Positions 1-64,000 of a DNA stretch of 64,000 bases are shown one piece after another. Source of the stretch: Lunatibacter salilacus (GTDB lineage Bacteria; Bacteroidota; Bacteroidia; Cytophagales; Cyclobacteriaceae); the NCBI RefSeq assembly GCF_009797935.1, contig NZ_VOLC01000001.1:310001-374000 (forward strand), written 5' to 3'. Made by a program: the position numbers and the translations under genes. Each line of letters begins with the position of its first letter. The first letter of the stretch is position 1. The notes beneath the pieces were generated by a model. That model was not told the origin of the DNA and did not search any database. It was given only the letters and a program-made list of their open reading frames with translations.

Positions 1-374
1 GAAAGTCTTGTTGTTATATCCGCAAAGTGGAGCCGCTAAAGAGGGCTTTGGAAGGCAATAAGGTTTGGATCACCGGACTGCGTTCCGAGCAGAGTGCCAA
101 TCGCCAGCAGATGAAAAAATTGGAATGGGATCCAGCCAATCAGATCCTCAAATACAATCCACTGTTGGATTGGACAATGGATCAGATGCTGGACTATATA
201 AATGAACATAAAATACCCTATAATCCCCTTCACGATAAGGGATTTGTAAGCATAGGATGTGCCCCTTGTACCAGGGCAATTGCACCCGGGGAAGATCCCA
301 GGGCTGGTAGATGGTGGTGGGAGTCTTCACAAAAAGAGTGTGGCTTACATGAAAGTAACACCATTACTAAATAA
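1..374 (+). CDS. cysH: Assimilatory APS/PAPS reductase, C-terminal part (left end cut by window)
   Basis: Thioredoxin-dependent reduction of adenylylsulfate (APS) to sulfite, an early step of assimilatory sulfate reduction. The frame is open from base 3 to the stop at 372-374 (123 visible codons), so the start lies outside the window. Visible are a CC pair followed by YIRKVEPL, a second pair in CAPC (about codons 86 and 89), and the C-terminal ECGLH motif with the catalytic cysteine. The CC...CxxC tetrad is the [4Fe-4S] ligand set of APS-type reductases and is absent from E. coli-type PAPS reductases, so APS is the likelier substrate. It leads into a sulfite reductase and siroheme genes on the same strand, 70 bp away, which fits one operon. 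Confidence 0.93.
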   Translation, partial: KSCCYIRKVEPLKRALEGNKVWITGLRSEQSANRQQMKKLEWDPANQILKYNPLLDWTMDQMLDYINEHKIPYNPLHDKGFVSIGCAPCTRAIAPGEDPRAGRWWWESSQKECGLHESNTITK

Positions 375-444
375 TTACCCAGTAGACACAAATTTAACCG
401 TCAGGGTAAACATCAAAAATAATAGAGTTTAAAAGTAGAATACC

Positions 445-2547
445 ATGCAAAGCTTCAGAACTGAAATAGAGAACCCCATAGTAGAGAAAGATATCATTGA
501 ATTGGAGAAAAAAATCGCCCTGTTCAGGGACGGTAAGATAGATGAGGAAAAATTCAGAAGTTTGAGACTTGCCCGTGGAGTTTACGGACAGCGTCAACCG
601 GGCGTACAAATGATTCGAATCAAATTGCCCTATGGCAAAGTAAGCTCTGAACAGCTGCACAGAATCTCAGATGTATCCGACAAATACTCCACAGGAAGAC
701 TTCACATTACCACCCGTCAGGATATTCAAATCCATTATGTGAGTTTGGACAGAACGCCGGAACTGTGGGCTGAACTTGAAAAGGATGAAATCACTGTGCG
801 GGAAGCCTGCGGGAATACTGTTCGAAATGTAACAGCTTCAGAAACGGCGGGAGTGGACCCAAAAGAGCCCTTTGACGTGACTCCGTATGCAGACGCGACA
901 TTTAGATATATGTTAAGAAATCCCATCTGTCAAGAAATGGGACGGAAATTCAAAATCAGCTTTTCATCCAGTGATGACGATACCGCTCTTGCTTATCTGC
1001 ATGATTTAGGTTTTATCCCAAAACTTAAAGTAGAAAACGGTACTCAAATCCGAGGTTTTAAAGTGCTGTTAGGAGGCGGGCTTGGTTCCCAACCTAGGCA
1101 TGCTGACCCAGTATATGAATTTTTGCCTACAGATCAGCTGATACCTTTCACTGTGGCCGTACTTCGAATCTTTGACCGTTTCGGAGAGCGTGCTAAAAGA
1201 ATGAAAGCCCGGATGAAATTCCTGATAAGTTCCATGGGATTAGCTGAGTTTTTGGCGATGGTGGAGGAAGAAAAAGGTGCACTTCCTCATCAAACTTATC
1301 CCATAGACCATGAATCCTATGAGCGGAAGCAAAGTTTGCCTAATCCGCCTGTTTTAAATGTCGCTGAGCCTTCGGACATTTCCTACGAAAGGTGGAAGAC
1401 AACGAATATATTTCCCCAAAAACAAGACGGCTTTGTGACCTTGGGCATAAAGGTGAAATTGGGTGACTTCCGTACAGATGTAGCGCGCAAGTTGGCTGAT
1501 TTGGTTAAATCCTATGCCAATAACGAAGTACGCTTTACGCTAAGACAAAATATTATCATTCGGGATGTTAAGAAAGAACTTATTCCCTTCTTCTATCAAG
1601 AGCTGAAAAAATTGGGCATGGCTGATTATGGCTATAACACTGTTGGTGACATCACCGCTTGCCCTGGTACGGATACCTGTAACTTAGGTATTGCCAGCAG
1701 TACGGGAGCTGCTGAGATCCTTGAAGAAGTCATCTACAACGAATATCCCAAATACCTATTAAACAGCGACCTGAATATTAAAATTTCCGGTTGTATGAAC
1801 GCTTGTGGACAGCACAATATGGCTTCAATTGGCTATCAGGGCATGTCCATCAAAGTAGGTAAATCAGTGCTTCCTGCCCTGCAAGTTTTACTTGGAGGAG
1901 CTACCTTGGGCAATGGTGTTGGGATTTTCTCCGATAAAGTGATCAAAATACCTTCCAAAAGAGGGCCTCAATCACTACGGGTATTGCTAGATGACTATGA
2001 GCAGCATGCTCAAGCAGAAGAAGCTTACCACGAATACTACCAACGAAAGGGACAGATGTATTTCTATGAGCTGCTGAAGCCGCTTTCCAGTACAGATGAT
2101 GTGGTAGATACCGACTTTGTCGATTGGGGTAACGAGGAAAACTATGTGAAAGCAATAGGCGTAGGAGAATGTGCCGGTGTGGTAATCGACTTGGTGTCAA
2201 CACTATTGTTGGAAGCTAGGGAAAAGTTAGCTCATGCGGAAGAAAGTATGGCGGAGGGACGCTGGGCAGACGCGATCTATCAAACCTATACAGGTATAAT
2301 CAATACCTCCAAGGCCATTTTAACTTCAGAAGGGGTAAATACCAACAGCTATGCAAGTATAGTTACTCTGTTTGAAGAGCATTTTATCCAAAGTGGAAAA
2401 ATCGAGTTGACTGGTTCTTTCTCGGATATCGTATACCAGCTAAAAACTAATGTGCCTTCTGAAGATTTCGCACGCAGCTATTATTCGGATGCAGAAGCGA
2501 TATTTGAATCTATCAGTGAATTGCGCGCCAAAGAATTACAGGCATGA
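445..2547 (+). CDS. Siroheme [4Fe-4S] sulfite (nitrite) reductase with C-terminal HEPN-like helical extension
   Basis: Predicted ferredoxin-dependent six-electron reduction of sulfite to sulfide; the nitrite reductase family is closely related, and the sulfite assignment rests on the neighbouring cysH. 700 aa. Siroheme-contacting TGRLHITTR is at 83-91. The cluster cysteines are C406 and C412 (CPGTDTC) and C450 and C454 (CMNAC), the classic CX5C...CX3C pattern. Residues from about 585 to 695 are an additional all-helical segment resembling HEPN domains (AREKLAHAEESM, then DAIYQTYTGI). No RX4-6H nuclease motif was seen there, so a structural or partner-binding role is more likely than RNA cleavage. 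The stop overlaps the next start (ATGA), indicating coupling with siroheme synthesis. Confidence 0.9.
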   Translation: MQSFRTEIENPIVEKDIIELEKKIALFRDGKIDEEKFRSLRLARGVYGQRQPGVQMIRIKLPYGKVSSEQLHRISDVSDKYSTGRLHITTRQDIQIHYVSLDRTPELWAELEKDEITVREACGNTVRNVTASETAGVDPKEPFDVTPYADATFRYMLRNPICQEMGRKFKISFSSSDDDTALAYLHDLGFIPKLKVENGTQIRGFKVLLGGGLGSQPRHADPVYEFLPTDQLIPFTVAVLRIFDRFGERAKRMKARMKFLISSMGLAEFLAMVEEEKGALPHQTYPIDHESYERKQSLPNPPVLNVAEPSDISYERWKTTNIFPQKQDGFVTLGIKVKLGDFRTDVARKLADLVKSYANNEVRFTLRQNIIIRDVKKELIPFFYQELKKLGMADYGYNTVGDITACPGTDTCNLGIASSTGAAEILEEVIYNEYPKYLLNSDLNIKISGCMNACGQHNMASIGYQGMSIKVGKSVLPALQVLLGGATLGNGVGIFSDKVIKIPSKRGPQSLRVLLDDYEQHAQAEEAYHEYYQRKGQMYFYELLKPLSSTDDVVDTDFVDWGNEENYVKAIGVGECAGVVIDLVSTLLLEAREKLAHAEESMAEGRWADAIYQTYTGIINTSKAILTSEGVNTNSYASIVTLFEEHFIQSGKIELTGSFSDIVYQLKTNVPSEDFARSYYSDAEAIFESISELRAKELQA

Positions 2548-3320
2548 TCAATGAAATTTATCCGAAAGTCACCCTAGTAGGGGCAGGACCGGGTGATCCT
2601 GAGTTAATCACGCTCAAGGGAGTATTGGCCTTAAACAGAGCTGATGTAGTCCTCTATGATGCGCTGATTGACCCGGTACTGCTAGACCATGCTCCGGACA
2701 AAGCCTTAAAGATATACGTAGGGAAACGTAACGGAAGTAGCTTAAACCCTCAACAAGACACGAATGAGCTCTGCGTTTTTTATGCAAAAAAATACGGACA
2801 TGTAGTTCGTCTGAAAGGAGGAGACCCCTTTGTCTTTGGCCGGGGTGCCGAAGAAATTGACTACATCCACCAGTTTGATATCGATACCGAGGTAATTCCC
2901 GGAATTTCCTCAGCAGTATCCGTACCTGCATCAATGGGTATACCGGTGACCAAGCGGGGCATATCCGAAAGTTTTTGGGTGATCACCGGCACCACTTCTG
3001 CCGGCCAACTTTCAAGGGACCTTTATCTCGCCTCACAGTCAACCGCAACGGTGATCGTTCTTATGGGAACAAAAAAGCTAGCAGAAATAGCTGCCCACTA
3101 CAAAGAAGTCGGTTTGAGACATATGCCTATCGCTTTGATTCAAAGCGGTACCACAAAAGATGAAAAAATTGCTTCCGGAACCATGGAGGATATTGAGGAA
3201 AAAGTGCATACTCAGAAAATCGAGGCCCCAGCTATCATCATCATTGGCGAAGTGGTAAGGGAAAGCCCCAAATTAATGCATGTATACCGGGAAGTGGCTC
3301 TTTCAAAAAAGTATGCCTAA
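2544..3320 (+). CDS. cobA: Uroporphyrinogen-III C-methyltransferase (SUMT)
   Basis: Transfers two methyl groups from S-adenosylmethionine to uroporphyrinogen III, giving precorrin-2, the first committed step to siroheme. 258 aa, the usual length of a stand-alone SUMT. Diagnostic motifs are GAGPGDPE near residue 13, LKGGDPFVFGRG at about 90-101, VIPGISSA and GIPVTKRG, all typical of the tetrapyrrole methylase fold. The ATG overlaps the stop of the upstream sulfite reductase by 4 bp, and the precorrin-2 dehydrogenase follows after 24 bp. The context points to siroheme for the adjacent reductase; no cobalamin genes are in view. Confidence 0.95.
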   Translation: MINEIYPKVTLVGAGPGDPELITLKGVLALNRADVVLYDALIDPVLLDHAPDKALKIYVGKRNGSSLNPQQDTNELCVFYAKKYGHVVRLKGGDPFVFGRGAEEIDYIHQFDIDTEVIPGISSAVSVPASMGIPVTKRGISESFWVITGTTSAGQLSRDLYLASQSTATVIVLMGTKKLAEIAAHYKEVGLRHMPIALIQSGTTKDEKIASGTMEDIEEKVHTQKIEAPAIIIIGEVVRESPKLMHVYREVALSKKYA

Positions 3321-3344
3321 ACGCAAACATAAAATCCCGAAAAG

Positions 3345-3929
3345 ATGAACGAACTATACCCTATATTTCTGAAGGTTTCCCAACTTAACACTTTGCTTGT
3401 AGGAGCGGGTTTTGTAGGATTGGAAAAACTAACCTTCTTACTAAAATCAAGTCCACATGCCTTGGTAACAGTTGTTTCAAAGGAAATTTCCAATGACATT
3501 AGGGAATTAGCTGAAAACAACCCGACTATTACCCTTATCCAAGATGTCTACCATGAGAAATACCTCGAAGGAAGACACATGGTCATAGCAGCAACCAACT
3601 TTAAGGAAGTTAACAAGCTGGTGTATCGGGATGCAAAAGCCCGTTGTCTATTGGTGAATGTTGCCGACACCCCTGAATATTGCGATTTTTATCTGGGCGG
3701 TATAGTGACAAAAGGGAATGTTAAAATAGCTATAAGTACCAACGGAAAGTCCCCAACGACTGCAAAACGTCTACGGCAACTCTTGGAAGAAATAATTCCA
3801 GAGGATATAAATGAGATGGTGGAAAATATCCATCAATATCGGGAAACCCTTAAAGGAGACTTTGAATACAAAGTGGAAGCCCTTAATCAGCTGACTGCCG
3901 GGTTGATTGACAAGGGAAGACAGATTTAA
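3345..3929 (+). CDS. Precorrin-2 dehydrogenase / sirohydrochlorin ferrochelatase (Met8/CysG N-terminal type)
   Basis: Predicted to oxidise precorrin-2 to sirohydrochlorin with NAD+ and possibly insert Fe2+, completing siroheme. 194 aa, matching the N-terminal half of CysG without the methyltransferase half, which is supplied separately by cobA just upstream. It has a Rossmann motif VGAGFVGLEK at 19-28 and the family motif VNVADTPEYCDF; D108 in that motif lies where the catalytic Asp of CysG/Met8 is expected. PTTAKRLRQ at about 146-154 matches the conserved SPxxAxxLR region. It is the last gene of the sulfate-reduction group. Confidence 0.88.
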   Translation: MNELYPIFLKVSQLNTLLVGAGFVGLEKLTFLLKSSPHALVTVVSKEISNDIRELAENNPTITLIQDVYHEKYLEGRHMVIAATNFKEVNKLVYRDAKARCLLVNVADTPEYCDFYLGGIVTKGNVKIAISTNGKSPTTAKRLRQLLEEIIPEDINEMVENIHQYRETLKGDFEYKVEALNQLTAGLIDKGRQI

Positions 3930-4130
3930 TTAGAGTGTTTCCGACAAATTCCGCTCATTGGGTATAATTTTAGGATTTTCACTTATTGAATACAGCGCAT
4001 TACATTTTACGTTAGGTATAAGCCTTCCATTTCATATTGAAAAATCCCAGGGATCACCTAAACGCTTGATATAGAAGCTCTCTACCTGAAAAAAAATATC
4101 GGAAATTCTGCAAGAATTATAATAATTCCC

Positions 4131-4138
4131 TATATTTG
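4131..4138 (+). promoter_or_regulatory. Bacteroidota -7 promoter element TATATTTG
   Basis: Matches TAnnTTTG exactly and sits only 6 nt before the ATG at 4145. If used, transcription would start about 3 nt before the start codon, giving an almost leaderless mRNA. A clear -33 TTTG at the usual spacing was not seen. Confidence 0.5.
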
Positions 4139-4144
4139 CATCCC

Positions 4145-4507
4145 ATGGAAACTAACAGGGCACATAAGAACGTCTTTAAGGAGCGAATTACCATCTTGAT
4201 GGTATTGTTGTTCTGTGTCTTGGTATCCAGTTCTGAGTACATTATTCAAAGCAGTTCGGAAGAAATTTTAACCGAACAGCAAACATCATCAAATGATACT
4301 TCTGAGGAAAATACGACCTGTATCCACACCGCTGTTGATGCCGTTGTTCCCTTTGTTGTGGTTGTTTTGGATCAAGTTTTTCACCTTATCTCCGAAGTTA
4401 TAAGCCCTGAGAGCAATCCAACATCACAATACAACGGATTAATTGCATATTCCAACCAATTCTTTGAGGTCCTTTTTGAGCACATTGTCTCGACCAACGC
4501 ACCCTGA
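4145..4507 (+). CDS. Hypothetical small protein with one N-terminal membrane segment
   Basis: Not recognised. 120 aa from the ATG at 4145; an in-frame TTG at 4136 is also open but overlaps the promoter-like TATATTTG. After a basic N-terminus comes one hydrophobic stretch (ITILMVLLFCVLVSS), then a Ser/Thr/Glu-rich region, then a second hydrophobic stretch (VVPFVVVVLDQVFHLI) and a polar tail ending in NAP. It could be an anchored or secreted protein. It lies alone between the siroheme genes and secDF with 116 bp before secDF. It appears lineage-specific and the coding call is moderately secure. Confidence 0.55.
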   Translation: METNRAHKNVFKERITILMVLLFCVLVSSSEYIIQSSSEEILTEQQTSSNDTSEENTTCIHTAVDAVVPFVVVVLDQVFHLISEVISPESNPTSQYNGLIAYSNQFFEVLFEHIVSTNAP

Positions 4508-4623
4508 TTACCACTTATTCTTTATCATCAGTGAATTAATCGTCCACCCTATTGGTGTCAAATGCCTATGGGGAACCAATCTATATTTCTAATCAACAAA
4601 CTATTTATTTCTAAATTATACCC

Positions 4624-7587
4624 ATGCAAAACAAAGGCATAATCGTATTTCTGACGGTATTGGTAACAGTGCTTTGCCTGTACTATCTATCGTTTACTCT
4701 GGTATCTAATGGTGTGCAGAAAAAAGCCACCGAATATGCTGAGGATGAATCGGGCAACGTAGACTTTGCCAGAAGACAATCATACTTGGATTCCGTTTGG
4801 AGGGAACCGGTATACAAATTTCTAGGCTTCCCCTTCACCTATCAGGAAGTGAAGGAAACCGAATTAGGATTAGGGTTAGACCTTCAAGGCGGGATGCACG
4901 TCACCCTAGAAGTTTCTCCAGTGGAAATCGTTCGCGGACTTGCCGGTAACAGCAAAGACCCTGCTTTCAACCAAGCGATAGAATTGGCTACAGAACGAGC
5001 AAAGACCACCAATGACAAATTTGTCAATCTGTTTTCGCAAGCCTGGGGTGAAACTTCAGGTAACCGTCAACTCAATTCAGTTTTCGCTACCGCCGCAAAC
5101 CGTGGAAGAATTTCCCTGGAAACCTCTGACTCGGAAATATTGGGAATTATTGACACGGAAATTGAAAATGCGATCGATCGATCATTCAATATCCTTCGTA
5201 CCCGTATTGATCGCTTCGGAACTTCGCAGCCAAACATTCAGCGAATTCAGGGATCTGGTAGAATCCAAATTGAGCTTCCCGGAGTGGATAATCAGGAGCG
5301 GGTTAGGAACCTTTTACAAGGAGTAGCTAAGCTGCAGTTTTGGGAAGTCGCCGAGATAAACGAATTTGGTGATGCCTTACAGAGTGTGAACAGCATGTTG
5401 GTAGCAGAAGCACAGGCGCAAAAGCCAACTACCGCTGAAACTGAGCCAACACCTTCCGATACTACGGATCTGGAGAGTGATTTAGCCCGTCAACTTGCCG
5501 AGGGTGCAGCATCCGATGATGCCTCGGGACTGGAAGTGTCTCCCCTATTTTCATTATTGAAGGCGAATTACGGCTTGGTTTATGAAATACGTGACACGTT
5601 GGCAATCAACAGGATTCTCAACAGGGATGATGTAAAATCCCTTCTACCCAGGGATATTCGTTTACTTTGGTCAGTAAAACCTCAGAAGACAGACAATTTA
5701 GAATTACTGGAACTGCATGCCATCAAGGCCCCTAGAGGATCTGATCAAGCTCCACTTGAAGGGGATGTCATCACTGATGCCCGCCAATCTTTTGACCAAT
5801 CGTCGCGTCCAGCTGTAAGCATGCAAATGAATGCAGATGGGGCCAGAAGATGGAGAAAACTTACTGGTGAAAATATCGGGAGAAGAATTGCTGTAGTACT
5901 CGATGACTATGTATACACCGCTCCTTCGGTTCAGGGAGAAATTCCTTCCGGACAATCTGAAATAACGGGTAATTTCACCATTGAGGAGGCAAAGGATTTG
6001 GCCAATATTCTTAAATCAGGTGCTCTGCCTGCCCCTACCCGGATTGTGGAGGAAGCCATTGTAGGGCCTACCTTGGGTAAAGAAGCCACCAAACAAGGTA
6101 TTACTTCGATGATAGCAGGCCTTTTATTGGTTGTCATGTTCATGGTGGCCTATTATGCAAAGGGTGGCTTTGTTGCCATTGCTGCGCTGTTGTTCAATAT
6201 CTTCTTTATCTTGGGCATATTAGCCCAGTTGGGTACCGCGCTGACGTTACCCGGTATCGCAGGTATCGTACTGACCATAGGGATGTCTATAGATGCCAAT
6301 GTGCTGATTTTTGAACGAATTAAGGAAGAACTTCGAAATGGTGCAGGCATGCTCCAAGCCATCAGTTCAGGTTATGATAAGGCTTTCAGTGCCATCTTGG
6401 ATTCAAATGTGACCACCTTCCTCACGGGAGCCATTTTGTTTGCGTTGGGTCAGGGACCGGTTAAGGGTTTTGCTATTGTTTTGATGATCGGTATTGCATC
6501 CTCCTTTTTCTCTTCTGTATTCATCACAAGGGTAATCGTGCATTGGATGAGCAAAAAAGGAGACCAAAGCAAGTTGTCTTTTTCTACTCCCTTTGCGAGA
6601 AATATCCTTACCCGACTAAATATCAATTTCCTAGCAAAAAGGAAGGTAGCCTATCTAATTTCCACTGGTTTTATTATATTGGGCCTGATAGTAGGCGGTA
6701 TTAATGGGCTTAAATTTGGTGTCGATTTTACAGGAGGCAGATACTATATCGTCGAATTTAGCGAAGCATTCCCTGCCTCTGACCTGAAAGTTGGCTTGGA
6801 TAGTGAGTTTGACGGTGCGGTGGAAGTAAAAACATATGGAGGAAACAACATCCTCAAAGTTACCACCTCCTACTTAATCAATGATGACTCTGACGAGGCC
6901 AACAGGGAAGTGGAAACCCGGGTGAGGGAAGGCATAGCAACAGTCACCGGATTTAATTTCATAACAGACGCTACCAAGCTCTCCTCCGATGACTATGCTA
7001 TTACTGGCTCCAACAAAGTCGGTGCAACGGTTGCGGATGATATCAAAAACTCATCCATGGAAGCCATGTTCTTTGCACTGGTGGCTATCTTTCTGTATAT
7101 TTTACTACGATTCCGAAAGTGGCAGTTTTCTTTGGCGTCTATCATTGCGTTGATTCATGATACCTTGTTTGTGGTGGCTGCATTTGCCATTGCCAGTGCG
7201 TTTGGTGCCAATTTTGAAATTGACCAAGTATTTATCGCAGCGGTTTTGACCGTGATCGGATATTCGATTAACGATACGGTAATTGTATTTGACCGAATCC
7301 GGGAAAACATTACCAACAAAGGCACGAACAGGTTAGTAGGCCTGTTTAATGACGCAATCAACCAAACACTGGGAAGAACCCTCATCACGTCTTTGACAAC
7401 ATTGATTGTTGTGTTGGTTTTATTGATTTTCGGTGGTGAGGTACTTAGAGGATTTTCATTCGCCCTCTTGATTGGTGTCCTGGTCGGTACATACTCGTCT
7501 ATCTACATCGCTACACCAATTGTAGTTGATTTGATGAAAAGAGAGATGGATCGTGAAGCCAGCGATCTGGTAAAAAAGCCAGCTTAA
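4624..7587 (+). CDS. secDF: Protein translocase subunit SecDF (fused SecD and SecF)
   Basis: Membrane component that uses the proton gradient to help pull secreted proteins through SecYEG. 987 aa with both halves in one chain, the usual form in Bacteroidota. The SecD half has an N-terminal membrane segment (residues about 5-27), the conserved LGLGLDLQGGMHV, a large periplasmic region with an Ala/Glu/Asp-rich low-complexity insert near 265-300, and membrane segments ending in GMSIDANVLIFERIKEE. The SecF half begins near 665 (LAKRKVAYLIS), has FGVDFTGGRYY and ends with YSINDTVIVFDRIRE and further membrane segments. A strong terminator follows, so it is probably the last gene of its transcript. 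Confidence 0.97.
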   Translation: MQNKGIIVFLTVLVTVLCLYYLSFTLVSNGVQKKATEYAEDESGNVDFARRQSYLDSVWREPVYKFLGFPFTYQEVKETELGLGLDLQGGMHVTLEVSPVEIVRGLAGNSKDPAFNQAIELATERAKTTNDKFVNLFSQAWGETSGNRQLNSVFATAANRGRISLETSDSEILGIIDTEIENAIDRSFNILRTRIDRFGTSQPNIQRIQGSGRIQIELPGVDNQERVRNLLQGVAKLQFWEVAEINEFGDALQSVNSMLVAEAQAQKPTTAETEPTPSDTTDLESDLARQLAEGAASDDASGLEVSPLFSLLKANYGLVYEIRDTLAINRILNRDDVKSLLPRDIRLLWSVKPQKTDNLELLELHAIKAPRGSDQAPLEGDVITDARQSFDQSSRPAVSMQMNADGARRWRKLTGENIGRRIAVVLDDYVYTAPSVQGEIPSGQSEITGNFTIEEAKDLANILKSGALPAPTRIVEEAIVGPTLGKEATKQGITSMIAGLLLVVMFMVAYYAKGGFVAIAALLFNIFFILGILAQLGTALTLPGIAGIVLTIGMSIDANVLIFERIKEELRNGAGMLQAISSGYDKAFSAILDSNVTTFLTGAILFALGQGPVKGFAIVLMIGIASSFFSSVFITRVIVHWMSKKGDQSKLSFSTPFARNILTRLNINFLAKRKVAYLISTGFIILGLIVGGINGLKFGVDFTGGRYYIVEFSEAFPASDLKVGLDSEFDGAVEVKTYGGNNILKVTTSYLINDDSDEANREVETRVREGIATVTGFNFITDATKLSSDDYAITGSNKVGATVADDIKNSSMEAMFFALVAIFLYILLRFRKWQFSLASIIALIHDTLFVVAAFAIASAFGANFEIDQVFIAAVLTVIGYSINDTVIVFDRIRENITNKGTNRLVGLFNDAINQTLGRTLITSLTTLIVVLVLLIFGGEVLRGFSFALLIGVLVGTYSSIYIATPIVVDLMKREMDREASDLVKKPA

Positions 7588-7613
7588 CTCCTAGATCTTT
7601 TTGAGTATTAAAT

Positions 7614-7651
7614 AATAGGCCGATCCCAAAAGATCGGCCTATTCCATTTTT
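7614..7651 (+). terminator. Rho-independent terminator after secDF
   Basis: Perfect 12-bp stem AATAGGCCGATC (7614-7625) and its complement (7632-7643), loop CCAAAA, followed by CCATTTTTC. Confidence 0.88.
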
Positions 7652-7698
7652 CAAAAAAAAACTTTCGTATTCCAACATTTTTAATCTTTTGATGCCAA

Positions 7699-7722
7699 AA
7701 AATACCCCGATCAGGGTATTTT
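7699..7722 (+). promoter_or_regulatory. Perfect 9-bp inverted repeat upstream of an orphan membrane protein
   Basis: AAAATACCC (7699-7707), spacer CGATCA, GGGTATTTT (7714-7722). It lies 36 bp before the ATG at 7758. The operator-like symmetry and weak T-run make a regulator site or a 5' hairpin both possible; no binding protein can be named. Confidence 0.4.
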
Positions 7723-7757
7723 GTAAGAAGCTTTGGGGAGGTAACTTGCACAGCTAA

Positions 7758-8447
7758 ATGATAAACTTATCTATGCATTGGAGCATCTTTCACTTTTGTC
7801 TTTTTTTGGGGCTAATTCTATCTGCCTCATATTTCAGTGTTAAAAAATCAAAACAAGAATATACTCGTATTCATCAAGTGGTATTCGGAGTGTTGTTGAC
7901 TACAGTTGCGTCTGAGATTATATGGCAGTCAGCCATGGCTAGCATTTCAGAAAATTTTCTTCTTTACAATATTTTATTTGTTTACTTAAGAATAACTTTG
8001 ATGCTAACCCTTATTTACTTCCTCCCCTTTTCTTGCGCCATTCAAAATAAGATTATTCTTTCCATTACAATATTCTTAGTTGCCGGATTAGTCAACAGTC
8101 TTTGGATTCAACCCGTAGATACTGGCATTCAAAGTTACACCCAAATGTTCGGCAATAGCATCATCCTTTTGTTTTCCCTGATTTTCTTCAAGGACATCTT
8201 CCGTCAGAATAGGTTCAAAAACACCAATCTCCTTTCCCTACCGTATTTTTGGATTGCTACTTTTATTTTGTTTTCATTTGGGGAGAGTTTCATCTTTTAT
8301 TTCTTCTCCACCATCTTTTTCCCAGTACATCTAAACAACCTCGGCTTTGTACAGATGTTTGTTCAGTTTTTTGCGGGTTTGATGTTCTTGGTTTTCGGAG
8401 TTGCCTTTTACATTCCGAAGGTCTTCAAAAAATACAGTGAGAATTGA
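7758..8447 (+). CDS. Hypothetical multi-pass membrane protein
   Basis: Not recognised. 229 aa with six to seven predicted hydrophobic segments separated by short polar loops (for example IFHFCLFLGLILSASYF at the N-terminus and FVQFFAGLMFLVFGVAFYI at the C-terminus) and a short basic tail (PKVFKKYSEN). The overall look recalls the membrane sensor modules that precede kinase or LytTR domains in Bacteroidota, but no output domain is attached. It is a single gene between the secDF terminator and metK, preceded by an operator-like inverted repeat at 7699-7722. Confidence 0.7.
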   Translation: MINLSMHWSIFHFCLFLGLILSASYFSVKKSKQEYTRIHQVVFGVLLTTVASEIIWQSAMASISENFLLYNILFVYLRITLMLTLIYFLPFSCAIQNKIILSITIFLVAGLVNSLWIQPVDTGIQSYTQMFGNSIILLFSLIFFKDIFRQNRFKNTNLLSLPYFWIATFILFSFGESFIFYFFSTIFFPVHLNNLGFVQMFVQFFAGLMFLVFGVAFYIPKVFKKYSEN

Positions 8448-8562
8448 TTCCACATAAATTCGAGAGTTGAAACCGAAATAGTATAATTTAGCTTTGAGAA
8501 AGAATTGTTTTCAAATTAAGCCATTAAATGTAAATTTACAGCCTCACTTAAATACACCGTAT

Positions 8563-9816
8563 ATGTCATACTTATTTACCTCGGAATCTGTATCCGAGGG
8601 GCACCCAGATAAAATATCTGATCAAGTCTCAGATGCGATTATAGATCATTTTTTAGCTTTTGACCCCAATTCCAAAGTAGCGTGCGAGACGCTGGTAACG
8701 ACGGGTCAGGTAATACTGGCTGGGGAGGTGAAATCCAACACCTATCTGGATGTTCAGAAAATTGCGAGGGATGTAATCAATCGAATAGGCTACACCAAGA
8801 GTGAATATATGTTTGACGGAAGCTCCTGCGGGGTACTTTCCGCCATTCATGAACAATCCAAAGACATAAATCAAGGTGTAGAACGTGAGCATCCTGAAGA
8901 GCAGGGAGCAGGCGACCAAGGCATGATGTTCGGCTATGCGACCAAAGAAACGGAAAATCACATTCCCTTAGCCCTTGATTTATCGCATCGGCTGTTGAGG
9001 GAACTTGCCGTATTGCGCCGCGAGGAAAAGGATATGCCCTACTTGCGTCCAGACGCCAAGGCACAGGTTACTATAGTATACAACGAAAACAATGTTCCGG
9101 AAAAAATCCATACCATTGTAGTTTCCACCCAACATGACGATTTTGCCGATGAGCCTACCATGCTCGAGAAGATAAAACAGGACATTTTGAATGTGTTGAT
9201 CCCGCGGGTAAAGGCACAACTTCCTGATCATATTCAAGCATTATTTAATACGGACATCATTTATCATATTAATCCTACCGGAAAGTTTGTAATAGGTGGT
9301 CCGCATGGCGATACGGGCCTGACAGGACGAAAGATTATCGTGGATACCTATGGAGGAAAAGGAGCGCACGGAGGTGGCGCTTTCTCCGGCAAGGACCCAT
9401 CCAAGGTGGACCGCTCTGCCGCCTATGCAACACGTCATATTGCCAAAAACATGGTCGCAGCAGGAGTTGCAGACGAAGTATTGGTGCAGGTTTCCTACGC
9501 CATAGGCGTTGCTCGGCCTATGGGAATCTACGTAAATACTTACGGTACTTCCAAAGTTGATATGACTGATGGCCAAATTGCGGAAATTATAGAAAACATG
9601 TTTGACATGCGCCCCTACGCAATCGAGCAACGTCTCAAGCTAAGGTTTCCCATCTATGAGGAAACTGCCGCATATGGGCATATGGGCAGGGAAAATGAGG
9701 TAGTCACAAAAACGTTCTATTCGCCGGACAATGCTTCGATTAAGCTGAATGTGGAACTCTTTACTTGGGAAAAGTTGGACTATGTAGACAAACTAAAAAA
9801 AGCTTTCGGACTCTAA
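8563..9816 (+). CDS. metK: S-adenosylmethionine synthase
   Basis: Makes S-adenosylmethionine from methionine and ATP in the cytoplasm. 417 aa from the ATG at 8563, chosen because the family's conserved N-terminus ([19 protein letters not shown]) begins right there; the frame is open back to 8494, but those extra 23 residues are not family-like. Also visible are [11 protein letters not shown], the substrate-loop region [13 protein letters not shown], and the Gly-rich [20 protein letters not shown]. No SAM riboswitch fold was recognised in the leader. Transcription ends at a bidirectional terminator shared with ddl. Confidence 0.97.
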
Positions 9817-9822
9817 AAAATT

Positions 9823-9845
9823 GAGGCAGGTCAAGACCCTGCCTC
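9823..9845. terminator. Bidirectional terminator between metK and ddl
   Basis: Stem GAGGCAGG (9823-9830) with CCTGCCTC (9838-9845), 7-nt loop. On the + side T-rich TTCTCTTTC follows; on the - side the stem is followed by AATTTTTT. It separates two convergent genes. Confidence 0.75.
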
Positions 9846-9856
9846 TTCTCTTTCAA

Positions 9857-10852
9857 TCAGTTCCAATCCGACCACATTTCTTCAATCAACTCGGAATAGA
9901 AGTCCCGCACATCCATCCCGATAGCTCTTACCTGCTGAGAGATCAGACTAGTTTCTGTCTGCCCAGGCACTGTGTTCAGCTCAATAAAGTAAAAGTTGCC
10001 CGAATCCTTTTCCAGAAAATAGTCCATGCGCACGGCGCCTTTGCAATTCAATTTCTGATATACCGCCGCCGCAATTTTATTTACCCGGGCTACCTCACGC
10101 TCCTCCATACGCCCCGGAGTGATCTCCTCAGTTACACCGGGTGTATATTTGGCTTCAAAGTCAAAAAATTCTTTCGAACTGATTATTTCGGTCGAAGGTA
10201 AAACACGGATTTCACCATCCAACTTATACATTCCGATGGAAAACTCCCGTCCAGTAACAAACTCTTCCACCAGCACCTGCAAATCTTCTTCAAAAGCTTT
10301 TTCAAGGGCCTCTTCTATCTCCTGCTCCGACTTCACCTTGCTCATCCCAATGCTGCTCCCACCATTGTTGGGCTTAACAAAAAGGGGCATTTTCAATTCC
10401 TGTACAACTCGTTGAGTGTTCGTTTTATCCCCTTTGAACAACTGCAGCGACTTGGCAACATGCAGGCCTTCGATGTCCTGCACAATGGCCTTAGTATAGC
10501 CCTTGTTCATGGTGATGGAGGAAGTAAGGGCATCGCATGTGGTGTAGGGGATGTCCAGCATGTCCAGGTAACCGGCGAGCTTTCCGTCTTCCCCCGGCGA
10601 GCCATGTATTATGTTGAAGACTCCGTCAAACCGGACAATTTCATCATTGATCCGAATAGAAAAATCATTCAGATCAACCGGGATTTTCTCCCCAAATCTA
10701 TCCAAGTAATACCAATCTCTTGGATAGATAAAAAGTTTAAAAACATCATAACGAACCGTATCAAGGTACTTCTCTACCACGGAAGCACTCTTCAGAGACA
10801 CTACTGACTCTCCGGAAAAGCCTCCGGTTACTAAAGCTATTTTCTTCTTCAT
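9857..10852 (-). CDS. ddl: D-alanine--D-alanine ligase
   Basis: ATP-dependent joining of two D-alanines for peptidoglycan precursors, an ATP-grasp enzyme of the cytoplasm. 331 aa. Visible are the N-terminal GGFSGESVVSLKSA, the ATP-grasp KPNNGGSSIGMSKV, EEFVTGREFSIGMY, and the Mg-binding C-terminal ELNTVPGQTETSLIS. The start ATG is at 10852 with a 272-bp upstream region shared with the divergent peptidase gene. An alanine racemase that could supply D-alanine is at 29.0-30.2 kb. Confidence 0.94.
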   Translation of the reverse strand: MKKKIALVTGGFSGESVVSLKSASVVEKYLDTVRYDVFKLFIYPRDWYYLDRFGEKIPVDLNDFSIRINDEIVRFDGVFNIIHGSPGEDGKLAGYLDMLDIPYTTCDALTSSITMNKGYTKAIVQDIEGLHVAKSLQLFKGDKTNTQRVVQELKMPLFVKPNNGGSSIGMSKVKSEQEIEEALEKAFEEDLQVLVEEFVTGREFSIGMYKLDGEIRVLPSTEIISSKEFFDFEAKYTPGVTEEITPGRMEEREVARVNKIAAAVYQKLNCKGAVRMDYFLEKDSGNFYFIELNTVPGQTETSLISQQVRAIGMDVRDFYSELIEEMWSDWN

Positions 10853-11074
10853 TTACATGGATTAAGGTACGAATTACAACATTTTCGTTTAAAAAATCAG
10901 CGGAACTACATTAAAATTCAGCCTCTTGACCTTAAAAATATGATTTGTGATGTTAACCAGTTTCAATCCATTTGAACGAATACGCATTCTCTCATGTCAA
11001 CTTACTTCTTTTCTCCATCCTTAGCAAATCCGAAGTACCTAGGAAAAGATATTTCCAGTCCGAATAAAACATTT

Positions 11075-11102
11075 TTTGGTCAAAGCGATTTATTTATCTT
11101 TG
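11075..11102 (+). promoter_or_regulatory. Bacteroidota-type promoter of the DPP-IV-like peptidase
   Basis: TTTG at 11075-11078 and TATCTTTG (TAnnTTTG) at 11095-11102, 16-bp spacing. The ATG follows 22 nt after the -7 element. Confidence 0.6.
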
Positions 11103-11124
11103 ACAACAAAAAATTAAACCTTCT

Positions 11125-13302
11125 ATGATGAGTAAAGTAAAATGCAGCTTTTTCCTGCTGATAATGGTGACTTTTTTGTCAGCCCAAGGGCAGCAAAAGA
11201 AAAAGGTGACCTTGGAAGATATTTTCAAATCGTCCACCTTCAGCCAAAAATCTGTCTATGGTATCAACTGGATGAAAGACGGTAACTTTTACAGTTCATT
11301 AAGCCGGGAAAATGTTGCAAAAATCGTAAAAATCAACTTGGCTAGTGGTGAAGAAGAAGACGTCTTGGTTGACGGAGAACAAATCGGAGTGGATTTTACG
11401 AATTATTCTTTGAGTGCGGATGAGCGTTTTGCTCTCCTCTCTTCCAAGGTGGAGCGAATCTACCGCCGATCGTCCAAAGCTATCTACCATATCGTCGACC
11501 TGAATACATCGGATGTTCAGCCCATAATGGGAGAGGAAAAGGTATCCTATGCCACGCTTTCTCCAGACAATACCAAGGTTGCCTTCGTTAAGGATAATAA
11601 CCTGTATTACAAAAATCTTCTAAACGGAGAAATTACGCAGGTGACGACAGACGGAAAAGAAAATGCCATCATCAATGGTGCCGCCGATTGGGTGTATGAA
11701 GAGGAATTCTCCATGGCACAGGCTTTTGCCTGGTCCCCTGATGGTAATAAAATTGCCTTTATTCGCTTTGATGAATCAGGAGTGCCCATCTTCAACATGC
11801 AGCTTTGGGGTCCACTTTATCCCAAAGATCATTTATTCAAGTATCCCAAAGCTGGCGAAGATAATTCCAAGGTGGCGATTCACGTTTATCACCTGGAATC
11901 TTCCAATATGGTAAAAATGGACGCAGGTAGTGATCAAGACATCTATTTGCCTCGAATCTATTGGGCAGGTGATGCGGAAAAACTGGCCTTTATCCGACTC
12001 AATCGGCTTCAAAATCAGATGGATTTGTTGCATGCTGATGTCTCCAGCGGAAAAAGCACGCTGATATTACATGAGGAAGCAGCTACTTATGTGGACTTGG
12101 ATTATAATGATAATCTTCAATACCTCAGCGACAACAAAAGCTTTATCACGACTTCTGAGAAAGATGGCTTTAAGCATATCTACCACTATGACATGGATGG
12201 TAAGCTCATTAGGCAACTAACCTCTGGAGATTGGGAAGTAAGTACACTCGTGGGGGTAGATGAAAAAAACAAACAAATTTATTTCGAATCTACCGAAATA
12301 TCCCCACTTGAACGACACTTATATGTGATCAATCTCAATGGTAAAGGAAAAAAATTATTAACACAGGAGTCAGGTACCCACAGTACCAATATGAGTCCAG
12401 ACTTTAAGTACTATATCAACTCTCATTCCACAGCAAACCGGCCGCTGTCGGTTAGTCTCTATGATGCAAAAGGCAAAAAAATCAAAGTATTGGAATCTAA
12501 TGATGAGCTAGTTGAGCGTATTGGCGGATTTGAACTTGGCGCAAAGGAATTCTTTAGCTTCCAAACCGTGGACGGTCAGGAACTGAACGGCTATCTCATT
12601 AAGCCTGCCGACTTTGATCCAAATCAAACCTACCCCCTGTTTATGTATGTGTATGGAGGGCCAGGTTCGCAGAATGTGCGTAATAGCTGGGGAGGTATTC
12701 GGGATTTTTGGCATCAGCACCTTGCAGCCGAAGGATATATTGTCGCTTGCGTGGACAATCGCGGTACAGGTGGCCGGGGAAGGGATTTCAAACACATGAC
12801 CTATGCTAATCTTGGTAAATTGGAAACCGAAGACCAAATCGCCGCAGCCAAATACCTTGGTGACATGTCCTATATAGACCGTAGCCGAATTGGAATATGG
12901 GGATGGTCTTATGGTGGGTACATGTCTTCGCTTGCTTTGATGCTCGGAAATGACGTTTTCAAGACTGCTATTGCTGTCGCACCAGTCACCACCTGGAGGT
13001 ATTATGACACCATATATACCGAGCGCTATTTGCAGACCCCTCAACTTAACGCCAAGGGGTATGATGACTACAGCCCCATCAGCCACGTAGACAAGCTAAA
13101 GGGAAACTTCCTGCTGATACATGGTACAGGCGATGACAATGTCCACTTTCAAAATTCCGTGGATTTAGTCGATGCGTTGGTTGCTGCCGATAAGCAATTT
13201 GAAAGCTTCTATTACCCCAACCGCAATCATGGAATAAGTGGAGGCAATACTAGCTGGCACCTTTACCGGATGATGACGGATTTTGTGAAGCGTAAGTTGT
13301 AA
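11125..13302 (+). CDS. Secreted DPP-IV-like prolyl peptidase (family S9B)
   Basis: Predicted exported serine peptidase removing dipeptides, typically after proline, from peptide N-termini. 725 aa. Residues 1-22 form a signal peptide (hydrophobic FFLLIMVTFLS, then AQGQQ). Residues about 30-470 are the beta-propeller, including DWVYEEEF, the double-Glu motif that binds the substrate N-terminus in DPP-IV. The C-terminal alpha/beta-hydrolase domain carries S595 in GWSYGG, D670 in HGTGDDNV and H702 in NRNHG, a complete triad. It is monocistronic, with its own promoter and a strong terminator. Confidence 0.95.
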   Translation: MMSKVKCSFFLLIMVTFLSAQGQQKKKVTLEDIFKSSTFSQKSVYGINWMKDGNFYSSLSRENVAKIVKINLASGEEEDVLVDGEQIGVDFTNYSLSADERFALLSSKVERIYRRSSKAIYHIVDLNTSDVQPIMGEEKVSYATLSPDNTKVAFVKDNNLYYKNLLNGEITQVTTDGKENAIINGAADWVYEEEFSMAQAFAWSPDGNKIAFIRFDESGVPIFNMQLWGPLYPKDHLFKYPKAGEDNSKVAIHVYHLESSNMVKMDAGSDQDIYLPRIYWAGDAEKLAFIRLNRLQNQMDLLHADVSSGKSTLILHEEAATYVDLDYNDNLQYLSDNKSFITTSEKDGFKHIYHYDMDGKLIRQLTSGDWEVSTLVGVDEKNKQIYFESTEISPLERHLYVINLNGKGKKLLTQESGTHSTNMSPDFKYYINSHSTANRPLSVSLYDAKGKKIKVLESNDELVERIGGFELGAKEFFSFQTVDGQELNGYLIKPADFDPNQTYPLFMYVYGGPGSQNVRNSWGGIRDFWHQHLAAEGYIVACVDNRGTGGRGRDFKHMTYANLGKLETEDQIAAAKYLGDMSYIDRSRIGIWGWSYGGYMSSLALMLGNDVFKTAIAVAPVTTWRYYDTIYTERYLQTPQLNAKGYDDYSPISHVDKLKGNFLLIHGTGDDNVHFQNSVDLVDALVAADKQFESFYYPNRNHGISGGNTSWHLYRMMTDFVKRKL

Positions 13303-13326
13303 TACCGACATAAACTATATTATCTA

Positions 13327-13364
13327 AAACATCCCATATACCATCCATATGGGATGTTTTTTTG
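13327..13364 (+). terminator. Rho-independent terminator after the DPP-IV-like gene
   Basis: Perfect 13-bp stem AAACATCCCATAT (13327-13339) with its complement (13347-13359), loop ACCATCC, followed by a run of T. Confidence 0.88.
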
Positions 13365-13413
13365 TTTTTATTCCTTTGTTTACCTATATTCAGAAACCCA
13401 AAAATATGATCCC

Positions 13414-13788
13414 ATGAAAGAACGTTTAAACACCTCCCTACACAGCCTTAGTCTGGCGCTATTTGTCGGGCTATTAGCATGGTATTTTGTCGCCGCAGAT
13501 GCAACCCTACCCTTCATACTGACGGTATTAATTGTGGCACTGATCGTTATCGAAATAATTAGCCTAATCATCGTCTCCAAGATTTACCCTGAAAGTCATA
13601 CATCCTTTAAAATTGGTATTATAGCTGGACTAAGTATTCTTTTGGGTATAAAAACCATGCTTCCCGCATTCTTTGTCCCCTTAACAATCGCTCTATTTGC
13701 AACTAATTTTCTGTATAATTTTTACACGAACTCTAAGCGGAGAAAGGGTGGATTTAAAAGAAAAAAGAACAAAAGACTAAAATTTTAA
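13414..13788 (+). CDS. Hypothetical small integral membrane protein
   Basis: Not recognised. 124 aa from the ATG at 13414 (MKERLNTSLHS); the frame extends upstream to 13354, but that part overlaps the terminator hairpin. Four hydrophobic segments (ALFVGLLAWYFVA, FILTVLIVALIVIEIISLII, IGIIAGLSILLGI, FFVPLTIALFATNFLYNF) end in a strongly basic cytoplasmic-looking tail (KRRKGGFKRKKNKRLKF). No catalytic motif is visible. The next gene starts 65 bp later on the same strand. Confidence 0.7.
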   Translation: MKERLNTSLHSLSLALFVGLLAWYFVAADATLPFILTVLIVALIVIEIISLIIVSKIYPESHTSFKIGIIAGLSILLGIKTMLPAFFVPLTIALFATNFLYNFYTNSKRRKGGFKRKKNKRLKF

Positions 13789-13853
13789 CCAAATAGTCCG
13801 CTTAGGCACATGATTTGACAGTTAATTTTTATATTAATTCAATACCTGTTAAC

Positions 13854-14402
13854 ATGTTCAAGATTATGGCCCCAAAAGCTGATTCTAATAAGCCTTCGTT
13901 TGATCTACTACACAACCTTCGGGGCTTCTTTTTAATTTTTTTAGCCTTCCTATTGTTTTCGCAGTTTGCTAATGCACAAGAAAAACTAAATAAACTTCTA
14001 TCGGAAAGGCAGCAACTTCACCAACAGTGGCAGCAATCTGAAACGAAAAAATCAGGAATATTTGGGAACCGAACCAAAAAAGATATGGTGGCAACCAATG
14101 ACTGGATGTCACGGATTATCCAAAAGGACAATCAGATTATTGAGGAACTCGAAATGATTAAAAAAATAGAGACTACCGAGATTTCCCACGAGAAAGAGGA
14201 CTATAAGTTTATTGCCCAAAAGCAGCAGGGAGATATTGGCATTCTCAAACGTTCGCTGGAAGCGAAGGAATTGGAATTGATGGAAGCCAAATCCAAATAT
14301 AGAACCAACGAATGGGCTGCTTTCATTCTCTTTTTAAGTACTTCAACCCTGGCATACCTGTATTTTAACGGTAGAAGGAAAAGAAAAAAGGCTTCGGTTT
14401 AG
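13854..14402 (+). CDS. Hypothetical coiled-coil protein with two membrane segments
   Basis: Not recognised. 182 aa from the ATG at 13854; the frame is open back to 13815, and 13866 is also possible. A hydrophobic segment (GFFLIFLAFLLFSQFANA) ending in an Ala-X-Ala-like site could be a signal peptide. A Gln/Glu/Lys-rich helical region of about 110 residues (LLSERQQLHQQWQQSE and onward) is predicted coiled coil. A C-terminal membrane segment (WAAFILFLSTSTLAYLYF) precedes a basic tail RRKRKKASV. It could be a membrane-tethered periplasmic rod. Its stop overlaps the stop of the opposite-strand DUF3810 gene by 4 bp. Confidence 0.65.
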   Translation: MFKIMAPKADSNKPSFDLLHNLRGFFLIFLAFLLFSQFANAQEKLNKLLSERQQLHQQWQQSETKKSGIFGNRTKKDMVATNDWMSRIIQKDNQIIEELEMIKKIETTEISHEKEDYKFIAQKQQGDIGILKRSLEAKELELMEAKSKYRTNEWAAFILFLSTSTLAYLYFNGRRKRKKASV

Positions 14403-15472
14403 CTTCCTTTTAATTGGGTCCTCCATGCAAATACAAGCATGGGAAGCTGTGCATAGCTTTTTACCCCCGCCTTTACCCCCTGCGTTTTCAGATACATGTC
14501 ATTGGACCGACGGCTTAGTTCAGAAAAAAGCGGTTGAATGGAAAGTACATTTCGACGAATGGAGGAAAGATCATTTTTAACACCTGCCGGTAAAGAGGCT
14601 ACAAATGTTTTATACACCTCCGGATTAACTCTATACAGATCATTCAATTGATAGCGGAGCAGCCGTAGCTGTCCGGTGTATTGAAGCAAATAAGATTCAC
14701 TATTGGTACAAATGACCCAAGCAATAAAATTAGCTTCTCCCTCATCTGTAACCCCATAGCTGTGAGCCATTTCATGGGCAATGGTAAATGGTTTCTCCAA
14801 TGGATGCAAACTTGGATCAATATAACTTTCCCCTGTAAATGGAAAATATATGCCATAAATCCCCATTTGGCGCATAAAGCCAGCCGGATAAAATTCCCTG
14901 GTACGAGGTTTTCCTGTATAGTTTAGTCCTAATATATACAGGTTGTTGCTTACTTCCAAACGTACTAAATCCTCCAATTCCTGATAATCCATTACGTCCT
15001 CAATAGCACTGGTATCCTGCCGGATGTTTGGCCGAACCTGGCTAAGTATATTTTTGGTTAGTATCATTTCCTGCAACAATCTCTGCTCGTCAAGCGGAAG
15101 TGGATTTAATGCCAGCTGTTCGAAAATAGGAATCCGTTGATAATTAAAGCCCCAGAGCATCAGGAAAAAAAACACCAGAAAACCGAGCCCGTTTATAGTG
15201 GACCTAAAAACAAAGAAAATTTTGTGACGCCAACCACCAGTTTGGACAGTCCGATATAGCACATAGACTACAATTGCTACTACGGATAATAAAAATAGGT
15301 AAAAGGTGGGAAAAGGTAGCCGGGATACAGTGGCATCGATAAAGTTTCGAATGACAGGAAAAAAGGTACGCGAATAAAGTTCTTCTGTCTTAGCCGGATA
15401 GCGTACCGCTACATATCGGATGACCAATGTCAGGGCTCCTAAAAATCCCCAGGTCCAATTTCCTTTGATCAT
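14399..15472 (-). CDS. DUF3810-family membrane zinc-peptidase-like protein
   Basis: 357 aa. Three hydrophobic segments lie in the first about 125 residues (GFLGALTLVIRYVAV, FYLFLLSVVAIVVYVLYR, GLGFLVFFFLMLWGF), then a large soluble domain. HEMAH at 233-237 (IAHEMAHSYGVTDEGEANF) is the zinc-binding HExxH, with a downstream Glu (DEGEANF) as likely third ligand. This arrangement is the hallmark of the DUF3810 family, common in Bacteroidota and Firmicutes; substrate unknown. The active site probably faces the periplasm. The gene converges with and overlaps its + strand neighbour by 4 bp. Confidence 0.88.
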   Translation of the reverse strand: MIKGNWTWGFLGALTLVIRYVAVRYPAKTEELYSRTFFPVIRNFIDATVSRLPFPTFYLFLLSVVAIVVYVLYRTVQTGGWRHKIFFVFRSTINGLGFLVFFFLMLWGFNYQRIPIFEQLALNPLPLDEQRLLQEMILTKNILSQVRPNIRQDTSAIEDVMDYQELEDLVRLEVSNNLYILGLNYTGKPRTREFYPAGFMRQMGIYGIYFPFTGESYIDPSLHPLEKPFTIAHEMAHSYGVTDEGEANFIAWVICTNSESYLLQYTGQLRLLRYQLNDLYRVNPEVYKTFVASLPAGVKNDLSSIRRNVLSIQPLFSELSRRSNDMYLKTQGVKAGVKSYAQLPMLVFAWRTQLKGS

Positions 15473-15522
15473 CCGATATGTCTTTCCACCTATTTATACG
15501 GTTGTGATATGCTAATATCGAC

Positions 15523-16104
15523 TTACACGCCTTCTGCTTCTACACCCGTTACCTCAGGAAGCATTCGGGTTAGCAGGTTTTCTATTCCGGCTTTCAGCGT
15601 GATGGTACTGGAAGGACATCCGGAACATGCTCCTTGCAACAATACCTTAACAATACCCTCCTGAAAACTATGAAAAACGATGGCGCCCCCATCCTGCTCC
15701 ACTGCCGGCCGGATATATTCATCCAATATACCTTTTATCTTTTTGACGACTTCGCTGTCATTCTCATCAAAAAGTGGATCCTTTTCTATAAGAGTATTGA
15801 CTGCTGCCCGACCTGACTCCAAATATGATTTAATATGGTTTCGGATGATATCTTGGATTTCGGGCCAAGAGGTTTCCTCACTCTTGGTGACAGTAACAAA
15901 ATTGGACGTTATAAAAACACGCTCAACTGCCGCAAAGTTAAACAGCTCCTGAGCCAAAGGGGAATTTGCGGTGCTTTCAGCATCCGGATAATCATAGCTA
16001 ACACCCTCATCAGTAAGCATAAAATTAGCCACAAACTTCAGGGAGTTTGGGTTGGGATTGGCCTCCATGTACAGGTGTACGGGTCTCTTTTCTGCTTTTA
16101 ACAT
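15523..16104 (-). CDS. NifU-family Fe-S scaffold/carrier protein (Nfu)
   Basis: Carries or assembles [4Fe-4S] clusters for target apoproteins. 193 aa with the Nfu N-terminal domain (about 10-95; begins YMEANPNPNSLKF) and the NifU C-terminal domain (about 115-190) holding CSGC (C160, C163) in GACSGCPSSTITLKAGIE. The cluster forms between two subunits through this CxxC. Fe-S clients visible in this window are the APS reductase, sulfite reductase and FeS photolyase; a cysteine desulfurase lies at 33-34 kb. Divergent from the next + strand gene across a 432-bp gap. Confidence 0.93.
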   Translation of the reverse strand: MLKAEKRPVHLYMEANPNPNSLKFVANFMLTDEGVSYDYPDAESTANSPLAQELFNFAAVERVFITSNFVTVTKSEETSWPEIQDIIRNHIKSYLESGRAAVNTLIEKDPLFDENDSEVVKKIKGILDEYIRPAVEQDGGAIVFHSFQEGIVKVLLQGACSGCPSSTITLKAGIENLLTRMLPEVTGVEAEGV

Positions 16105-16536
16105 AATAGTAACGATCAGTTATTTACCTCTTTTTAACAGCAAAGCAGGCAATTAGTTCCGGTCAAAGAAAATTTTTAGGGCATCCTGCAAATTTAATTA
16201 TTAAGGAGATGACGCAAACCATTTCGGTTCTGACGACATTTAGCGTTTCTTAAAAAATTAGGTTTCACGCTTAATCTTTCCTCTGACGCGGAAAAATATT
16301 TTGCTAACAGGTGATGGAAAAAGGCTGACAAAAACTAGATTAAATCCAGCTCTTAAAAACGCTTTCCCAGACTCGATGCATTATTTCCTAGATTTTTAGT
16401 ATAATTTCTTGTGCCATTCCATGCTGTTCATGAATTGATTTGCAATGATTCTACTTCGACTTCAAATGCGGCATAGCCTTTGAGCATTTTTAGTATGCTC
16501 ATAATATTGAGCGTCTACTATCTATAAACAGCAACC
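16105..16536. other. Divergent intergenic region, 432 bp
   Basis: No ORF or RNA gene recognised. It must hold promoters for the Nfu gene (-) and the orphan at 16537 (+). A perfect 7-bp inverted repeat TGAGCAT/ATGCTCA (16481-16487 and 16495-16501) lies 36 bp before the + strand start and could be an operator or leader hairpin. Confidence 0.4.
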
Positions 16537-17211
16537 ATGAAAATCAACGTCACTATATCAGGAATAACAACCGTCAACGAATTGGATAATTATTGGAGTG
16601 ATGAGGTTCGGGTAAAACTACTGGAAGAATTTGGATATCCTGATGCATCAACGGCGAAACCCAGTGAAATCCAAGAATTATTGCACATGGCCATCACGGA
16701 CTTTGAGCCAGCGGAGGCCGCAAAGATACTTTTAAACTTTAAATTGGGTGAAGAACTCAATGAAGGCCAGATACAATCCCTTTCTCATGAGATGATGGCG
16801 GATAAAGTTGCGGAGGAATATCCAGACCCTGCCTTGCATTATGATCTTTTCAATATAAACCAACTTCTCTTCAAGGCATACAACGGTAAATTTCCAAATA
16901 CCGAAGCTACCATCATCCAACTGGAACTTCACCCCGAATCAAAAGAAACGGCCGAAGTTAATAAAGAATTGATTACCAGGGTACTTTGTCAAGGGTTGAG
17001 CGATAGAAATATCATCAATAGACTATATCCGGATCAAATCTCCGGTAAGGTAGCTTTTGAGGATGCTGAGAAAATCATCTGGCAAATAAGGGAAAAAGGA
17101 AATAACGCCTACGAAGTGATCACTTCGAATTATTGGATTGCCAAAGACGACGTTATTTATTCCGAATATGAAGCTGAATTGGAGCTTTTTGACGAAGAAA
17201 AAGAAGGATAA
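16537..17211 (+). CDS. Hypothetical cytoplasmic acidic protein
   Basis: Not recognised. 224 aa, no signal peptide or membrane segment, rich in Glu/Asp. It starts MKINVTISGITTVNEL, has helical middle sections and ends with an acidic tail (ELELFDEEKEG). No catalytic motif was found. It is preceded by a small inverted repeat and stands alone, 185 bp from the convergent pfkA. Strong codon structure makes it a real gene; function unknown. Confidence 0.75.
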   Translation: MKINVTISGITTVNELDNYWSDEVRVKLLEEFGYPDASTAKPSEIQELLHMAITDFEPAEAAKILLNFKLGEELNEGQIQSLSHEMMADKVAEEYPDPALHYDLFNINQLLFKAYNGKFPNTEATIIQLELHPESKETAEVNKELITRVLCQGLSDRNIINRLYPDQISGKVAFEDAEKIIWQIREKGNNAYEVITSNYWIAKDDVIYSEYEAELELFDEEKEG

Positions 17212-17396
17212 CTGCCTACTTCTTCCCTTTTATCAGATCAGCACTGGAGGCTTTTCTAATATCGAATTACCAAACTACCAATTTTTTTAACCCCGCCAGT
17301 AAGCCTGGATTTTTTTGTGTAGCCTAGAAAGGCAGTGGGTTAAAGATCCCTCCAAGAATTACAGCGTTTTTATTTCCGCACAAAAACGCCCCACTA

Positions 17397-18488
17397 CTAA
17401 TCTCCAAAAGACATTCCTATCCCTTTTGCTGCCTTAACCAAAAACCCGTCTTTATCCACGTGGTTGTAGCTTTTAGTGGCCTCTAAAATGTCTACCGAGA
17501 CAATGTCATTGTTCCGATAGGAAACCATTTTCCCAAAGTTTCCTTTCAATACCAATTCGAACGCCTTTACCCCAAAAAGCGTGGCCAAAACCCTGTCAAA
17601 GGCAATTGGTGTTCCTCCACGCTGCGTATGCCCCAGTACTGTCTCCCTGATCTCCTGGGTACAACCCACTTGCTTCAAGTGCCTGGAAAGTTCATAGGCG
17701 ACCCCACCTAGCCGCACATGTTCCGATCCCTCCTCTCCAGGCGAAAAGGTCAAAGTCCCATCCTTCGGCTTGGCTCCCTCGGCGATGACAATATTTACAA
17801 AACCTCGGCCCTTTTCATAGCGGTCTTGTATCCGCTTGAGAACCTTATGGATGTCGTAGGGGATTTCAGGAATCAAACATACTTCGGCACCCCCTGCCAA
17901 TGCTGTATGAAGGGCAATCCATCCAGCGTCCCGGCCCATCACTTCCATTATCATTACCCGATGGTGGCTTTCTGCGGTGGTGACGAGTTTGTCAAAACTG
18001 TCAGTGGCTATTTGTACCGCTGTCTGGAAGCCAAAAGTCATATCGGTAGCCGAAAGGTCATTGTCAATGGTTTTAGGTACACCGATAACGGGCACTCCTT
18101 TCTCAAACAACGCTTGGGAAATCTTCTGGGACCCATCCCCGCCTATATTAATGACTGCATCAAAACCCAACTCCTTGATCCTATCTGCTACTCTCGCGGT
18201 GATGTCCTGAAAGGTAATGTTTCCAAATTCATCTTTTACAGGATATTGAAGGGGATTTCCTTTGTTTGTGGTTTTCAGAATGGTCCCACCCCGCACATGA
18301 ATCCCAGCGGTCTTCGCCCGATTCAGTTTTACCAGTTCAGGCGGGTTTTTCATGATGCCTGAGAGTGCTTCCACGCTTCCGTAGACTTCCCAGTCTTTAT
18401 GCTGCTTGGCTCGTTTGTAGATTCCTCGAATCACTGCATTCAATCCGGGGCAATCACCACCGCCTGTACTGATCAATAATTTTTTCAT
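17397..18488 (-). CDS. pfkA: 6-phosphofructokinase, group III (mixed-motif) type
   Basis: Phosphorylates fructose 6-phosphate at carbon 1 in glycolysis. 363 aa. Visible motifs are GGGDCPGLNAVIRG at about 8-21, GGDGS (phosphoryl donor site), PKTIDNDL, GRDAGWIALH and HTQRGGTPIAFDR. The Gly in GGDGS is the ATP-type residue (E. coli Gly104), while Lys in PKTIDND is at the position where PPi-dependent enzymes carry Lys (E. coli Gly124). Known group III enzymes with this pair are ATP-dependent, so ATP is the likelier donor. Divergent from glyA. Confidence 0.92.
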   Translation of the reverse strand: MKKLLISTGGGDCPGLNAVIRGIYKRAKQHKDWEVYGSVEALSGIMKNPPELVKLNRAKTAGIHVRGGTILKTTNKGNPLQYPVKDEFGNITFQDITARVADRIKELGFDAVINIGGDGSQKISQALFEKGVPVIGVPKTIDNDLSATDMTFGFQTAVQIATDSFDKLVTTAESHHRVMIMEVMGRDAGWIALHTALAGGAEVCLIPEIPYDIHKVLKRIQDRYEKGRGFVNIVIAEGAKPKDGTLTFSPGEEGSEHVRLGGVAYELSRHLKQVGCTQEIRETVLGHTQRGGTPIAFDRVLATLFGVKAFELVLKGNFGKMVSYRNNDIVSVDILEATKSYNHVDKDGFLVKAAKGIGMSFGD

Positions 18489-18559
18489 ATCAAAAGTTGT
18501 CCTGCTCCAAAGGTAAATAAAAATATCTCTCTTATCCAGCTATCAATTGTCCTATTCGA

Positions 18560-18590
18560 TTGGAATATACATTCATTAGAAGTAATTTTG
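18560..18590 (+). promoter_or_regulatory. Bacteroidota-type promoter of glyA
   Basis: TTG at 18560-18562 and TAATTTTG (TAnnTTTG) at 18583-18590 with 20-bp spacing. It supports the ATG at 18692 over the upstream in-frame GTG, leaving a leader of about 95 nt with no recognised riboswitch. Confidence 0.6.
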
Positions 18591-18691
18591 CCCATCCAAA
18601 AAATTAGCCCTATGTTTGAATGAGTTCTTAGGTGAACCCTTTCAAAAACGCATGGCATCATAGGGGTTTATCAAGAAAATCAGCAACACCA

Positions 18692-19960
18692 ATGGAAAGA
18701 GATCAGGTAATATTTGACCTAATAGGTAAGGAGGAAGACCGACAGAAAAGAGGAATTGAGCTAATTGCGTCCGAAAATTTCACAAGCAAGCAGGTCATGG
18801 AGGCGGCAGGAAGTGTGCTGACCAACAAATATGCGGAAGGTCTGCCCAAAAAACGGTATTATGGTGGCTGCGAAGTGGTTGATGAAATTGAGCAAATTGC
18901 CATTGATCGAGCCAAGGAACTTTTTGGAGCGACATGGGCGAATGTACAGCCCCATTCTGGCGCACAGGCCAATGCAGCCGTATTTCTTGCCTGCCTTAAT
19001 GCTGGTGATCCTATTCTGGGATTTGACTTATCCCACGGAGGCCACTTGACACACGGATCTCCAGTGAATTTTTCGGGAAAATTATATGATCCCCATTTCT
19101 ACGGCGTAGAACAGGAAACTGGCCTTATTGATTATGAGAAAGTCGCCCAAAAAGCACAGGAAGTAAAACCTAAATTGTTGATTTGTGGTGCCTCAGCATA
19201 CAGCAGAGATTGGGATTATGAGCGCTTGAGGGAAATCGCTGACGAAGTTGGTGCCATTTTACTGGCCGACATTGCCCATCCATCAGGGTTAATTGCCAAG
19301 GGATTATTGAATGATCCTCTTGATTTTTGCCATATAGTTACCACTACGACCCACAAAACCTTGCGGGGCCCACGTGGAGGACTGATTTTGATGCGGGAAG
19401 ATTTTGACAATCCTTTTGGATTAAAAACTCCGAAAGGGGAACTGCGGAAAATGTCTTCGCTGCTTGATTCGGGAGTTTTCCCAGGTACTCAAGGCGGTCC
19501 CTTGGAACATATCATCGCAGCCAAAGCTGTAGCTTTCCAGGAAGCCCTTTCCGACGAATACATGCATTATATCCTTCAGGTGAAGAAGAATGCAACAGTC
19601 ATGGCCGATGCCTTTGTAGACAGGGGATACCAAATAATCTCCGGTGGTACAGATAATCACCTGATGTTGATTGATTTACGAAACAAAGAACTCAGCGGTA
19701 AGATTGCGGAAGAAACTTTAGGAAAGGTAGACATTACCATAAACAAAAATATGGTACCTTTCGACACCCGTTCTCCATTCGTTACATCCGGTATGCGTAT
19801 TGGAACGGCTGCTGTCACTACGCGTGGATTGAAGGAAGCTGACATGCTCAAGATTGTAGCGCTTATAGACAAATCCCTTCAAAACCACGATAATGAGGAA
19901 GAGCTACAGAAAATTAAAAAAGAAGTGAACGACTGGATGGTTCAATTTCCTTTATACTAA
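18692..19960 (+). CDS. glyA: Serine hydroxymethyltransferase
   Basis: PLP enzyme converting serine and tetrahydrofolate to glycine and methylene-tetrahydrofolate, the main one-carbon source. 422 aa from the ATG at 18692 ([18 protein letters not shown]), the usual family length; an in-frame GTG at 18632 would add 20 non-family residues. Visible are [26 protein letters not shown], the PLP-lysine motif [14 protein letters not shown] with K222, and [11 protein letters not shown]. tatC begins 16 bp downstream. Confidence 0.97.
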
Positions 19961-19976
19961 TAAATCGAAAAATTAA

Positions 19977-20831
19977 GTGGCACTGGATCAATATAAAGAA
20001 GAAGAGGAAGAAGACGGCATGTCTTTCCTTGATCATTTGGAGCAACTGCGGTGGCATTTGCTCCGGTCTATTTCGGCCATTTTGGTCTTCATGGTTTTAG
20101 CTTTCCTGTCCAAAAGTTTTATATTTGGTGTCGTTATCCTGGGACCTTCCAAGGTGGACTTTATCACATACCAAACTTTGTGCAGGATTTCCGAAGCCCT
20201 GTCGCTTCCAGCCCTTTGTATTCAGGAACTCCCTTTTATCATCCAAAGCAGACAGATGACGGGACAGTTTTCCATGCACATCACCTCAAGTTTGGTGGTA
20301 GGCTTAATTGCCGCTTTTCCTTATGTTTTCTGGGAAGTATGGCGATTTATTGCTCCGGGATTATATGATAAAGAGAGAAATGCAGCACGGGGAGCAGTAT
20401 TCTTTGTGAGTTTGCTCTTTTTCATGGGTGCCGCTTTTGGATACTACATTTTGGCTCCACTTTCCATCAACTTCCTATCCAATTACCAACTGGATCCTTC
20501 CATTGCCAACGAATTTGACATTACCTCTTACATATCTACATTGTCGATGCTTGTGCTGGCTTCAGCCGTGATGTTCCAACTTCCTGTAGTGATTTATTTT
20601 CTATCACGAGCTGGATTGGTCACTTCCGGAATGCTCAAGACCTACCGCAGACATGCTATTGTTGGTATTTTGGTTTTGTCGGCCTTGATCACTCCGCCGG
20701 ATGTCATTAGTCAGCTATTGATTGCCATGCCCATATTGGTGTTGTATGAAATAGGGATTTTTATCGCAAAGCGGCTTGAAAGGCAAAAGAGAGAAGACGA
20801 AGAAGAATTAAGAAAAAAGTATAATGATTGA
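19977..20831 (+). CDS. tatC: Sec-independent (Tat) translocase subunit TatC
   Basis: Membrane receptor of the twin-arginine pathway, recognising signal peptides of folded exported proteins. 284 aa starting with GTG. Visible are the conserved N-terminal MSFLDHLEQLRWHLLRS, the FPYVFWEVWRFIAPGLYDKER motif split over residues about 115-135, and six predicted membrane segments with a charged C-terminal tail (KREDEEELRKK). No tatA was seen nearby. It overlaps rpiB by 8 bp, so the two are co-translated. Confidence 0.95.
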   Translation: MALDQYKEEEEEDGMSFLDHLEQLRWHLLRSISAILVFMVLAFLSKSFIFGVVILGPSKVDFITYQTLCRISEALSLPALCIQELPFIIQSRQMTGQFSMHITSSLVVGLIAAFPYVFWEVWRFIAPGLYDKERNAARGAVFFVSLLFFMGAAFGYYILAPLSINFLSNYQLDPSIANEFDITSYISTLSMLVLASAVMFQLPVVIYFLSRAGLVTSGMLKTYRRHAIVGILVLSALITPPDVISQLLIAMPILVLYEIGIFIAKRLERQKREDEEELRKKYND

Positions 20832-21258
20832 TGCAATTGCGATAGGCGGAGACCACGCCGGATTTGAATACAAGGAAAGATTAAAAGAAGTCTTGCTGGA
20901 AAAAGGGTATCAGGTAACCGACTTCGGACCAGATACCGGAGATTCGGTGGACTATCCCGACTATATTCATCCGCTTTGCAACAGTATTGAAGCAGGTGAG
21001 TTGACCCGTGGAGTAATCATCTGCGGCAGTGGTAATGGAGTTGCGATCACCGCCAACAAACACCAGGGTATTCGGGCAGCCATATGCTGGAATGAAGAGT
21101 TGGCAAAACTGTCGCGGCAGCATAATGATGCTAATCTGATTTCCATTCCTGCTAGATTTGTTGATTTTGACCTTACTGTGAAAATGGTACTCCTTTTCTT
21201 ACAGACAGAATTTGAAGGCGGAAGACACGCAACCCGTGTCAATAAAATTCCTTGTTAG
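20824..21258 (+). CDS. rpiB: Ribose-5-phosphate isomerase B
   Basis: Interconverts ribose 5-phosphate and ribulose 5-phosphate in the pentose phosphate pathway. 144 aa. Visible are IGGDHAGFEYKE at the N-terminus, DYPDYIHP, and the catalytic-cysteine loop IICGSGNGVAITANKHQGIRA, with H/R phosphate ligands around RQHNDANLI. The gene ends in front of a terminator that reaches into the opposite-strand neighbour. Confidence 0.95.
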   Translation: MIDAIAIGGDHAGFEYKERLKEVLLEKGYQVTDFGPDTGDSVDYPDYIHPLCNSIEAGELTRGVIICGSGNGVAITANKHQGIRAAICWNEELAKLSRQHNDANLISIPARFVDFDLTVKMVLLFLQTEFEGGRHATRVNKIPC

Positions 21259-21303
21259 TTAGCTGCCTTGGCAGGAAAATTTTCTACCCCTTTTTATAAT
21301 CAT

Positions 21304-21334
21304 AAATCCCCGCTCTATCGATTGGCGGGGATTT
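21304..21334. terminator. Convergent terminator overlapping the end of the 21315 gene
   Basis: Perfect 10-bp stem AAATCCCCGC (21304-21313) with GCGGGGATTT (21325-21334) and an 11-nt loop, followed by TT. The right arm and loop encode the last codons and stop of the - strand gene, so one hairpin serves both directions. Confidence 0.8.
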
Positions 21335-22730
21335 TTAGTTCGTAGATCCCATCCGAAACCAGTTCATACCTCTGCTCAAGTTGGGGGAAATAGGGTAAAA
21401 TCCCTGCAAAAACCCCCTCTTCATCGATAATAACTTCGGGGCTTTCTTCCATAAAATGGCGAAAAACTTTTGTCTTTTTCCTATAGTTCTCCATATCATG
21501 CAGGTATTGCTTGGCCAAACCGATGTTGATGAAAGGAGTAGCGGGTACCGCATTCTGATAATAGCCCAGATCTTTGCCCAATACCAAAACACGGGCACCA
21601 TTTTGTACTTGATGTCGATCCTTTGCGATTATGGCATAAGTGGAAAACGCATCTAAGTCATTTTTCTTGAGATAGAGCCCTCCATACCCTATTAATGGAA
21701 TGATCAACAAATAGGTGTAGAAAATTGCTCTTTGCTTGTATTTGCTTTTGGAGACCCATAGCAGGTGTACTAAATAGTAGGTAAATACCGGCACGAATCC
21801 TAAAAATTGGTATGTAATCGTACGGTTGGCCAAAAACACGGCACAGCAGGAACAGATAAAATAGATTATTATTAATTGACTTTGCTTTTGTTGATTGACA
21901 TACATCTTCCGCAGGCCAAAAGTCAAAACCAAACCGATCAGGCTTAGGATGATTGGAAACGCAAACAATATTAGTATTTCGTTGTAGGGAACATGAACAA
22001 CCTGGGCTACCTGTCGGGATGCCAAGACAAACTCTCTGTAAAAATCCCCCAAACTATCTGTCCAAAAAGTATAAACGGCATACATGGAAATAGGAATAAA
22101 GTACGAGGTCACTGACAGACTTAATTGCTGAAAATTAAAGCCACTAATGAAAACGCCGCAAATCACCATAAATGGAAAGAACACCACAAGAGGAAAATGG
22201 AAACAAAGTGCAAAACCTCCATACAGCCCCAACAAAAGGACTGACTCCGTTGAATTCCGGTTGATGTTCGTATGGGAAAAAAGCTGGCCAAATGCCAAAA
22301 GTATAAACGTGTTTCCCATCAAACTGGGTGAGAGTACCAAAAAATCATAAGAAAGATGAAAAAGAGCCAACATAACAATAGCCGGCAGAAAACTGTTTTC
22401 CTGAAAAGATTTGAACCTTATAAACAAAAAGTTGAGGTAAATGACCTGAAACAGAATGATGATTCCCGCAACACCATGGTATGCCCATACAGACCTCCCA
22501 AAGAGAGAATACAAGACCCAATAAACAAAAGCAGACAAAGGGCCCGTATCATCCATGATCTGAGAATACATGGCATAATCTCCAGCCAATCGCTCCCCTA
22601 TCAGCATCCATATCATTTCGGGCTGTAGTAATGGCATGTCCATCCATATATATGGAAGCCGTAGTAGCACCACAAACAGCAGGATACCCAAGAGCCGAAA
22701 CGGATCATTTACTTTGAAAAATTGTAACAA
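21315..22730 (-). CDS. Polytopic membrane protein, GT-C glycosyltransferase-like
   Basis: 471 aa with about ten to eleven hydrophobic segments and a soluble C-terminal domain of about 110 residues. The early loop has a polar motif (DMPLLQPEMIWMLIGERL, then YSQIMDDTGPLSAFVYW) at the place where GT-C lipid-sugar glycosyltransferases keep catalytic acidic residues. The same overall plan is found in uncharacterised Bacteroidota membrane families such as DUF6427; family membership could not be settled by eye. No known partner is adjacent. A possible role is envelope glycan assembly. Confidence 0.65.
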   Translation of the reverse strand: MLQFFKVNDPFRLLGILLFVVLLRLPYIWMDMPLLQPEMIWMLIGERLAGDYAMYSQIMDDTGPLSAFVYWVLYSLFGRSVWAYHGVAGIIILFQVIYLNFLFIRFKSFQENSFLPAIVMLALFHLSYDFLVLSPSLMGNTFILLAFGQLFSHTNINRNSTESVLLLGLYGGFALCFHFPLVVFFPFMVICGVFISGFNFQQLSLSVTSYFIPISMYAVYTFWTDSLGDFYREFVLASRQVAQVVHVPYNEILILFAFPIILSLIGLVLTFGLRKMYVNQQKQSQLIIIYFICSCCAVFLANRTITYQFLGFVPVFTYYLVHLLWVSKSKYKQRAIFYTYLLIIPLIGYGGLYLKKNDLDAFSTYAIIAKDRHQVQNGARVLVLGKDLGYYQNAVPATPFINIGLAKQYLHDMENYRKKTKVFRHFMEESPEVIIDEEGVFAGILPYFPQLEQRYELVSDGIYELKIPANR

Positions 22731-22787
22731 GGGAAAGATTAAGTTTAATTGAAAGACACGAAATTAACCGATACGCATATAATTCAC

Positions 22788-22795
22788 TAAATTTG
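22788..22795 (+). promoter_or_regulatory. Bacteroidota -7 element TAAATTTG upstream of rbfA
   Basis: Matches TAnnTTTG, 16 nt before the rbfA ATG at 22812. No clear -33 element. Confidence 0.45.
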
Positions 22796-22811
22796 TCATA
22801 ACTTTATTATT

Positions 22812-23189
22812 ATGGAAAGCAAAAGACAGCAAAAATATTCAAAATTAATCCAGAAGGAATTGGGGGATATTTTTCAGCGGGAATCGCGGTCCCTCATTGG
22901 AAATACCATGGTGACAGTCACTCGGGTGTTGATGAGCCCTGACTTGGGGGTTGCCAAAGTCTACCTAAGCTTTCTTGGTGGCAATACCCAGGAGCTCTTT
23001 GACAAAGTCAACGATGCCAAAAAGACAATCCGCAGAAACCTAGGTCAACGAATTGGCAAATCTGTACGTATCATCCCGGAACTGGCCTTATTTTTAGATG
23101 AATCGGCTGCCTACGCCCAGCATATGGACGGCGTTATTTCAAAATTAGACATTCCGGAAGCTTCTGACGAGGAAGATGAGGATAACTAA
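22812..23189 (+). CDS. rbfA: Ribosome-binding factor A
   Basis: Assembly factor for the 30S subunit, acting on 16S rRNA helix 1. 125 aa with the KH-like fold signature: ESKRQQKYSKLIQKELGDIF at the start, VTVTRVLMSPDLGVAKVYLSF in the middle, and RIGKSVRIIPELALFLDES, then a short acidic tail (ASDEEDEDN). A LolC/E-type permease gene follows after 21 bp on the same strand. Confidence 0.94.
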   Translation: MESKRQQKYSKLIQKELGDIFQRESRSLIGNTMVTVTRVLMSPDLGVAKVYLSFLGGNTQELFDKVNDAKKTIRRNLGQRIGKSVRIIPELALFLDESAAYAQHMDGVISKLDIPEASDEEDEDN

Positions 23190-23210
23190 CCCCATAATTA
23201 ATCATACTCC

Positions 23211-24434
23211 TTGAACCTCTCGTTTTTCATAGCATCCCGGTATTTTCGCAGCAAAAAAAAGCGGAACTTTATTACCGTTCTTTCCCGGATTTCCATGATT
23301 GGAGTAGCCGTAGGAACGATGGCACTGGTGATTGTCCTTTCTGTCTTCAACGGTCTTGAAGAGTTAATCAAAGGGATATATGCTTCTTTCGATGCGGAAT
23401 TAAAAGTAGAACCTGCTTTGGGGAAATCGTTTGAAGTCGAAGCCGAGTGGCTGGAATCCATTCAAAACACTGCCGGGGTAGAAGTGCTTACTGAAGTCAT
23501 TGAAGATAATGCGCTAGTCCGGTATGGGGATAATCAACTGGTCGCAACAATAAAAGGCGTCTCTGATAATTTTTTGAAGCAAGGCAGGTTTTCGCAAGGG
23601 TACTTTACCGGAGAAATGTCCCTGGGCTCCGAATTGCAACCCCATGCCATCATTGGGTTGGGTGTTTCCTATTTCCTTCTGGTAGATCCGGAAAATCAAC
23701 AGGATTTCCTTCAGGTATTCTACCCTAAGGCTCCCCGGTCAGGAAGCATTGATCCAAGTAGTATGTACAACCGCGAAATCATTAAACCGGTAGGGACATT
23801 CAGCATTGAAAAGCAGTTTGATGATGAGTTTATAATCGTACCCTTGGACTTTGCCGCCAAGTTATTAAATTACGGAAACAAACGGACTGCACTGGAAATC
23901 AAGGTAGCGGATGGATACAGCATCAAAAAAGTGAAAAATGAATTACGCGCGCTTTTGGGCAGTGAATTCTTGGTAAAAGATACCGATGAACAGCATGCCA
24001 GTCTCCTTATGACAATCCGATTAGAAAAATTGTTTGTCTTCCTTACTCTCACGTTCATTCTGGCTGTTGCCTCGTTCAACATTTTCTTCTCCCTGAGCAT
24101 GCTGGCCATAGAAAAGAAAAAAGACATTGCGGTGCTCTTCGCCATGGGTGCTACACGTAAATTGATTCGGTCCATCTACATGAAAGAAGGCGCCATCATT
24201 GCCCTGTCCGGTGCAGCGGTAGGATTGGTACTTGGATTTGTCATATGCTGGCTGCAGGACATGTTTGGACTCGTATCCTTAGGCGTAACTTCTTCCATTG
24301 TTGAAAGCTATCCCGTGAAGATGCGGGTTTCAGATTTTCTTTTTACCAGCCTGAGCGTTATCCTGATCACATTTTTGGCTGCCTACAGACCTGCGCAAAT
24401 TGCCTCCCGCGTAAAGACAGTAGAACATCTTTAA
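23211..24434 (+). CDS. LolC/LolE-type ABC transporter permease
   Basis: Inner-membrane FtsX-family permease, probably part of the machinery releasing lipoproteins toward the outer membrane. 407 aa. The start is TTG at 23211; an in-frame TAA at 23199-23201 leaves no upstream ATG, and the family N-terminus (SFFIASRYFRSKKKRNFITVLSR split around residues 4-26) begins immediately. One N-terminal membrane segment, a periplasmic domain of about 200 residues, and three C-terminal membrane segments (LTFILAVASFNIFFSLSML and following) match LolC/E. The ATPase partner (LolD) is not in this window. Confidence 0.9.
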   Translation: MNLSFFIASRYFRSKKKRNFITVLSRISMIGVAVGTMALVIVLSVFNGLEELIKGIYASFDAELKVEPALGKSFEVEAEWLESIQNTAGVEVLTEVIEDNALVRYGDNQLVATIKGVSDNFLKQGRFSQGYFTGEMSLGSELQPHAIIGLGVSYFLLVDPENQQDFLQVFYPKAPRSGSIDPSSMYNREIIKPVGTFSIEKQFDDEFIIVPLDFAAKLLNYGNKRTALEIKVADGYSIKKVKNELRALLGSEFLVKDTDEQHASLLMTIRLEKLFVFLTLTFILAVASFNIFFSLSMLAIEKKKDIAVLFAMGATRKLIRSIYMKEGAIIALSGAAVGLVLGFVICWLQDMFGLVSLGVTSSIVESYPVKMRVSDFLFTSLSVILITFLAAYRPAQIASRVKTVEHL

Positions 24435-24546
24435 TTGAAAAAAAGCTAAAGATTCACGTATTTTTAATTAATTATGTAATTTGCAAGCTAGCGGAAATTA
24501 GAATTTGGCAATTATATCAGGTTTCCGTCAGATATGACCCCTTACC

Positions 24547-27477
24547 ATGAAAGTTTCAGCTGAAAAGCCTTTTAAAATTATTTATGCTCTCTTCAACCAT
24601 GAGTTCTTGGGGATTCTTTTTGAATCCTTTGCAATTCAGCTGGATGAAAAAGGAAGGCTATCCTATGCCTATCAGAATATATCTTCACAAAATGCCCCTG
24701 AATTTGCCTCGGAAATGGAAGAGGTGGATTTTGAGCTGATTAAGCTCATGGATAGCATGCAGCAGGAAGCTATCGTCAAGAAGTTTAACACCAAAAATAC
24801 GAAAGCAAAGGATTTTTTACGCAAAATTTATGATGAACAAAATTCCAACGCGACGACTAAAGAGACGCAAAAACTGATCGACCATCGACTGGAGATTACC
24901 CGGGCGAAAATCCTATCGAAAATCAAAGGAAAGCGGCTGTTCGAGACAGGCAACGACGGTAACCCCACTTGGAAGGAAATCGAGATAATGCCTGAAAAAG
25001 CATCTGTTTTATTCCATTTTCGCAGAAACGAAGAAAACACACATTACTTTCCCACAATAAAGTATCGGGGCGAAAAACTTGAATGGCAATACGTGGGGAG
25101 TTACCTAGTCTGCAAAGAACCGGCTTGGCTGGTAGTCGATAGTAATCTTTACAGTTTTGAGAAAGACGTTGACGGAAAAAAGCTGCTTCCCTTTCTAAAC
25201 AAAAAATTTATCGTAGTTCCCCGAAAAGTCGAGGAATCGTATTACCAGAAATTCGTCACCCAACTTGTAGCATCATTTGATGTGTACGCAAAGGGATTTG
25301 ATATTCAGGTGCAGCGGGGCGAGCCTCACGCCCAACTGATCCTTAGCGATCTGCCCGGTAGCCCCACGACTAACTTGTATGGGGAAAAACTGGAAATAGA
25401 TCAGGACGAAAAAATGGTTTTCGACCTGCGCTTCAAATATGGTGATTATTTCTTTCGATCAGACCAAATTACGCCAACCAATGTGGAACTGGAAAAGAAT
25501 GGGGATGAGTACGTCTTTCATAAGGTCATTCGAGATTTGGTTAGGGAACAGGAAATTGGTGATTTTTTCAAAACAAGAAATCTTTCTTTCCGAAACGGCA
25601 AAGTCGCTATTCAGAAACGGATGGCCTATGATTGGATTATTGACCATAAGCCGGACATGGACGAGCTGGGTATTGAGATTGTACAGGCTAACCCCGACAA
25701 ATCGAAACGATATTTTATCGGTACAACCAAGATAAGCATCAATATCTCCGAAAAAATAGATTGGTTCGATATTGAGGCGGTCGTGTTATTTGGGGATTAC
25801 GAAATCCCCTTTGCCAAATTCCGGAAAATGTTGCTTCAGGGAAAAACCGAAATCGAACTGCCCAACAAAGAGATTGCGATTATCCCAAAGTCTTGGTTCG
25901 TAAATTACGGGGAAATTTTTTCCTTTATGGAAGACCGGGAGGAAGGTAGCCTTAAGTTAAAAAAGCACCACATCGCCCTAGCCCAAGAACTTCAGAAGGG
26001 AAACTTAATCAAACTTTCACTCAGTAAGCGACTTGCCAAGTTGAAAGATTTTTCCTCCTTTGAGGATTATCCCCTTCCAGTCAACTTCATGGGGAGCCTA
26101 CGTCCCTACCAAAAAGCGGGCTACAATTGGCTTCGATTCCTCAATGAATATAATTTTGGCGGATGCTTGGCCGATGATATGGGATTGGGAAAAACAGTAC
26201 AGACCCTTGCCATGCTCGCTCATGAGCAGGAAAAGTCGGGTGGTGCAACTTCGCTTCTGGTGATGCCCACTTCCCTGATCTATAACTGGGAGCTGGAAGC
26301 CAGGAAATTTACCCCGGAATTAAAAATTTTAGTATATACCGGATCACAACGGATTAAAGATAGTTCCAGATTTGAAAAATATGATCTAGTCTTGACCTCC
26401 TACGGCATTACCCGACTGGACATTGACATCTTAGGCACGTTCTTCTTCAATTATATCATTCTGGATGAGTCGCAGGCCATCAAAAATCCCGAAAGCATTA
26501 TTTCAAAATCGGTCATGCAGCTATCCAGCAAGCACCGACTGATCCTCACTGGGACACCTGTGGAAAATGGAACGATGGATTTATGGTCTCAAATGAACTT
26601 TGTCAATACAGGCCTATTGGGTAGTAAGGGGTCATTTAAGCGGCAGTTTCTTCTACCTATCGAGAAGAAAGGAGATATGGATAAAACCGCCAAGCTTCAT
26701 GCTATGATTAAACCCTTTATCCTAAGGAGATTAAAATCCCAAGTAGCAACCGACCTGCCTGAAAAAGTAGTGAATGTCAAATATTCTACTATGACCGCAG
26801 ATCAGGAAAAAATTTACAATGAGGTAAAAGATTATTTTAGGGAAAAAATTGTAAATGAATCTTCCATACCTGGAATGTCCCGTCGATCATTTACCTTGCT
26901 TCGGGGGCTCACCCAATTGCGTCAGATCGCCAACCACCCCAAGCTTACAGACGAAAATTATATTGGCGACTCAGGAAAATTGGAAGATATTACGCATATG
27001 ATTTCTTCCACCGCTAGTGAGGGGCACAAGGTGTTGATTTTTAGCCAGTTTGTAAAACATTTAACAATAATCAGAGAAGTCCTTGAAAGGGAAAAAATAT
27101 GCTACGCCTACTTGGATGGTGCCACGAAAAATCGGCAGGCAGAAGTGGAGGCTTTCCAACAAAAAGATGAAGTGAAGGTGTTCTTGATTTCCCTGAAAGC
27201 TGGGGGAGTGGGCCTCAATCTCACCAAAGCGGAATATGTGTTTCTTTTAGACCCCTGGTGGAACCCGGCAGTAGAAGCACAGGCTATAGACCGAGCCCAT
27301 CGAATTGGACAGGAAAACAAAGTCATGATCTACAAATTTATCAGCAAGGATACCGTAGAAGAAAAGATTATGGCACTCCAAGAGCGCAAAATGGCCCTTG
27401 CTGGCGAGCTAGTAAGTTCTGAAGAAAGCTTTATAAAAAGTCTTAACAGTGAGGATATTAAAGCACTGCTTAGCTAA
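24547..27477 (+). CDS. SNF2-family (Swi2/Snf2) DNA-dependent ATPase
   Basis: Predicted ATP-driven translocase remodelling protein-DNA complexes; exact client unknown. 976 aa. The N-terminal about 515 residues have no recognised motif. The ATPase core begins near 520 (LRPYQKAGYNWLRFL, motif Q region). Walker A is DMGLGKT with K549. Walker B is DESQ (640-643), the SNF2 variant of DEAH. GTPVENGTMDLWSQMNF follows, then the C-terminal helicase lobe with SLKAGGVGLNLTKAEYV and DRAHRIGQENKV. It starts 112 bp after the permease and is followed closely by purU. Confidence 0.95.
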   Translation: MKVSAEKPFKIIYALFNHEFLGILFESFAIQLDEKGRLSYAYQNISSQNAPEFASEMEEVDFELIKLMDSMQQEAIVKKFNTKNTKAKDFLRKIYDEQNSNATTKETQKLIDHRLEITRAKILSKIKGKRLFETGNDGNPTWKEIEIMPEKASVLFHFRRNEENTHYFPTIKYRGEKLEWQYVGSYLVCKEPAWLVVDSNLYSFEKDVDGKKLLPFLNKKFIVVPRKVEESYYQKFVTQLVASFDVYAKGFDIQVQRGEPHAQLILSDLPGSPTTNLYGEKLEIDQDEKMVFDLRFKYGDYFFRSDQITPTNVELEKNGDEYVFHKVIRDLVREQEIGDFFKTRNLSFRNGKVAIQKRMAYDWIIDHKPDMDELGIEIVQANPDKSKRYFIGTTKISINISEKIDWFDIEAVVLFGDYEIPFAKFRKMLLQGKTEIELPNKEIAIIPKSWFVNYGEIFSFMEDREEGSLKLKKHHIALAQELQKGNLIKLSLSKRLAKLKDFSSFEDYPLPVNFMGSLRPYQKAGYNWLRFLNEYNFGGCLADDMGLGKTVQTLAMLAHEQEKSGGATSLLVMPTSLIYNWELEARKFTPELKILVYTGSQRIKDSSRFEKYDLVLTSYGITRLDIDILGTFFFNYIILDESQAIKNPESIISKSVMQLSSKHRLILTGTPVENGTMDLWSQMNFVNTGLLGSKGSFKRQFLLPIEKKGDMDKTAKLHAMIKPFILRRLKSQVATDLPEKVVNVKYSTMTADQEKIYNEVKDYFREKIVNESSIPGMSRRSFTLLRGLTQLRQIANHPKLTDENYIGDSGKLEDITHMISSTASEGHKVLIFSQFVKHLTIIREVLEREKICYAYLDGATKNRQAEVEAFQQKDEVKVFLISLKAGGVGLNLTKAEYVFLLDPWWNPAVEAQAIDRAHRIGQENKVMIYKFISKDTVEEKIMALQERKMALAGELVSSEESFIKSLNSEDIKALLS

Positions 27478-27508
27478 GCATCAATTTTAATTTTATTTAC
27501 CCAAATCC

Positions 27509-28363
27509 ATGCAGACAGCCATATTAATCATTCAATGTAAAGATGACAAAGGAATTGTAGCCGCAGTCTCTGATTTTTTATATCGTTATTCCGGCAACAT
27601 TATAGAAGTAGATCAGCATATTGACGGAGAAATTGGGGACTTTTTTATGCGGGCTGCCTGGGAACTGGATACCTTTGATATTCCAAAGGAGGAAATACTT
27701 TCGGTTTTTCTCGATGAAGTTGGAAAAAAGTTCTCCATGCGCTGCACGTTGGAATTTAGCGTCCCCAAACCTAGAATGGCCATTTTTGTGTCCAAATTAT
27801 CTCACTGCCTTTTTGATGTACTGAGCCGATATTATTCAGGGCAATTTCAGGTGGAGATTCCCCTGATTATTTCCAACCATACCGACTTGAAACGAGTTGT
27901 CAAAGGCTTCGGTATTCCGTTTCATTACCTCCCGATCACAAAAGAAACAAAGGCTGATCAGGAACAACGCCAACTGAAACTGCTGGAGGAACATCAGATA
28001 GACTTTGTCGTTTTAGCCAGGTATATGCAGATTCTGAGTGGGGAATTTATTCGTCACTTTCCCAATCGTATCATCAATATCCACCATTCATTTTTACCAG
28101 CGTTTGTCGGAGCGAAACCTTACCACGCCGCCTATAAAAGAGGTGTTAAAATAATCGGTGCCACCGCCCACTACGTTACCGAAGAGTTGGACGCTGGCCC
28201 AATTATAGAGCAGGATGTGGCCCGAGTACGCCATCAAAACACTGTCGAGGAAATGGTACAAATGGGCCAGGATGTGGAGAAGGTAGTTCTATCACGTGCC
28301 ATCAAATACCACCTGGCCCATAAGGTACAGGTAGTTGGAAACCGGACAATTATATTTACCTAA
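27509..28363 (+). CDS. purU: Formyltetrahydrofolate deformylase
   Basis: Hydrolyses 10-formyl-tetrahydrofolate to formate and tetrahydrofolate, balancing one-carbon pools with GlyA. 284 aa: ACT regulatory domain at 1-80 (CKDDKGIVAAVSDFLYRYSGNI) and a formyltransferase-like catalytic domain with YMQILSGEFI, NIHHSFLPAFVGAKPY and GATAHYVTEELDAGPII. The Asn, His and Asp of the deformylase site are all present. It lies 31 bp after the SNF2 gene and ends before a convergent lipoprotein gene. Confidence 0.95.
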   Translation: MQTAILIIQCKDDKGIVAAVSDFLYRYSGNIIEVDQHIDGEIGDFFMRAAWELDTFDIPKEEILSVFLDEVGKKFSMRCTLEFSVPKPRMAIFVSKLSHCLFDVLSRYYSGQFQVEIPLIISNHTDLKRVVKGFGIPFHYLPITKETKADQEQRQLKLLEEHQIDFVVLARYMQILSGEFIRHFPNRIINIHHSFLPAFVGAKPYHAAYKRGVKIIGATAHYVTEELDAGPIIEQDVARVRHQNTVEEMVQMGQDVEKVVLSRAIKYHLAHKVQVVGNRTIIFT

Positions 28364-28456
28364 AACTTAAGAAACTCTAAGGTGATTCCCCACCTAGTAA
28401 CCGGAATTATCCAAAAGTATATTTTGTATATTCCACTCCATTAATTCTTCAGCTCA

Positions 28457-28867
28457 TCAGATTTGCTCCATTTCCACTACGATATTCCCGGACTCATCAT
28501 GGATGGCAAGTTTGCTTCCCTGATACGTATAGGTGGATCCACTTTCCAGATTTTTGAGAAACGCTCGCTCTAAGGCAGAATCATCACAAGTTTCATTATC
28601 CGTATATAAGGTCGAAAATTTGATTTGTTGTTGATTGTAGGTAGCACCTCCTCTGTATTCATTGCATCCAGCGAAACCTCCAATTTCCTGATCCTCTCTA
28701 AATTCGAGAGTTAGATTTGCCAATTTTTCTTTAGATGCGGCAGCACCTGCAACATTGGTTGCTTTCCACTTATGGTCAGAAAGCTCTACCGGCTCACTGC
28801 CACAAGCGTAGAAGAAAAAAATAGATAGCAGAAAAAGTGGCATGAATAATTTTGTTAGATTCGTCAT
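28457..28867 (-). CDS. META-domain lipoprotein (HslJ-like)
   Basis: 136 aa. Lipoprotein signal with lipobox cysteine C22 (FFFYACGSE). The mature part matches the META/HslJ fold: HKWKATNVAG at the start, LTLEF, GFAGCNEYRGGAT (the diagnostic G-x-x-GCN motif), and DDSALERAFLKNLES near the end. Two internal cysteines (GCNEY and ETCDD) could form a disulfide. The role is unknown; HslJ relatives are heat-shock or envelope stress proteins. Single gene, convergent with purU. Confidence 0.88.
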   Translation of the reverse strand: MTNLTKLFMPLFLLSIFFFYACGSEPVELSDHKWKATNVAGAAASKEKLANLTLEFREDQEIGGFAGCNEYRGGATYNQQQIKFSTLYTDNETCDDSALERAFLKNLESGSTYTYQGSKLAIHDESGNIVVEMEQI

Positions 28868-29027
28868 GATATTTTTGTTTAAGATTGAACTTGATCCTTA
28901 ATACATAAAACGCACGGATCGGCTAAAAAGGTAGGTGCAGCTTTTTCACTAACACACTACCTGAATAAACTAGCCGCAAATACCATTCTAAAATACCAAT
29001 TTGATTTTATTTTTTTAAAAGCATCTA

Positions 29028-30179
29028 TTATTTAACTCTTCGGGGGATATCAGCCGGCAATCGGGTCAGCAATTCATAGTTAACTTGTTGGGTAGATTCC
29101 CCGAATGAGGCCACAGTTATTTCATTTCTTTTTTGCTTGCCGATAATTACCACCTCATCGCCCTTTTTTGGAGTAGAGAGGTCTGAAATATCTACTGAAA
29201 TTGTATTCATGGTTACTGTACCCACTACAGGGAGAATTTTTCCGTCAATCAATACCTTTCCAAGATTACTCAAATTTCTACTGAATCCATGACTATAGCC
29301 TATCGGAACCAAGGCAATCGTCATGTTACGGGAAGCCATATAACTGTTTCCATATCCAATAAAACTACCCATCTTCACCTTTTTGATACTCATGATACTA
29401 CTCTTCCAACTAATGAGGCGTTTAAGTGGATTTTTCATGTCTGCATCCAGCTGCTTGAAATTTGCCATATAGGTTTCCTGACTTGGCCAAAACCCATATT
29501 GGGCAATGCCTATCCGAACCATGTCCATAATAGTTTCTGGATAACTGAGGGATGCCGCTGAACAAGCCGTATGATAGGTTTCGAAAATCACCCCATTTTC
29601 CTCAAACCATGCTTTATATTCCAGGTATTTGGTTATTTGGGATTTTACACGCACATAGTTAGCTACACTCTCGGCACCCGCATAGTGGGTACATAGTCCC
29701 TGTAGCTCCAGATGATCTCTGCTTTTTTCGATTCGTTTAAGCAGTGTTTCTCTTTCCTCCCATTCGAACCCAGTCCGGTGAAATCCAGTCTCCACTTCGA
29801 TATGAACCCTTGCCTGCTTGTCAAGTTGCTTTGCTACCTCGATCGCCGCTTTCAGGCGGCCAAACTCGAATACATAAAACCCAATTCCCCTCTCAATGAT
29901 CCAAGGAAGCGATTCCTCATCAAGCATTCCCATAATCATGATTTGACTTCCCTTTGTGGAGGCATTAAAAACCCGAACAGCTTCATCGGTGCTAAAGGTA
30001 CTAAAATGCCGTATTCCGTTGCTCTCTGCTATGGTTACAATATTCTCAATACCGTGCCCGTAGGCATTGCCTTTAACAACAGAAGAAATGATAGTTTTTT
30101 CGCCAACTTGGTTTCGGATAAATTGAATGTTTTGCTTGTAGGCTGTCTTGTTGATTTCAATGTAAGAGGTGTGGTCCAT
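29028..30179 (-). CDS. alr: Alanine racemase (PLP-dependent, divergent)
   Basis: Interconverts L- and D-alanine for peptidoglycan, feeding the D-Ala ligase at 9.9-10.9 kb. 383 aa, fold type III. The PLP lysine is K36 in VVKGNAYGHG (most family members read KANAYGHG). IGYGNSY near 270 carries the catalytic-tyrosine region, and VPIGYSHGFSR has His where GYxDG is usual. These changes suggest a divergent subgroup whose substrate could be another amino acid such as serine. It is 8 bp downstream of an M20 amidohydrolase in the same direction. Confidence 0.85.
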   Translation of the reverse strand: MDHTSYIEINKTAYKQNIQFIRNQVGEKTIISSVVKGNAYGHGIENIVTIAESNGIRHFSTFSTDEAVRVFNASTKGSQIMIMGMLDEESLPWIIERGIGFYVFEFGRLKAAIEVAKQLDKQARVHIEVETGFHRTGFEWEERETLLKRIEKSRDHLELQGLCTHYAGAESVANYVRVKSQITKYLEYKAWFEENGVIFETYHTACSAASLSYPETIMDMVRIGIAQYGFWPSQETYMANFKQLDADMKNPLKRLISWKSSIMSIKKVKMGSFIGYGNSYMASRNMTIALVPIGYSHGFSRNLSNLGKVLIDGKILPVVGTVTMNTISVDISDLSTPKKGDEVVIIGKQKRNEITVASFGESTQQVNYELLTRLPADIPRRVK

Positions 30180-30187
30180 TTGTCGGA

Positions 30188-31321
30188 TTAAAAATTTATT
30201 TTTCGTACCACTTCGGAAAAAAGATTCACCCCAGTTGATATCACATCATCCGGAAAATCATACGTGCCTTCATGAAGTTGGGGGTGTTTTTTGCCTGCAC
30301 CCAAGCCAAAAAGGAGGGTATTGGTAACGCTGGAAAAATGACCAAAATCCTCCGACCAGCGGAATGGAGTCCTGATGTGTTTGGTTTTTAATTTAAGGTC
30401 TTTAGCTGACTCGTTGACATACTCCCAAGCTTTTTCTTCATTGACTACCGCCTGAAAATGATCACGAAACGATACGGAAACCTCCAACCGATATTCCTTT
30501 GCAATAAGCTCAACCAATTTAGTAGCAAATTTGCCGAGCCTCTCTAATACATCATCGTCATACGTCCGAATTGTGGCCATAACTTTTGCTTCCCCCGGGG
30601 TGGTTCCGAAAGCAACTTCGCCCAAGACTGCATGTATGACGGTAATCATTGAAAACTCTGAGATGGATTCAGAGAGCCTTTCCAGGCCAATTACTGCTTT
30701 ACACATCGCTTCAGCTGGGCTGTTGCCATCTTCAGGATGCGCTGCATGGCTGGTATTTCCCGTAAAAGTTATGATCATTCCTTTAGATGCTGCCGTAAAA
30801 GCACCCTTTTTCAAGACGATTTGGTTTTTGTCGTACCCCGGTAGATTGTGAAGGGCAAAGGCAAAATCTGGAACAATTTTTTTGAAATTTTCTGAGTTCA
30901 ACACTTGGGAGGCTCCTTCTCCCGTCTCTTCTGAAGGCTGAAATAAAATTACAACGCTTCCATTTAAGGGTTTTTCCTGTGAAAGCACAATGCCCACCCC
31001 ACAGAGTATTGCCATATGTCCATCATGGCCACAGAGATGCGATACTCCGGGTACTTGACTAATGTGCTTGATCGCACCATGCTCCAAAATAGGCAAAGCA
31101 TCCAATTCAGCTCGTAGAAGGGTGACTGGACCCGGATTGCTCCCTTTATAAACGACAGCAAAGCCATGTCCCCCCAAATCTTCAATAAATTCATCGGGGT
31201 TTAAATTCTTAAAGAATACCTTTAGCCGTTCAGAAGTAGCTGCTTCCTCTCCAGAAAGCTCTGGATAGCTATGAAGTTCCTTTCTAAAATTGGTTAGGTG
31301 GGCAATTTCTGATTTATTCAT
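30188..31321 (-). CDS. M20D-family amidohydrolase (N-acyl amino acid / hippurate hydrolase type)
   Basis: Metal-dependent hydrolysis of N-acyl amino acids or related amides. 377 aa from the ATG at 31321 (MNKSEIAHLTNFRKELHSYP); the frame runs further up, but that part overlaps the upstream M23 gene. Metal ligands are visible in HLCGHDGHMAIL (Cys, His, Asp, His region), the catalytic EETGEGA, and SHAAHPEDG, the M20D pattern. The dimerisation domain has RTYDDDVLERL. Gene order M23 peptidase, M20 hydrolase, alanine racemase on one strand with 31- and 8-bp gaps suggests one transcript acting on peptide or amino-acid turnover. Confidence 0.9.
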   Translation of the reverse strand: MNKSEIAHLTNFRKELHSYPELSGEEAATSERLKVFFKNLNPDEFIEDLGGHGFAVVYKGSNPGPVTLLRAELDALPILEHGAIKHISQVPGVSHLCGHDGHMAILCGVGIVLSQEKPLNGSVVILFQPSEETGEGASQVLNSENFKKIVPDFAFALHNLPGYDKNQIVLKKGAFTAASKGMIITFTGNTSHAAHPEDGNSPAEAMCKAVIGLERLSESISEFSMITVIHAVLGEVAFGTTPGEAKVMATIRTYDDDVLERLGKFATKLVELIAKEYRLEVSVSFRDHFQAVVNEEKAWEYVNESAKDLKLKTKHIRTPFRWSEDFGHFSSVTNTLLFGLGAGKKHPQLHEGTYDFPDDVISTGVNLFSEVVRKINF

Positions 31322-31352
31322 GAAGTTATTTGATGTTATGTATAAACGATGC

Positions 31353-32048
31353 TTAGTAGATAGGTTGTAGCAACTCACAATTCAGCCAGTTATTTGGATT
31401 AGGGCAATTTTGAGCATAGTGACCGATTTCCGAATCCCTGCAAACGCCCGGATAGTCGCCAGTCAGGCCTTCCAAATCCTGAATTAACTGAAAGTGAAGG
31501 TGTGAAGGCCAATTTCCATTCTCTTTTTCCTCTCCCAAGTGACCTAATATTTCACCAGCCCTTATTTGTTTACCTGGATAAAATAGACCTAGGTCCGCTT
31601 TTGCCAAATGGCCGTATAGGCTGTAGATTTTATTACCCCGCAATACATGTTCCAAAATGACCGTAGGGCCATAATTTCCAAAACCTGCATTATCTTGACA
31701 GCTGTGAATTACCCCCTCAACCGGACAAAAAACGGATGAGCCAGCAGATGCCCAGATATCTACACCTAGATGAATATTGCGGAAAATGGCTGAATCTGTC
31801 GCAAATACATGACTTCTGGTATATATTACCCGATTTTCCAAATACCCCCCAAGCCCATATTTTTTTTCCTGACTTTCTCTCAGGCTATCCACGTAGCTGC
31901 AAAATTGCTGACTATCGGCTAAATTCACTTGATTTAAGGCTTCATTATCCTTGCTAAGGTCAATGGCAATGGCATTATGCGCACCCAATTCCTCACCCAT
32001 GACCGGGAAAATAGGCTTATCAGTCAATATTTCTGTCATACTTATCAT
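31353..32048 (-). CDS. M23-family (LytM/lysostaphin-like) metallopeptidase domain protein
   Basis: 231 aa without a recognisable signal peptide. The start is ATG at 32048; a second ATG at 32039 is equally possible. Catalytic-core motifs are HLGVDIWASAG (HxxxD), YGHL and HLHFQL (HxH), the zinc set of M23 endopeptidases that cut peptidoglycan cross-bridges. The lack of a signal peptide is odd for a cell-wall enzyme; in Bacteroidota this domain also occurs fused to phosphotransferase and aminotransferase enzymes, so it may act in the cytoplasm on muropeptides or other peptides. First gene of the M23-M20-alr group. Confidence 0.85.
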   Translation of the reverse strand: MISMTEILTDKPIFPVMGEELGAHNAIAIDLSKDNEALNQVNLADSQQFCSYVDSLRESQEKKYGLGGYLENRVIYTRSHVFATDSAIFRNIHLGVDIWASAGSSVFCPVEGVIHSCQDNAGFGNYGPTVILEHVLRGNKIYSLYGHLAKADLGLFYPGKQIRAGEILGHLGEEKENGNWPSHLHFQLIQDLEGLTGDYPGVCRDSEIGHYAQNCPNPNNWLNCELLQPIY

Positions 32049-32179
32049 GTATCGGACAATATAAAGAAATTTTGGCTAGCAGCCGGTACCGAGTTCAATT
32101 AAACGAGGGTTAAAAAAATAACTATTGTCGGATTGAAGGGGAAAAATTACCTTTGAAGCTTGAAATAAATCGATAACTA

Positions 32180-33133
32180 ATGATAACAAGTACTTTTCCC
32201 ACCCTAGAGGATATTCAGGAGGCAGGTGTTAGAATTCGGCATATGATTCATAATACACCTATCCTGACCTGCTCCGCTATTGATAGTCTTGCAGGCTGTG
32301 AAATATTTTTCAAATGTGAGAATTTTCAAAAAGTGGGTGCTTTCAAAGCACGTGGTGCGGCGAATGCAGTCTTAAAGCTATCCGAAAAGGATAGAAAAAA
32401 AGGAGTCGCGACGCATTCCAGTGGCAATCACGCAGCAGCTCTTGCAAGGGCCGCTACTCAGGCGGGGATTCCTGCTTATATTGTGATGCCTTCTTCGGCT
32501 CCGCAAATCAAAAAGAAAGCGGTGCAGTCCTATGGTGGACAGATCACTCTCTGCGAACCAACTTTGGCTTCTCGGGAAGCTACCCTCGCTCAGGTGGTAA
32601 ATAAAACTGGGGCCACTTTTATACCTCCTTTTGACGATATTCATGTAATTGAAGGACAGGCAACCTGTGCATTGGAAATGTGGGAGGAGCATATTCCTTT
32701 TGATGCCATCATTGCGCCAGTTGGAGGAGGAGGGTTATTGGGAGGAACTGCGCTCACTACCCATTATATCTCTCCAAACACTAAAGTAATTGGGGCTGAA
32801 CCGGAGGGTGCAGATGACGCCTACCGCTCTTTCCAAGCCAAAAAACGTATTCCTCTCTCCACTCCCAACTCCATCGCTGATGGTCTGCTGACTTCTTTGG
32901 GGGAATTGAATTTTGAGATTATTCAAGAATTCGTATCCGACATTCTAACCGTAAGTGATAGGGAAATCATAGAAGCCATGCGGTTGATTTATGAGCGAAT
33001 GAAAATTATTGTGGAGCCCAGCTGCGCAGTGCCACTCGCTGCTCTACTAAAAAACAAGGAGCAATTTCATGGTAAAAAGATAGGGATTATTTTGTCTGGG
33101 GGGAATGTTGACTTATCCAAGCTCCCCTTCTAA
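32180..33133 (+). CDS. Serine/threonine dehydratase or serine racemase (fold type II PLP enzyme)
   Basis: Deaminates threonine or serine, or racemises serine. 317 aa without the ACT-like regulatory domain of biosynthetic IlvA, so it is of the catabolic/racemase class. The PLP lysine is K56 in GAFKARGA. SSGNHAAALA places S81 where eukaryotic serine racemase has its second catalytic base (Ser84). PVGGGGLLGG is the phosphate loop. It is divergent from the M23-M20-alr group, which makes D-amino-acid metabolism a plausible shared theme. The stop overlaps the opposite-strand iscS stop by 4 bp (CTAA). Confidence 0.88.
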   Translation: MITSTFPTLEDIQEAGVRIRHMIHNTPILTCSAIDSLAGCEIFFKCENFQKVGAFKARGAANAVLKLSEKDRKKGVATHSSGNHAAALARAATQAGIPAYIVMPSSAPQIKKKAVQSYGGQITLCEPTLASREATLAQVVNKTGATFIPPFDDIHVIEGQATCALEMWEEHIPFDAIIAPVGGGGLLGGTALTTHYISPNTKVIGAEPEGADDAYRSFQAKKRIPLSTPNSIADGLLTSLGELNFEIIQEFVSDILTVSDREIIEAMRLIYERMKIIVEPSCAVPLAALLKNKEQFHGKKIGIILSGGNVDLSKLPF

Positions 33134-34281
33134 GCGTAAAGTTCTAAGACCTTCGCTAAGGTATAATCCACTTCTTCTTTGGTGGTAAACCTACTAAATG
33201 AAAAACGAACTGATTCTCTATTAGGATCGCTACCTAAAGCTTGAAGCACATGGGAACCCAATGTGGCTCCACTACTGCATGCAGAACCCCCAGAGACAGA
33301 AATGCCACCCAAGTCCAAATTAAAAAGTAGCATGCCCTGATTGGCTTCCGATGGAGGGAAACTGACGTTGAGTACAGTATAGAGGCTTGATTCCAAGTTT
33401 CCTGACAGCCCGTTGAAAATTACACCCGGCAACCGTTTAACGAGTACATTTTTAAAATACCGCTTGATTTCCTTGATGTGGGTTTCATGAGCTTCCATTT
33501 CCTGATAGGCCAGTTCCAAGGCCTTGGCCAGTCCGATAATTCCATATACATTCTCGGTTCCTCCCCGCATATTTCGCTCCTGAGTGCCTCCATGAAGAAA
33601 AGGCCGAATTTTTTTATCTTTCCGGATAAATAAAAAACCCACTCCTTTTGGTCCGTGGAACTTATGCGCGGCTCCTACCACGGCATCCACGGGTAGTGTG
33701 TTCAAGTTGTGCGCATAATGCCCCATTGTCTGCACAGTATCGGAGTGAAAAAATGCCCCATGCGATCTACACAATTCACCGATTTTTTCAAGGTCACTGA
33801 TGTTACCTATTTCATTGTTTCCATGCATCAAAGACACCAAGCTATGCGGAGTTTGCTGCAGAAACGTGGATAATTGATCCATGTTTAGATTTCCCTGTGA
33901 ATCTACCTCCAATAACTTTAGTGGAATTCCCATGCGTTTGGAACATTTTTCTGCGGTGTGTAATACCGCATGGTGCTCCAAAGGCGACGAAATTATCTGC
34001 TTCAATCCAAAGGTTTCAAGCGCACCGGATATAGCCATATTGTCAGCCTCTGTACCACCGGAGGTGAAGCATATTTCTCCGGGACTAACCAGCAGGATAT
34101 TAGCGACGGTTTTTCTTGCTTTTTCGATGGCAACCCGAACTTCCCTCCCATGCTTGTGAACGGAAGAAGGATTTCCATAGGTGCTCCTTAGAAAGGGCAA
34201 CATCGCCTCGAGAACCCGCTCGTCAAGAGCAGTAGTAGCTGCGTTGTCGAGATAAACCGTTCTTTTAAACTCCATAATCAA
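33130..34281 (-). CDS. iscS: Cysteine desulfurase (IscS/NifS family)
   Basis: Takes sulfur from cysteine as an enzyme-bound persulfide for Fe-S clusters and thio-modifications. 383 aa from ATG 34281; ATG 34275 (MEFKRTVYLDNAATT) is also possible. The PLP lysine is K207 in AAHKFHGPKG, and the catalytic cysteine is C335 in GGSACSSGA. RGGTENV and RFSFSRFT are also present. No scaffold gene is adjacent; an Nfu carrier is at 15.5 kb. It is 20 bp downstream of the glmM-like gene on the same strand. Confidence 0.92.
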   Translation of the reverse strand: MIMEFKRTVYLDNAATTALDERVLEAMLPFLRSTYGNPSSVHKHGREVRVAIEKARKTVANILLVSPGEICFTSGGTEADNMAISGALETFGLKQIISSPLEHHAVLHTAEKCSKRMGIPLKLLEVDSQGNLNMDQLSTFLQQTPHSLVSLMHGNNEIGNISDLEKIGELCRSHGAFFHSDTVQTMGHYAHNLNTLPVDAVVGAAHKFHGPKGVGFLFIRKDKKIRPFLHGGTQERNMRGGTENVYGIIGLAKALELAYQEMEAHETHIKEIKRYFKNVLVKRLPGVIFNGLSGNLESSLYTVLNVSFPPSEANQGMLLFNLDLGGISVSGGSACSSGATLGSHVLQALGSDPNRESVRFSFSRFTTKEEVDYTLAKVLELYA

Positions 34282-34301
34282 ATTTTACCAAAATGCCACG
34301 C

Positions 34302-35693
34302 TTACACGGACTCGGCAATTACCTCTTTAATATCCAAAATGATTTTATTGGCTAAGTGTTCGGCCGTGGCCAAGGTTTCAGATTCAGAATAAATCCGGAT
34401 TATAGGTTCTGTGTTTGACTTGCGAAGGTGTACCCATTCTTTTTCGAATTCGATTTTTACACCGTCGATATCGTTGATGGGATGTTTTTTGTATTTCAAT
34501 TTTATGGCATCCAATATTCTGTCTACGTCTATATCCGCCGTAAGCTCAATTTTATTTTTTGAAATATGATAATTAGGGTAAGATGCCCTCAGCCTACTTG
34601 CCGTTTTTCCAAATTTAGCCAAATGGGTAAGGAATAAACCAATACCTACGAGCGCATCTCTACCATAATGCGACTCTGGATAGATCACGCCACCATTGCC
34701 TTCTCCCCCAATTACGGCCTGCACCTCTTTCATTTTCTTGACTACATTGACTTCCCCGACCGCCGAAGCATGATACTCACCTCCTCTTCTATTGGTAACG
34801 TCCTTCAGTGCTCTCGTGGAACTGAGGTTTGATACGGTGGACCCGGGCTGATTTGAAAGGATATAGTCAGCCACAGCAACGATCGTGTATTCCTCTCCAA
34901 AAAAACTCCCATCCTCATTAAAAAATGCCAACCTATCCACGTCCGGATCCACCACTATACCCAGATCATAATTACCGTTTTCAAGTTTCATCGCTATGTC
35001 CCTCAAATTTTCCGGTAATGGCTCAGGATTGTGGGCGAAGTTGCCGGTAGGCTCACAGTACAACTCTTCTACTTGAGCAACCCCTAATGCTTTCAGTAGT
35101 TTGGGGATAACAATGCCGCCGGTTGAATTGACACAATCCACCACGATTTTGAAATTCCTTGCAGCAATAGCCTCTTTATCGACCAATCTTAAATTAAGAA
35201 CGTGCTGAATGTGCCGGTCGAGATAATCGTCTATAGTGGTATATTTACCGAGTTTCTTTACCGTCACAAAGGTAAAGTCTTCCTTATCGGCCTTTTCCAA
35301 TACCTCCTTACCGTCAGCATCAGAGATAAATTCCCCATCATGTTGAAGCAGTTTGAGTGCATTCCACTGCATAGGGTTATGGCTTGCGGTAATGATAATA
35401 CCCCCTCCAGCCTTCTCCTGAGGGACAGCTAGTTCCACCGTAGGTGTGGTACTTAGACCCAGGTCAACCACATCTATACCAAGCCCCTGTAGGGTAGCGG
35501 TCACGAGTTGGGAAACCATCTCTCCTGAGATGCGGGCATCTCTCCCGATTATTATTTTTGGATTTTGCGTCTTCTCTACAATCCAAGAGCCGAAAGCCGC
35601 CGCAAATTTTACAATGTCCAAAGGAGTAAGGCTTTCTCCACTTTTACCTCCTATGGTTCCCCTGATGCCAGAAATTGACTTAATTAATGCCAC
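34302..35693 (-). CDS. glmM: Phosphoglucosamine mutase / phosphomannomutase family
   Basis: Interconverts glucosamine 6- and 1-phosphate on the way to UDP-GlcNAc, if truly GlmM; hexose phosphomutase activity cannot be excluded. 463 aa. The active serine is S104 in TASHNPMQW, the Mg loop is DPDVDRLAF, the sugar loop is GGEGNGGVIYPESH, and the phosphate-binding C-terminus reads RKSNTEPIIRIYSE. SNTEP rather than SGTEP and GEGNGG rather than GEQSGH resemble the archaeal/Bacteroidota branch of the superfamily. Upstream of iscS on the same strand. Confidence 0.85.
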   Translation of the reverse strand: MALIKSISGIRGTIGGKSGESLTPLDIVKFAAAFGSWIVEKTQNPKIIIGRDARISGEMVSQLVTATLQGLGIDVVDLGLSTTPTVELAVPQEKAGGGIIITASHNPMQWNALKLLQHDGEFISDADGKEVLEKADKEDFTFVTVKKLGKYTTIDDYLDRHIQHVLNLRLVDKEAIAARNFKIVVDCVNSTGGIVIPKLLKALGVAQVEELYCEPTGNFAHNPEPLPENLRDIAMKLENGNYDLGIVVDPDVDRLAFFNEDGSFFGEEYTIVAVADYILSNQPGSTVSNLSSTRALKDVTNRRGGEYHASAVGEVNVVKKMKEVQAVIGGEGNGGVIYPESHYGRDALVGIGLFLTHLAKFGKTASRLRASYPNYHISKNKIELTADIDVDRILDAIKLKYKKHPINDIDGVKIEFEKEWVHLRKSNTEPIIRIYSESETLATAEHLANKIILDIKEVIAESV

Positions 35694-35737
35694 TTAAAAT
35701 TGGTTAGTTAGCTGTAAAAAAACTTATATCGTTACAC

Positions 35738-35968
35738 TTATTTAAATTTGGCGAGGACCTTGTCCACTTCGTTGTCCGGATTGCCACAGGCAGACCCATC
35801 ATCTACGTTTTTCCCGCAGTACCCACATGTGCCACCGTCTTTGTTAAGGTAGGGATTTTGTGAGGCGCATGTGCCTTTAAATTCACCATTTTTCAAAAAG
35901 ATCAGCCTAACAGACATCATGATGAAAAACAACGCTACAAATCCCAAGGTTAAATATACAGTTGTCAT
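35738..35968 (-). CDS. Small Cys-rich single-pass membrane protein (NqrM-like)
   Basis: 76 aa. One N-terminal membrane helix (LGFVALFFIMMSVRLIFL) then a short cytoplasmic or periplasmic tail with four cysteines: GTCASQN, TCGYCGK and SACGN. The plan of one helix followed by clustered cysteines resembles NqrM (DUF539), which delivers iron to the Na+-translocating NADH:quinone reductase. No nqr genes lie in this window, so the assignment is tentative. It could instead be another redox or metal-handling membrane protein. Confidence 0.5.
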   Translation of the reverse strand: MTTVYLTLGFVALFFIMMSVRLIFLKNGEFKGTCASQNPYLNKDGGTCGYCGKNVDDGSACGNPDNEVDKVLAKFK

Positions 35969-36041
35969 ATCAAATTTATTTCTACAAATTTACGCATTCC
36001 TTTTAAAACGTTATTACAATCTTATTAGTTTCCCATCAGCC

Positions 36042-36848
36042 ATGACCGAAAAGAAAGATAGAAACAAATCCCTGGCCGCCTTCGAGCATTTGCTCACCAT
36101 CATGGAAGAATTGCGGGAAAAGTGCCCGTGGGACCGGAAACAAACACTTGAAAGTCTCAGACATCTGACGATAGAGGAAACATTTGAGCTTTCAGACGCT
36201 ATTCTGGAAAATGACCTGCCGGAAATTAAAAAGGAACTTGGTGACATTTTATTGCATCTTGTCTTTTATGCCCAAATTGGTTCTGAAATGGAGTCCTTCG
36301 ACATAGGGGACGTAATCCAAAGCCTGAATGAAAAACTTATTCGAAGACATCCCCATATTTATGGTGACGTAGAGGCCAAAGATGAAGAGGCTGTAAAACA
36401 AAATTGGGAAAAAATCAAACTTCAAGAAAAAGGTGAAAAGAATAAATCAGTCCTTGGTGGAGTTCCCAGTTCATTACCCGCCCTAATCAAAGCCATGCGT
36501 ATTCAGGAAAAGGCACGTGGAGTAGGATTTGACTGGGAGGAGCCTAACCAAGTGTGGGAAAAGGTGGAAGAAGAAATGCAAGAATTTAAATCAGCCTTTA
36601 ACGGCGGGGGACCTAATATAAACAAAGAGGAAGCTACTGCTGAGTTTGGTGATCTGCTTTTTTCACTTATCAATTATGCCAGGTTTATTGATATCAATCC
36701 GGAAGAAGCCTTGGAGCGGACAAACCGAAAATTCATCCATCGCTTTCAATACCTAGAAAAAGCTGCGGCCAATGCAGGGAAAAAACTTGATCAAATGACC
36801 CTTGCTGAGATGGATCGCTATTGGGAGGAAGCTAAAAATCGAAAGTAA
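36042..36848 (+). CDS. mazG: Nucleoside triphosphate pyrophosphohydrolase MazG
   Basis: Hydrolyses (d)NTPs, especially damaged ones, to monophosphates and pyrophosphate. 268 aa from the ATG at 36042 (MTEKKDRNKSLAAFEHLL); the frame is open back to 35871, but the upstream part overlaps the divergent small gene's promoter region. Two MazG repeats: the first has CPWDRKQTLESLRHLTIEE then ELGDILLHLVFYAQIG (EExxE and ExxD metal ligands), the second is at about 170-230 (FGDLLFSLINYARF). It is transcribed toward the DnaA-box region. Confidence 0.93.
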   Translation: MTEKKDRNKSLAAFEHLLTIMEELREKCPWDRKQTLESLRHLTIEETFELSDAILENDLPEIKKELGDILLHLVFYAQIGSEMESFDIGDVIQSLNEKLIRRHPHIYGDVEAKDEEAVKQNWEKIKLQEKGEKNKSVLGGVPSSLPALIKAMRIQEKARGVGFDWEEPNQVWEKVEEEMQEFKSAFNGGGPNINKEEATAEFGDLLFSLINYARFIDINPEEALERTNRKFIHRFQYLEKAAANAGKKLDQMTLAEMDRYWEEAKNRK

Positions 36849-37000
36849 AACAAAAGTTAAAAACTATCCGATCGATTAAGGAAACCTAGAAATCAACAAC
36901 TAATATTTTTAAGAAGATTTTTGCAAATTTCTGAGTTATTGGCTTGATTTTTATTGCGATTTTTCAACGCCAATGTATATACATTCTCATTTACAGAACT

Positions 37001-37009
37001 TTATCCACA
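37001..37009 (+). other. DnaA box TTATCCACA
   Basis: Exact match to the high-affinity DnaA 9-mer, + strand orientation. Confidence 0.7.
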
Positions 37010-37077
37010 AATTGTATTTTTCAAACATTATCATATCTAACTGTTTTCCAGTAAATTAACATGTTACCGAATTGTCA

Positions 37078-37086
37078 TGTGGATAA
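37078..37086 (-). other. DnaA box TTATCCACA
   Basis: Exact match on the - strand (TGTGGATAA on +). First of two copies exactly 20 bp apart. Confidence 0.7.
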
Positions 37087-37097
37087 GTGTTGACAAA

Positions 37098-37106
37098 TGT
37101 GGATAA
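37098..37106 (-). other. DnaA box TTATCCACA
   Basis: Exact match on the - strand, same orientation as the copy at 37078 and about two helical turns away, so both would lie on the same DNA face. Confidence 0.7.
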
Positions 37107-37340
37107 ATAGTACTTGTTTTTGCCATTAGTGGCAATGGATAAATTTAGGGCAGGTTTTGGAAAAAGATTAACCCTAAAATATCCCAAACTGGTATTTAAT
37201 CTCCCATTTATTTCCCAAAAATATTTTTCCTTGAAGGAATACTTTTTATTAAAAATTTACAAACATTCCGTAGTTTTTTTCCATCCACCACTAAATGATA
37301 CCATGACACAAAACATGCTTGCTTATAGCTATGGCATACC

Positions 37341-38858
37341 TTACAGGTATTTTAAAATTTCATCCATATAATCGCGGTTATTGGAAAGACGGGGCACCTT
37401 ATTCTGCCCACCCAATTTTCCTCTGGATTTAAGCCAGTTGTCAAAAGTACCTTCCTTGGCGAAATGAATGATGGGCGGGAGGAGTACCATATCCTTATAT
37501 CGTTTGGCATCATAATCAGAGTTGAGCTCACGAAGTGCAGCATCCAATTTTAATTTGAACAATTCTTCATCAGCAGCGGCCTGCGCAAATTCAATTACCC
37601 ACTCATGTGCTCCTTGATTTCCACGATCTTTAAAATAGATTGGTGCCGCTGTGAAATTTTTGATCGCAGCGCCTGTCTGCAGACAGGCGGATTCAATGGC
37701 TTGCTCTGCATTTTCCACAATGACCTCCTCCCCAAATGCATTGATAAAATGTTTAGTGCGGCCGGAAATTTTAATCCGGTAGGGTTTGAGGGAGGTGAAT
37801 TTTACTGTATCCCCTATTTTATACCTCCATAAGCCTCCGTTGGTAGAGATGATAATGGCATAATTGGTATGCAGTTCGACATCTTCCAAAGGGATGACTT
37901 TAGGGTCGTCACTTTCCCAATCTTCAAGAGGGATAAATTCATAATAAATCCCATAATCCAGCATCAGTAGGAGTTCATCGGAATCCGTCTGGTCTTGTAT
38001 ACCAAAAAATCCCTCTGAGGCATTATACGTCTCCATATAATGCATTTTGTCCGATGGTATCAGGGTTTGAAAGAGGCTTTTGTACGGCCCAAATGCCACT
38101 GCTCCATGAAAGAAAACCTCAAGATTCGGCCACACTTCCGAAATATCCCGCTTCCCGGTTATTTCCAAAACCCGCTCCAATAGTACCAATGTCCACGTGG
38201 GTACTCCCGTCAGACTGGTAACATTTTCCTTAATTGTCTCATGGGCCATTTTGTTGATCTTTTCTTCCCATTCGCTCATCAAGGCAGTCTCTAGGCTTGG
38301 CGTTCGCGCAAACTGGGCCCACATCGGCAAATTTTGCATGATCACAGCAGAAATGTCCCCATAGAAGCTGCTGTGATTTTCATCGAAGTTATTTACTTGG
38401 TTACTCCCTCCTATGGTCAGGCTTTTCCCGGTGAAAAGTTTTGTGTCTGGATAATTGTTAATATAAAGGGACAGCATGTCTTTGCCTCCTTTGAAATGAC
38501 AATCCTCTAGGGATTCTTGGGAAACGGGAATAAATTTACTCCGCGAAGAGGTAGTGCCGGATGATTTGCTAAACCAAACAATTTCCGATGGCCAAAGTAC
38601 ATTTTGGTTACCCTTCATTGTCTCCTCTATATACGGAGTCAGTTGTGTATAGTCGTGTACCGGAACCTGCCGGGCAAAGTCCGCATAGGTTGTAATATGG
38701 GAAAATCCGTACTTTTTCCCAAATGCGGTTCCTTTAGCTGTGGTGACCAGCTTAAATAAAATCTCTTGCTGTACCTCCAAAGGCTTTGCCTTAAACCGGT
38801 CTATTTGCCCTATCCTGTTTTTTAGGATCCAGGTCATAAATGAATTGATGACTTCCAT
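37341..38858 (-). CDS. GH3 auxin-responsive-promoter family protein (acyl-adenylate synthetase fold)
   Basis: 505 aa. Plant GH3 enzymes join amino acids to acyl acids through adenylates; bacterial members have unknown substrates. Visible are the ATP loop FSKSSGTTSSRSKFIP (about 97-112), the substrate region TGVPTWTLVLLERVLE, YNASEGFFGIQ, and GLWRYKIGDTVKF followed by ISGRTKHFINAFGEE, all GH3 hallmarks. The C-terminal lid domain is complete. A perfect 20-bp palindrome lies in the coding sequence at 37670-37689. It is followed upstream (same strand) by lptB and recJ at 13- and 3-bp spacing, so they may share a transcript. Confidence 0.92.
   Translation of the reverse strand: MEVINSFMTWILKNRIGQIDRFKAKPLEVQQEILFKLVTTAKGTAFGKKYGFSHITTYADFARQVPVHDYTQLTPYIEETMKGNQNVLWPSEIVWFSKSSGTTSSRSKFIPVSQESLEDCHFKGGKDMLSLYINNYPDTKLFTGKSLTIGGSNQVNNFDENHSSFYGDISAVIMQNLPMWAQFARTPSLETALMSEWEEKINKMAHETIKENVTSLTGVPTWTLVLLERVLEITGKRDISEVWPNLEVFFHGAVAFGPYKSLFQTLIPSDKMHYMETYNASEGFFGIQDQTDSDELLLMLDYGIYYEFIPLEDWESDDPKVIPLEDVELHTNYAIIISTNGGLWRYKIGDTVKFTSLKPYRIKISGRTKHFINAFGEEVIVENAEQAIESACLQTGAAIKNFTAAPIYFKDRGNQGAHEWVIEFAQAAADEELFKLKLDAALRELNSDYDAKRYKDMVLLPPIIHFAKEGTFDNWLKSRGKLGGQNKVPRLSNNRDYMDEILKYL
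37670..37689. repeat. Perfect 20-bp palindrome inside the GH3 gene
   Basis: CGCCTGTCTG followed directly by its reverse complement, with no spacer. It falls in frame in the region encoding SACLQTG, where the family has conserved context, so it does not disturb the protein. Confidence 0.7.
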
Positions 38859-38871
38859 AGGTAAACGTGGG

Positions 38872-39603
38872 TTAAATTTTCCGCTTTAGTTCAAAATGTT
38901 TACCAAGGTAAACTTTCCTAACTTGCTCATCGGCGGCAAGCTCTTCGGCCGTTCCTGCCTTAAGAAGCGTCCCTTCAAACATCAGATAGGCGCGGTCAGT
39001 TATTGACAGGGTCTCGTTTACATTATGATCGGTAATCAGAATGCCTATATTTTTATCTTTCAGTTTGGCCACAATGGATTGAATTTCTTCCACAGCAATT
39101 GGGTCCACTCCCGCAAATGGCTCATCCAGTAGGACAAATTTAGGATCAACCGCCAACGCCCTGGCAATTTCGGTACGCCTTCTTTCGCCTCCCGACAAGA
39201 CCATACCCAGGTTTTTGCGAACATGTGTTAAGCTGAATTCTTCCAGCAGGGTTTCCATTTTCTCCTTCTGTTCTTTCTTTGGCATCTTTGTCATTTCCAA
39301 GACGGCCAAGATGTTTTCTTCCACGGAAAGCTTCCTAAAGACAGAAGCCTCCTGCGCCAGATACCCGATGCCCAACTTGGCCCGCTTATACATCGGAAGC
39401 GGCGTGATTTCTTTGTTATCCAAATATACCTTGCCTCCATTAGGCTTTATCAGTCCTACTATCATATAAAATGATGTAGTCTTTCCCGCACCGTTTGGAC
39501 CTAGCAGCCCAACGATTTCACCTTGCTCCACCACTACAGATATGTCATTGACGACACGCTTTCCTTTGTAAATCTTGACGAGGTTATCTGCCTTTAAAAT
39601 CAT
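38872..39603 (-). CDS. lptB: Lipopolysaccharide export ABC transporter ATP-binding protein
   Basis: Cytoplasmic ATPase that drives LPS extraction by LptFGC. 243 aa. Walker A is [12 protein letters not shown] with K41, the Q-loop is [17 protein letters not shown] (typical LptB), the signature is [13 protein letters not shown], Walker B is [16 protein letters not shown], and the switch histidine is in [10 protein letters not shown]. The other lpt genes are not in the window. It lies 3 bp downstream of recJ. Confidence 0.94.
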
Positions 39604-39606
39604 GTA

Positions 39607-41307
39607 CTAATCAAATTTAATATCCTTCACATAGAGTTGGAGACTGCTTGTATTCCGAAATGTATTTTCTCTCAGCTCAAACGCCATATTGAACCTCATT
39701 TTACTATTAAGAAAATCGAAATATTCGCCAAATCCGAAACCTATACAAATCGGGCGGGTCTGCTGCCCATCCTGAATAATTTCAAACCGTAGGTGTTTTT
39801 CCTTTAATATCTTGACATTTTCCGCATAGACCTGATTGACGCAGAATATGGGTTCAGGGTTGCCTGGACCAAAGGGAGCCATCTGCTTTAGGATATTATA
39901 AAACTTATAGTTGATCTGATCAAGAAGCAACTCGTCGTCAATTTCCAAAGTAGGCTTGAGGTGCGTTTCGTGAATACGTTCGCTTACCACCTGTTCGAAT
40001 TTTGCCTGAAAAGCCGGAACGTTGGCAACCGACATGGTCAACCCAGCAGCATATTTATGCCCTCCAAATTGATCCAACAATTCGCTACACTCCTGAATAG
40101 CTTCATAAATGTCAAAATCAAACACAGAACGGGCACTGCCCGTTGCTTTATTATTGGATTCTGTCAAAATAATGGTAGGTCTGTAATAGCGCTCTATGCA
40201 GCGGGAGGCTACGATACCAATAACCCCTTTGTGCCAGTCTTCCTTAAAAAGAACGGTGCTTCGAAAAATCCCTTCTGACTCGCGCAACTCTATCATCTGA
40301 AGGGCTTCTTTAGTGATGTTTTCGTCAAAGTTTTTTCTTGCGGCATTGACGTCTTCCACGAGCTCCGCCCTTCGTACGGCTGTCTCCAAGTCCTTGGAAA
40401 TTAGTAATTCCACCGATGCCTTGGCATGCTCTATCCTTCCGGATGCATTGATGCGTGGACCAATTTTGAATACGATGTCAGTAATGTCTATATCTTTTTC
40501 CAGCTTTCCCTTTAAAATCAACGCCTTTAGACCCGGACGAGGGTTGTTGTTAACCCTATCTAGTCCATAAAATGCCAAAATTCTGTTTTCTCCGGTAATA
40601 GGTACAATGTCTGAGGCTATACTTACAGCCAACAAGTCCAAATAAGCGTACAAGTTGGTAGGGTTTCGTTGTGTCATTATGGAAAATGCCTGAATCAGTT
40701 TAAATCCAACCCCACATCCACTAAGCTCTTTATATGGATACAAACAATCTGTCCGCTTTGGATCAAGAATGGCAATTGCTTGAGGCAGTTCATCTCCGGG
40801 AGTGTGGTGGTCACAAATGATAAAATCCACCCCCAATGTATTGGCCAAATCAATTTTGTCAATGGCTTTGATCCCGCAATCCAATGATACGACTAAGGAG
40901 AACCCGTTCTCCGCAGCATACATCACACCTTTGTCGGAGATTCCATATCCTTCTTTATACCTGTCAGGAATATAAAATCCGATATTATCATAAAATTCTT
41001 TTAAAAACCCATAAAACAAGGCTACAGAAGTGGTGCCATCCACATCATAATCCCCGTAAACAAGAATTTTTTCACCGTTCGAAATTGCCAAAATCAACCG
41101 ATCAACGGCCTTGTCCATGTCCTGCATCAAAAATGGATCATGCAGTTTATCCAGATCGGGCCTAAAAAAGTCCTTGGCTTTTTGGAAATTCGTCACCCCC
41201 CTATTTGCAAGCATGTTAGCCAAAGTGGGATTCACATTGATTTCCTGACTGAGAAATTCAACCGTGTTGAAATCGGCCTTTTCTTTTATTCTCCATCTAA
41301 AGTCCAT
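39607..41307 (-). CDS. recJ: Single-stranded-DNA-specific exonuclease RecJ
   Basis: Degrades single-stranded DNA 5' to 3' in recombination and mismatch repair. 566 aa. DHH-family motifs: motif I YGDYDVDGTTS (D86, D88, D90), LVVSLDCG, motif III CDHHTPGDELP, and a DHHA1-like region with GSARSVFDFD and QFGGHKYAAGLTM. An OB-fold-like C-terminus ends at residue 566. It leads the recJ-lptB-GH3 run. Confidence 0.95.
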   Translation of the reverse strand: MDFRWRIKEKADFNTVEFLSQEINVNPTLANMLANRGVTNFQKAKDFFRPDLDKLHDPFLMQDMDKAVDRLILAISNGEKILVYGDYDVDGTTSVALFYGFLKEFYDNIGFYIPDRYKEGYGISDKGVMYAAENGFSLVVSLDCGIKAIDKIDLANTLGVDFIICDHHTPGDELPQAIAILDPKRTDCLYPYKELSGCGVGFKLIQAFSIMTQRNPTNLYAYLDLLAVSIASDIVPITGENRILAFYGLDRVNNNPRPGLKALILKGKLEKDIDITDIVFKIGPRINASGRIEHAKASVELLISKDLETAVRRAELVEDVNAARKNFDENITKEALQMIELRESEGIFRSTVLFKEDWHKGVIGIVASRCIERYYRPTIILTESNNKATGSARSVFDFDIYEAIQECSELLDQFGGHKYAAGLTMSVANVPAFQAKFEQVVSERIHETHLKPTLEIDDELLLDQINYKFYNILKQMAPFGPGNPEPIFCVNQVYAENVKILKEKHLRFEIIQDGQQTRPICIGFGFGEYFDFLNSKMRFNMAFELRENTFRNTSSLQLYVKDIKFD

Positions 41308-41407
41308 AAGGCTAAATTACAAAAGATTGAAGCTATACAACTTATATATCGACAATAATATTGAGCTTCCTAAAAATGAAAAACATAAACAACGCAGCAC
41401 TAATAGA

Positions 41408-42031
41408 TTATCGTTTTCCTACAGTTGTCTCGTCCATGACGGATTTCAGCGGAACACGTTTGCCGTCTTTGTACGGTACAATCCAGGTCTCCTTCACGCC
41501 GATTTTTCGAAGGTACCTTTTCAGCTCATCCGCCTTTTCATAGTCTCTAAACTGGCCTAGAACATATTTATTAAACCCATCTTCCTTGACCAATTCCAAA
41601 TCCGGACTATCAGCAACCATCTCGCTGATGTCATGGTCTTCAAAGGCACCAAATTGAACCCGAAAAGCAATTCCCTGATCCCATTCATTGGTTTCTTCCC
41701 TAGTTTCCAATTCGGAAAGTTGTTGGCGAAATTCTGAAAGCTGTTGACTTAATCTTGCTTCTGTCTCCCGGGTCCGTTGGAGGCTGTTGTCCCTTTCACG
41801 CAGTGTGCGAAGCAAGTTTTCAGTTTCAGCGGTGAGAGAATCCGTACTTGCGGAAAACCTGGCCTTATCCTCGAGCAACTTTTTGAAATCCTCAGGAGGC
41901 ATTTTACGTTTCATCTTCTTATAGGTCCTTCTTTCAGGTTTGTCAAGCTGGGCAAAAGAAGTTCCGGAATAAAATAAAAATAATGCCAGCAGGGCAGGTA
42001 AAAACAGAAATTTATAGGTTCTCATACACAT
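41408..42031 (-). CDS. Secreted coiled-coil protein with SPOR-like C-terminal domain
   Basis: 207 aa from ATG 42031 (42025 also possible). A signal peptide (FLFLPALLALFLFYSGTSFAQ) ends near residue 27. A coiled coil follows, rich in Glu, Arg and Gln (ENLLRTLRERDNSLQRTRE and onward), about residues 60-110. The C-terminal domain (about 120-190: FRVQFGAFEDHD, KYVLGQFRDYEKADELKRYL, ETWIVPYKDGKRV) has the spacing of a SPOR repeat, which binds denuded peptidoglycan at division sites. The role in division or cell-wall binding is inferred. Confidence 0.75.
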   Translation of the reverse strand: MCMRTYKFLFLPALLALFLFYSGTSFAQLDKPERRTYKKMKRKMPPEDFKKLLEDKARFSASTDSLTAETENLLRTLRERDNSLQRTRETEARLSQQLSEFRQQLSELETREETNEWDQGIAFRVQFGAFEDHDISEMVADSPDLELVKEDGFNKYVLGQFRDYEKADELKRYLRKIGVKETWIVPYKDGKRVPLKSVMDETTVGKR

Positions 42032-42158
42032 TTATGATTTTCAGTGAATACATAAAAACGAATCATTTGCCTACAAATTACAAAAAATAATGAAGTAATC
42101 CCTTTTATCCAAAATAAAGACGGGTATCAGAAGAGTAAAATCGATAATAAAGTAAAAG

Positions 42159-42190
42159 AAGGACCCACGGCATAAACACTGAGGGCCCTT
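42159..42190 (-). terminator. Probable terminator after fumC
   Basis: On the - strand AAGGGCCC pairs with GGGTCCTT (8 bp, one G-U) around a 16-nt loop, followed by TTCTTTTACTTT. Weak T-run, moderate support. Confidence 0.5.
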
Positions 42191-42204
42191 TAGTGAACGC
42201 AAAT

Positions 42205-43605
42205 TTACTTAAGACCTCCGATCATGTCCTCGGGCTTTACCCAATCGTCAAACTGCTCATTGGTCAACAGACCGAGTGAAACAGCCGCTTCCCGAAGACT
42301 TGTTCCTTCCTTGTGTGCCTTTTTGGCAATGGAAGCTGCATTTTCATATCCCAAATGGGGATTAAGTGCCGTAACCAACATGAGGGAATTTTCCAAATGT
42401 TGCTTTATAAACGGAACATTTGGTTCTATTCCCACTGCGCAGTTCTCAGTAAAAGAAACACAGGCATCGCCCAGAAGTCTCGCTGAACTTAACAAATTAT
42501 TTACCATCATGGGTTTGAATACGTTGAGCTCGAAGTGGCCGTTTGAGCCTCCGATGGATAGCGCTACATCGTTACCCATCACTTGGGCACAGACCATGGT
42601 CATTGCTTCTACCTGGGTGGGGTTTACTTTGCCTGGCATGATGGAAGATCCGGGTTCGTTTTCGGGGATAAGAATTTCTCCGATTCCAGAGCGGGGACCA
42701 GAAGAAAGCATCCGAATATCGTTAGCTATTTTCATTAAGCTAACAGCCAGTTGCTTTAAAGCACCGTGTGTTTCTACCATCGCATCATGAGCCGCAAGGG
42801 ATTCAAATTTGTTTGGTGCAGTGATAAAAGGGTTACCCGAAAGCTCCGCTATCTTCTCTGCTACTTTTTCTGCATACCCCTTAGGCGTGTTCAGTCCGGT
42901 TCCCACCGCCGTACCGCCCAGAGCAAGTTCCGACAGGTGAGAAAGCGTATTTTTTATGGCACGAAGCGCATGATCCAGTTGGGCAACATATCCGGAAAAT
43001 TCCTGGCCCAGGGTCAATGGAGTCGCATCCATAAAATGTGTGCGGCCAATTTTCACTACCTGCATGAAATTTTCAGATTTTTCCTTCAGGGTGTTTCTCA
43101 GCAGCTCTACGCCTGGAATAGTTGTTTCCGCCACCATTTTGTAGGCCGCAATATGCATGGCCGTTGGAAAGGTATCATTGGACGACTGGGATTTATTGAC
43201 GTCGTCGTTTGGATGAATGGATTTCTTCTCATCAGTGAGCGTCCCTCCCTGACGGACATGGGCTCTGTTGGCCACCACCTCATTCACGTTCATATTGGAT
43301 TGAGTACCTGATCCCGTCTGCCAAATGACGAGGGGAAACTGCTCATCCAAGTCTCCAGCAAGAATTTCATCACATACTGCTGCTATATTTTGGGCTTTTT
43401 GTTCATCAAGCACCCCTAATTCCGCATTCGTTAATGCGGCTGATTTTTTTAATATAGCAAATGCATGTATGATTTCGATAGGCATTTGGTGTTTGGCACC
43501 ACCGATTTTGAAGTTATTGATTGACCGCTGCGTTTGGGCACCCCAATACTTGTCGGAAGGAACTTCAACGGGCCCCATCGTATCTTTCTCTATTCTATAT
43601 TTCAT
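42205..43605 (-). CDS. fumC: Class II fumarate hydratase
   Basis: Reversible hydration of fumarate to malate in the TCA cycle; iron-independent class. 466 aa. Visible are [39 protein letters not shown], and the active-site loop [13 protein letters not shown] with its catalytic serine. The same superfamily includes aspartase and argininosuccinate lyase; the [10 protein letters not shown] and length favour fumarase. Its own upstream region (175 bp) suggests independent transcription. Confidence 0.95.
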
Positions 43606-43780
43606 CTGTTTATAATTTGATTTTTAACGGTCAGATGGAATCTCGCAACGATAATCATCCCACTGTGTGACGTTTTCGTCATGCTCGATTTCATGGTATT
43701 TATTTTAATGAGTAATGTTTTAGGACGGCTAAATTACAATCTGACGGCTAGAATCCATACCCTACGGGTTAAAATCTAGC

Positions 43781-44278
43781 TTAACGGGGATCATTCGGCT
43801 GGAGGTCCAGCATGTGATGCAGTGCTTTTTGGCTTTGTTTCACCTTACGCATAAAATGCATACTGGAAAACCAATAATTGCCCATACCAGCAACTAGACA
43901 TAATGCGGCTAATTTTAGATCAAGCTGCAAAGTCAAGAAAAACAGCATCATAAAAAAAGTGGCTACAATCCAAAATCCGAGAAAAAAAACAGTACTTGGG
44001 AAAAAACTATAATGAAGAAAAAGGATACATCCCTTTCGGGTGGTCTCTACCTTACCCCGAATTAGTGGGATAAAGCTGTCGGCATTTTCGGTTTTGAGAG
44101 AAAGATGAAAGGTGTCGTTGTGAACAGTACCGTTGAATAGATGCTTTTCATGGGATTCGAATGATATCGGATCCAAATAATTCATTTCCCTTGTCACTCG
44201 CAAAGCTTTCTTCATCACCTCCTCGGCCGGAAGTGATGACACCAATATTTCACTATATGTAGGAGAGATCCTCACCAT
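43781..44278 (-). CDS. Hypothetical membrane protein
   Basis: Not recognised. 165 aa: a soluble N-terminal domain of about 90 residues (mixed strand and helix, FESHEKHLFNGTVHNDTF), then two hydrophobic segments (VFFLGFWIVATFFMMLFFL and LKLAALCLVAGMGNYWF), and a short polar tail. The layout fits a small inner-membrane protein with a cytoplasmic domain. It is 28 bp downstream of ridA on the same strand, so probably co-transcribed. Confidence 0.7.
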   Translation of the reverse strand: MVRISPTYSEILVSSLPAEEVMKKALRVTREMNYLDPISFESHEKHLFNGTVHNDTFHLSLKTENADSFIPLIRGKVETTRKGCILFLHYSFFPSTVFFLGFWIVATFFMMLFFLTLQLDLKLAALCLVAGMGNYWFSSMHFMRKVKQSQKALHHMLDLQPNDPR

Positions 44279-44306
44279 AAAACAACCGTCAGTTCTGTAA
44301 TATAGT

Positions 44307-44690
44307 TTAACCTTTCACGGCAATACAGGAAATCTCCACCTGAACGTCTTTGGGAAGCATACTTACTTCCACGGTTTCCCGGGCAGGCGGATCTGATTTA
44401 AAGTATCTACCATAAGCCTCGTTTATTGTTCCAAATTCATTCATATCCCGGACAAAAATGGAGCATTTTACCACGTCCGAAAACGTATAATCGGCTGCCT
44501 GAAGAATTGCGTCCAGATTTTTCATTACAGCATGCGTCTCCTCGGTAATATTCTCATTGACTAATTCACCGGTCTCAGGGTCAAGTGCTATCTGGCCGGA
44601 TACAAAAAGGGTGCCATTCACTTTGACCGCTTGGCTGTAAGGGCCGATAGGTTTTGGAGCAGTGTCCGTATAGATGATTTCTTTTGCCAT
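44307..44690 (-). CDS. ridA: RidA-family enamine/imine deaminase
   Basis: Hydrolyses reactive 2-aminoacrylate and related imines made by PLP dehydratases, such as the serine/threonine dehydratase at 32.2 kb. 127 aa, typical length. Visible are PKPIGPYSQAVKVNGTLFVSGQ split over residues 12-33, NLDAILQAADYTFSDVVK, and the C-terminal PPARETVEVSMLPKDVQVEI with the substrate arginine. It acts as a cytosolic trimer in known members. Confidence 0.94.
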   Translation of the reverse strand: MAKEIIYTDTAPKPIGPYSQAVKVNGTLFVSGQIALDPETGELVNENITEETHAVMKNLDAILQAADYTFSDVVKCSIFVRDMNEFGTINEAYGRYFKSDPPARETVEVSMLPKDVQVEISCIAVKG

Positions 44691-44780
44691 TGGGAAAGAT
44701 TAATGCTGATATTTCATCAAATAACGAATAAGAAACGCAATATTAAAAGAACAATCCCAAATATTGGTCCGATACTATAA

Positions 44781-45476
44781 TTAAACAACAGTTTCCACCA
44801 ATTTGAACCCCTCCCCGTGGAGTGTAACGATCTGCATGTTTGGATCTTCTCGTAGCAACTTACGGATCTTACTTAGGTAGACGTCCATACTTCGAGCATT
44901 AAAATAACTGTCATCGCCCCAAATTATCTTAAGCGCGTGGGACCGACTAACTGTCTGATTGAGCTCCGATGCAAGCAATCGAAGTAATTCGTTTTCTTTG
45001 GAAGTGAGCTTATGCTCTCCGGAGGGACTCTCCAGCATTTGCCTGTCATAATGCAGGGTGAAGTCACCAAATGTATACGTTTTGAGAGATTTAGTTTCTA
45101 CTTTGGTCGCAGTACGTCTCAGTATCGCCGAAATTCTGAGCAGCAATTCCTCCATGCTGAATGGCTTGGTGATGTAATCATCCGCTCCGATTTTCAACCC
45201 TTGTATGACGTCATCTTTGAGATTTTTTGCCGTAAGGTAAATAATCGGAATGTTTTCTTCCACTTTTTTTATCTCTTTCCCTAGTGTAAAACCGTCCTTT
45301 TTAGGCATCATAACGTCCAAAATACAGAGTTGAAAAGTGTCTTTCTTGAACCTATTCCATGCCTCTTCTCCGTCCTTGCAAAGCAGCGTATCATACCCCT
45401 TCATATTCAGGTATTCATGTAAAATATCCCCTAAATTGGGATCGTCTTCAGCTAATAAAATTTTTGTTTTACTCAT
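44781..45476 (-). CDS. OmpR/PhoB-family response regulator
   Basis: 231 aa. Receiver domain (1-120) with the acidic pair DD at 11-12, phospho-acceptor D54 in CILDVMMPKKDG, the Thr in LTAKN, and Lys in GADDYITKPF. The winged-helix DNA-binding domain (about 135-228) has LTSKENELLRLL and SMDVYLSKIRKLL. The start codon overlaps the stop of the upstream kinase (ATGA), so the pair is translationally coupled. Targets are not visible. Confidence 0.95.
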   Translation of the reverse strand: MSKTKILLAEDDPNLGDILHEYLNMKGYDTLLCKDGEEAWNRFKKDTFQLCILDVMMPKKDGFTLGKEIKKVEENIPIIYLTAKNLKDDVIQGLKIGADDYITKPFSMEELLLRISAILRRTATKVETKSLKTYTFGDFTLHYDRQMLESPSGEHKLTSKENELLRLLASELNQTVSRSHALKIIWGDDSYFNARSMDVYLSKIRKLLREDPNMQIVTLHGEGFKLVETVV

Positions 45477-47188
45477 TGTTTTTTTGGTAAAATGATGGTA
45501 AACGTACTGCCTTTGCCTGATTCACTTTCCACTAGGACTGTTCCTTTATGCGCCTCTACCATGGTCTTAACATAGGAAAGGCCCAGTCCAAAACCTTTCA
45601 CGTCGTGAAGGTTACCTGTGGGCACCCTGTAAAACTTATCAAAAATCCTTTTCAACGAATCCCTGTTCATGCCTATGCCCTTATCCTTAAATGCGATGTG
45701 GACCGTATCCTCCCGTTCTTCTATTTTCACCTGTATTTGAGGAGATAGTGGTGAATATTTGTTTGCATTATCAAGCAAGTTGTTGATAATATGATTAAGA
45801 TGAAACACATCCGCTTCAATTTCAAGTTGGTCAACGGTGGAAATGACTTCAATACTCCCCCCTCTATTTTCCACTATCAATCCAAAATGAACGCATGCGG
45901 AATCAATTAATTGGTCAATATTAACCTTTTCAAATTTTAGCTTAAAATCTTTCTTGTCCAACGCCGCAGCCTGCAATACCTGCTCTACTTGGGTACCTAA
46001 TCGCTTGTTTTCCTCCTTTATGATTCCCAAATACCTGTTTCGGAATGATTCCTGATACCCAATGTCCGGATCCTGCAATGCTTCTATAGCCAAACTTACA
46101 GTAGAAATCGGCGTCTTGAATTCGTGCGTCATGTTATTGATAAAGTCATTTTTTATTTCCGAGACTTGCTTTTGGTGAATGATCACCCGAATGGCATAAA
46201 TAAAGCAGTAAATGATTATTCCCAAAAACAGCAAAGAGCTCAATAAAGGGACCCAAATCTGTTTAAATAAATAGTTTTTCTCATTTGGAAACTTAACTAC
46301 CAAAAAACTATTTACTCCCATCAGATCGCTGGGAAACAACTCAGCCCGGATAGTGCTCTCTTTTAAGGGGGCTAGGTCGTTTACCGGTCCGATCGTCACC
46401 AAATCAGCGGTATTGCTGAGAATACCAAGTTCGAAGGGTTCATCAATCCCACGCTTTAACAGCTGCGATCGTATCTCTGCCTTTACCATACCCGTGTCTA
46501 TTCGAGCCAAGATATTCTGTTGGCCGGGATTTAATAGCTGATGAACTACCTCTTCCACAAGGGCAATTTTCCAATTTGTTTTGACGATCGTCTGCGCTAC
46601 ATCTCTTGACACATTATATTCTTCCACCAAAAGTGCCTGCCTGCTCGAAGCATAATTCCTTTTACTGGCAAACCTGTCCTGATTGTCAATAAATTCAAGC
46701 CATTTTTCCTTTTCCTGTAGGTAAATGGCCATTTCATCCGGAGTGAACACAGAAGAAGCTGCTAAAGGAGGCATCAAAAAGTATTTTTCTATGTCCCGAA
46801 AATTCTTAGGCTCACCTTCTTTGGTAGCTATCAACCGCTGAAAGGTGGAAGAAATCTGAGGCATGGGCTGACTGAACATTGAATCCACCATTGACGGTCG
46901 CTGCATTGCAATGGGCCTCCGTCTAATTCGTACCTCAATTGGCTCTATTTTTTGAAACAAAGCCCGTTGTAAAGTCGTGTCCATTGCCAATGAGTTCCTC
47001 AAAATATCGCTGGTCTCTCCTTTTTCCAATTTGTCTGACGTAGCCGCAAGAGCCTGAAAAACGTTTTGCTGGAACCGCTCCTGGTTGATTTTCAATAGGT
47101 TGCTTACCCAATACAACTGAAATCCCAGTAGACCCAGGCAGCCCAAAGACATCATGAGTATGATGATTTTAATATTGGTTTTTGACAT
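45473..47188 (-). CDS. Transmembrane sensor histidine kinase (partner of the OmpR-type regulator)
   Basis: 571 aa. The first membrane segment is near residues 8-28 (IIILMMSLGCLGLLGFQLY), then a large periplasmic sensor region of about 270 residues without a recognised fold, then a second membrane segment near 310-330 (LLSSLLFLGIIIYCFIYAI). HisKA box MTHEFKTPIST carries the phosphorylated H355. The ATPase domain has NNLLDNANKYSP (N box), DKGIGM and GFGLGLSYVK. It is transcribed first in the kinase-regulator pair. A 191-bp divergent gap separates it from lysA. Confidence 0.94.
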   Translation of the reverse strand: MSKTNIKIIILMMSLGCLGLLGFQLYWVSNLLKINQERFQQNVFQALAATSDKLEKGETSDILRNSLAMDTTLQRALFQKIEPIEVRIRRRPIAMQRPSMVDSMFSQPMPQISSTFQRLIATKEGEPKNFRDIEKYFLMPPLAASSVFTPDEMAIYLQEKEKWLEFIDNQDRFASKRNYASSRQALLVEEYNVSRDVAQTIVKTNWKIALVEEVVHQLLNPGQQNILARIDTGMVKAEIRSQLLKRGIDEPFELGILSNTADLVTIGPVNDLAPLKESTIRAELFPSDLMGVNSFLVVKFPNEKNYLFKQIWVPLLSSLLFLGIIIYCFIYAIRVIIHQKQVSEIKNDFINNMTHEFKTPISTVSLAIEALQDPDIGYQESFRNRYLGIIKEENKRLGTQVEQVLQAAALDKKDFKLKFEKVNIDQLIDSACVHFGLIVENRGGSIEVISTVDQLEIEADVFHLNHIINNLLDNANKYSPLSPQIQVKIEEREDTVHIAFKDKGIGMNRDSLKRIFDKFYRVPTGNLHDVKGFGLGLSYVKTMVEAHKGTVLVESESGKGSTFTIILPKKQ

Positions 47189-47332
47189 GAAGCAAATTTA
47201 ACAGATATGGAACAGATAATGAGTCCGTTAACTTATTTTAACACAACAGCAAGTAGTATATAGAAACAAAGATGGGACAGAAAACAATCCCTTGGGTTTG
47301 GAATTTTGTTTTTCTGCCGCGTTTCGGGGTTT

Positions 47333-47360
47333 TTTGTTTTACAGGCAATATCTATCTTTG
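47333..47360 (+). promoter_or_regulatory. Bacteroidota-type promoter of lysA
   Basis: TTTG at 47333-47336 and TATCTTTG (TAnnTTTG) at 47353-47360 with 16-bp spacing, 19 nt before the lysA ATG. No lysine riboswitch fits in the short leader. Confidence 0.6.
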
Positions 47361-47379
47361 TCCATTCAAAAATTGAACC

Positions 47380-48615
47380 ATGGAAATTAACGATCAATCT
47401 TACAGGATACAGGGAGTATCTCTAACCGATCTGGCCAAGCAATACGGCACTCCGCTCTATGTCTATGACGGAGAAAAAATTCTTAGCCAAGTGGAGGCAA
47501 TTAAAACTGCGTTTTCCACGGTCAAACTCAAGATAAAATACGCCACCAAGGCGCTTTCTAATATCAATATCCTAAAACTGATGAAGCAAGCCGGCACTGG
47601 CGTGGATGCAGTTTCGATTGAGGAAGTACACCTTTGCCTACATGTGGGGTTTGAGCCTCAGGAAATTATGTATACACCAAACTGTGTGGACTTTGCGGAA
47701 ATTCAGGAAGCAGTGGGACTGGGCGTGATGATCAACATTGATAGCATTCCCATGTTGGAACATTTCGGAACAACCTATGGAGGGAAAATCCCGCTATGTA
47801 TCCGGCTGAATCCCCACATCCTTGCGGGTGGTAATGCGAAGATTTCTGTCGGCCATATTGACAGTAAATTCGGCATATCCATTCTGCAACTTAAGCATAT
47901 ATTGAAAGTAGTCGATGCCTATGGCTTGCAGATCACAGGTCTTCATGTACACACAGGATCGGATATCCTCGATGCGGATGTTTTCTTAAAAGGCGCCGAA
48001 ATACTTTTTGAAGCCGCAAAAGAATTTAAGGATCTTACCTTTTTGGATTTCGGCGGTGGATTCAAAGTGGGATATAAAACCGGAGACGTGACCACGGATA
48101 TAATGGATGTAGGCAATAAAGTCTCGCAGGCATTTCAGGAATTTTGCGGCGAATATGGGCGGGAACTTGAGATATGGTTTGAGCCTGGCAAATTCCTTGT
48201 CAGCGAATCCGGTTACCTGCTAGTGTCCGCTACTGTGGTCAAGCCAACGCCCGCTACTACTTTTGTAGGCGTAAATTCAGGGCTAAACCATCTTATTCGG
48301 CCCATGATGTACGATGCCTATCACGAAGTGATCAACATCTCAACTCTTACCGGACCTGAACGTGTCTATACTATTGTTGGGTATATCTGCGAAACAGATA
48401 CCATCGCAGCCGACCGTAAATTGAAAGAGGTGAAAGAAGGTGATATTTTGGCCATCAAAAATGCGGGAGCATATGGTTTTAGTATGTCTTCCAACTATAA
48501 TTCGCGACTTAGGCCCCCGGAGGTTTTATTGCTGAATGGTAAAACTCATTTGATCAGAAAGCGGGAAACATTTGAAGACCTCCTGAGAAACCAAATTTTA
48601 GTGACAATGGACTAG
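47380..48615 (+). CDS. lysA: Diaminopimelate decarboxylase
   Basis: Last step of lysine synthesis: decarboxylates meso-diaminopimelate, which is also the peptidoglycan cross-linking residue. 411 aa, fold type III PLP enzyme. The PLP lysine is K57 in KYATKALSN. Visible are GVDAVSIEEV, GLHVHTGSD, FEPGKFLVSESGYLL, the substrate cysteine in YICETDTIA, and GAYGFSMSSNYNSRLRPPE. Its own promoter precedes it and a terminator follows. Confidence 0.95.
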   Translation: MEINDQSYRIQGVSLTDLAKQYGTPLYVYDGEKILSQVEAIKTAFSTVKLKIKYATKALSNINILKLMKQAGTGVDAVSIEEVHLCLHVGFEPQEIMYTPNCVDFAEIQEAVGLGVMINIDSIPMLEHFGTTYGGKIPLCIRLNPHILAGGNAKISVGHIDSKFGISILQLKHILKVVDAYGLQITGLHVHTGSDILDADVFLKGAEILFEAAKEFKDLTFLDFGGGFKVGYKTGDVTTDIMDVGNKVSQAFQEFCGEYGRELEIWFEPGKFLVSESGYLLVSATVVKPTPATTFVGVNSGLNHLIRPMMYDAYHEVINISTLTGPERVYTIVGYICETDTIAADRKLKEVKEGDILAIKNAGAYGFSMSSNYNSRLRPPEVLLLNGKTHLIRKRETFEDLLRNQILVTMD

Positions 48616-48626
48616 CACTGCAGCTT

Positions 48627-48666
48627 AAGCCTCTACCGAATTGATATCGGATAGAGGCTTTTTATT
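48627..48666 (+). terminator. Rho-independent terminator after lysA
   Basis: Stem AAGCCTCTA (48627-48635) with TAGAGGCTT (48652-48660), extended by CCGA/TCGG with one bulged A, followed by TTTTTATTT. Confidence 0.85.
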
Positions 48667-49100
48667 TCGCACATTTTTTCATTCTTATATAAAAAGCCCC
48701 ATAGCCTGATATAATACATCTATATCACTTCTGTACACAAAAAATTGTAATTAAATTTTTATTTCAAATTTTTAGAAAATAATAGCACAATTATTTTTGT
48801 CAATACCGATATTATTCCATTTATTATAGGAGTTAAGATAGATTTGAAAATATCATTAAGGTGTATTTAAAAAACATAAAATAATATTTTAAATCTTGAA
48901 ATACAGAAAACTCACTTTGTAAAACAAAAAAATAGGGAAATGATACGTCTCCGTTCGCCAATTCTTCATTTATAGTGAAGTATTTAGAATATGGAGACAA
49001 TAGAATTTCAAGGCAGACAAGGGTAAAAGCGGGCAAATTCAATTGACCCAGTTAAATAGTGTGGTAAGGATTCCTTTGACAAAAAATTAAACGCAACAAA
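48667..49100. other. AT-rich gene-poor stretch
   Basis: 434 bp of strongly AT-rich sequence without a convincing gene. It contains a nested inverted repeat: GTCTCC (48947-48952) with GGAGAC (48993-48998), enclosing CTTCA (48964-48968) with TGAAG (48976-48980). This could fold as RNA or be chance. The promoter of the 49101 gene is expected near the right end (TTGACA-like TTTGACA at about 49076). Confidence 0.35.
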
Positions 49101-49349
49101 ATGTCACTAATGGCAATCAAATCAAAAGCAATAATGCAAATCCAACTGGATCAAAATGACGCGGAAAAGATAGGGGAAGATCTCTTGGAGTATGCTGAGA
49201 CTCTTTGCGAGGCATTGGGAATGGATAACCAGAAGATTATGAAGGAGATGACAAGTAGTGATCTACCCCATTTGTTTAGAACCTTTAACAGCTATTTTGG
49301 CGAATATATCGAATTGTTAGATACGGACAATACAGTTCTTAATAAATGA
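49101..49349 (+). CDS. Hypothetical small acidic protein
   Basis: Not recognised. 82 aa, all predicted helix (QIQLDQNDAEKIGEDLLEY, then SDLPHLFRTFNSYFGEYIEL), no signal peptide or membrane segment. ATG at 49101 follows an A-rich leader. It stands between a gene-free AT-rich stretch and the photolyase. Coding is supported by amphipathic, non-repetitive composition only, so the call is moderate. A four-helix regulator or toxin-partner fold is possible but unsupported. Confidence 0.5.
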   Translation: MSLMAIKSKAIMQIQLDQNDAEKIGEDLLEYAETLCEALGMDNQKIMKEMTSSDLPHLFRTFNSYFGEYIELLDTDNTVLNK

Positions 49350-49495
49350 TAATGACTGAAAAACAGCAAAAACCTATGTATTCTTAGGGAAGGGCTAAAC
49401 TTTATTTATCAAATAAACTTTTGGAAAGCTTAGCTATTTTTTGAACAAGTTAGGATACTTTTATCTTATTCAATCAGAATCATAGTATTGGATAA

Positions 49496-51025
49496 ATGGG
49501 AAAAACCATCCGTCTTATTTTAGGCGACCAACTAAATAGCTCTCATAGTTGGTACCAAAATGTTTCAAAAGACAATCTGTATGTAATGATGGAAATCCGA
49601 CAGGAAACGGATTATGCCCACCACCACATACAAAAGGTTCTGGCTTTCTTTACAGCGATGAGGGGCTTTTCAGACCGGCTAAAGGCGAATGGGCATGAAA
49701 TCCTATACCTTCAGTTGGATGATCCTAAAAACACCCAGACGCTTACCGACAATCTGAACTGGATTATAAAAGAGAACGACGGGGACAAATTTGAATACCA
49801 ACTCCCTGATGAGTATCGCTTAGATACCCAATTGACAGATTATGCCAAAGGCCTTTCTATTTCTTCCGAATTTGTCGATACGGAGCATTTTTTGACACAA
49901 CGCAGTGACCTGAAAAAATTCTTTAGCGGCAAAAAGACATACTTGATGGAGTCGTTTTACCGGCATATGCGTCGGGATTTTGATATTCTGATGGATGGGG
50001 AAAACCCTTCTACCGGAAATTGGAACTATGATGCGGAAAACAGGTCAAAACTAAAGGATACTTCCATACTGGTGGGCCACCCAGATCAACCAAAAAAGGT
50101 GGAACAGATGCATCAAATGGTTGAAAAGTCAGGTGTATCTACCATCGGTGAAATTTCAAATAAGGGATTGAATTGGCCGTGTACCCGTGAAGAAGGGATA
50201 GAATTGCTCAATTATTTTTGTGAGGAATTGCTTCCATTTTTCGGCAGGTATCAGGATGCCATGCACACTGATGATCCGTTTCTATTTCATAGCAGGTTGA
50301 GTTTTGCCTTGAATACAAAGCTTCTTCACCCTCTGGAAGTAATCCATGCAGTGGAGAATAAGTGGAAACAAGACCCAGAAAGATACGGAATCGCCCAGGT
50401 AGAAGGATTTATCCGACAGATATTGGGGTGGCGGGAATATATGCGGGGGATATATTGGGCTGAAATGCCGGATTTTGCAGACCATAACTTCTTTGGACAC
50501 AAAACACATCTTCCCGGGTACTATTGGTCTGGTGACACCCTTATGAACTGTATGTCCAAGAGTATCACCCAGTCCTTGAATCACGCATATGCCCATCATA
50601 TCCAACGGCTAATGGTCACGGGAAATTTTGCCTTATTGGCGGGGATAGACCCTAACGAAGTGGACGAGTGGTATTTGGGAATTTATATTGATGCCATACA
50701 ATGGGTAGAGATAACCAATACCAGAGGGATGAGTCAGTATGCTGATGGTGGAATTGTCGGTACCAAACCTTACGTATCAAGTGCCAATTATATCGACAAA
50801 ATGAGCAATTATTGTTCAAGTTGCCATTACAACAAATCCAAAAAATTTGGAGAAAAGGCCTGCCCATTCAATAGTTTATACTGGTCATTTTACGCCAGAA
50901 ACAGGGGAAAACTGGAGAGTAATCCACGCATTGGATTCGTTTACCGTACCTTGGACCGGATGAAAGACAGTGAAAAAATCCTTGCCCAAGCCGACGAATA
51001 TCTGGCAAATTTGGAAAAACTGTAA
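49496..51025 (+). CDS. FeS-containing bacterial cryptochrome/photolyase ((6-4) photolyase-like)
   Basis: Light-driven DNA repair flavoprotein, DPRP/FeS-BCP clade (Pfam PF04244 type). 509 aa. Opening RLILGDQLNSSHSWYQ and the flavin region with NHAYAHHIQRLMVTGNFALL and YADGG are family hallmarks. Four cysteines C352, C440, C443 and C456 are spaced 88, 3 and 13 residues, the same spacing as the [4Fe-4S] ligands of Agrobacterium PhrB (C350, C438, C441, C454 from memory). That makes a (6-4) photolyase the best guess. The following beta-barrel gene starts 33 bp later and has its own possible promoter. Confidence 0.93.
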   Translation: MGKTIRLILGDQLNSSHSWYQNVSKDNLYVMMEIRQETDYAHHHIQKVLAFFTAMRGFSDRLKANGHEILYLQLDDPKNTQTLTDNLNWIIKENDGDKFEYQLPDEYRLDTQLTDYAKGLSISSEFVDTEHFLTQRSDLKKFFSGKKTYLMESFYRHMRRDFDILMDGENPSTGNWNYDAENRSKLKDTSILVGHPDQPKKVEQMHQMVEKSGVSTIGEISNKGLNWPCTREEGIELLNYFCEELLPFFGRYQDAMHTDDPFLFHSRLSFALNTKLLHPLEVIHAVENKWKQDPERYGIAQVEGFIRQILGWREYMRGIYWAEMPDFADHNFFGHKTHLPGYYWSGDTLMNCMSKSITQSLNHAYAHHIQRLMVTGNFALLAGIDPNEVDEWYLGIYIDAIQWVEITNTRGMSQYADGGIVGTKPYVSSANYIDKMSNYCSSCHYNKSKKFGEKACPFNSLYWSFYARNRGKLESNPRIGFVYRTLDRMKDSEKILAQADEYLANLEKL

Positions 51026-51043
51026 TCAAAACGGCAAATAACT

Positions 51044-51051
51044 TATATTTG
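51044..51051 (+). promoter_or_regulatory. Bacteroidota -7 element TATATTTG directly before an outer-membrane protein start
   Basis: Exact TAnnTTTG, ending 6 nt before the ATG at 51058. It predicts a nearly leaderless transcript; no good -33 at consensus spacing (nearest TTTG is at 51010). Confidence 0.45.
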
Positions 51052-51057
51052 CCTTTA

Positions 51058-52350
51058 ATGAACGTCAGGATTGTACTCCTTCTTTTTTTTCTAACTGGGC
51101 TTTGTTTTGATAGTCTGGCACAAACTCAGCTAAAGCCCCTCCGGATTTACCTTACACCGGACAGTTCCTCCTATGCGGGCGTTAGGGTAAATGGGCAGGT
51201 TTGGATGCGCTACAATTACAATAATCCGGGTACCATAATTAATGGAGAAGAAGCCTCCCGTTTTTTTGACATTTCAGTGCGAAGAATTCGTTTTCAAACC
51301 TATGCCCGCCTTAATGACCGTACCAACCTGACCCTAACGCTCGGGCAAAACAACATCAATTACCTCACTGCCCGCTCCGGCGAAATCCGTCTGCTTGACT
51401 TCTATATCGACCACAAGCTACACCGATACTTGACAGTCGGTGGCGGACAGTCGGGATGGAACGGTGTGTCCCGATATGCTTCCCCACATACCGGCAGAAT
51501 GTTGACGCTCGATGTACCTGCCGTGGTGATGCCCACGATCAATCAGACTGACAATATCCTGCGGAAGCTCAGTGCCTATGTGAACGGGCAATGGCAGCAT
51601 TGGGACTATCGACTTATTTTTAGTCGACCCTATGCTCCTATTGCCAACACCCAAATCGGACAAGTATCCAGCTTCTCCTATGTAAAAAGCGGGGTGCAGA
51701 CCGCAGCGTACATTAAATATCAGTTTTTTGAGCATGAATCCCTGGTATCTCCCTTTCATGTTGGAACTTATGGTGGTACTAAGAAAGTGCTCGCACTGGG
51801 AGCTGGGTTTGAAACTCAACAGCGGGCAATGTGGCACCTGAACGCTGCGGCAGATACAGTAATTACTCCCATGAACATGTTTGCATTGGATATATTTGGA
51901 GAATTACCGTTGGTAAACAAACAAGCCATGACTTTCTATGCAGGCTATTTTTATTATGATTTAGGACCGGATTATATCCGGGTAATCGGACTGAATAATG
52001 TCGGCGGCGGGGTCAATTCTGAAGGTACCTTCAGCGGCACAGGCAATTCCTTTCCTGCAATCGGGACAGGCCATATTGGTTATTTTCAATTGGGGTACCT
52101 TTTTGGTTTTGATAAGCGTGCGGAGAAAATACAACCCTTCGTTTCCGGCCAGTACGCAAATTACGATGGATTACAAGGACCGATGACCTTTTACGAGGCA
52201 GGCATCAACTTACTGCTGGATGGGCAGCGGTCCAAACTAAGTTTGGCATTTCAGAACCGTCCGGTCTTTGACCATAACCCACTGCATGGTATTCAGCAAG
52301 TAGATCGAAGGAGTACAGTGATTCTGCAATATCAGATCCGGCTGGAGTAA
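51058..52350 (+). CDS. Probable outer-membrane beta-barrel (porin-like) protein
   Basis: 430 aa from the ATG at 51058, chosen because a signal peptide (IVLLLFFLTGLCFDSLAQ) begins there; the in-frame TTG at 51049 overlaps the promoter element. The mature chain is a series of alternating hydrophobic/polar strands with aromatic girdle residues (VWMRYNYN, RRIRFQTYARL, FYAGYFYYDLGP) and ends with an aromatic strand VILQYQIRLE, as in porins. No TonB box or plug domain. The substrate is unknown; the family resembles phosphate-selective-porin-like barrels of Bacteroidota, not proven. Confidence 0.75.
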   Translation: MNVRIVLLLFFLTGLCFDSLAQTQLKPLRIYLTPDSSSYAGVRVNGQVWMRYNYNNPGTIINGEEASRFFDISVRRIRFQTYARLNDRTNLTLTLGQNNINYLTARSGEIRLLDFYIDHKLHRYLTVGGGQSGWNGVSRYASPHTGRMLTLDVPAVVMPTINQTDNILRKLSAYVNGQWQHWDYRLIFSRPYAPIANTQIGQVSSFSYVKSGVQTAAYIKYQFFEHESLVSPFHVGTYGGTKKVLALGAGFETQQRAMWHLNAAADTVITPMNMFALDIFGELPLVNKQAMTFYAGYFYYDLGPDYIRVIGLNNVGGGVNSEGTFSGTGNSFPAIGTGHIGYFQLGYLFGFDKRAEKIQPFVSGQYANYDGLQGPMTFYEAGINLLLDGQRSKLSLAFQNRPVFDHNPLHGIQQVDRRSTVILQYQIRLE

Positions 52351-52401
52351 GGTATATTTATCAGCCAATAGCATATCATTAGCTTGAAGAAAGCTAGTCA
52401 A

Positions 52402-52430
52402 AAAACCGAGATTTTTCCCCGGGTTTTGTT
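52402..52430 (+). terminator. Weak terminator candidate between the barrel gene and the CHAT gene
   Basis: AAAACC (52402-52407) can pair with GGTTTT (52422-52427) with an imperfect inner stem, followed by GTT. It lies in the convergent gap 52351-52546. Confidence 0.35.
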
Positions 52431-52546
52431 TCATTAATTCCTTAATTATAATTTAATCCGGCTTCAGTGTGTTTTTCGCCTCTACCATCCCTCCGATTGC
52501 CTGTAACCTATTGAGTAAATTTGGATTGTGGCCCCTACCGCCTGCG

Positions 52547-55500
52547 TTATTTAATATGCAAATCCGAAGTTTTACCAAATTTACCTCTCTTTTTCCTGAC
52601 TAGATAGACTACTATTCCGGACAGTGTCAACAGAATAAAAACCCAAGCCATCCAAAATTTATTTGGACCCAATCCTTCTATAGGTTCTGGATCTCCTATC
52701 AATACCAACCCTGCCCAATATTGCGGGGAGAGCGTGCGTCCATTTGCATCAGAAAGGTATTTCAGCTTTGCCTGCTTCAGTGCCTTGTCTTTGGCCATTC
52801 CTTCTGACAAAAATGCCAAAAAGTGTTCTGTGATCTCCATACTGGATTTTTCATCGATCCGCCAAAGAGAGGTCAACAGGCTTTCCGAACCTGAATATTG
52901 GAAAGCATGCGCAAGAGAAATCATGCCTTCACCAGGCTTATATATCGGTTTTCCGGTTTCGCAGGCAGTCAATACCGTCAAATGAGCCTTCATTTCTGTA
53001 TTGTAAATTTCATAGGCGTATACTGAGTTGTCCTCCTCTGGCTTATCGGATTTGGCAAAGATAAGCCTGGAAAAAGCCGGGCTGATATTGTTGGATTCGG
53101 CATGGGTTGCGATGTGGATGATTTTATTGTTGCCGGCATACTTCCTGAATACTTCGGGAGTGGATTGCTCATACACATAACTTTTACCGCTGAAAAGTTC
53201 GGAGGCACGTTTTGCCAAATGTATGGAGAAAGGTTGGGGCAAAAGTGAAAGATAGGCCTTGTCCAAGCTTAGCGAGTCTTTGGCTGAATTCAGGTAATTG
53301 TCCTTCATCGAGTCCATAAACCCAGGGGCAAAGGCAATATAATTGGTAGGTATAGGACTATGCCTTTCCCCATTCAGCAGCCGAAGGCTGTAGTGGTAAG
53401 AAATATCATGCCTTCCCAATAACCCAATTGAGCTATACTCGCTATAATCCACCAAGTCACTTTCAGTCAAAACGTCGAAATTGAGATTAAAAAGAACCCG
53501 GGAAGGAATAACCAAAACCCTATCTTTATCAAATTCTAAAGCAAATGGCTCCCAAAGCTGCTGATAAAGTGCGTGTGTGATTTTTCCCAGGTCTCGAGGA
53601 TTGTCCCAGTTGCCATGCAAAGCAGGAATGAGTTCCGGATCAAAATCAAGGTGGAACAGCTTTTTTTTACCGTTGGAAAAAACAACGGCTTTTAATTTCT
53701 CCTCCACAAAAAAATACCTTACAATCTGTGCGTCAAATGGAATTTCCATGTTTTCAGGGCTGATTTCGGCATAGCGCATGTGATAGTAATCTGGAAATTC
53801 AAGTCTCAACTTTTCCAAAAAACTCTCCCATTCACTGCTTAATCTATGATACTCACTCAAATCACCTCCTCCATCAAATAGCTCGTTCAATTCCTTTTTG
53901 AGTAGAGACTCCTGATCTTGCAGGTTTTTGGGAACACCTGCAAAGCGAATGTCTGTGTGTTGATTTAGCTGCGTTCTGATGCGACTATATACACTAGCTT
54001 CCTGAACCGCTATTAAATCATCCAAATATTTTTTGTCTCCCGTCTTCTCATATAGCTCTAACTGGATTTTCTTTATAAAGTCCATCAAATCTTCGTTTTG
54101 GGCTACCAGTACAGTGAGGTCTTCGCTCTCTGACAAATAGCTTTTTCTCTTTTCCAGTATCTCCATTGCATCTAAAAGCCTTTTAAGGATATGCTCCAAA
54201 TTGGCAATAGATTTTGCCGGGTTTAATTCGTATTGGGATTTTTCCGAAAGTAGAATAGATTGTGGTTTGTCGTAATTTATTCGAATGGAATCAATGCCTG
54301 ATTCAGCCTGATTCAATCTTTCATCCAGAATAGTAAGGCTTTCATTGGCATGGATTAATGCGTTTTGAAACTCTCCCAAATTATAATAAACCCGCCCCTG
54401 ATTAAGTACCTGTAAAAACCCTGACATTGAGCTGCGGCCGTTTACCTTGGAAATATAATCCAAACCCAGCTTGGACCAGTTAAGCGCATATTGAGGTTCA
54501 TTGTTTTTGGAAAAAAACTCAGCGGCATTGCCTAAAAAATCTAGGTAAACAAAATCAAACTTTTCCCGGTAAGCTTTTTCAAAGTGGTCTTTGGCCATCA
54601 GATAATGGTGTTTCGCAAGGGAAATATTCTTTTCACTTTCGTGAATCAAAGCCAGGGTATAATGAACATCGGCAAACTGCATATAATAGTCTCCATCAGC
54701 CTTCTCCAATTCCTTTAGGGCTTTGGCAAGGAAGACTTTGGCTTCCCCGTAATTGCTGACAAATCGGTGCGTTTGTCCCACATGAATCAAACTTTCCGTG
54801 ATTTCAGGATGTCCTGGGGGAAAAAATTTTTCCTTAGCTTTCAGGGTATGTTCCTGGAGCCTTAATGCCTCCTGATAATTACCAATGCTCTTATAAACCA
54901 AAGCAAGATTCATTGAGCCATGAAAAAGCGATAAAAATGCCCTTTCTCTTTTTGGATCATCCAATGCATTGTCAATGAAATATTGCGTATTGGCAATGGA
55001 AGATTTGACTCTCCGAATACTTTCCCGCACCTCACCTTTGACATCGTACACCGCTCCAAGGTTGCCTTCAATCATGGCCCTGCGATAATATTGGTTGGTC
55101 GGGGTCGGTTCCATTTTATCTAAATATTCGATTCCCTCCTGCCAATAATATTCTGCCGAATCCCACATAGCTGAAAACCAATACCGTGCTCCAAGGTCAT
55201 TGAGTAAATTAAAATAATTTACGGGACTTGTCTTAGGATCCTGTTCGTAGCCTTCCTTTGCTTTGAGGGTATGTGATCTGGCCTTTTCCGGATTTCCCAT
55301 CTGATTGGATATAACTCCCAAATTGCTTTCGATCACGGCCCATTCCGCAGGCCTGTGGTCTGGAATCTGATTGGTATAGGCCAATGCCGTTTCATTGGCT
55401 TCATAGGCCATCGCCGGCTTTCCTGCTTTGATATAGTATGTGTGAATTTCCAGATAAGCCTGTCTTAATTCCCTTGGGTCCGAACTTTCCTTTTTGATGA

Positions 55501-55774
55501 AATCAAGCCAATAATGTACTGCATCCATTCCGCTTTGGCTCCCCATTTCGGCATCGGCAATATAGCCGGCAAAGGGGATAAAATAGCTTAGGTTCAAAAA
55601 ATCCCTGTTGGATATATAAGGCTCGGTTTCTCTATCAAAAATGCTTTTTGCCAATACAGGATCTTCATCACTGAGTGCTTTCTGTATTGATGAAAGTTGG
55701 GCATCCACATCTTGGGCCACACCACAGATTGGGTATATTGAGATAAATAGCCATATAAAGCAAAGGCGGTTCAT
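52547..55774 (-). CDS. Secreted TPR-CHAT (caspase-like) protease with C-terminal membrane anchor
   Basis: 1075 aa. A signal peptide (LCFIWLFISIYPICGVAQ) ends at about residue 21. Residues about 25-500 are tetratricopeptide-like helical repeats (for example YQEALRLQEHTLKAKEKFFP), followed by a charged helical region to about 650. The CHAT domain (about 690-1030) has the His in IHIATHAES (H891) and the Cys in VLTACETGKP (C938), the expected catalytic dyad, plus the downstream SLWRIDEKSS. One membrane segment (WMAWVFILLTLSGIVVYLV, about 1041-1059) leaves a basic cytoplasmic tail. Third gene of the sigma/anti-sigma/CHAT operon, with an ATGA overlap to the preceding gene. Confidence 0.9.
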   Translation of the reverse strand: MNRLCFIWLFISIYPICGVAQDVDAQLSSIQKALSDEDPVLAKSIFDRETEPYISNRDFLNLSYFIPFAGYIADAEMGSQSGMDAVHYWLDFIKKESSDPRELRQAYLEIHTYYIKAGKPAMAYEANETALAYTNQIPDHRPAEWAVIESNLGVISNQMGNPEKARSHTLKAKEGYEQDPKTSPVNYFNLLNDLGARYWFSAMWDSAEYYWQEGIEYLDKMEPTPTNQYYRRAMIEGNLGAVYDVKGEVRESIRRVKSSIANTQYFIDNALDDPKRERAFLSLFHGSMNLALVYKSIGNYQEALRLQEHTLKAKEKFFPPGHPEITESLIHVGQTHRFVSNYGEAKVFLAKALKELEKADGDYYMQFADVHYTLALIHESEKNISLAKHHYLMAKDHFEKAYREKFDFVYLDFLGNAAEFFSKNNEPQYALNWSKLGLDYISKVNGRSSMSGFLQVLNQGRVYYNLGEFQNALIHANESLTILDERLNQAESGIDSIRINYDKPQSILLSEKSQYELNPAKSIANLEHILKRLLDAMEILEKRKSYLSESEDLTVLVAQNEDLMDFIKKIQLELYEKTGDKKYLDDLIAVQEASVYSRIRTQLNQHTDIRFAGVPKNLQDQESLLKKELNELFDGGGDLSEYHRLSSEWESFLEKLRLEFPDYYHMRYAEISPENMEIPFDAQIVRYFFVEEKLKAVVFSNGKKKLFHLDFDPELIPALHGNWDNPRDLGKITHALYQQLWEPFALEFDKDRVLVIPSRVLFNLNFDVLTESDLVDYSEYSSIGLLGRHDISYHYSLRLLNGERHSPIPTNYIAFAPGFMDSMKDNYLNSAKDSLSLDKAYLSLLPQPFSIHLAKRASELFSGKSYVYEQSTPEVFRKYAGNNKIIHIATHAESNNISPAFSRLIFAKSDKPEEDNSVYAYEIYNTEMKAHLTVLTACETGKPIYKPGEGMISLAHAFQYSGSESLLTSLWRIDEKSSMEITEHFLAFLSEGMAKDKALKQAKLKYLSDANGRTLSPQYWAGLVLIGDPEPIEGLGPNKFWMAWVFILLTLSGIVVYLVRKKRGKFGKTSDLHIK

Positions 55775-56499
55775 TTTTCAGGGAGACTCTTGAGAAGCTT
55801 TTCGGCATCGGGATGACTGGATTTTTCAAGCATTATTCTTGCCTGTTCCAAATCCCTTTTCAACAAATAGATTAAACCCAAATACCAGGTAGCTTCATCT
55901 GTAAATTTACTGGTTTCCACTTCCAATACCCGCTCAAAATAAAATAGAGCCTTATCGCTATTTTTCAAATCCAAGTGAGCTGCTCCAAGAAAATACTGAA
56001 GGGTATCGTTTTCGGGCTTTTCTTGAATGATTTTTTCCCATCGTACTATTGCCGCTTCGTAGTCTCCCAGTTTATAATCCACCATTCCCCGGTCAAATTC
56101 GTATTCCATACTGCTTCCCATTGCGGTGACAAGGCCAGGGTCGGGTTGGTAGTGGGTCAAAAACAACTGCTCTTCTTCATTGGGACCGATTAAAAACACC
56201 CAGGTAAAAAGTCCCAACAACAGAATAAAGGAGGCAGCGACACCAAGCCAAGGAAACCTTTTGGATTTAATGGTTTCGTTATCACTTAATTCATGGTGAA
56301 AACTTTCCAAATTTTCCCTCAGAGCGTTTTCTTCGATACCTTCCAAAATAGCTTTGGCAGACTGGAATTTAGCGGAAAATGCTTTATTTGTCTCCAGTTC
56401 CTTTTCGAAATCGAACCTGTCATCAACAGGCATTTCGTTGAGAAAATAGCTTTCGAACCGTTCAAATTCTTCCTGCGATATATTGGTTTGGTTACTCAC
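55771..56499 (-). CDS. Membrane-spanning TPR protein in anti-sigma position
   Basis: 242 aa starting with GTG at 56499, one nt after the sigma-factor stop; the frame extends upstream, but only inside the sigma gene. The N-terminal about 80 residues are a cytoplasmic helical domain (EEFERFESYFLNEMPVDDR) like Bacteroidota anti-sigma factors. A single membrane helix follows at 82-104 (WLGVAASFILLLGLFTWVFL). The C-terminal about 135 residues hold TPR-like repeats (YKLGDYEAAIVRWEKIIQ, YFLGAAHLDLKNSDKALFYF) that should face the periplasm. No zinc-binding HXXXCXXC motif. The anti-sigma role is inferred from position and topology. Confidence 0.8.
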   Translation of the reverse strand: MSNQTNISQEEFERFESYFLNEMPVDDRFDFEKELETNKAFSAKFQSAKAILEGIEENALRENLESFHHELSDNETIKSKRFPWLGVAASFILLLGLFTWVFLIGPNEEEQLFLTHYQPDPGLVTAMGSSMEYEFDRGMVDYKLGDYEAAIVRWEKIIQEKPENDTLQYFLGAAHLDLKNSDKALFYFERVLEVETSKFTDEATWYLGLIYLLKRDLEQARIMLEKSSHPDAEKLLKSLPEK

Positions 56500-56500
56500 C

Positions 56501-57070
56501 TTAAATGCTGTGTTTAGTTTTGGTATCCAAATTTTCTCTAAGCCGCTGAATACATCGGTATTTGTTATTCCGGGCAGTTGCCTCTGTCCAGTCAAAAGCC
56601 TGGGCTATTTTTGCCATGGACTGCTTTTCGAAGTAAAACCGTGTAAGCAGCTCCTTGCAATTCCCTCCAAGTTTCTTAAATGAAGCCTCTATATGTTTAA
56701 ATTTAAACTCCCTGTCTTCATTCTCCTCTTCTTTTACTTCGTGATAAGTTTCAAGGGGAACAGTATTTTTATGTTTTGTGGAATTAAGTTTATCCAGCCA
56801 TTTGTTTTTGGCTATTTGATAGAGAAATCCGGTGACTGCCGTTCCGTTTTGTGGAATAAAATCTTCTGATTTAAGTTTTTTCCAAACGGCTACAAACGCC
56901 TCTTGAAAGATATCCTTTGCTTGGTCCGAGTCTCCCCGGTTTGCAGTTACATATTGTTCCACCTTTGGATACTGGGATTTATAAAGCCACCTAAGCACCT
57001 CGGAATCGTTTTCCCTGACCCCCGCAATTATCTCCGCCTGACTGTACTTCTTAAAAATATATTCCCGCAT
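56501..57070 (-). CDS. ECF-type RNA polymerase sigma factor
   Basis: 189 aa. Region 2 (about 25-95) includes DQAKDIFQEAFVAVWKKL, the core-binding part, and FLYQIAKNKWLDKLN of the -10 recognition part. Region 4 (about 125-180) includes KELLTRFYFEKQSMAKIA and the helix-turn-helix TEATARNNKYRCIQRLRE. It lacks regions 1 and 3, so it is an ECF (group 4) sigma. It leads a tight operon with an anti-sigma-like TPR protein and a TPR-CHAT protease. Its target promoters cannot be seen. Confidence 0.93.
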   Translation of the reverse strand: MREYIFKKYSQAEIIAGVRENDSEVLRWLYKSQYPKVEQYVTANRGDSDQAKDIFQEAFVAVWKKLKSEDFIPQNGTAVTGFLYQIAKNKWLDKLNSTKHKNTVPLETYHEVKEEENEDREFKFKHIEASFKKLGGNCKELLTRFYFEKQSMAKIAQAFDWTEATARNNKYRCIQRLRENLDTKTKHSI

Positions 57071-57156
57071 ATCTCCCGATTAATGCAGAAATATACAATT
57101 AAATGCTGTTTGTCCCAACCTTTTATTTAAAATTAGTCGGTTTTTTTCTTTGAAGC

Positions 57157-58332
57157 TTAAAACTGATCTATATCTTGGTATTCAATCGTATCATCCATCA
57201 TGATTTCGAAAAGGGTACCTGCTATATTATTCATTGACTGCGTGTAGTTTTGAAAGACCCCGGAATTCATAACCACGGATATACAGAATTCCCCTTTTTT
57301 GGAAACAGATAAGGATTGGGAACCAGGCCAGAGTCCATCATGCCAATGCACCTCCCCTAATTCGGGGTGATTGAATCTGTAAACTCCCTTTCCATAACTT
57401 CCCGAATTGCTGAGCGGAGTGCCCCGAAGATTATTTAGTTGTTGGTTGAGCAAATTCGGCCTTCCAGGCTGTAAGTCTACCGAAGATAGTATTCTTGCAA
57501 TATCACTTGGTGTACTTACCCATCCTGCCGTAGCATCTCCTCTTTCGATATTGTAAGCAGTGGACGTATAGGGATCGGTGCTGTCCTGGCTGTAGTATTC
57601 CACTTCTTTTGATCTCTTTTCATTTTTGCCATTACGTGCCAAAAAGGTACTTGTCGCACCAACTCTGTCCAATATTTCTTCCTTGACATACTCCCCATAC
57701 GATTTGCCACTTGCTTTCTCGATTATTCTTCCCAGTATCAGGTAACCAAAATTGGAATAGTGGTAGGTTGATCCGGGATTAGTTGCCAAAGGTACATTGT
57801 CGAGTCCCCACGAAATCAACTCATCTCTTGATAAATTGGCAGGTCCATCAAAGACAGGGTCATCCATAAAATTCCTCCATCCCCCTGGAACATGGTGCAA
57901 CAAATGGTCGACCGTAATGGCTGTTATTCTATTGGAATACGTTTTGGTCCCATATTCCATTCCCAAAATTCCATCGGCACCGAACACTTTATCCTCCAGG
58001 GAAAGTTTATTGTCTTGAACCAATTTCATTACAGCAATCCCTGTAATGGTTTTTGCAAAACTGGCATATCGGAATATACTTTCAGGAGTCACCGCCTCCT
58101 CAGTTTGTTGATTGGCGGTGCCGTATCCTCTGGCGTACACGAGTTTCCCGTTTTTAGCAATGGCAATGGAAATCCCGGGAAAATAAAATTCATTCATCAT
58201 ATCCCCCATCCTGCTGTCAATTGCCGAGATGCTTTCCTGTCTAATCTCCGGCGCGGGTTCCTCCCTATCCGTATCACAGGAAAGAAGCACAAGTGCTAAA
58301 CATAAAATCCATTGGTTTAGAAAATTTTTCAT
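57157..58332 (-). CDS. Beta-lactamase-fold serine hydrolase lipoprotein (class C / DD-peptidase-like)
   Basis: 391 aa. Lipoprotein signal with C19 in LVLLSCDTD. The catalytic motif S91-x-x-K94 is in YASFAKTITGIA, and the second motif YSN is in STYHYSNFGYLILG. The third motif region (HWHDGLWPGSQ) has HDG in place of KTG, frequent in non-lactamase esterases and peptidases of this fold. The substrate is unknown: D-aminopeptidase, esterase or transpeptidase-like roles are possible. It lies upstream of the sigma gene on the same strand with an 86-bp gap. Confidence 0.88.
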   Translation of the reverse strand: MKNFLNQWILCLALVLLSCDTDREEPAPEIRQESISAIDSRMGDMMNEFYFPGISIAIAKNGKLVYARGYGTANQQTEEAVTPESIFRYASFAKTITGIAVMKLVQDNKLSLEDKVFGADGILGMEYGTKTYSNRITAITVDHLLHHVPGGWRNFMDDPVFDGPANLSRDELISWGLDNVPLATNPGSTYHYSNFGYLILGRIIEKASGKSYGEYVKEEILDRVGATSTFLARNGKNEKRSKEVEYYSQDSTDPYTSTAYNIERGDATAGWVSTPSDIARILSSVDLQPGRPNLLNQQLNNLRGTPLSNSGSYGKGVYRFNHPELGEVHWHDGLWPGSQSLSVSKKGEFCISVVMNSGVFQNYTQSMNNIAGTLFEIMMDDTIEYQDIDQF

Positions 58333-58671
58333 AGGTATGCAGTTAAGTCGTTTTATTATACCATCGGAAACGGCGGGGGGATGTCATCAAAGTATTTTTT
58401 AAATCAAAACCAATCCAACCGGAATAAATACCCAAAAAAACAGTTTGTTTTTACTTTTCATTTTCTCTTGAATTTCTAAGTACTTTGGACAGGGAGAATT
58501 ATATTAAAATTGTATTTTTTGATATTGATGCCTTATTATCTCGTACATTTTATTTTTAAATATAAAATTTTAAAAAAAAAATCTAAACCATATTGAGTAT
58601 GTAAACAATTTTATTAGATTTCATTGTTTTCTATCAAACTAAATTTTATCTAACCCAAAATAATAAAAAGT
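58333..58671. other. AT-rich divergent gap, 339 bp
   Basis: No gene or RNA was recognised. Long A/T runs (58571-58580 and around) and presumably promoters for the beta-lactamase-fold gene (-) and the metalloprotease lipoprotein (+); no clean TAnnTTTG was found. Confidence 0.35.
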
Positions 58672-59625
58672 ATGAAAAGCATTATTGTGTATTCATTTAT
58701 TGTCAGCGGACTCTGGTTGACTTCCTGCCAGACTGACCAAGCCCTAAATGAGGCTGATCCCTCTCTTGTAGTAGGCGAGGATGTAGTTTATAAACAGCTG
58801 GATCTTGATCCAATTCGCCTGAGCAGCATTAATCCAATGGGAAGAATTCAGCATGAATCAGTATACAACCTGGTTTTACATAAGGCGGAGTATATTACCG
58901 CACCCGGAAGTGCTCAAAAGGGAACAACGGTCATTTTCAGCGATAGGGGAAATAAACAATTGGAGGATGATTTTTCTCCATTTGCCAGTTTGGATGGATC
59001 CAGTGATATTTCTTACTATTTGGACCAAACAAGACCTTCATCCAGCATTTCCCTTTCACAGACCGAATCAGCCTTAAAAAGAGTTGTAAAAACTTGGGAA
59101 AGTGTTAAGTGTTCCGATTTAGGATTAAATCGCGTATCCAATATTCCTATACCCATAGGAATCGTTGCGGCGATTTTTGGGTTTCCTGGAGAACCCGCCT
59201 ACGTAGCAGACGTGAACCATGCTGGATGGATGCCGGGGTCTTTTTTCGAAAACCTTGCCCCCGGAGGTTCTAGATTTATCCTGGGAGTGACCTTTACCTT
59301 TTTATTGATAGATGGGGACCGAAATTTAGTAGATACCAATCAGGACGGCAAATGGGATGTTGCATTAAGGGAAATTTATTATAACGACAATTTCTCTTGG
59401 AGCGATGACGGTTCCGCCATTGATGTGGAGACGGTTGCATTACATGAAATGGGACATGGCCTTAGTCAAGCTCATTTCGGCAAGGGTTTTATCAAGAAGA
59501 AAGGAGACATTCAATTTGCACCTAGAGCGGTCATGAATGCGGCGTACTCAGGCATACAGACCCGCATCTCGGGCACCGATTTGGGTGGACATTGCAGCAA
59601 CTGGGCCAATTGGCCTAATAAATAA
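58672..59625 (+). CDS. Zinc-metalloprotease lipoprotein (M10-like metzincin)
   Basis: 317 aa. Lipoprotein signal with C19 in LWLTSCQTDQ. The zinc site is HEMGHGLSQAH with H258, E259, H262 and H268, the metzincin HExxHxxxxxH pattern, and the downstream AVMNAAYSG holds the likely Met-turn. A DxDxDG-like stretch DTNQDGKWD at about 222-230 could bind Ca. Probably outer-membrane or surface anchored, cutting extracellular proteins. Single gene followed by a strong terminator. Confidence 0.88.
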   Translation: MKSIIVYSFIVSGLWLTSCQTDQALNEADPSLVVGEDVVYKQLDLDPIRLSSINPMGRIQHESVYNLVLHKAEYITAPGSAQKGTTVIFSDRGNKQLEDDFSPFASLDGSSDISYYLDQTRPSSSISLSQTESALKRVVKTWESVKCSDLGLNRVSNIPIPIGIVAAIFGFPGEPAYVADVNHAGWMPGSFFENLAPGGSRFILGVTFTFLLIDGDRNLVDTNQDGKWDVALREIYYNDNFSWSDDGSAIDVETVALHEMGHGLSQAHFGKGFIKKKGDIQFAPRAVMNAAYSGIQTRISGTDLGGHCSNWANWPNK

Positions 59626-59638
59626 GGTTTTAGAAAAA

Positions 59639-59676
59639 AACACCCGGAGTAAGGGCATATCCTTGTTCCGGGTGTT
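59639..59676 (+). terminator. Terminator after the metalloprotease gene
   Basis: 10-bp stem AACACCCGGA (59639-59648) with TCCGGGTGTT (59667-59676), and an inner AAGG/CCTT pairing. Preceded by an A-run; it may also act on the opposite strand. Confidence 0.8.
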
Positions 59677-59933
59677 AATATAAGTAATCGTTAAATCGTT
59701 TTCTTTTCTGAAATCAATACAATTTCAAGATGATTAAATCTATGAAATAAATTCTCTTTTTCGCTAATTCTAAAAATACTTTCGGAAAACCCCTGGATTA
59801 TCTTTTTCACAAAATCATTCCCATCAAATCCAACAACAAAAATCAAATGAAACTTAAAAAAATAGCCTAAATTGAATTAGTTTCGTAAAACTATAAAGAG
59901 TTGGTGGATTTTGGGGGTGAAAGACTTATTTGA
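59677..59933. other. Intergenic stretch before the truncated TPR gene
   Basis: 257 bp (308 bp with the terminator) holding no recognised gene. AT-rich; nothing beyond a presumed promoter for 59934. Confidence 0.3.
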
Positions 59934-60341
59934 ATGATTTATAAATTTATTGTTTTTTTCTTTTTCGGCTACTTTTTTCATTTTTATTCATTCGGACAAA
60001 CAGATCTGGACAGTCTAAAGCATGCCATCGATCTGCTGGAAAATGATTCTGTCAAAATAAAAACATTGATCCAACTATCCCGGCAAATTCATCGGGAAAA
60101 TGCTAACGATGAAGATGATTTTTTGTATGCACAAAGAGCTGCCGACCTGGCTGAATCCTATGGGGATATCCTGCTTTGGGCCGAAAGCTTGGACAATTTG
60201 GGTCTGCTGCACCGATATCATTCCCGATACGCACAGGCCATTCCTCTTCACCAACATGCGTTGGACCTGATAAACGAGAAAAAAGTTGCGCCCTATTACA
60301 AAATGCGGTTTGCCAATAACCTTGCTGTAGCCGCAAGGTAG
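59934..60341 (+). pseudogene. Truncated N-terminal fragment of a secreted TPR protein
   Basis: 135 codons: signal peptide (FIVFFFFGYFFHFYSFGQ) followed by two to three TPR units (SLDNLGLLHRYHSRYAQAIPLHQHALDL). Full-length relatives, such as TPR sensor kinases or cyclases of Cytophagales, continue for several hundred residues with more TPRs and an output domain. Here a TAG at 60339-60341 follows NNLAVAAR, where relatives usually read R-Y, and the sequence after it does not resume TPR coding. A remnant is likelier than a short functional protein. Confidence 0.65.
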
Positions 60342-60433
60342 GATTTTGAATTTACCATCCTCGCCCCCCAGACGGGTGAAGAGTTGGAAGTAGTTCAAGG
60401 AAGGTTTACTGTTGAAAGGAGATGAGAAAATTT

Positions 60434-60471
60434 AAGGTGGGGCTAAAATGCTCCACTTTGTAATTTTTTTT
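60434..60471 (+). terminator. Terminator-like hairpin after the truncated TPR gene
   Basis: AAGGTGGGGC with GCTCCACTTT pairs imperfectly around TAAAAT, followed by TAATTTTTTT. It may be the surviving end of the original gene's transcript. Confidence 0.55.
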
Positions 60472-60558
60472 GTTATGAATAAATTGGCGAAAACAACTAC
60501 TGTTTTTGCTATGGCAGACGCACAAACATTTTAAAGTTATCTCCGCAATCTACAAGAG

Positions 60559-61689
60559 TTATTTTTCAGGAAAATAAAGCTTAAATGTAGTACTGACCCC
60601 CACTTCGCTTTCTACTTCAATTTTCCCATTCATCGCCTCGATTTGGGTTTTCATAATAAAAAGACCCAGACCCCTCCCATCTATGTTGCTATGGAATCTT
60701 TTGTACATCCCAAATACGTCCTCTTTATGTTTTTCTAGGTTGATGCCCACTCCATTATCCTTAAAATCCAACAACCGGTATTTTCCTTGCTTCTCCAAAC
60801 CTATATCGATCACTAAGGGCCGGGAGGGACACTTGTATTTTAACGAATTAGTTAACAGGTTTAAGACAATGCTTTCAAAATATGCCGGGTTGGACTTGAC
60901 GATTTCTTCGTTACCAAAATTATAGTTTATGGTAGACTCCCCTTGGTCTACAATAACCTGTATACTTCGAACAACCCGGTTTATTTCCCGATAAACCGAT
61001 ATAGGTCTGAAAGGAAGGTTGGTAGAGGATTGTATGCTCACAATATCATTCAAATTATGTAACGTGTCATCGAGGCTAATAGCACTCTCTTTCAAAATGC
61101 TCCATGCCAACTTACTTTCTTCCACATTTTTCATCAAGTCTTCAGCTTCTAATATTCCGATAATGTTGGCAACATGTGAACGGATGTTATGAGAGATGAT
61201 GTATGCGAAATTTTTAAGGCGTTGGTTTTGTTTGGAAGTGATGTCTACCAAATTTTGCAGTTCTTCCTGCTTAAGAATTAGGGGGGTTATATCATGTCCG
61301 ACACAAAGAATTTCAATAGGGTTGCCATTTGGGTCTTTTATCAATTTAAACTCCCAACGGGTAGAAAGTTCCCCATTTGGGCATGGTTTTTTTAAATTTA
61401 CCCAGTGTGAAACATTGGGTTCCGCAAAACACTTTTGAACAGTCTCTATACAACTAACATGGTCCTCTGGTACGATAAGACTAAGCGATTCTTTGCCCAA
61501 ATAATCCCCGGTAATTATGTTATGAATCTCGCAAAAATAAGGATTCATATAGGTATAATTACCTTGAAGATCGGTTTTAACGATAAAAAATGAGTTATTT
61601 TCAACTATTGACTTATAACAAGCATTGTCTTTTTGGGTCTGGGTTACTTTATTATTTGATACAGCAGACAATCCTTGTTTTAAAGGCAT
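60559..61689 (-). CDS. Soluble PAS-domain histidine kinase
   Basis: 376 aa with no membrane segment, so a cytoplasmic sensor. The PAS domain at about 25-140 begins YKSIVENNSFFIVKTDLQG and ends with PIEILCVGHDITPL. The phospho-acceptor region is YIISHNIRSHVANIIG with H167 (a second His, H172, follows), the SHNIR variant frequent in Bacteroidota orphan kinases. The ATPase domain shows NSLKYK (N box), DNGVGINLEKH, GRGLGLFIMK, and an ending STTFKLYFPEK. No response regulator is adjacent. Confidence 0.9.
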   Translation of the reverse strand: MPLKQGLSAVSNNKVTQTQKDNACYKSIVENNSFFIVKTDLQGNYTYMNPYFCEIHNIITGDYLGKESLSLIVPEDHVSCIETVQKCFAEPNVSHWVNLKKPCPNGELSTRWEFKLIKDPNGNPIEILCVGHDITPLILKQEELQNLVDITSKQNQRLKNFAYIISHNIRSHVANIIGILEAEDLMKNVEESKLAWSILKESAISLDDTLHNLNDIVSIQSSTNLPFRPISVYREINRVVRSIQVIVDQGESTINYNFGNEEIVKSNPAYFESIVLNLLTNSLKYKCPSRPLVIDIGLEKQGKYRLLDFKDNGVGINLEKHKEDVFGMYKRFHSNIDGRGLGLFIMKTQIEAMNGKIEVESEVGVSTTFKLYFPEK

Positions 61690-62044
61690 AAAGTAATTTA
61701 GTTTTGCTGATTAATATCAATTAACAATATCCCTCTAAACTTAATTTAATTTTAAAAGGCTAATATGATATTTTAGGATACCGAAAAACCTACTTGAAAC
61801 ATTGCTGAATTCTAATTAGAATCACATTTAAAGATGCTTTTAGAGGGAAGTGAATTCTTTGAAATTAACATCATTTGGTAAGGTTAACCAATGAACTTTC
61901 TAATTCCAATTTATAAGAGACTGTAATACAACTATTGAGCCAGAGTCCGTCTCGACCTTCAATCTGAAAAAATGATTTGATAACAGATGCAGACTATGAG
62001 TCAATAATGAGCTCCTTCCTGAATAAAATCTCCTTCCAAACCTC
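61690..62044. other. Intergenic region, 355 bp
   Basis: No gene or RNA recognised. AT-rich; expected to hold the promoter of the PAS kinase (-) and the 3' end of the hydrolase gene at 62045. No clear terminator stem. Confidence 0.35.
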
Positions 62045-62884
62045 TTAAATATAATCCCGCATAAACGCCCGCAGCTTTACAATCGAATCCAACAGGTTCA
62101 GGCCTATCCAGCCGTGCCCTTCGTTGGGGTAAAAGTAGAAAGCGTGGGGAACGTCGAGCTCCTCCAACCTATCCCGCAGGTCCATTCCTTGTGAATTGGG
62201 AATCAGGGGGTCCTTCCCACCATAGAACAAAATCGTAGGAGGCGCATCCGCACCAACACGATGAAGGGGACTAGCTGTTTCCAACTGGCTTTCGGTAAAT
62301 CCAAACTGGTCCAACATTTCCTCCAGCTCCTGATTGGTACTGCTTAAATAGGCCCCATCCGTAAGGTTGGTGGGGCCAACAATGCTGCACACCATCTCCA
62401 CCTGCTTCCGGGTATCATACCCATAGCTCCACAGCAATGCCAAATGCCCTCCGGCACTCGCTCCGATAAATCCGATTTCCTCCCCAATTGTATATTCACC
62501 TTTCTTCTCCCGTAGATCGTTAACTACAGAAGTGATATCTTCGATCTGCATGGGATAGGGAGATAGGCTTGGTCCGGCCAACCGATAGTTCATGTTTACC
62601 ACGGCTAGCTCGGGAAATTGCTCCTGTAGGAAATCCCTGAAAGCGTTCATATCCGTATTAGATCCCGAATTCCATCCACCTCCATGAATGAGAATCATGG
62701 TTTTGGTGGAAGAAGTACGGTCTGCGGGTAAATAAATGTCATACACTTGACGAGGTTGACTTCCATAGGATACATTGGCCAACGCCGTATATTCCAGCGG
62801 CAAATCCGGTTCAGGAATAGAATCCGTAAGGGAGCAGGAGAAAATAAAAAAAGGAAGGAAGAAAAATAAAGCTATTTTTTTCAT
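62045..62884 (-). CDS. Alpha/beta-hydrolase lipoprotein (esterase/lipase-like)
   Basis: 279 aa. Lipoprotein signal with C17 in FFIFSCSLT. The oxyanion motif HGGGW is at 67-71, the nucleophile S143 is in GASAGG, and the catalytic His is in EGHGW near the C-terminus with an Asp in KDPLIP. HGGG plus GxSAG is the hormone-sensitive-lipase-like esterase pattern, acting on short acyl esters (carbohydrate esters are another possibility). Anchored in the envelope. A long inverted-repeat terminator precedes it. Confidence 0.9.
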   Translation of the reverse strand: MKKIALFFFLPFFIFSCSLTDSIPEPDLPLEYTALANVSYGSQPRQVYDIYLPADRTSSTKTMILIHGGGWNSGSNTDMNAFRDFLQEQFPELAVVNMNYRLAGPSLSPYPMQIEDITSVVNDLREKKGEYTIGEEIGFIGASAGGHLALLWSYGYDTRKQVEMVCSIVGPTNLTDGAYLSSTNQELEEMLDQFGFTESQLETASPLHRVGADAPPTILFYGGKDPLIPNSQGMDLRDRLEELDVPHAFYFYPNEGHGWIGLNLLDSIVKLRAFMRDYI

Positions 62885-62993
62885 GACAAATGTATAAAGT
62901 AAACAAAAATAATCTCGTTGATTTGATTGATAATTTGGTAATTACCTAAAATCAGAGGCATTTTCCTGCAACGATATGGTCCTTAAGAAGAAA

Positions 62994-63057
62994 AACCTTC
63001 CAGGTTTCCCACGTAAATTTGAACAACAAGCTGATTATCAGCAACACCTGGAAGGTT
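62994..63057 (-). terminator. Long-loop inverted repeat, terminator of the 63089 gene
   Basis: 12-bp perfect arms AACCTTCCAGGT (62994-63005) and ACCTGGAAGGTT (63046-63057) with a 40-nt spacer. On the - strand the distal arm runs into TTTTTCTTC. It lies just downstream of the gene ending at 63089. Similar AACCTTCCAGGT repeats are common between Bacteroidota genes (recalled, not checked). Confidence 0.6.
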
Positions 63058-63088
63058 TGTGCGTTTAAAGAGCTATCTCCCAACCGAT

Positions 63089-64000
63089 TTAGTCTAATCC
63101 AAGTTCCTCCATATATTCGGTTGAATGGCGAAGTATATTTTCCAAGATTTTTCGCAATTCAATTGTTGTAAAAGTCCCATCGTAACTCCACTTCAGAAAG
63201 GAGTTCCAATCGGGATGATTTAGAAATCCGGCCAATTCCTGATGAATAGTCCTCATTATCTCATCTCCCTCATAAGTTCGGAAATAATCCACCATTACGC
63301 GGATATCATCTTTAGCAAATGAATCCGATTCTATCAAAACCGTATCGAGAAACTCATCAGCCTCCACTCCCCATAAGGAAGCCTGATTGGAAAAACTAAA
63401 GCTAACATTATCCGTCTCACACTCAAAACACATGCCCTGCATTGTCCATTTAAAATGTAACCGATCGAGTTGTATTCCCAATTCATCTTCATCCTCGTCG
63501 AATACCCCATCCAATACCTCTTCTAATACCTCGTTGGCAATTTCATTCATCAACAACTCTTCACCAGTAAAATCGCTTGCTGTAGTTAATTCTGATTGGT
63601 TCTTAAATGGATTCGGATTTTCCTTTAGGGGAACGGGCATTATATAGTCAATCTCAGCATTTTCGGTATTGGGATAACATTGGAATTTAAAAACACTCCC
63701 AAAATGAAGCAGGCCCATTTCACCAACCTTTAGTTGAATTTCACCCGCAAGTGATAGGGGACATTCAATGGTTAATTCATCCATTTCCTGATAGATGGAA
63801 AACGGCATTTCCTGATCGATCATGATCTCCGGAAAAGGTGAAAGCCTTGGTATTTCCAGCGGTTCTGCAAGCTGCCAGCAACTTTCCAGATCAAACCAAA
63901 CCTCACCCTGCGGACCAGACATGGTAAAGCCATCTCGATCCTTATCCATCTTCACCATTTCAACCGCAAATTCCTCATCAAAGGGAACGTCCAATTCTAC
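63089..64000 (-). CDS. Hypothetical protein, partial (5' end outside window)
   Basis: Not recognised. At least 303 codons in frame to base 64000; the apparent start at 63994 is only an in-frame TTG with the frame still open (VELDVP), so the true start is beyond the window. Acidic composition with clusters of Asp and Glu (EVLDGVFDEDEDELG), no hydrophobic segment in the visible part. Helical C-terminus (TTIELRKILENILRHSTEYM) following a strand-rich region. Looks like a cytoplasmic orphan of unknown role. Confidence 0.6.
   Translation of the reverse strand, partial: VELDVPFDEEFAVEMVKMDKDRDGFTMSGPQGEVWFDLESCWQLAEPLEIPRLSPFPEIMIDQEMPFSIYQEMDELTIECPLSLAGEIQLKVGEMGLLHFGSVFKFQCYPNTENAEIDYIMPVPLKENPNPFKNQSELTTASDFTGEELLMNEIANEVLEEVLDGVFDEDEDELGIQLDRLHFKWTMQGMCFECETDNVSFSFSNQASLWGVEADEFLDTVLIESDSFAKDDIRVMVDYFRTYEGDEIMRTIHQELAGFLNHPDWNSFLKWSYDGTFTTIELRKILENILRHSTEYMEELGLD

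Follow-up and report, generated by a model that had tools for sequence, protein, structure and literature searches.

Type III-E CRISPR systems contain a TPR-CHAT protease, Csx29, that cuts Csx30, an inhibitor of an ECF-like sigma factor (PMC10028731). According to that paper, residues 427-429 of Csx30 form the cut site within a flexible loop, and deletion of M427 blocks cleavage by Csx29. A second related system comes from Myxococcus xanthus, in which the ECF sigma factor DdvS becomes active once DdvA is inactivated (PMC4374960) and an antiphage island stands under DdvS control (PMC12288465). The PDB entries for DdvA (8rot and 8rw5) are titled transmembrane anti-sigma factor, while the molecule itself is named CHAT domain-containing protein. 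We found the same three kinds of component, a TPR-CHAT protease, a sigma-inhibiting partner (here putative) and an ECF-like sigma factor, all recognized by sequence, in one operon of Lunatibacter salilacus within a 64-kb stretch of DNA (the window). Whereas Csx29 becomes active through Cas7-11 and target RNA, the CHAT protein of the window is predicted to be exported and membrane anchored, and the putative inhibitor is a TPR membrane protein. The window likewise shares with DdvS-DdvA an ECF sigma factor, a membrane anti-sigma (in the window anti-sigma-like) protein and a CHAT domain with aligned His and Cys; however, DdvA is one chain, while in the window these parts are encoded by two separate overlapping genes. 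The earlier note had known of no described system with this arrangement. This does not hold for the components, given Csx29-Csx30-sigma and DdvA; of the three-protein envelope version itself we found no description in the literature searched.

All three genes, and all features located below, lie on the minus strand. The first (56501-57070) encodes a 189-aa protein recognized by Pfam Sigma70_r2 (E 4.3e-10, 39.7 bits vs. a cut-off of 24) and by the NCBIfam sigma70-ECF model TIGR02937 (63.1 bits vs. 42.9). It carries regions 2 and 4 of an ECF sigma factor, the match to region 4 being below its cut-off (17.8 vs. 24.1). The second gene (55771-56499) encodes a 242-aa anti-sigma-like membrane protein with Pfam TPR matches (AF2 pLDDT 89.5). 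We took its start to be the GTG, which is supported by the alignment of relatives; an alternative TTG start in the ORF list would give 274 aa. The third (52547-55774) encodes the 1075-aa TPR-CHAT protein, recognized by Pfam and modeled by AF2 with pLDDT 87.5 and pTM 0.80. A single nucleotide (56500) separates the sigma stop from the anti-sigma start, and the CHAT ATG overlaps the anti-sigma TGA as ATGA, so that the tight linkage described in the earlier note is now borne out with coordinates. A putative operon promoter, TTGGGA-N17-TATATTTCTG (57086-57118), is common to several related loci. Searching the organism's own 6.79-Mb genome with TTGGG-N16..22-TGTATATTTCTG returned the operon itself as the sole copy and hence no regulon. 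A family of 850-aa lipoproteins adjoins the operon in 29 of the 78 related loci.

The three-gene set is conserved. We compared 78 related Bacteroidota loci; in 69 of them the genes for sigma, anti-sigma and CHAT follow one another in line, strictly adjacent in 66 and with one ORF in between in 3. In one locus outside these 69 (L188) it is a second copy of CHAT that goes with the set, and in 2 further loci the pair lies near the CHAT gene in another orientation. Thus, the check that the earlier note had proposed, a search for conserved order across Bacteroidota, showed CHAT relatives to be usually beside the pair. A separate census gave 59 CHAT matches, reduced to 58 by dropping L156, a fragment with a stop; of these, 24 adjoin a sigma/anti-sigma pair at a limit of three genes and 23 within two genes. 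Linkage followed the presence of a C-terminal membrane anchor: 24 CHATs were anchored and linked, 10 anchored and unlinked, none unanchored and linked, and 24 unanchored and unlinked (Fisher p 1.1e-8). In the organism's own genome, each of the five normal-sized TPR-CHATs is accompanied by a sigma/anti-sigma pair, either directly adjacent or at a distance of one gene.

We considered whether the CHAT gene and the pair might be neighbors by history alone, as could be suggested by the 34 of 58 census CHATs that are unlinked and by the abundance of sigma factors, region 2 being matched 40 times in the own genome. The counts of 5/5 in the own genome, 24/58 in the census and 69/78 among related loci speak against this reading, which we consider very improbable, and we rejected coincidental neighborhood on these linkage counts. 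Chance linkage had a rough p of 7e-7 for the own genome and 5e-15 for the census (1e-8 at doubled background), values that are rough in that the sigma density of the own genome was applied to the census too. An initial control took genes of the same census loci that lie at a distance from CHAT, of which 34 of 169 were near a pair; we discarded it, since these loci contain the pair anyway and the control carries no information. The 52 linked CHATs are convergent with the pair in 30 cases, in line in 18 and divergent in 4, and the window CHAT is at most 22% identical to those outside its own group. The trees of the partners covary (mirror-tree r 0.62-0.67, 0 of 2000 permutations; 51 of the 52 sets, one CHAT below 850 aa being excluded), but their nearest neighbors agree in only 23 of 51 sets.

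The domains and topology signals of the earlier note were all recovered. The TPR-CHAT protein begins with a putative signal peptide (residues 1-20, 55715-55774) followed by Gln21, a column that holds Gln in 64 of 70 sequences. Pfam TPRs and the helices of the model outline a TPR superhelix at about residues 30-670 (53765-55687), followed by the CHAT domain at residues 733-1028 (52691-53578; Pfam CHAT 124 bits, cut-off 24). The presumed catalytic pair, His891 (53102-53104) and Cys938 (52961-52963), which the earlier note had read as intact, is present in 70 of 70 aligned sequences, the window included, and together with the CHAT domain this dyad places the protein, by sequence, among CHAT peptidases. 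Modeling predicts a C-terminal membrane anchor helix at residues 1040-1065 (52580-52657), with basic residues at the helix end. By hydropathy the anchor recurs in 78 of 78 related loci, and every one of the 52 linked CHATs ends in a hydrophobic segment, with scores on the Kyte-Doolittle scale above 1.7 in 50 of them and of 1.6 in two. With the signal peptide conforming to the Bacteroidetes Gln rule, the CHAT domain very probably faces the periplasm, as the earlier note had supposed; a crude test of the Gln rule was satisfied by 35 of 51 linked and 28 of 32 unlinked CHATs. Catalytic His and Cys were found in 52 of 52 linked CHATs. Among unlinked CHATs, gaps at His and Cys (2 and 10 of 34) accompany truncated profile matches and were left uninterpreted; in L155, an anchored CHAT without a nearby pair, Thr replaces Cys.

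A Foldseek search of the PDB with the CHAT model returned Csx29 as the top match (VIA Z 25-27) and also DdvA, with His and Cys aligned. The catalytic half matches separase as well (5fby; Z 25.2, rmsd 2.9 over 296 residues), a protein that shares this fold but is eukaryotic and cuts cohesin. The likeness to Csx29 is one of fold, as the NCBIfam Csx29 model gave 21.5 bits against a cut-off of 300. Neither of the marks of a type III-E CASP (Craspase) system, Cas7-11 and a CRISPR array, was found: RAMPs (PF03787) had no match in the own genome, compared with matches in 4 of 14 control genomes, and the 64-kb window holds no CRISPR-like repeat array. Csx29 and DdvS also suggested an antiphage role. 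PADLOC was applied to 44 of the 53 window ORFs. Among the matches listed (25 of 36 families), the names appear to reflect one SNF2-type helicase, under labels such as DpdE, ZorD and DrmD, together with one IscS/DndA-like protein; each was matched by one member only, and no complete defence system is apparent. On this result for the window we rejected the antiphage role; in having no clear defence system recognized, the window differs from DdvS with its antiphage island.

The anti-sigma-like protein is predicted to have N-terminal, cytoplasmic helices, a TM helix (residues 83-104, 56188-56253) with Lys/Arg on its N-terminal side, and periplasmic TPRs beyond. A domain ahead of the TM helix and a gene beside sigma are features that it shares with membrane anti-sigma factors. 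Of 72 aligned members, 42 match the NCBIfam anti-sigma model NF052375 with an E value no higher than 0.01 (lowest 3.6e-8), and the window protein matches it only weakly (E 0.021, 14.8 bits against a cut-off of 100). Matches in a fold search were filled by TPR proteins, which says nothing on the N-terminal domain. Ala89 in the TM helix is kept in 51 of 51 aligned sequences. Conservation is highest in a periplasmic loop, YQPDPGLVTAMGS (residues 117-129, 56113-56151), with a mean conservation of 3.41 bits vs. 2.11 for the N-terminal domain, 2.07 for the TM helix and 2.47 for the TPRs; D120, G122 and M127 are present in 72 of 72 aligned anti-sigmas. Distant anti-sigmas carry Arg at the corresponding column in 38 of 40 cases, followed by Gly or Ser in 32 of 40. 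We regard Met127-Gly128 as a candidate site of recognition or cleavage by CHAT; in Csx30, too, a Met borders the cut in the flexible loop. By the predicted topology, protease and loop both face the periplasm. Where a CHAT lies at most four genes away, 50 of 53 anti-sigmas have Arg followed by a small residue in the loop, although a later Arg raises this number for the window type; the motif also occurs in 14 of 17 with no CHAT seen nearby, of which L069 is linked in a longer stretch (L138) and several lie on stretches that stop at contig ends. The loop motif therefore does not tell CHAT-linked from other anti-sigmas.

In the window type, the change from Arg to Met coincides with changes in CHAT from Glu to Leu at column 853 and from Asp to Glu at column 975, the latter a position that may, by analogy with separase, have a role in the S1 pocket. 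The window-type group of 79 counts the window twice and includes some loci from two collections; the Arg group excludes L040 and includes L231 and L232. By our reading of the alignment, Csx29 keeps Glu at 853 and has Ser at 975, which breaks a simple 853/975 rule, so the specificity argument is not clean and this possible covariation was kept as a lead only.

We consider it reasonably probable that the caspase-like CHAT protein is a site-1 protease that frees the ECF sigma factor, the three genes forming one envelope-to-transcription switch. The N-terminal domain of the anti-sigma would keep sigma at the membrane, while the TPR superhelix of CHAT would sense an envelope signal or partner and allosterically activate the separase-like catalytic half, as in Csx29. 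CHAT could then cut the exposed loop between the TM helix and the TPRs, here after or near Met127 and at Arg in other subfamilies; with the TPR part lost, an intramembrane protease and cytoplasmic proteases would remove the remainder and release sigma. Matches to M50, the site-2 protease family, occur in the own genome and also in 14 of 14 control genomes. In this scheme the caspase-like CHAT would play toward the anti-sigma the part that DegS plays toward RseA. As in DegS-RseA-RpoE and similar systems, the anti-sigma lies in the membrane and the first cut is proposed to fall outside the cytoplasm; DegS, however, is a PDZ serine protease, whereas CHAT would be a cysteine protease on a TPR superhelix.

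The earlier note proposed that CHAT could free sigma by cutting the TPR half of the anti-sigma or by holding on to it; we infer this too, now with a specific candidate site in the loop ahead of the TPRs. Holding or releasing the complex through TPR-TPR binding, with the peptidase acting elsewhere or processing itself, would account for TPRs on both proteins; the single chain of DdvA, joining anti-sigma and CHAT, fits such a structural role, and the conserved loop could reflect a binding surface. Yet not one of the 52 linked CHATs has lost His or Cys, although the groups share about 20% identity, which argues that catalysis matters, and we consider a noncutting role unlikely. It is also quite unlikely, in our view, that CHAT acts downstream, as an effector belonging to the regulon and thus a sigma-induced periplasmic protease directed at envelope or foreign targets, with the anti-sigma answering to another signal and protease. 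The window CHAT, last in the sigma operon, could simply be co-induced, and the 850-aa lipoproteins also lie by the operon in 29 of 78 loci; however, 34 of the 52 linked CHATs have a convergent or divergent orientation and so lie outside the sigma transcript, yet within three genes, every linked CHAT carries the membrane anchor, and a sigma inhibitor is the substrate of Csx29, structurally the closest relative.

Beyond the preferred site-1 reading, we tentatively raise the possibility of a widespread Bacteroidota site-1 system for ECF sigma factors, caspase-like and CRISPR-free, in which a periplasmic TPR-CHAT, anchored in the inner membrane, would cut a TPR anti-sigma at Met/Arg-Gly/Ser just outside the membrane. 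The DdvA fusion and Csx29-Csx30 would be variants of this older module, and Craspase an existing signaling protease joined to an RNA sensor. The prediction is precise, as it names one loop, one residue and two catalytic residues. If true, exported relatives of caspases in bacteria, a large group of which many were found here by sigma/anti-sigma pairs, would gain a function, caspase-like proteolysis would join the known ECF sigma switches, and an origin would be suggested for the sigma-releasing output of Craspase.

The operon lies on the minus strand, from 57070 down to 52547, and encodes an ECF sigma factor (189 aa), a membrane anti-sigma–like protein (242 aa), and a TPR-CHAT protein (1075 aa), in that order. 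ORF positions in the window bore out the tight linkage described in the earlier note: the anti-sigma gene starts with GTG 1 nt after the sigma stop, and the ATG of the CHAT gene overlaps the preceding stop as ATGA. Pfam and NCBIfam matches were consistent with these assignments; sigma region 4 fell below the cut-off, and the 242-aa protein was recognised only weakly as an anti-sigma. Directly upstream of sigma on the same strand is a PF00144 (beta-lactamase/serine hydrolase class) lipoprotein (57157-58332, minus); by appearance, a similar lipoprotein of 390 to 400 aa precedes sigma in two further loci, L042 and L233. At 59934-60341 (plus), an ORF of 135 aa has a TPR and a start like that of a signal peptide; it resembles the beginning of a longer TPR protein.

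Using an alignment headed by the window CHAT, we searched contigs of bacterial and archaeal genomes and kept the best 78 of 453 encoded relatives as loci. By record title, they included Cyclobacterium, Mongoliibacter, Algoriphagus, Aquiflexum, Indibacter, Winogradskyella, Gelidibacter, Allomuricauda, Maribacter, Arenibacter, Aequorivita, and Foetidibacter, genera of the Cyclobacteriaceae, Flavobacteriaceae, and Chitinophagaceae. Several MAGs were also present, one of them with Chlorobiota as its title. With the matched CHAT as reference, the three genes were in line and strictly adjacent in 66 of the 78 loci, and one ORF separated anti-sigma from CHAT in 3 more; the check for conserved order across Bacteroidota proposed in the earlier note thus came out positive. 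Elsewhere, the full set went with a second CHAT copy rather than the matched one (L188), the pair lay near CHAT in another orientation (L232 and L235), or the locus was at a contig edge (L182 and L202); a full sigma/anti-sigma pair was not called in L210, L214, L221, and L231, of which L214 does have the anti-sigma. Simple hydropathy rules placed a C-terminal anchor in all 78 CHATs and a signal peptide in 68, some of the rest being truncated or having a miscalled start. Because the loci were picked by similarity to the window CHAT, they show conservation of the subfamily, not of CHATs generally. A second CHAT copy adjoined or lay near the triad in L163, L174, L188, L191, and L195.

A census of 13 relatives with few contigs yielded 59 CHAT hits, fetched with their surroundings, and 58 after one broken fragment was dropped. 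A sigma/anti-sigma pair lay within three genes of 24 of these. The C-terminal anchor was found in all 24 CHATs with a pair, while 10 of the 34 without one were anchored and 24 unanchored (Fisher p 1.1e-8, loci of one genome being not fully independent). In the organism's own genome, all five ordinary-size TPR-CHATs have a sigma gene no more than 4.9 kb from the CHAT domain, with the pair adjoining or one gene away; a sixth hit, weak and in a frame of ~2,150 aa, has no pair. The linked-system idea was to fall if CHAT relatives usually stood apart from the pair; the in-line set in 69 of 78 related loci leaves it standing. With the anti-sigma as query, matches at E 1e-5 were obtained in 70 of 98 family genomes, weak ones including generic TPR proteins, and its profile at E 1e-15 matched 21 of 198 genomes of a phylum sample. 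One genome of the family, G022, holds 21 CHAT matches, at least nine of them along ~55 kb of a single contig (C190, 2049-56400). The census also contained a class of ~1350 to 1440 aa without the anchor (L099, L102, L111, L123, L125, L129, and L141), alongside which no sigma/anti-sigma pair was called; several members adjoin a ~700-aa neighbour.

Relative to the pair, the 52 distinct linked CHATs were convergent in 30 cases, in line in 18, and divergent in 4. The window's own group accounts for 11 of the 18, and CHATs outside it are at most 22% identical to that of the window. Because the genes remain close though often not in one transcript, this argues for their being kept together by function rather than by operon inertia. 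Tree distances, whose pairwise correlations partly reflect shared species history, were correlated across 51 sets (anti-sigma/CHAT r 0.67, anti-sigma/sigma 0.66, sigma/CHAT 0.62) and across the 40 sets outside the close group (0.47, 0.59, and 0.43, respectively), values reached in 0 of 2000 permutations in either case. Among 28 pairs of paralogues from single genomes, r for anti-sigma and CHAT was 0.39, and nearest neighbours agreed in 23 of 51 sets.

Residues 1 to 20 of the window CHAT resemble a signal peptide, and Gln follows at position 21 in 64 of the 70 sequences aligned; according to an excerpt of PMC10653852, Gln right after the leader marks most Sec-exported proteins in Bacteroidetes. 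A crude version of the Gln rule held for 35 of 51 in the wider linked set. The CHAT model ends in a helix (1040-1065) with basic residues. Judging from this start and end, both the TPRs and the CHAT domain should lie in the periplasm, and at that strength the claim of a periplasm-facing CHAT domain holds. A hydrophobic segment is present in all 52 linked anti-sigmas (best window mean 1.4 to 2.9), and basic residues flank it chiefly on the N-terminal side, which predicts a cytoplasmic N-terminal domain and periplasmic TPRs. With these topologies, the protease and the anti-sigma's TPR half would share one side of a single membrane.

The catalytic pair, His891 and Cys938, is intact as claimed, with equivalents in 70 of 70 aligned window-type sequences and 52 of 52 linked CHATs. 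The top Foldseek match of the CHAT model (pLDDT 87.5) was the type III-E CRISPR protease Csx29 (8eey_B, E 6.5e-14). VIA-align 2 gave Z up to 26.8 for Csx29 chains (8eey_B, Z 25.7, 619 residues, rmsd 7.7), 25.2 for separase (5fby, rmsd 2.9, 296 residues), and 20.5 for the Myxococcus xanthus anti-sigma DdvA (8rot_A, 596 residues, model 165-1027 on DdvA 294-991). As pure TPR proteins equal or exceed these scores (8jal_B, Z 30.3), the catalytic-half matches are the telling ones. By sequence, a CHAT profile matched DdvA at E 6.8e-9, with His and Cys aligned, and Csx29 at E 1.4e-6 to 2.6e-6.

The candidate cut site lies in the most conserved stretch of 72 aligned window-type anti-sigmas, a loop (residues 117-129) that connects the TM-proximal helix to the first TPR. 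Its mean conservation is 3.41 bits, compared to 2.11 for the N-terminal domain, 2.07 for the TM, and 2.47 for the TPRs, and Asp120, Gly122, and Met127 are invariant. At one column of the same loop, 38 of 40 distant CHAT-linked anti-sigmas carry Arg, their best conserved charged position (next best, 30/40), followed by Gly or Ser in 32 of 40. Some forms are near-identical: PTTMG/S in the window type versus PTVRGS in L059 and PTMRSN in L143, both outside that type. Csx29 cleaves its sigma-inhibiting substrate, Csx30, between residues 427 and 429, within a small flexible loop, and no longer does so when M427 is deleted (PMC10028731, in part). The Arg-small motif occurs in 50 of 53 sigma-linked anti-sigmas with CHAT within four genes versus 14 of 17 without, and therefore does not separate CHAT-linked from other anti-sigmas; of these 17, L069 is actually linked and several stretches are cut by contig ends. 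For the 17, CHAT may act from elsewhere; alternatively, the motif may have another role.

Type III-E CRISPR is a published case in which a TPR-CHAT protease, a sigma inhibitor, and an ECF-like sigma work together (excerpt of PMC10028731), and the earlier note's view that no such system is described needs correcting to that extent. No description of the three-gene envelope form itself came up among the open-access papers listed; it may have been mentioned before in subscription literature, for instance in the DdvA structure paper or the ECF re-classification. RAMP-family proteins are absent from the own genome, as are CRISPR-like arrays from the window, and therefore a type III system is ruled out. 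DdvS-DdvA is a published sigma/anti-sigma pair (excerpts of PMC4374960 and PMC12288465). The PDB entries for DdvA are titled transmembrane anti-sigma factor, with the molecule named CHAT domain-containing protein; it holds in one chain what the window encodes as two genes.

A ~850-aa lipoprotein family, sometimes in tandem copies, adjoins the operon in 29 of the 78 loci; it lies downstream of the operon in loci of the Mongoliibacter and Aquiflexum type, but upstream in those of the Allomuricauda type. Two members (L158:11238-13799 and L204:3300-5861) share 27% identity; four of five scanned had no Pfam match and the fifth sub-threshold hits only. The family is absent at the window locus, and a distant relative lies elsewhere in the own genome (25% identity, E 3.5e-53). 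These lipoproteins may be a signal source or target.

By analogy with Csx29, whose catalytic residues are reordered when its TPR part changes (PMC10028731, in part), the TPR superhelix of the CHAT protein would be the sensor arm. The exported protease would make the first cut in the anti-sigma, after which a site-2 protease could act; M50 family matches are present in the own genome and likewise in all 14 control genomes. The operon is best read as a three-protein switch: removal of a membrane anti-sigma factor would be started by an exported, caspase-like protease.
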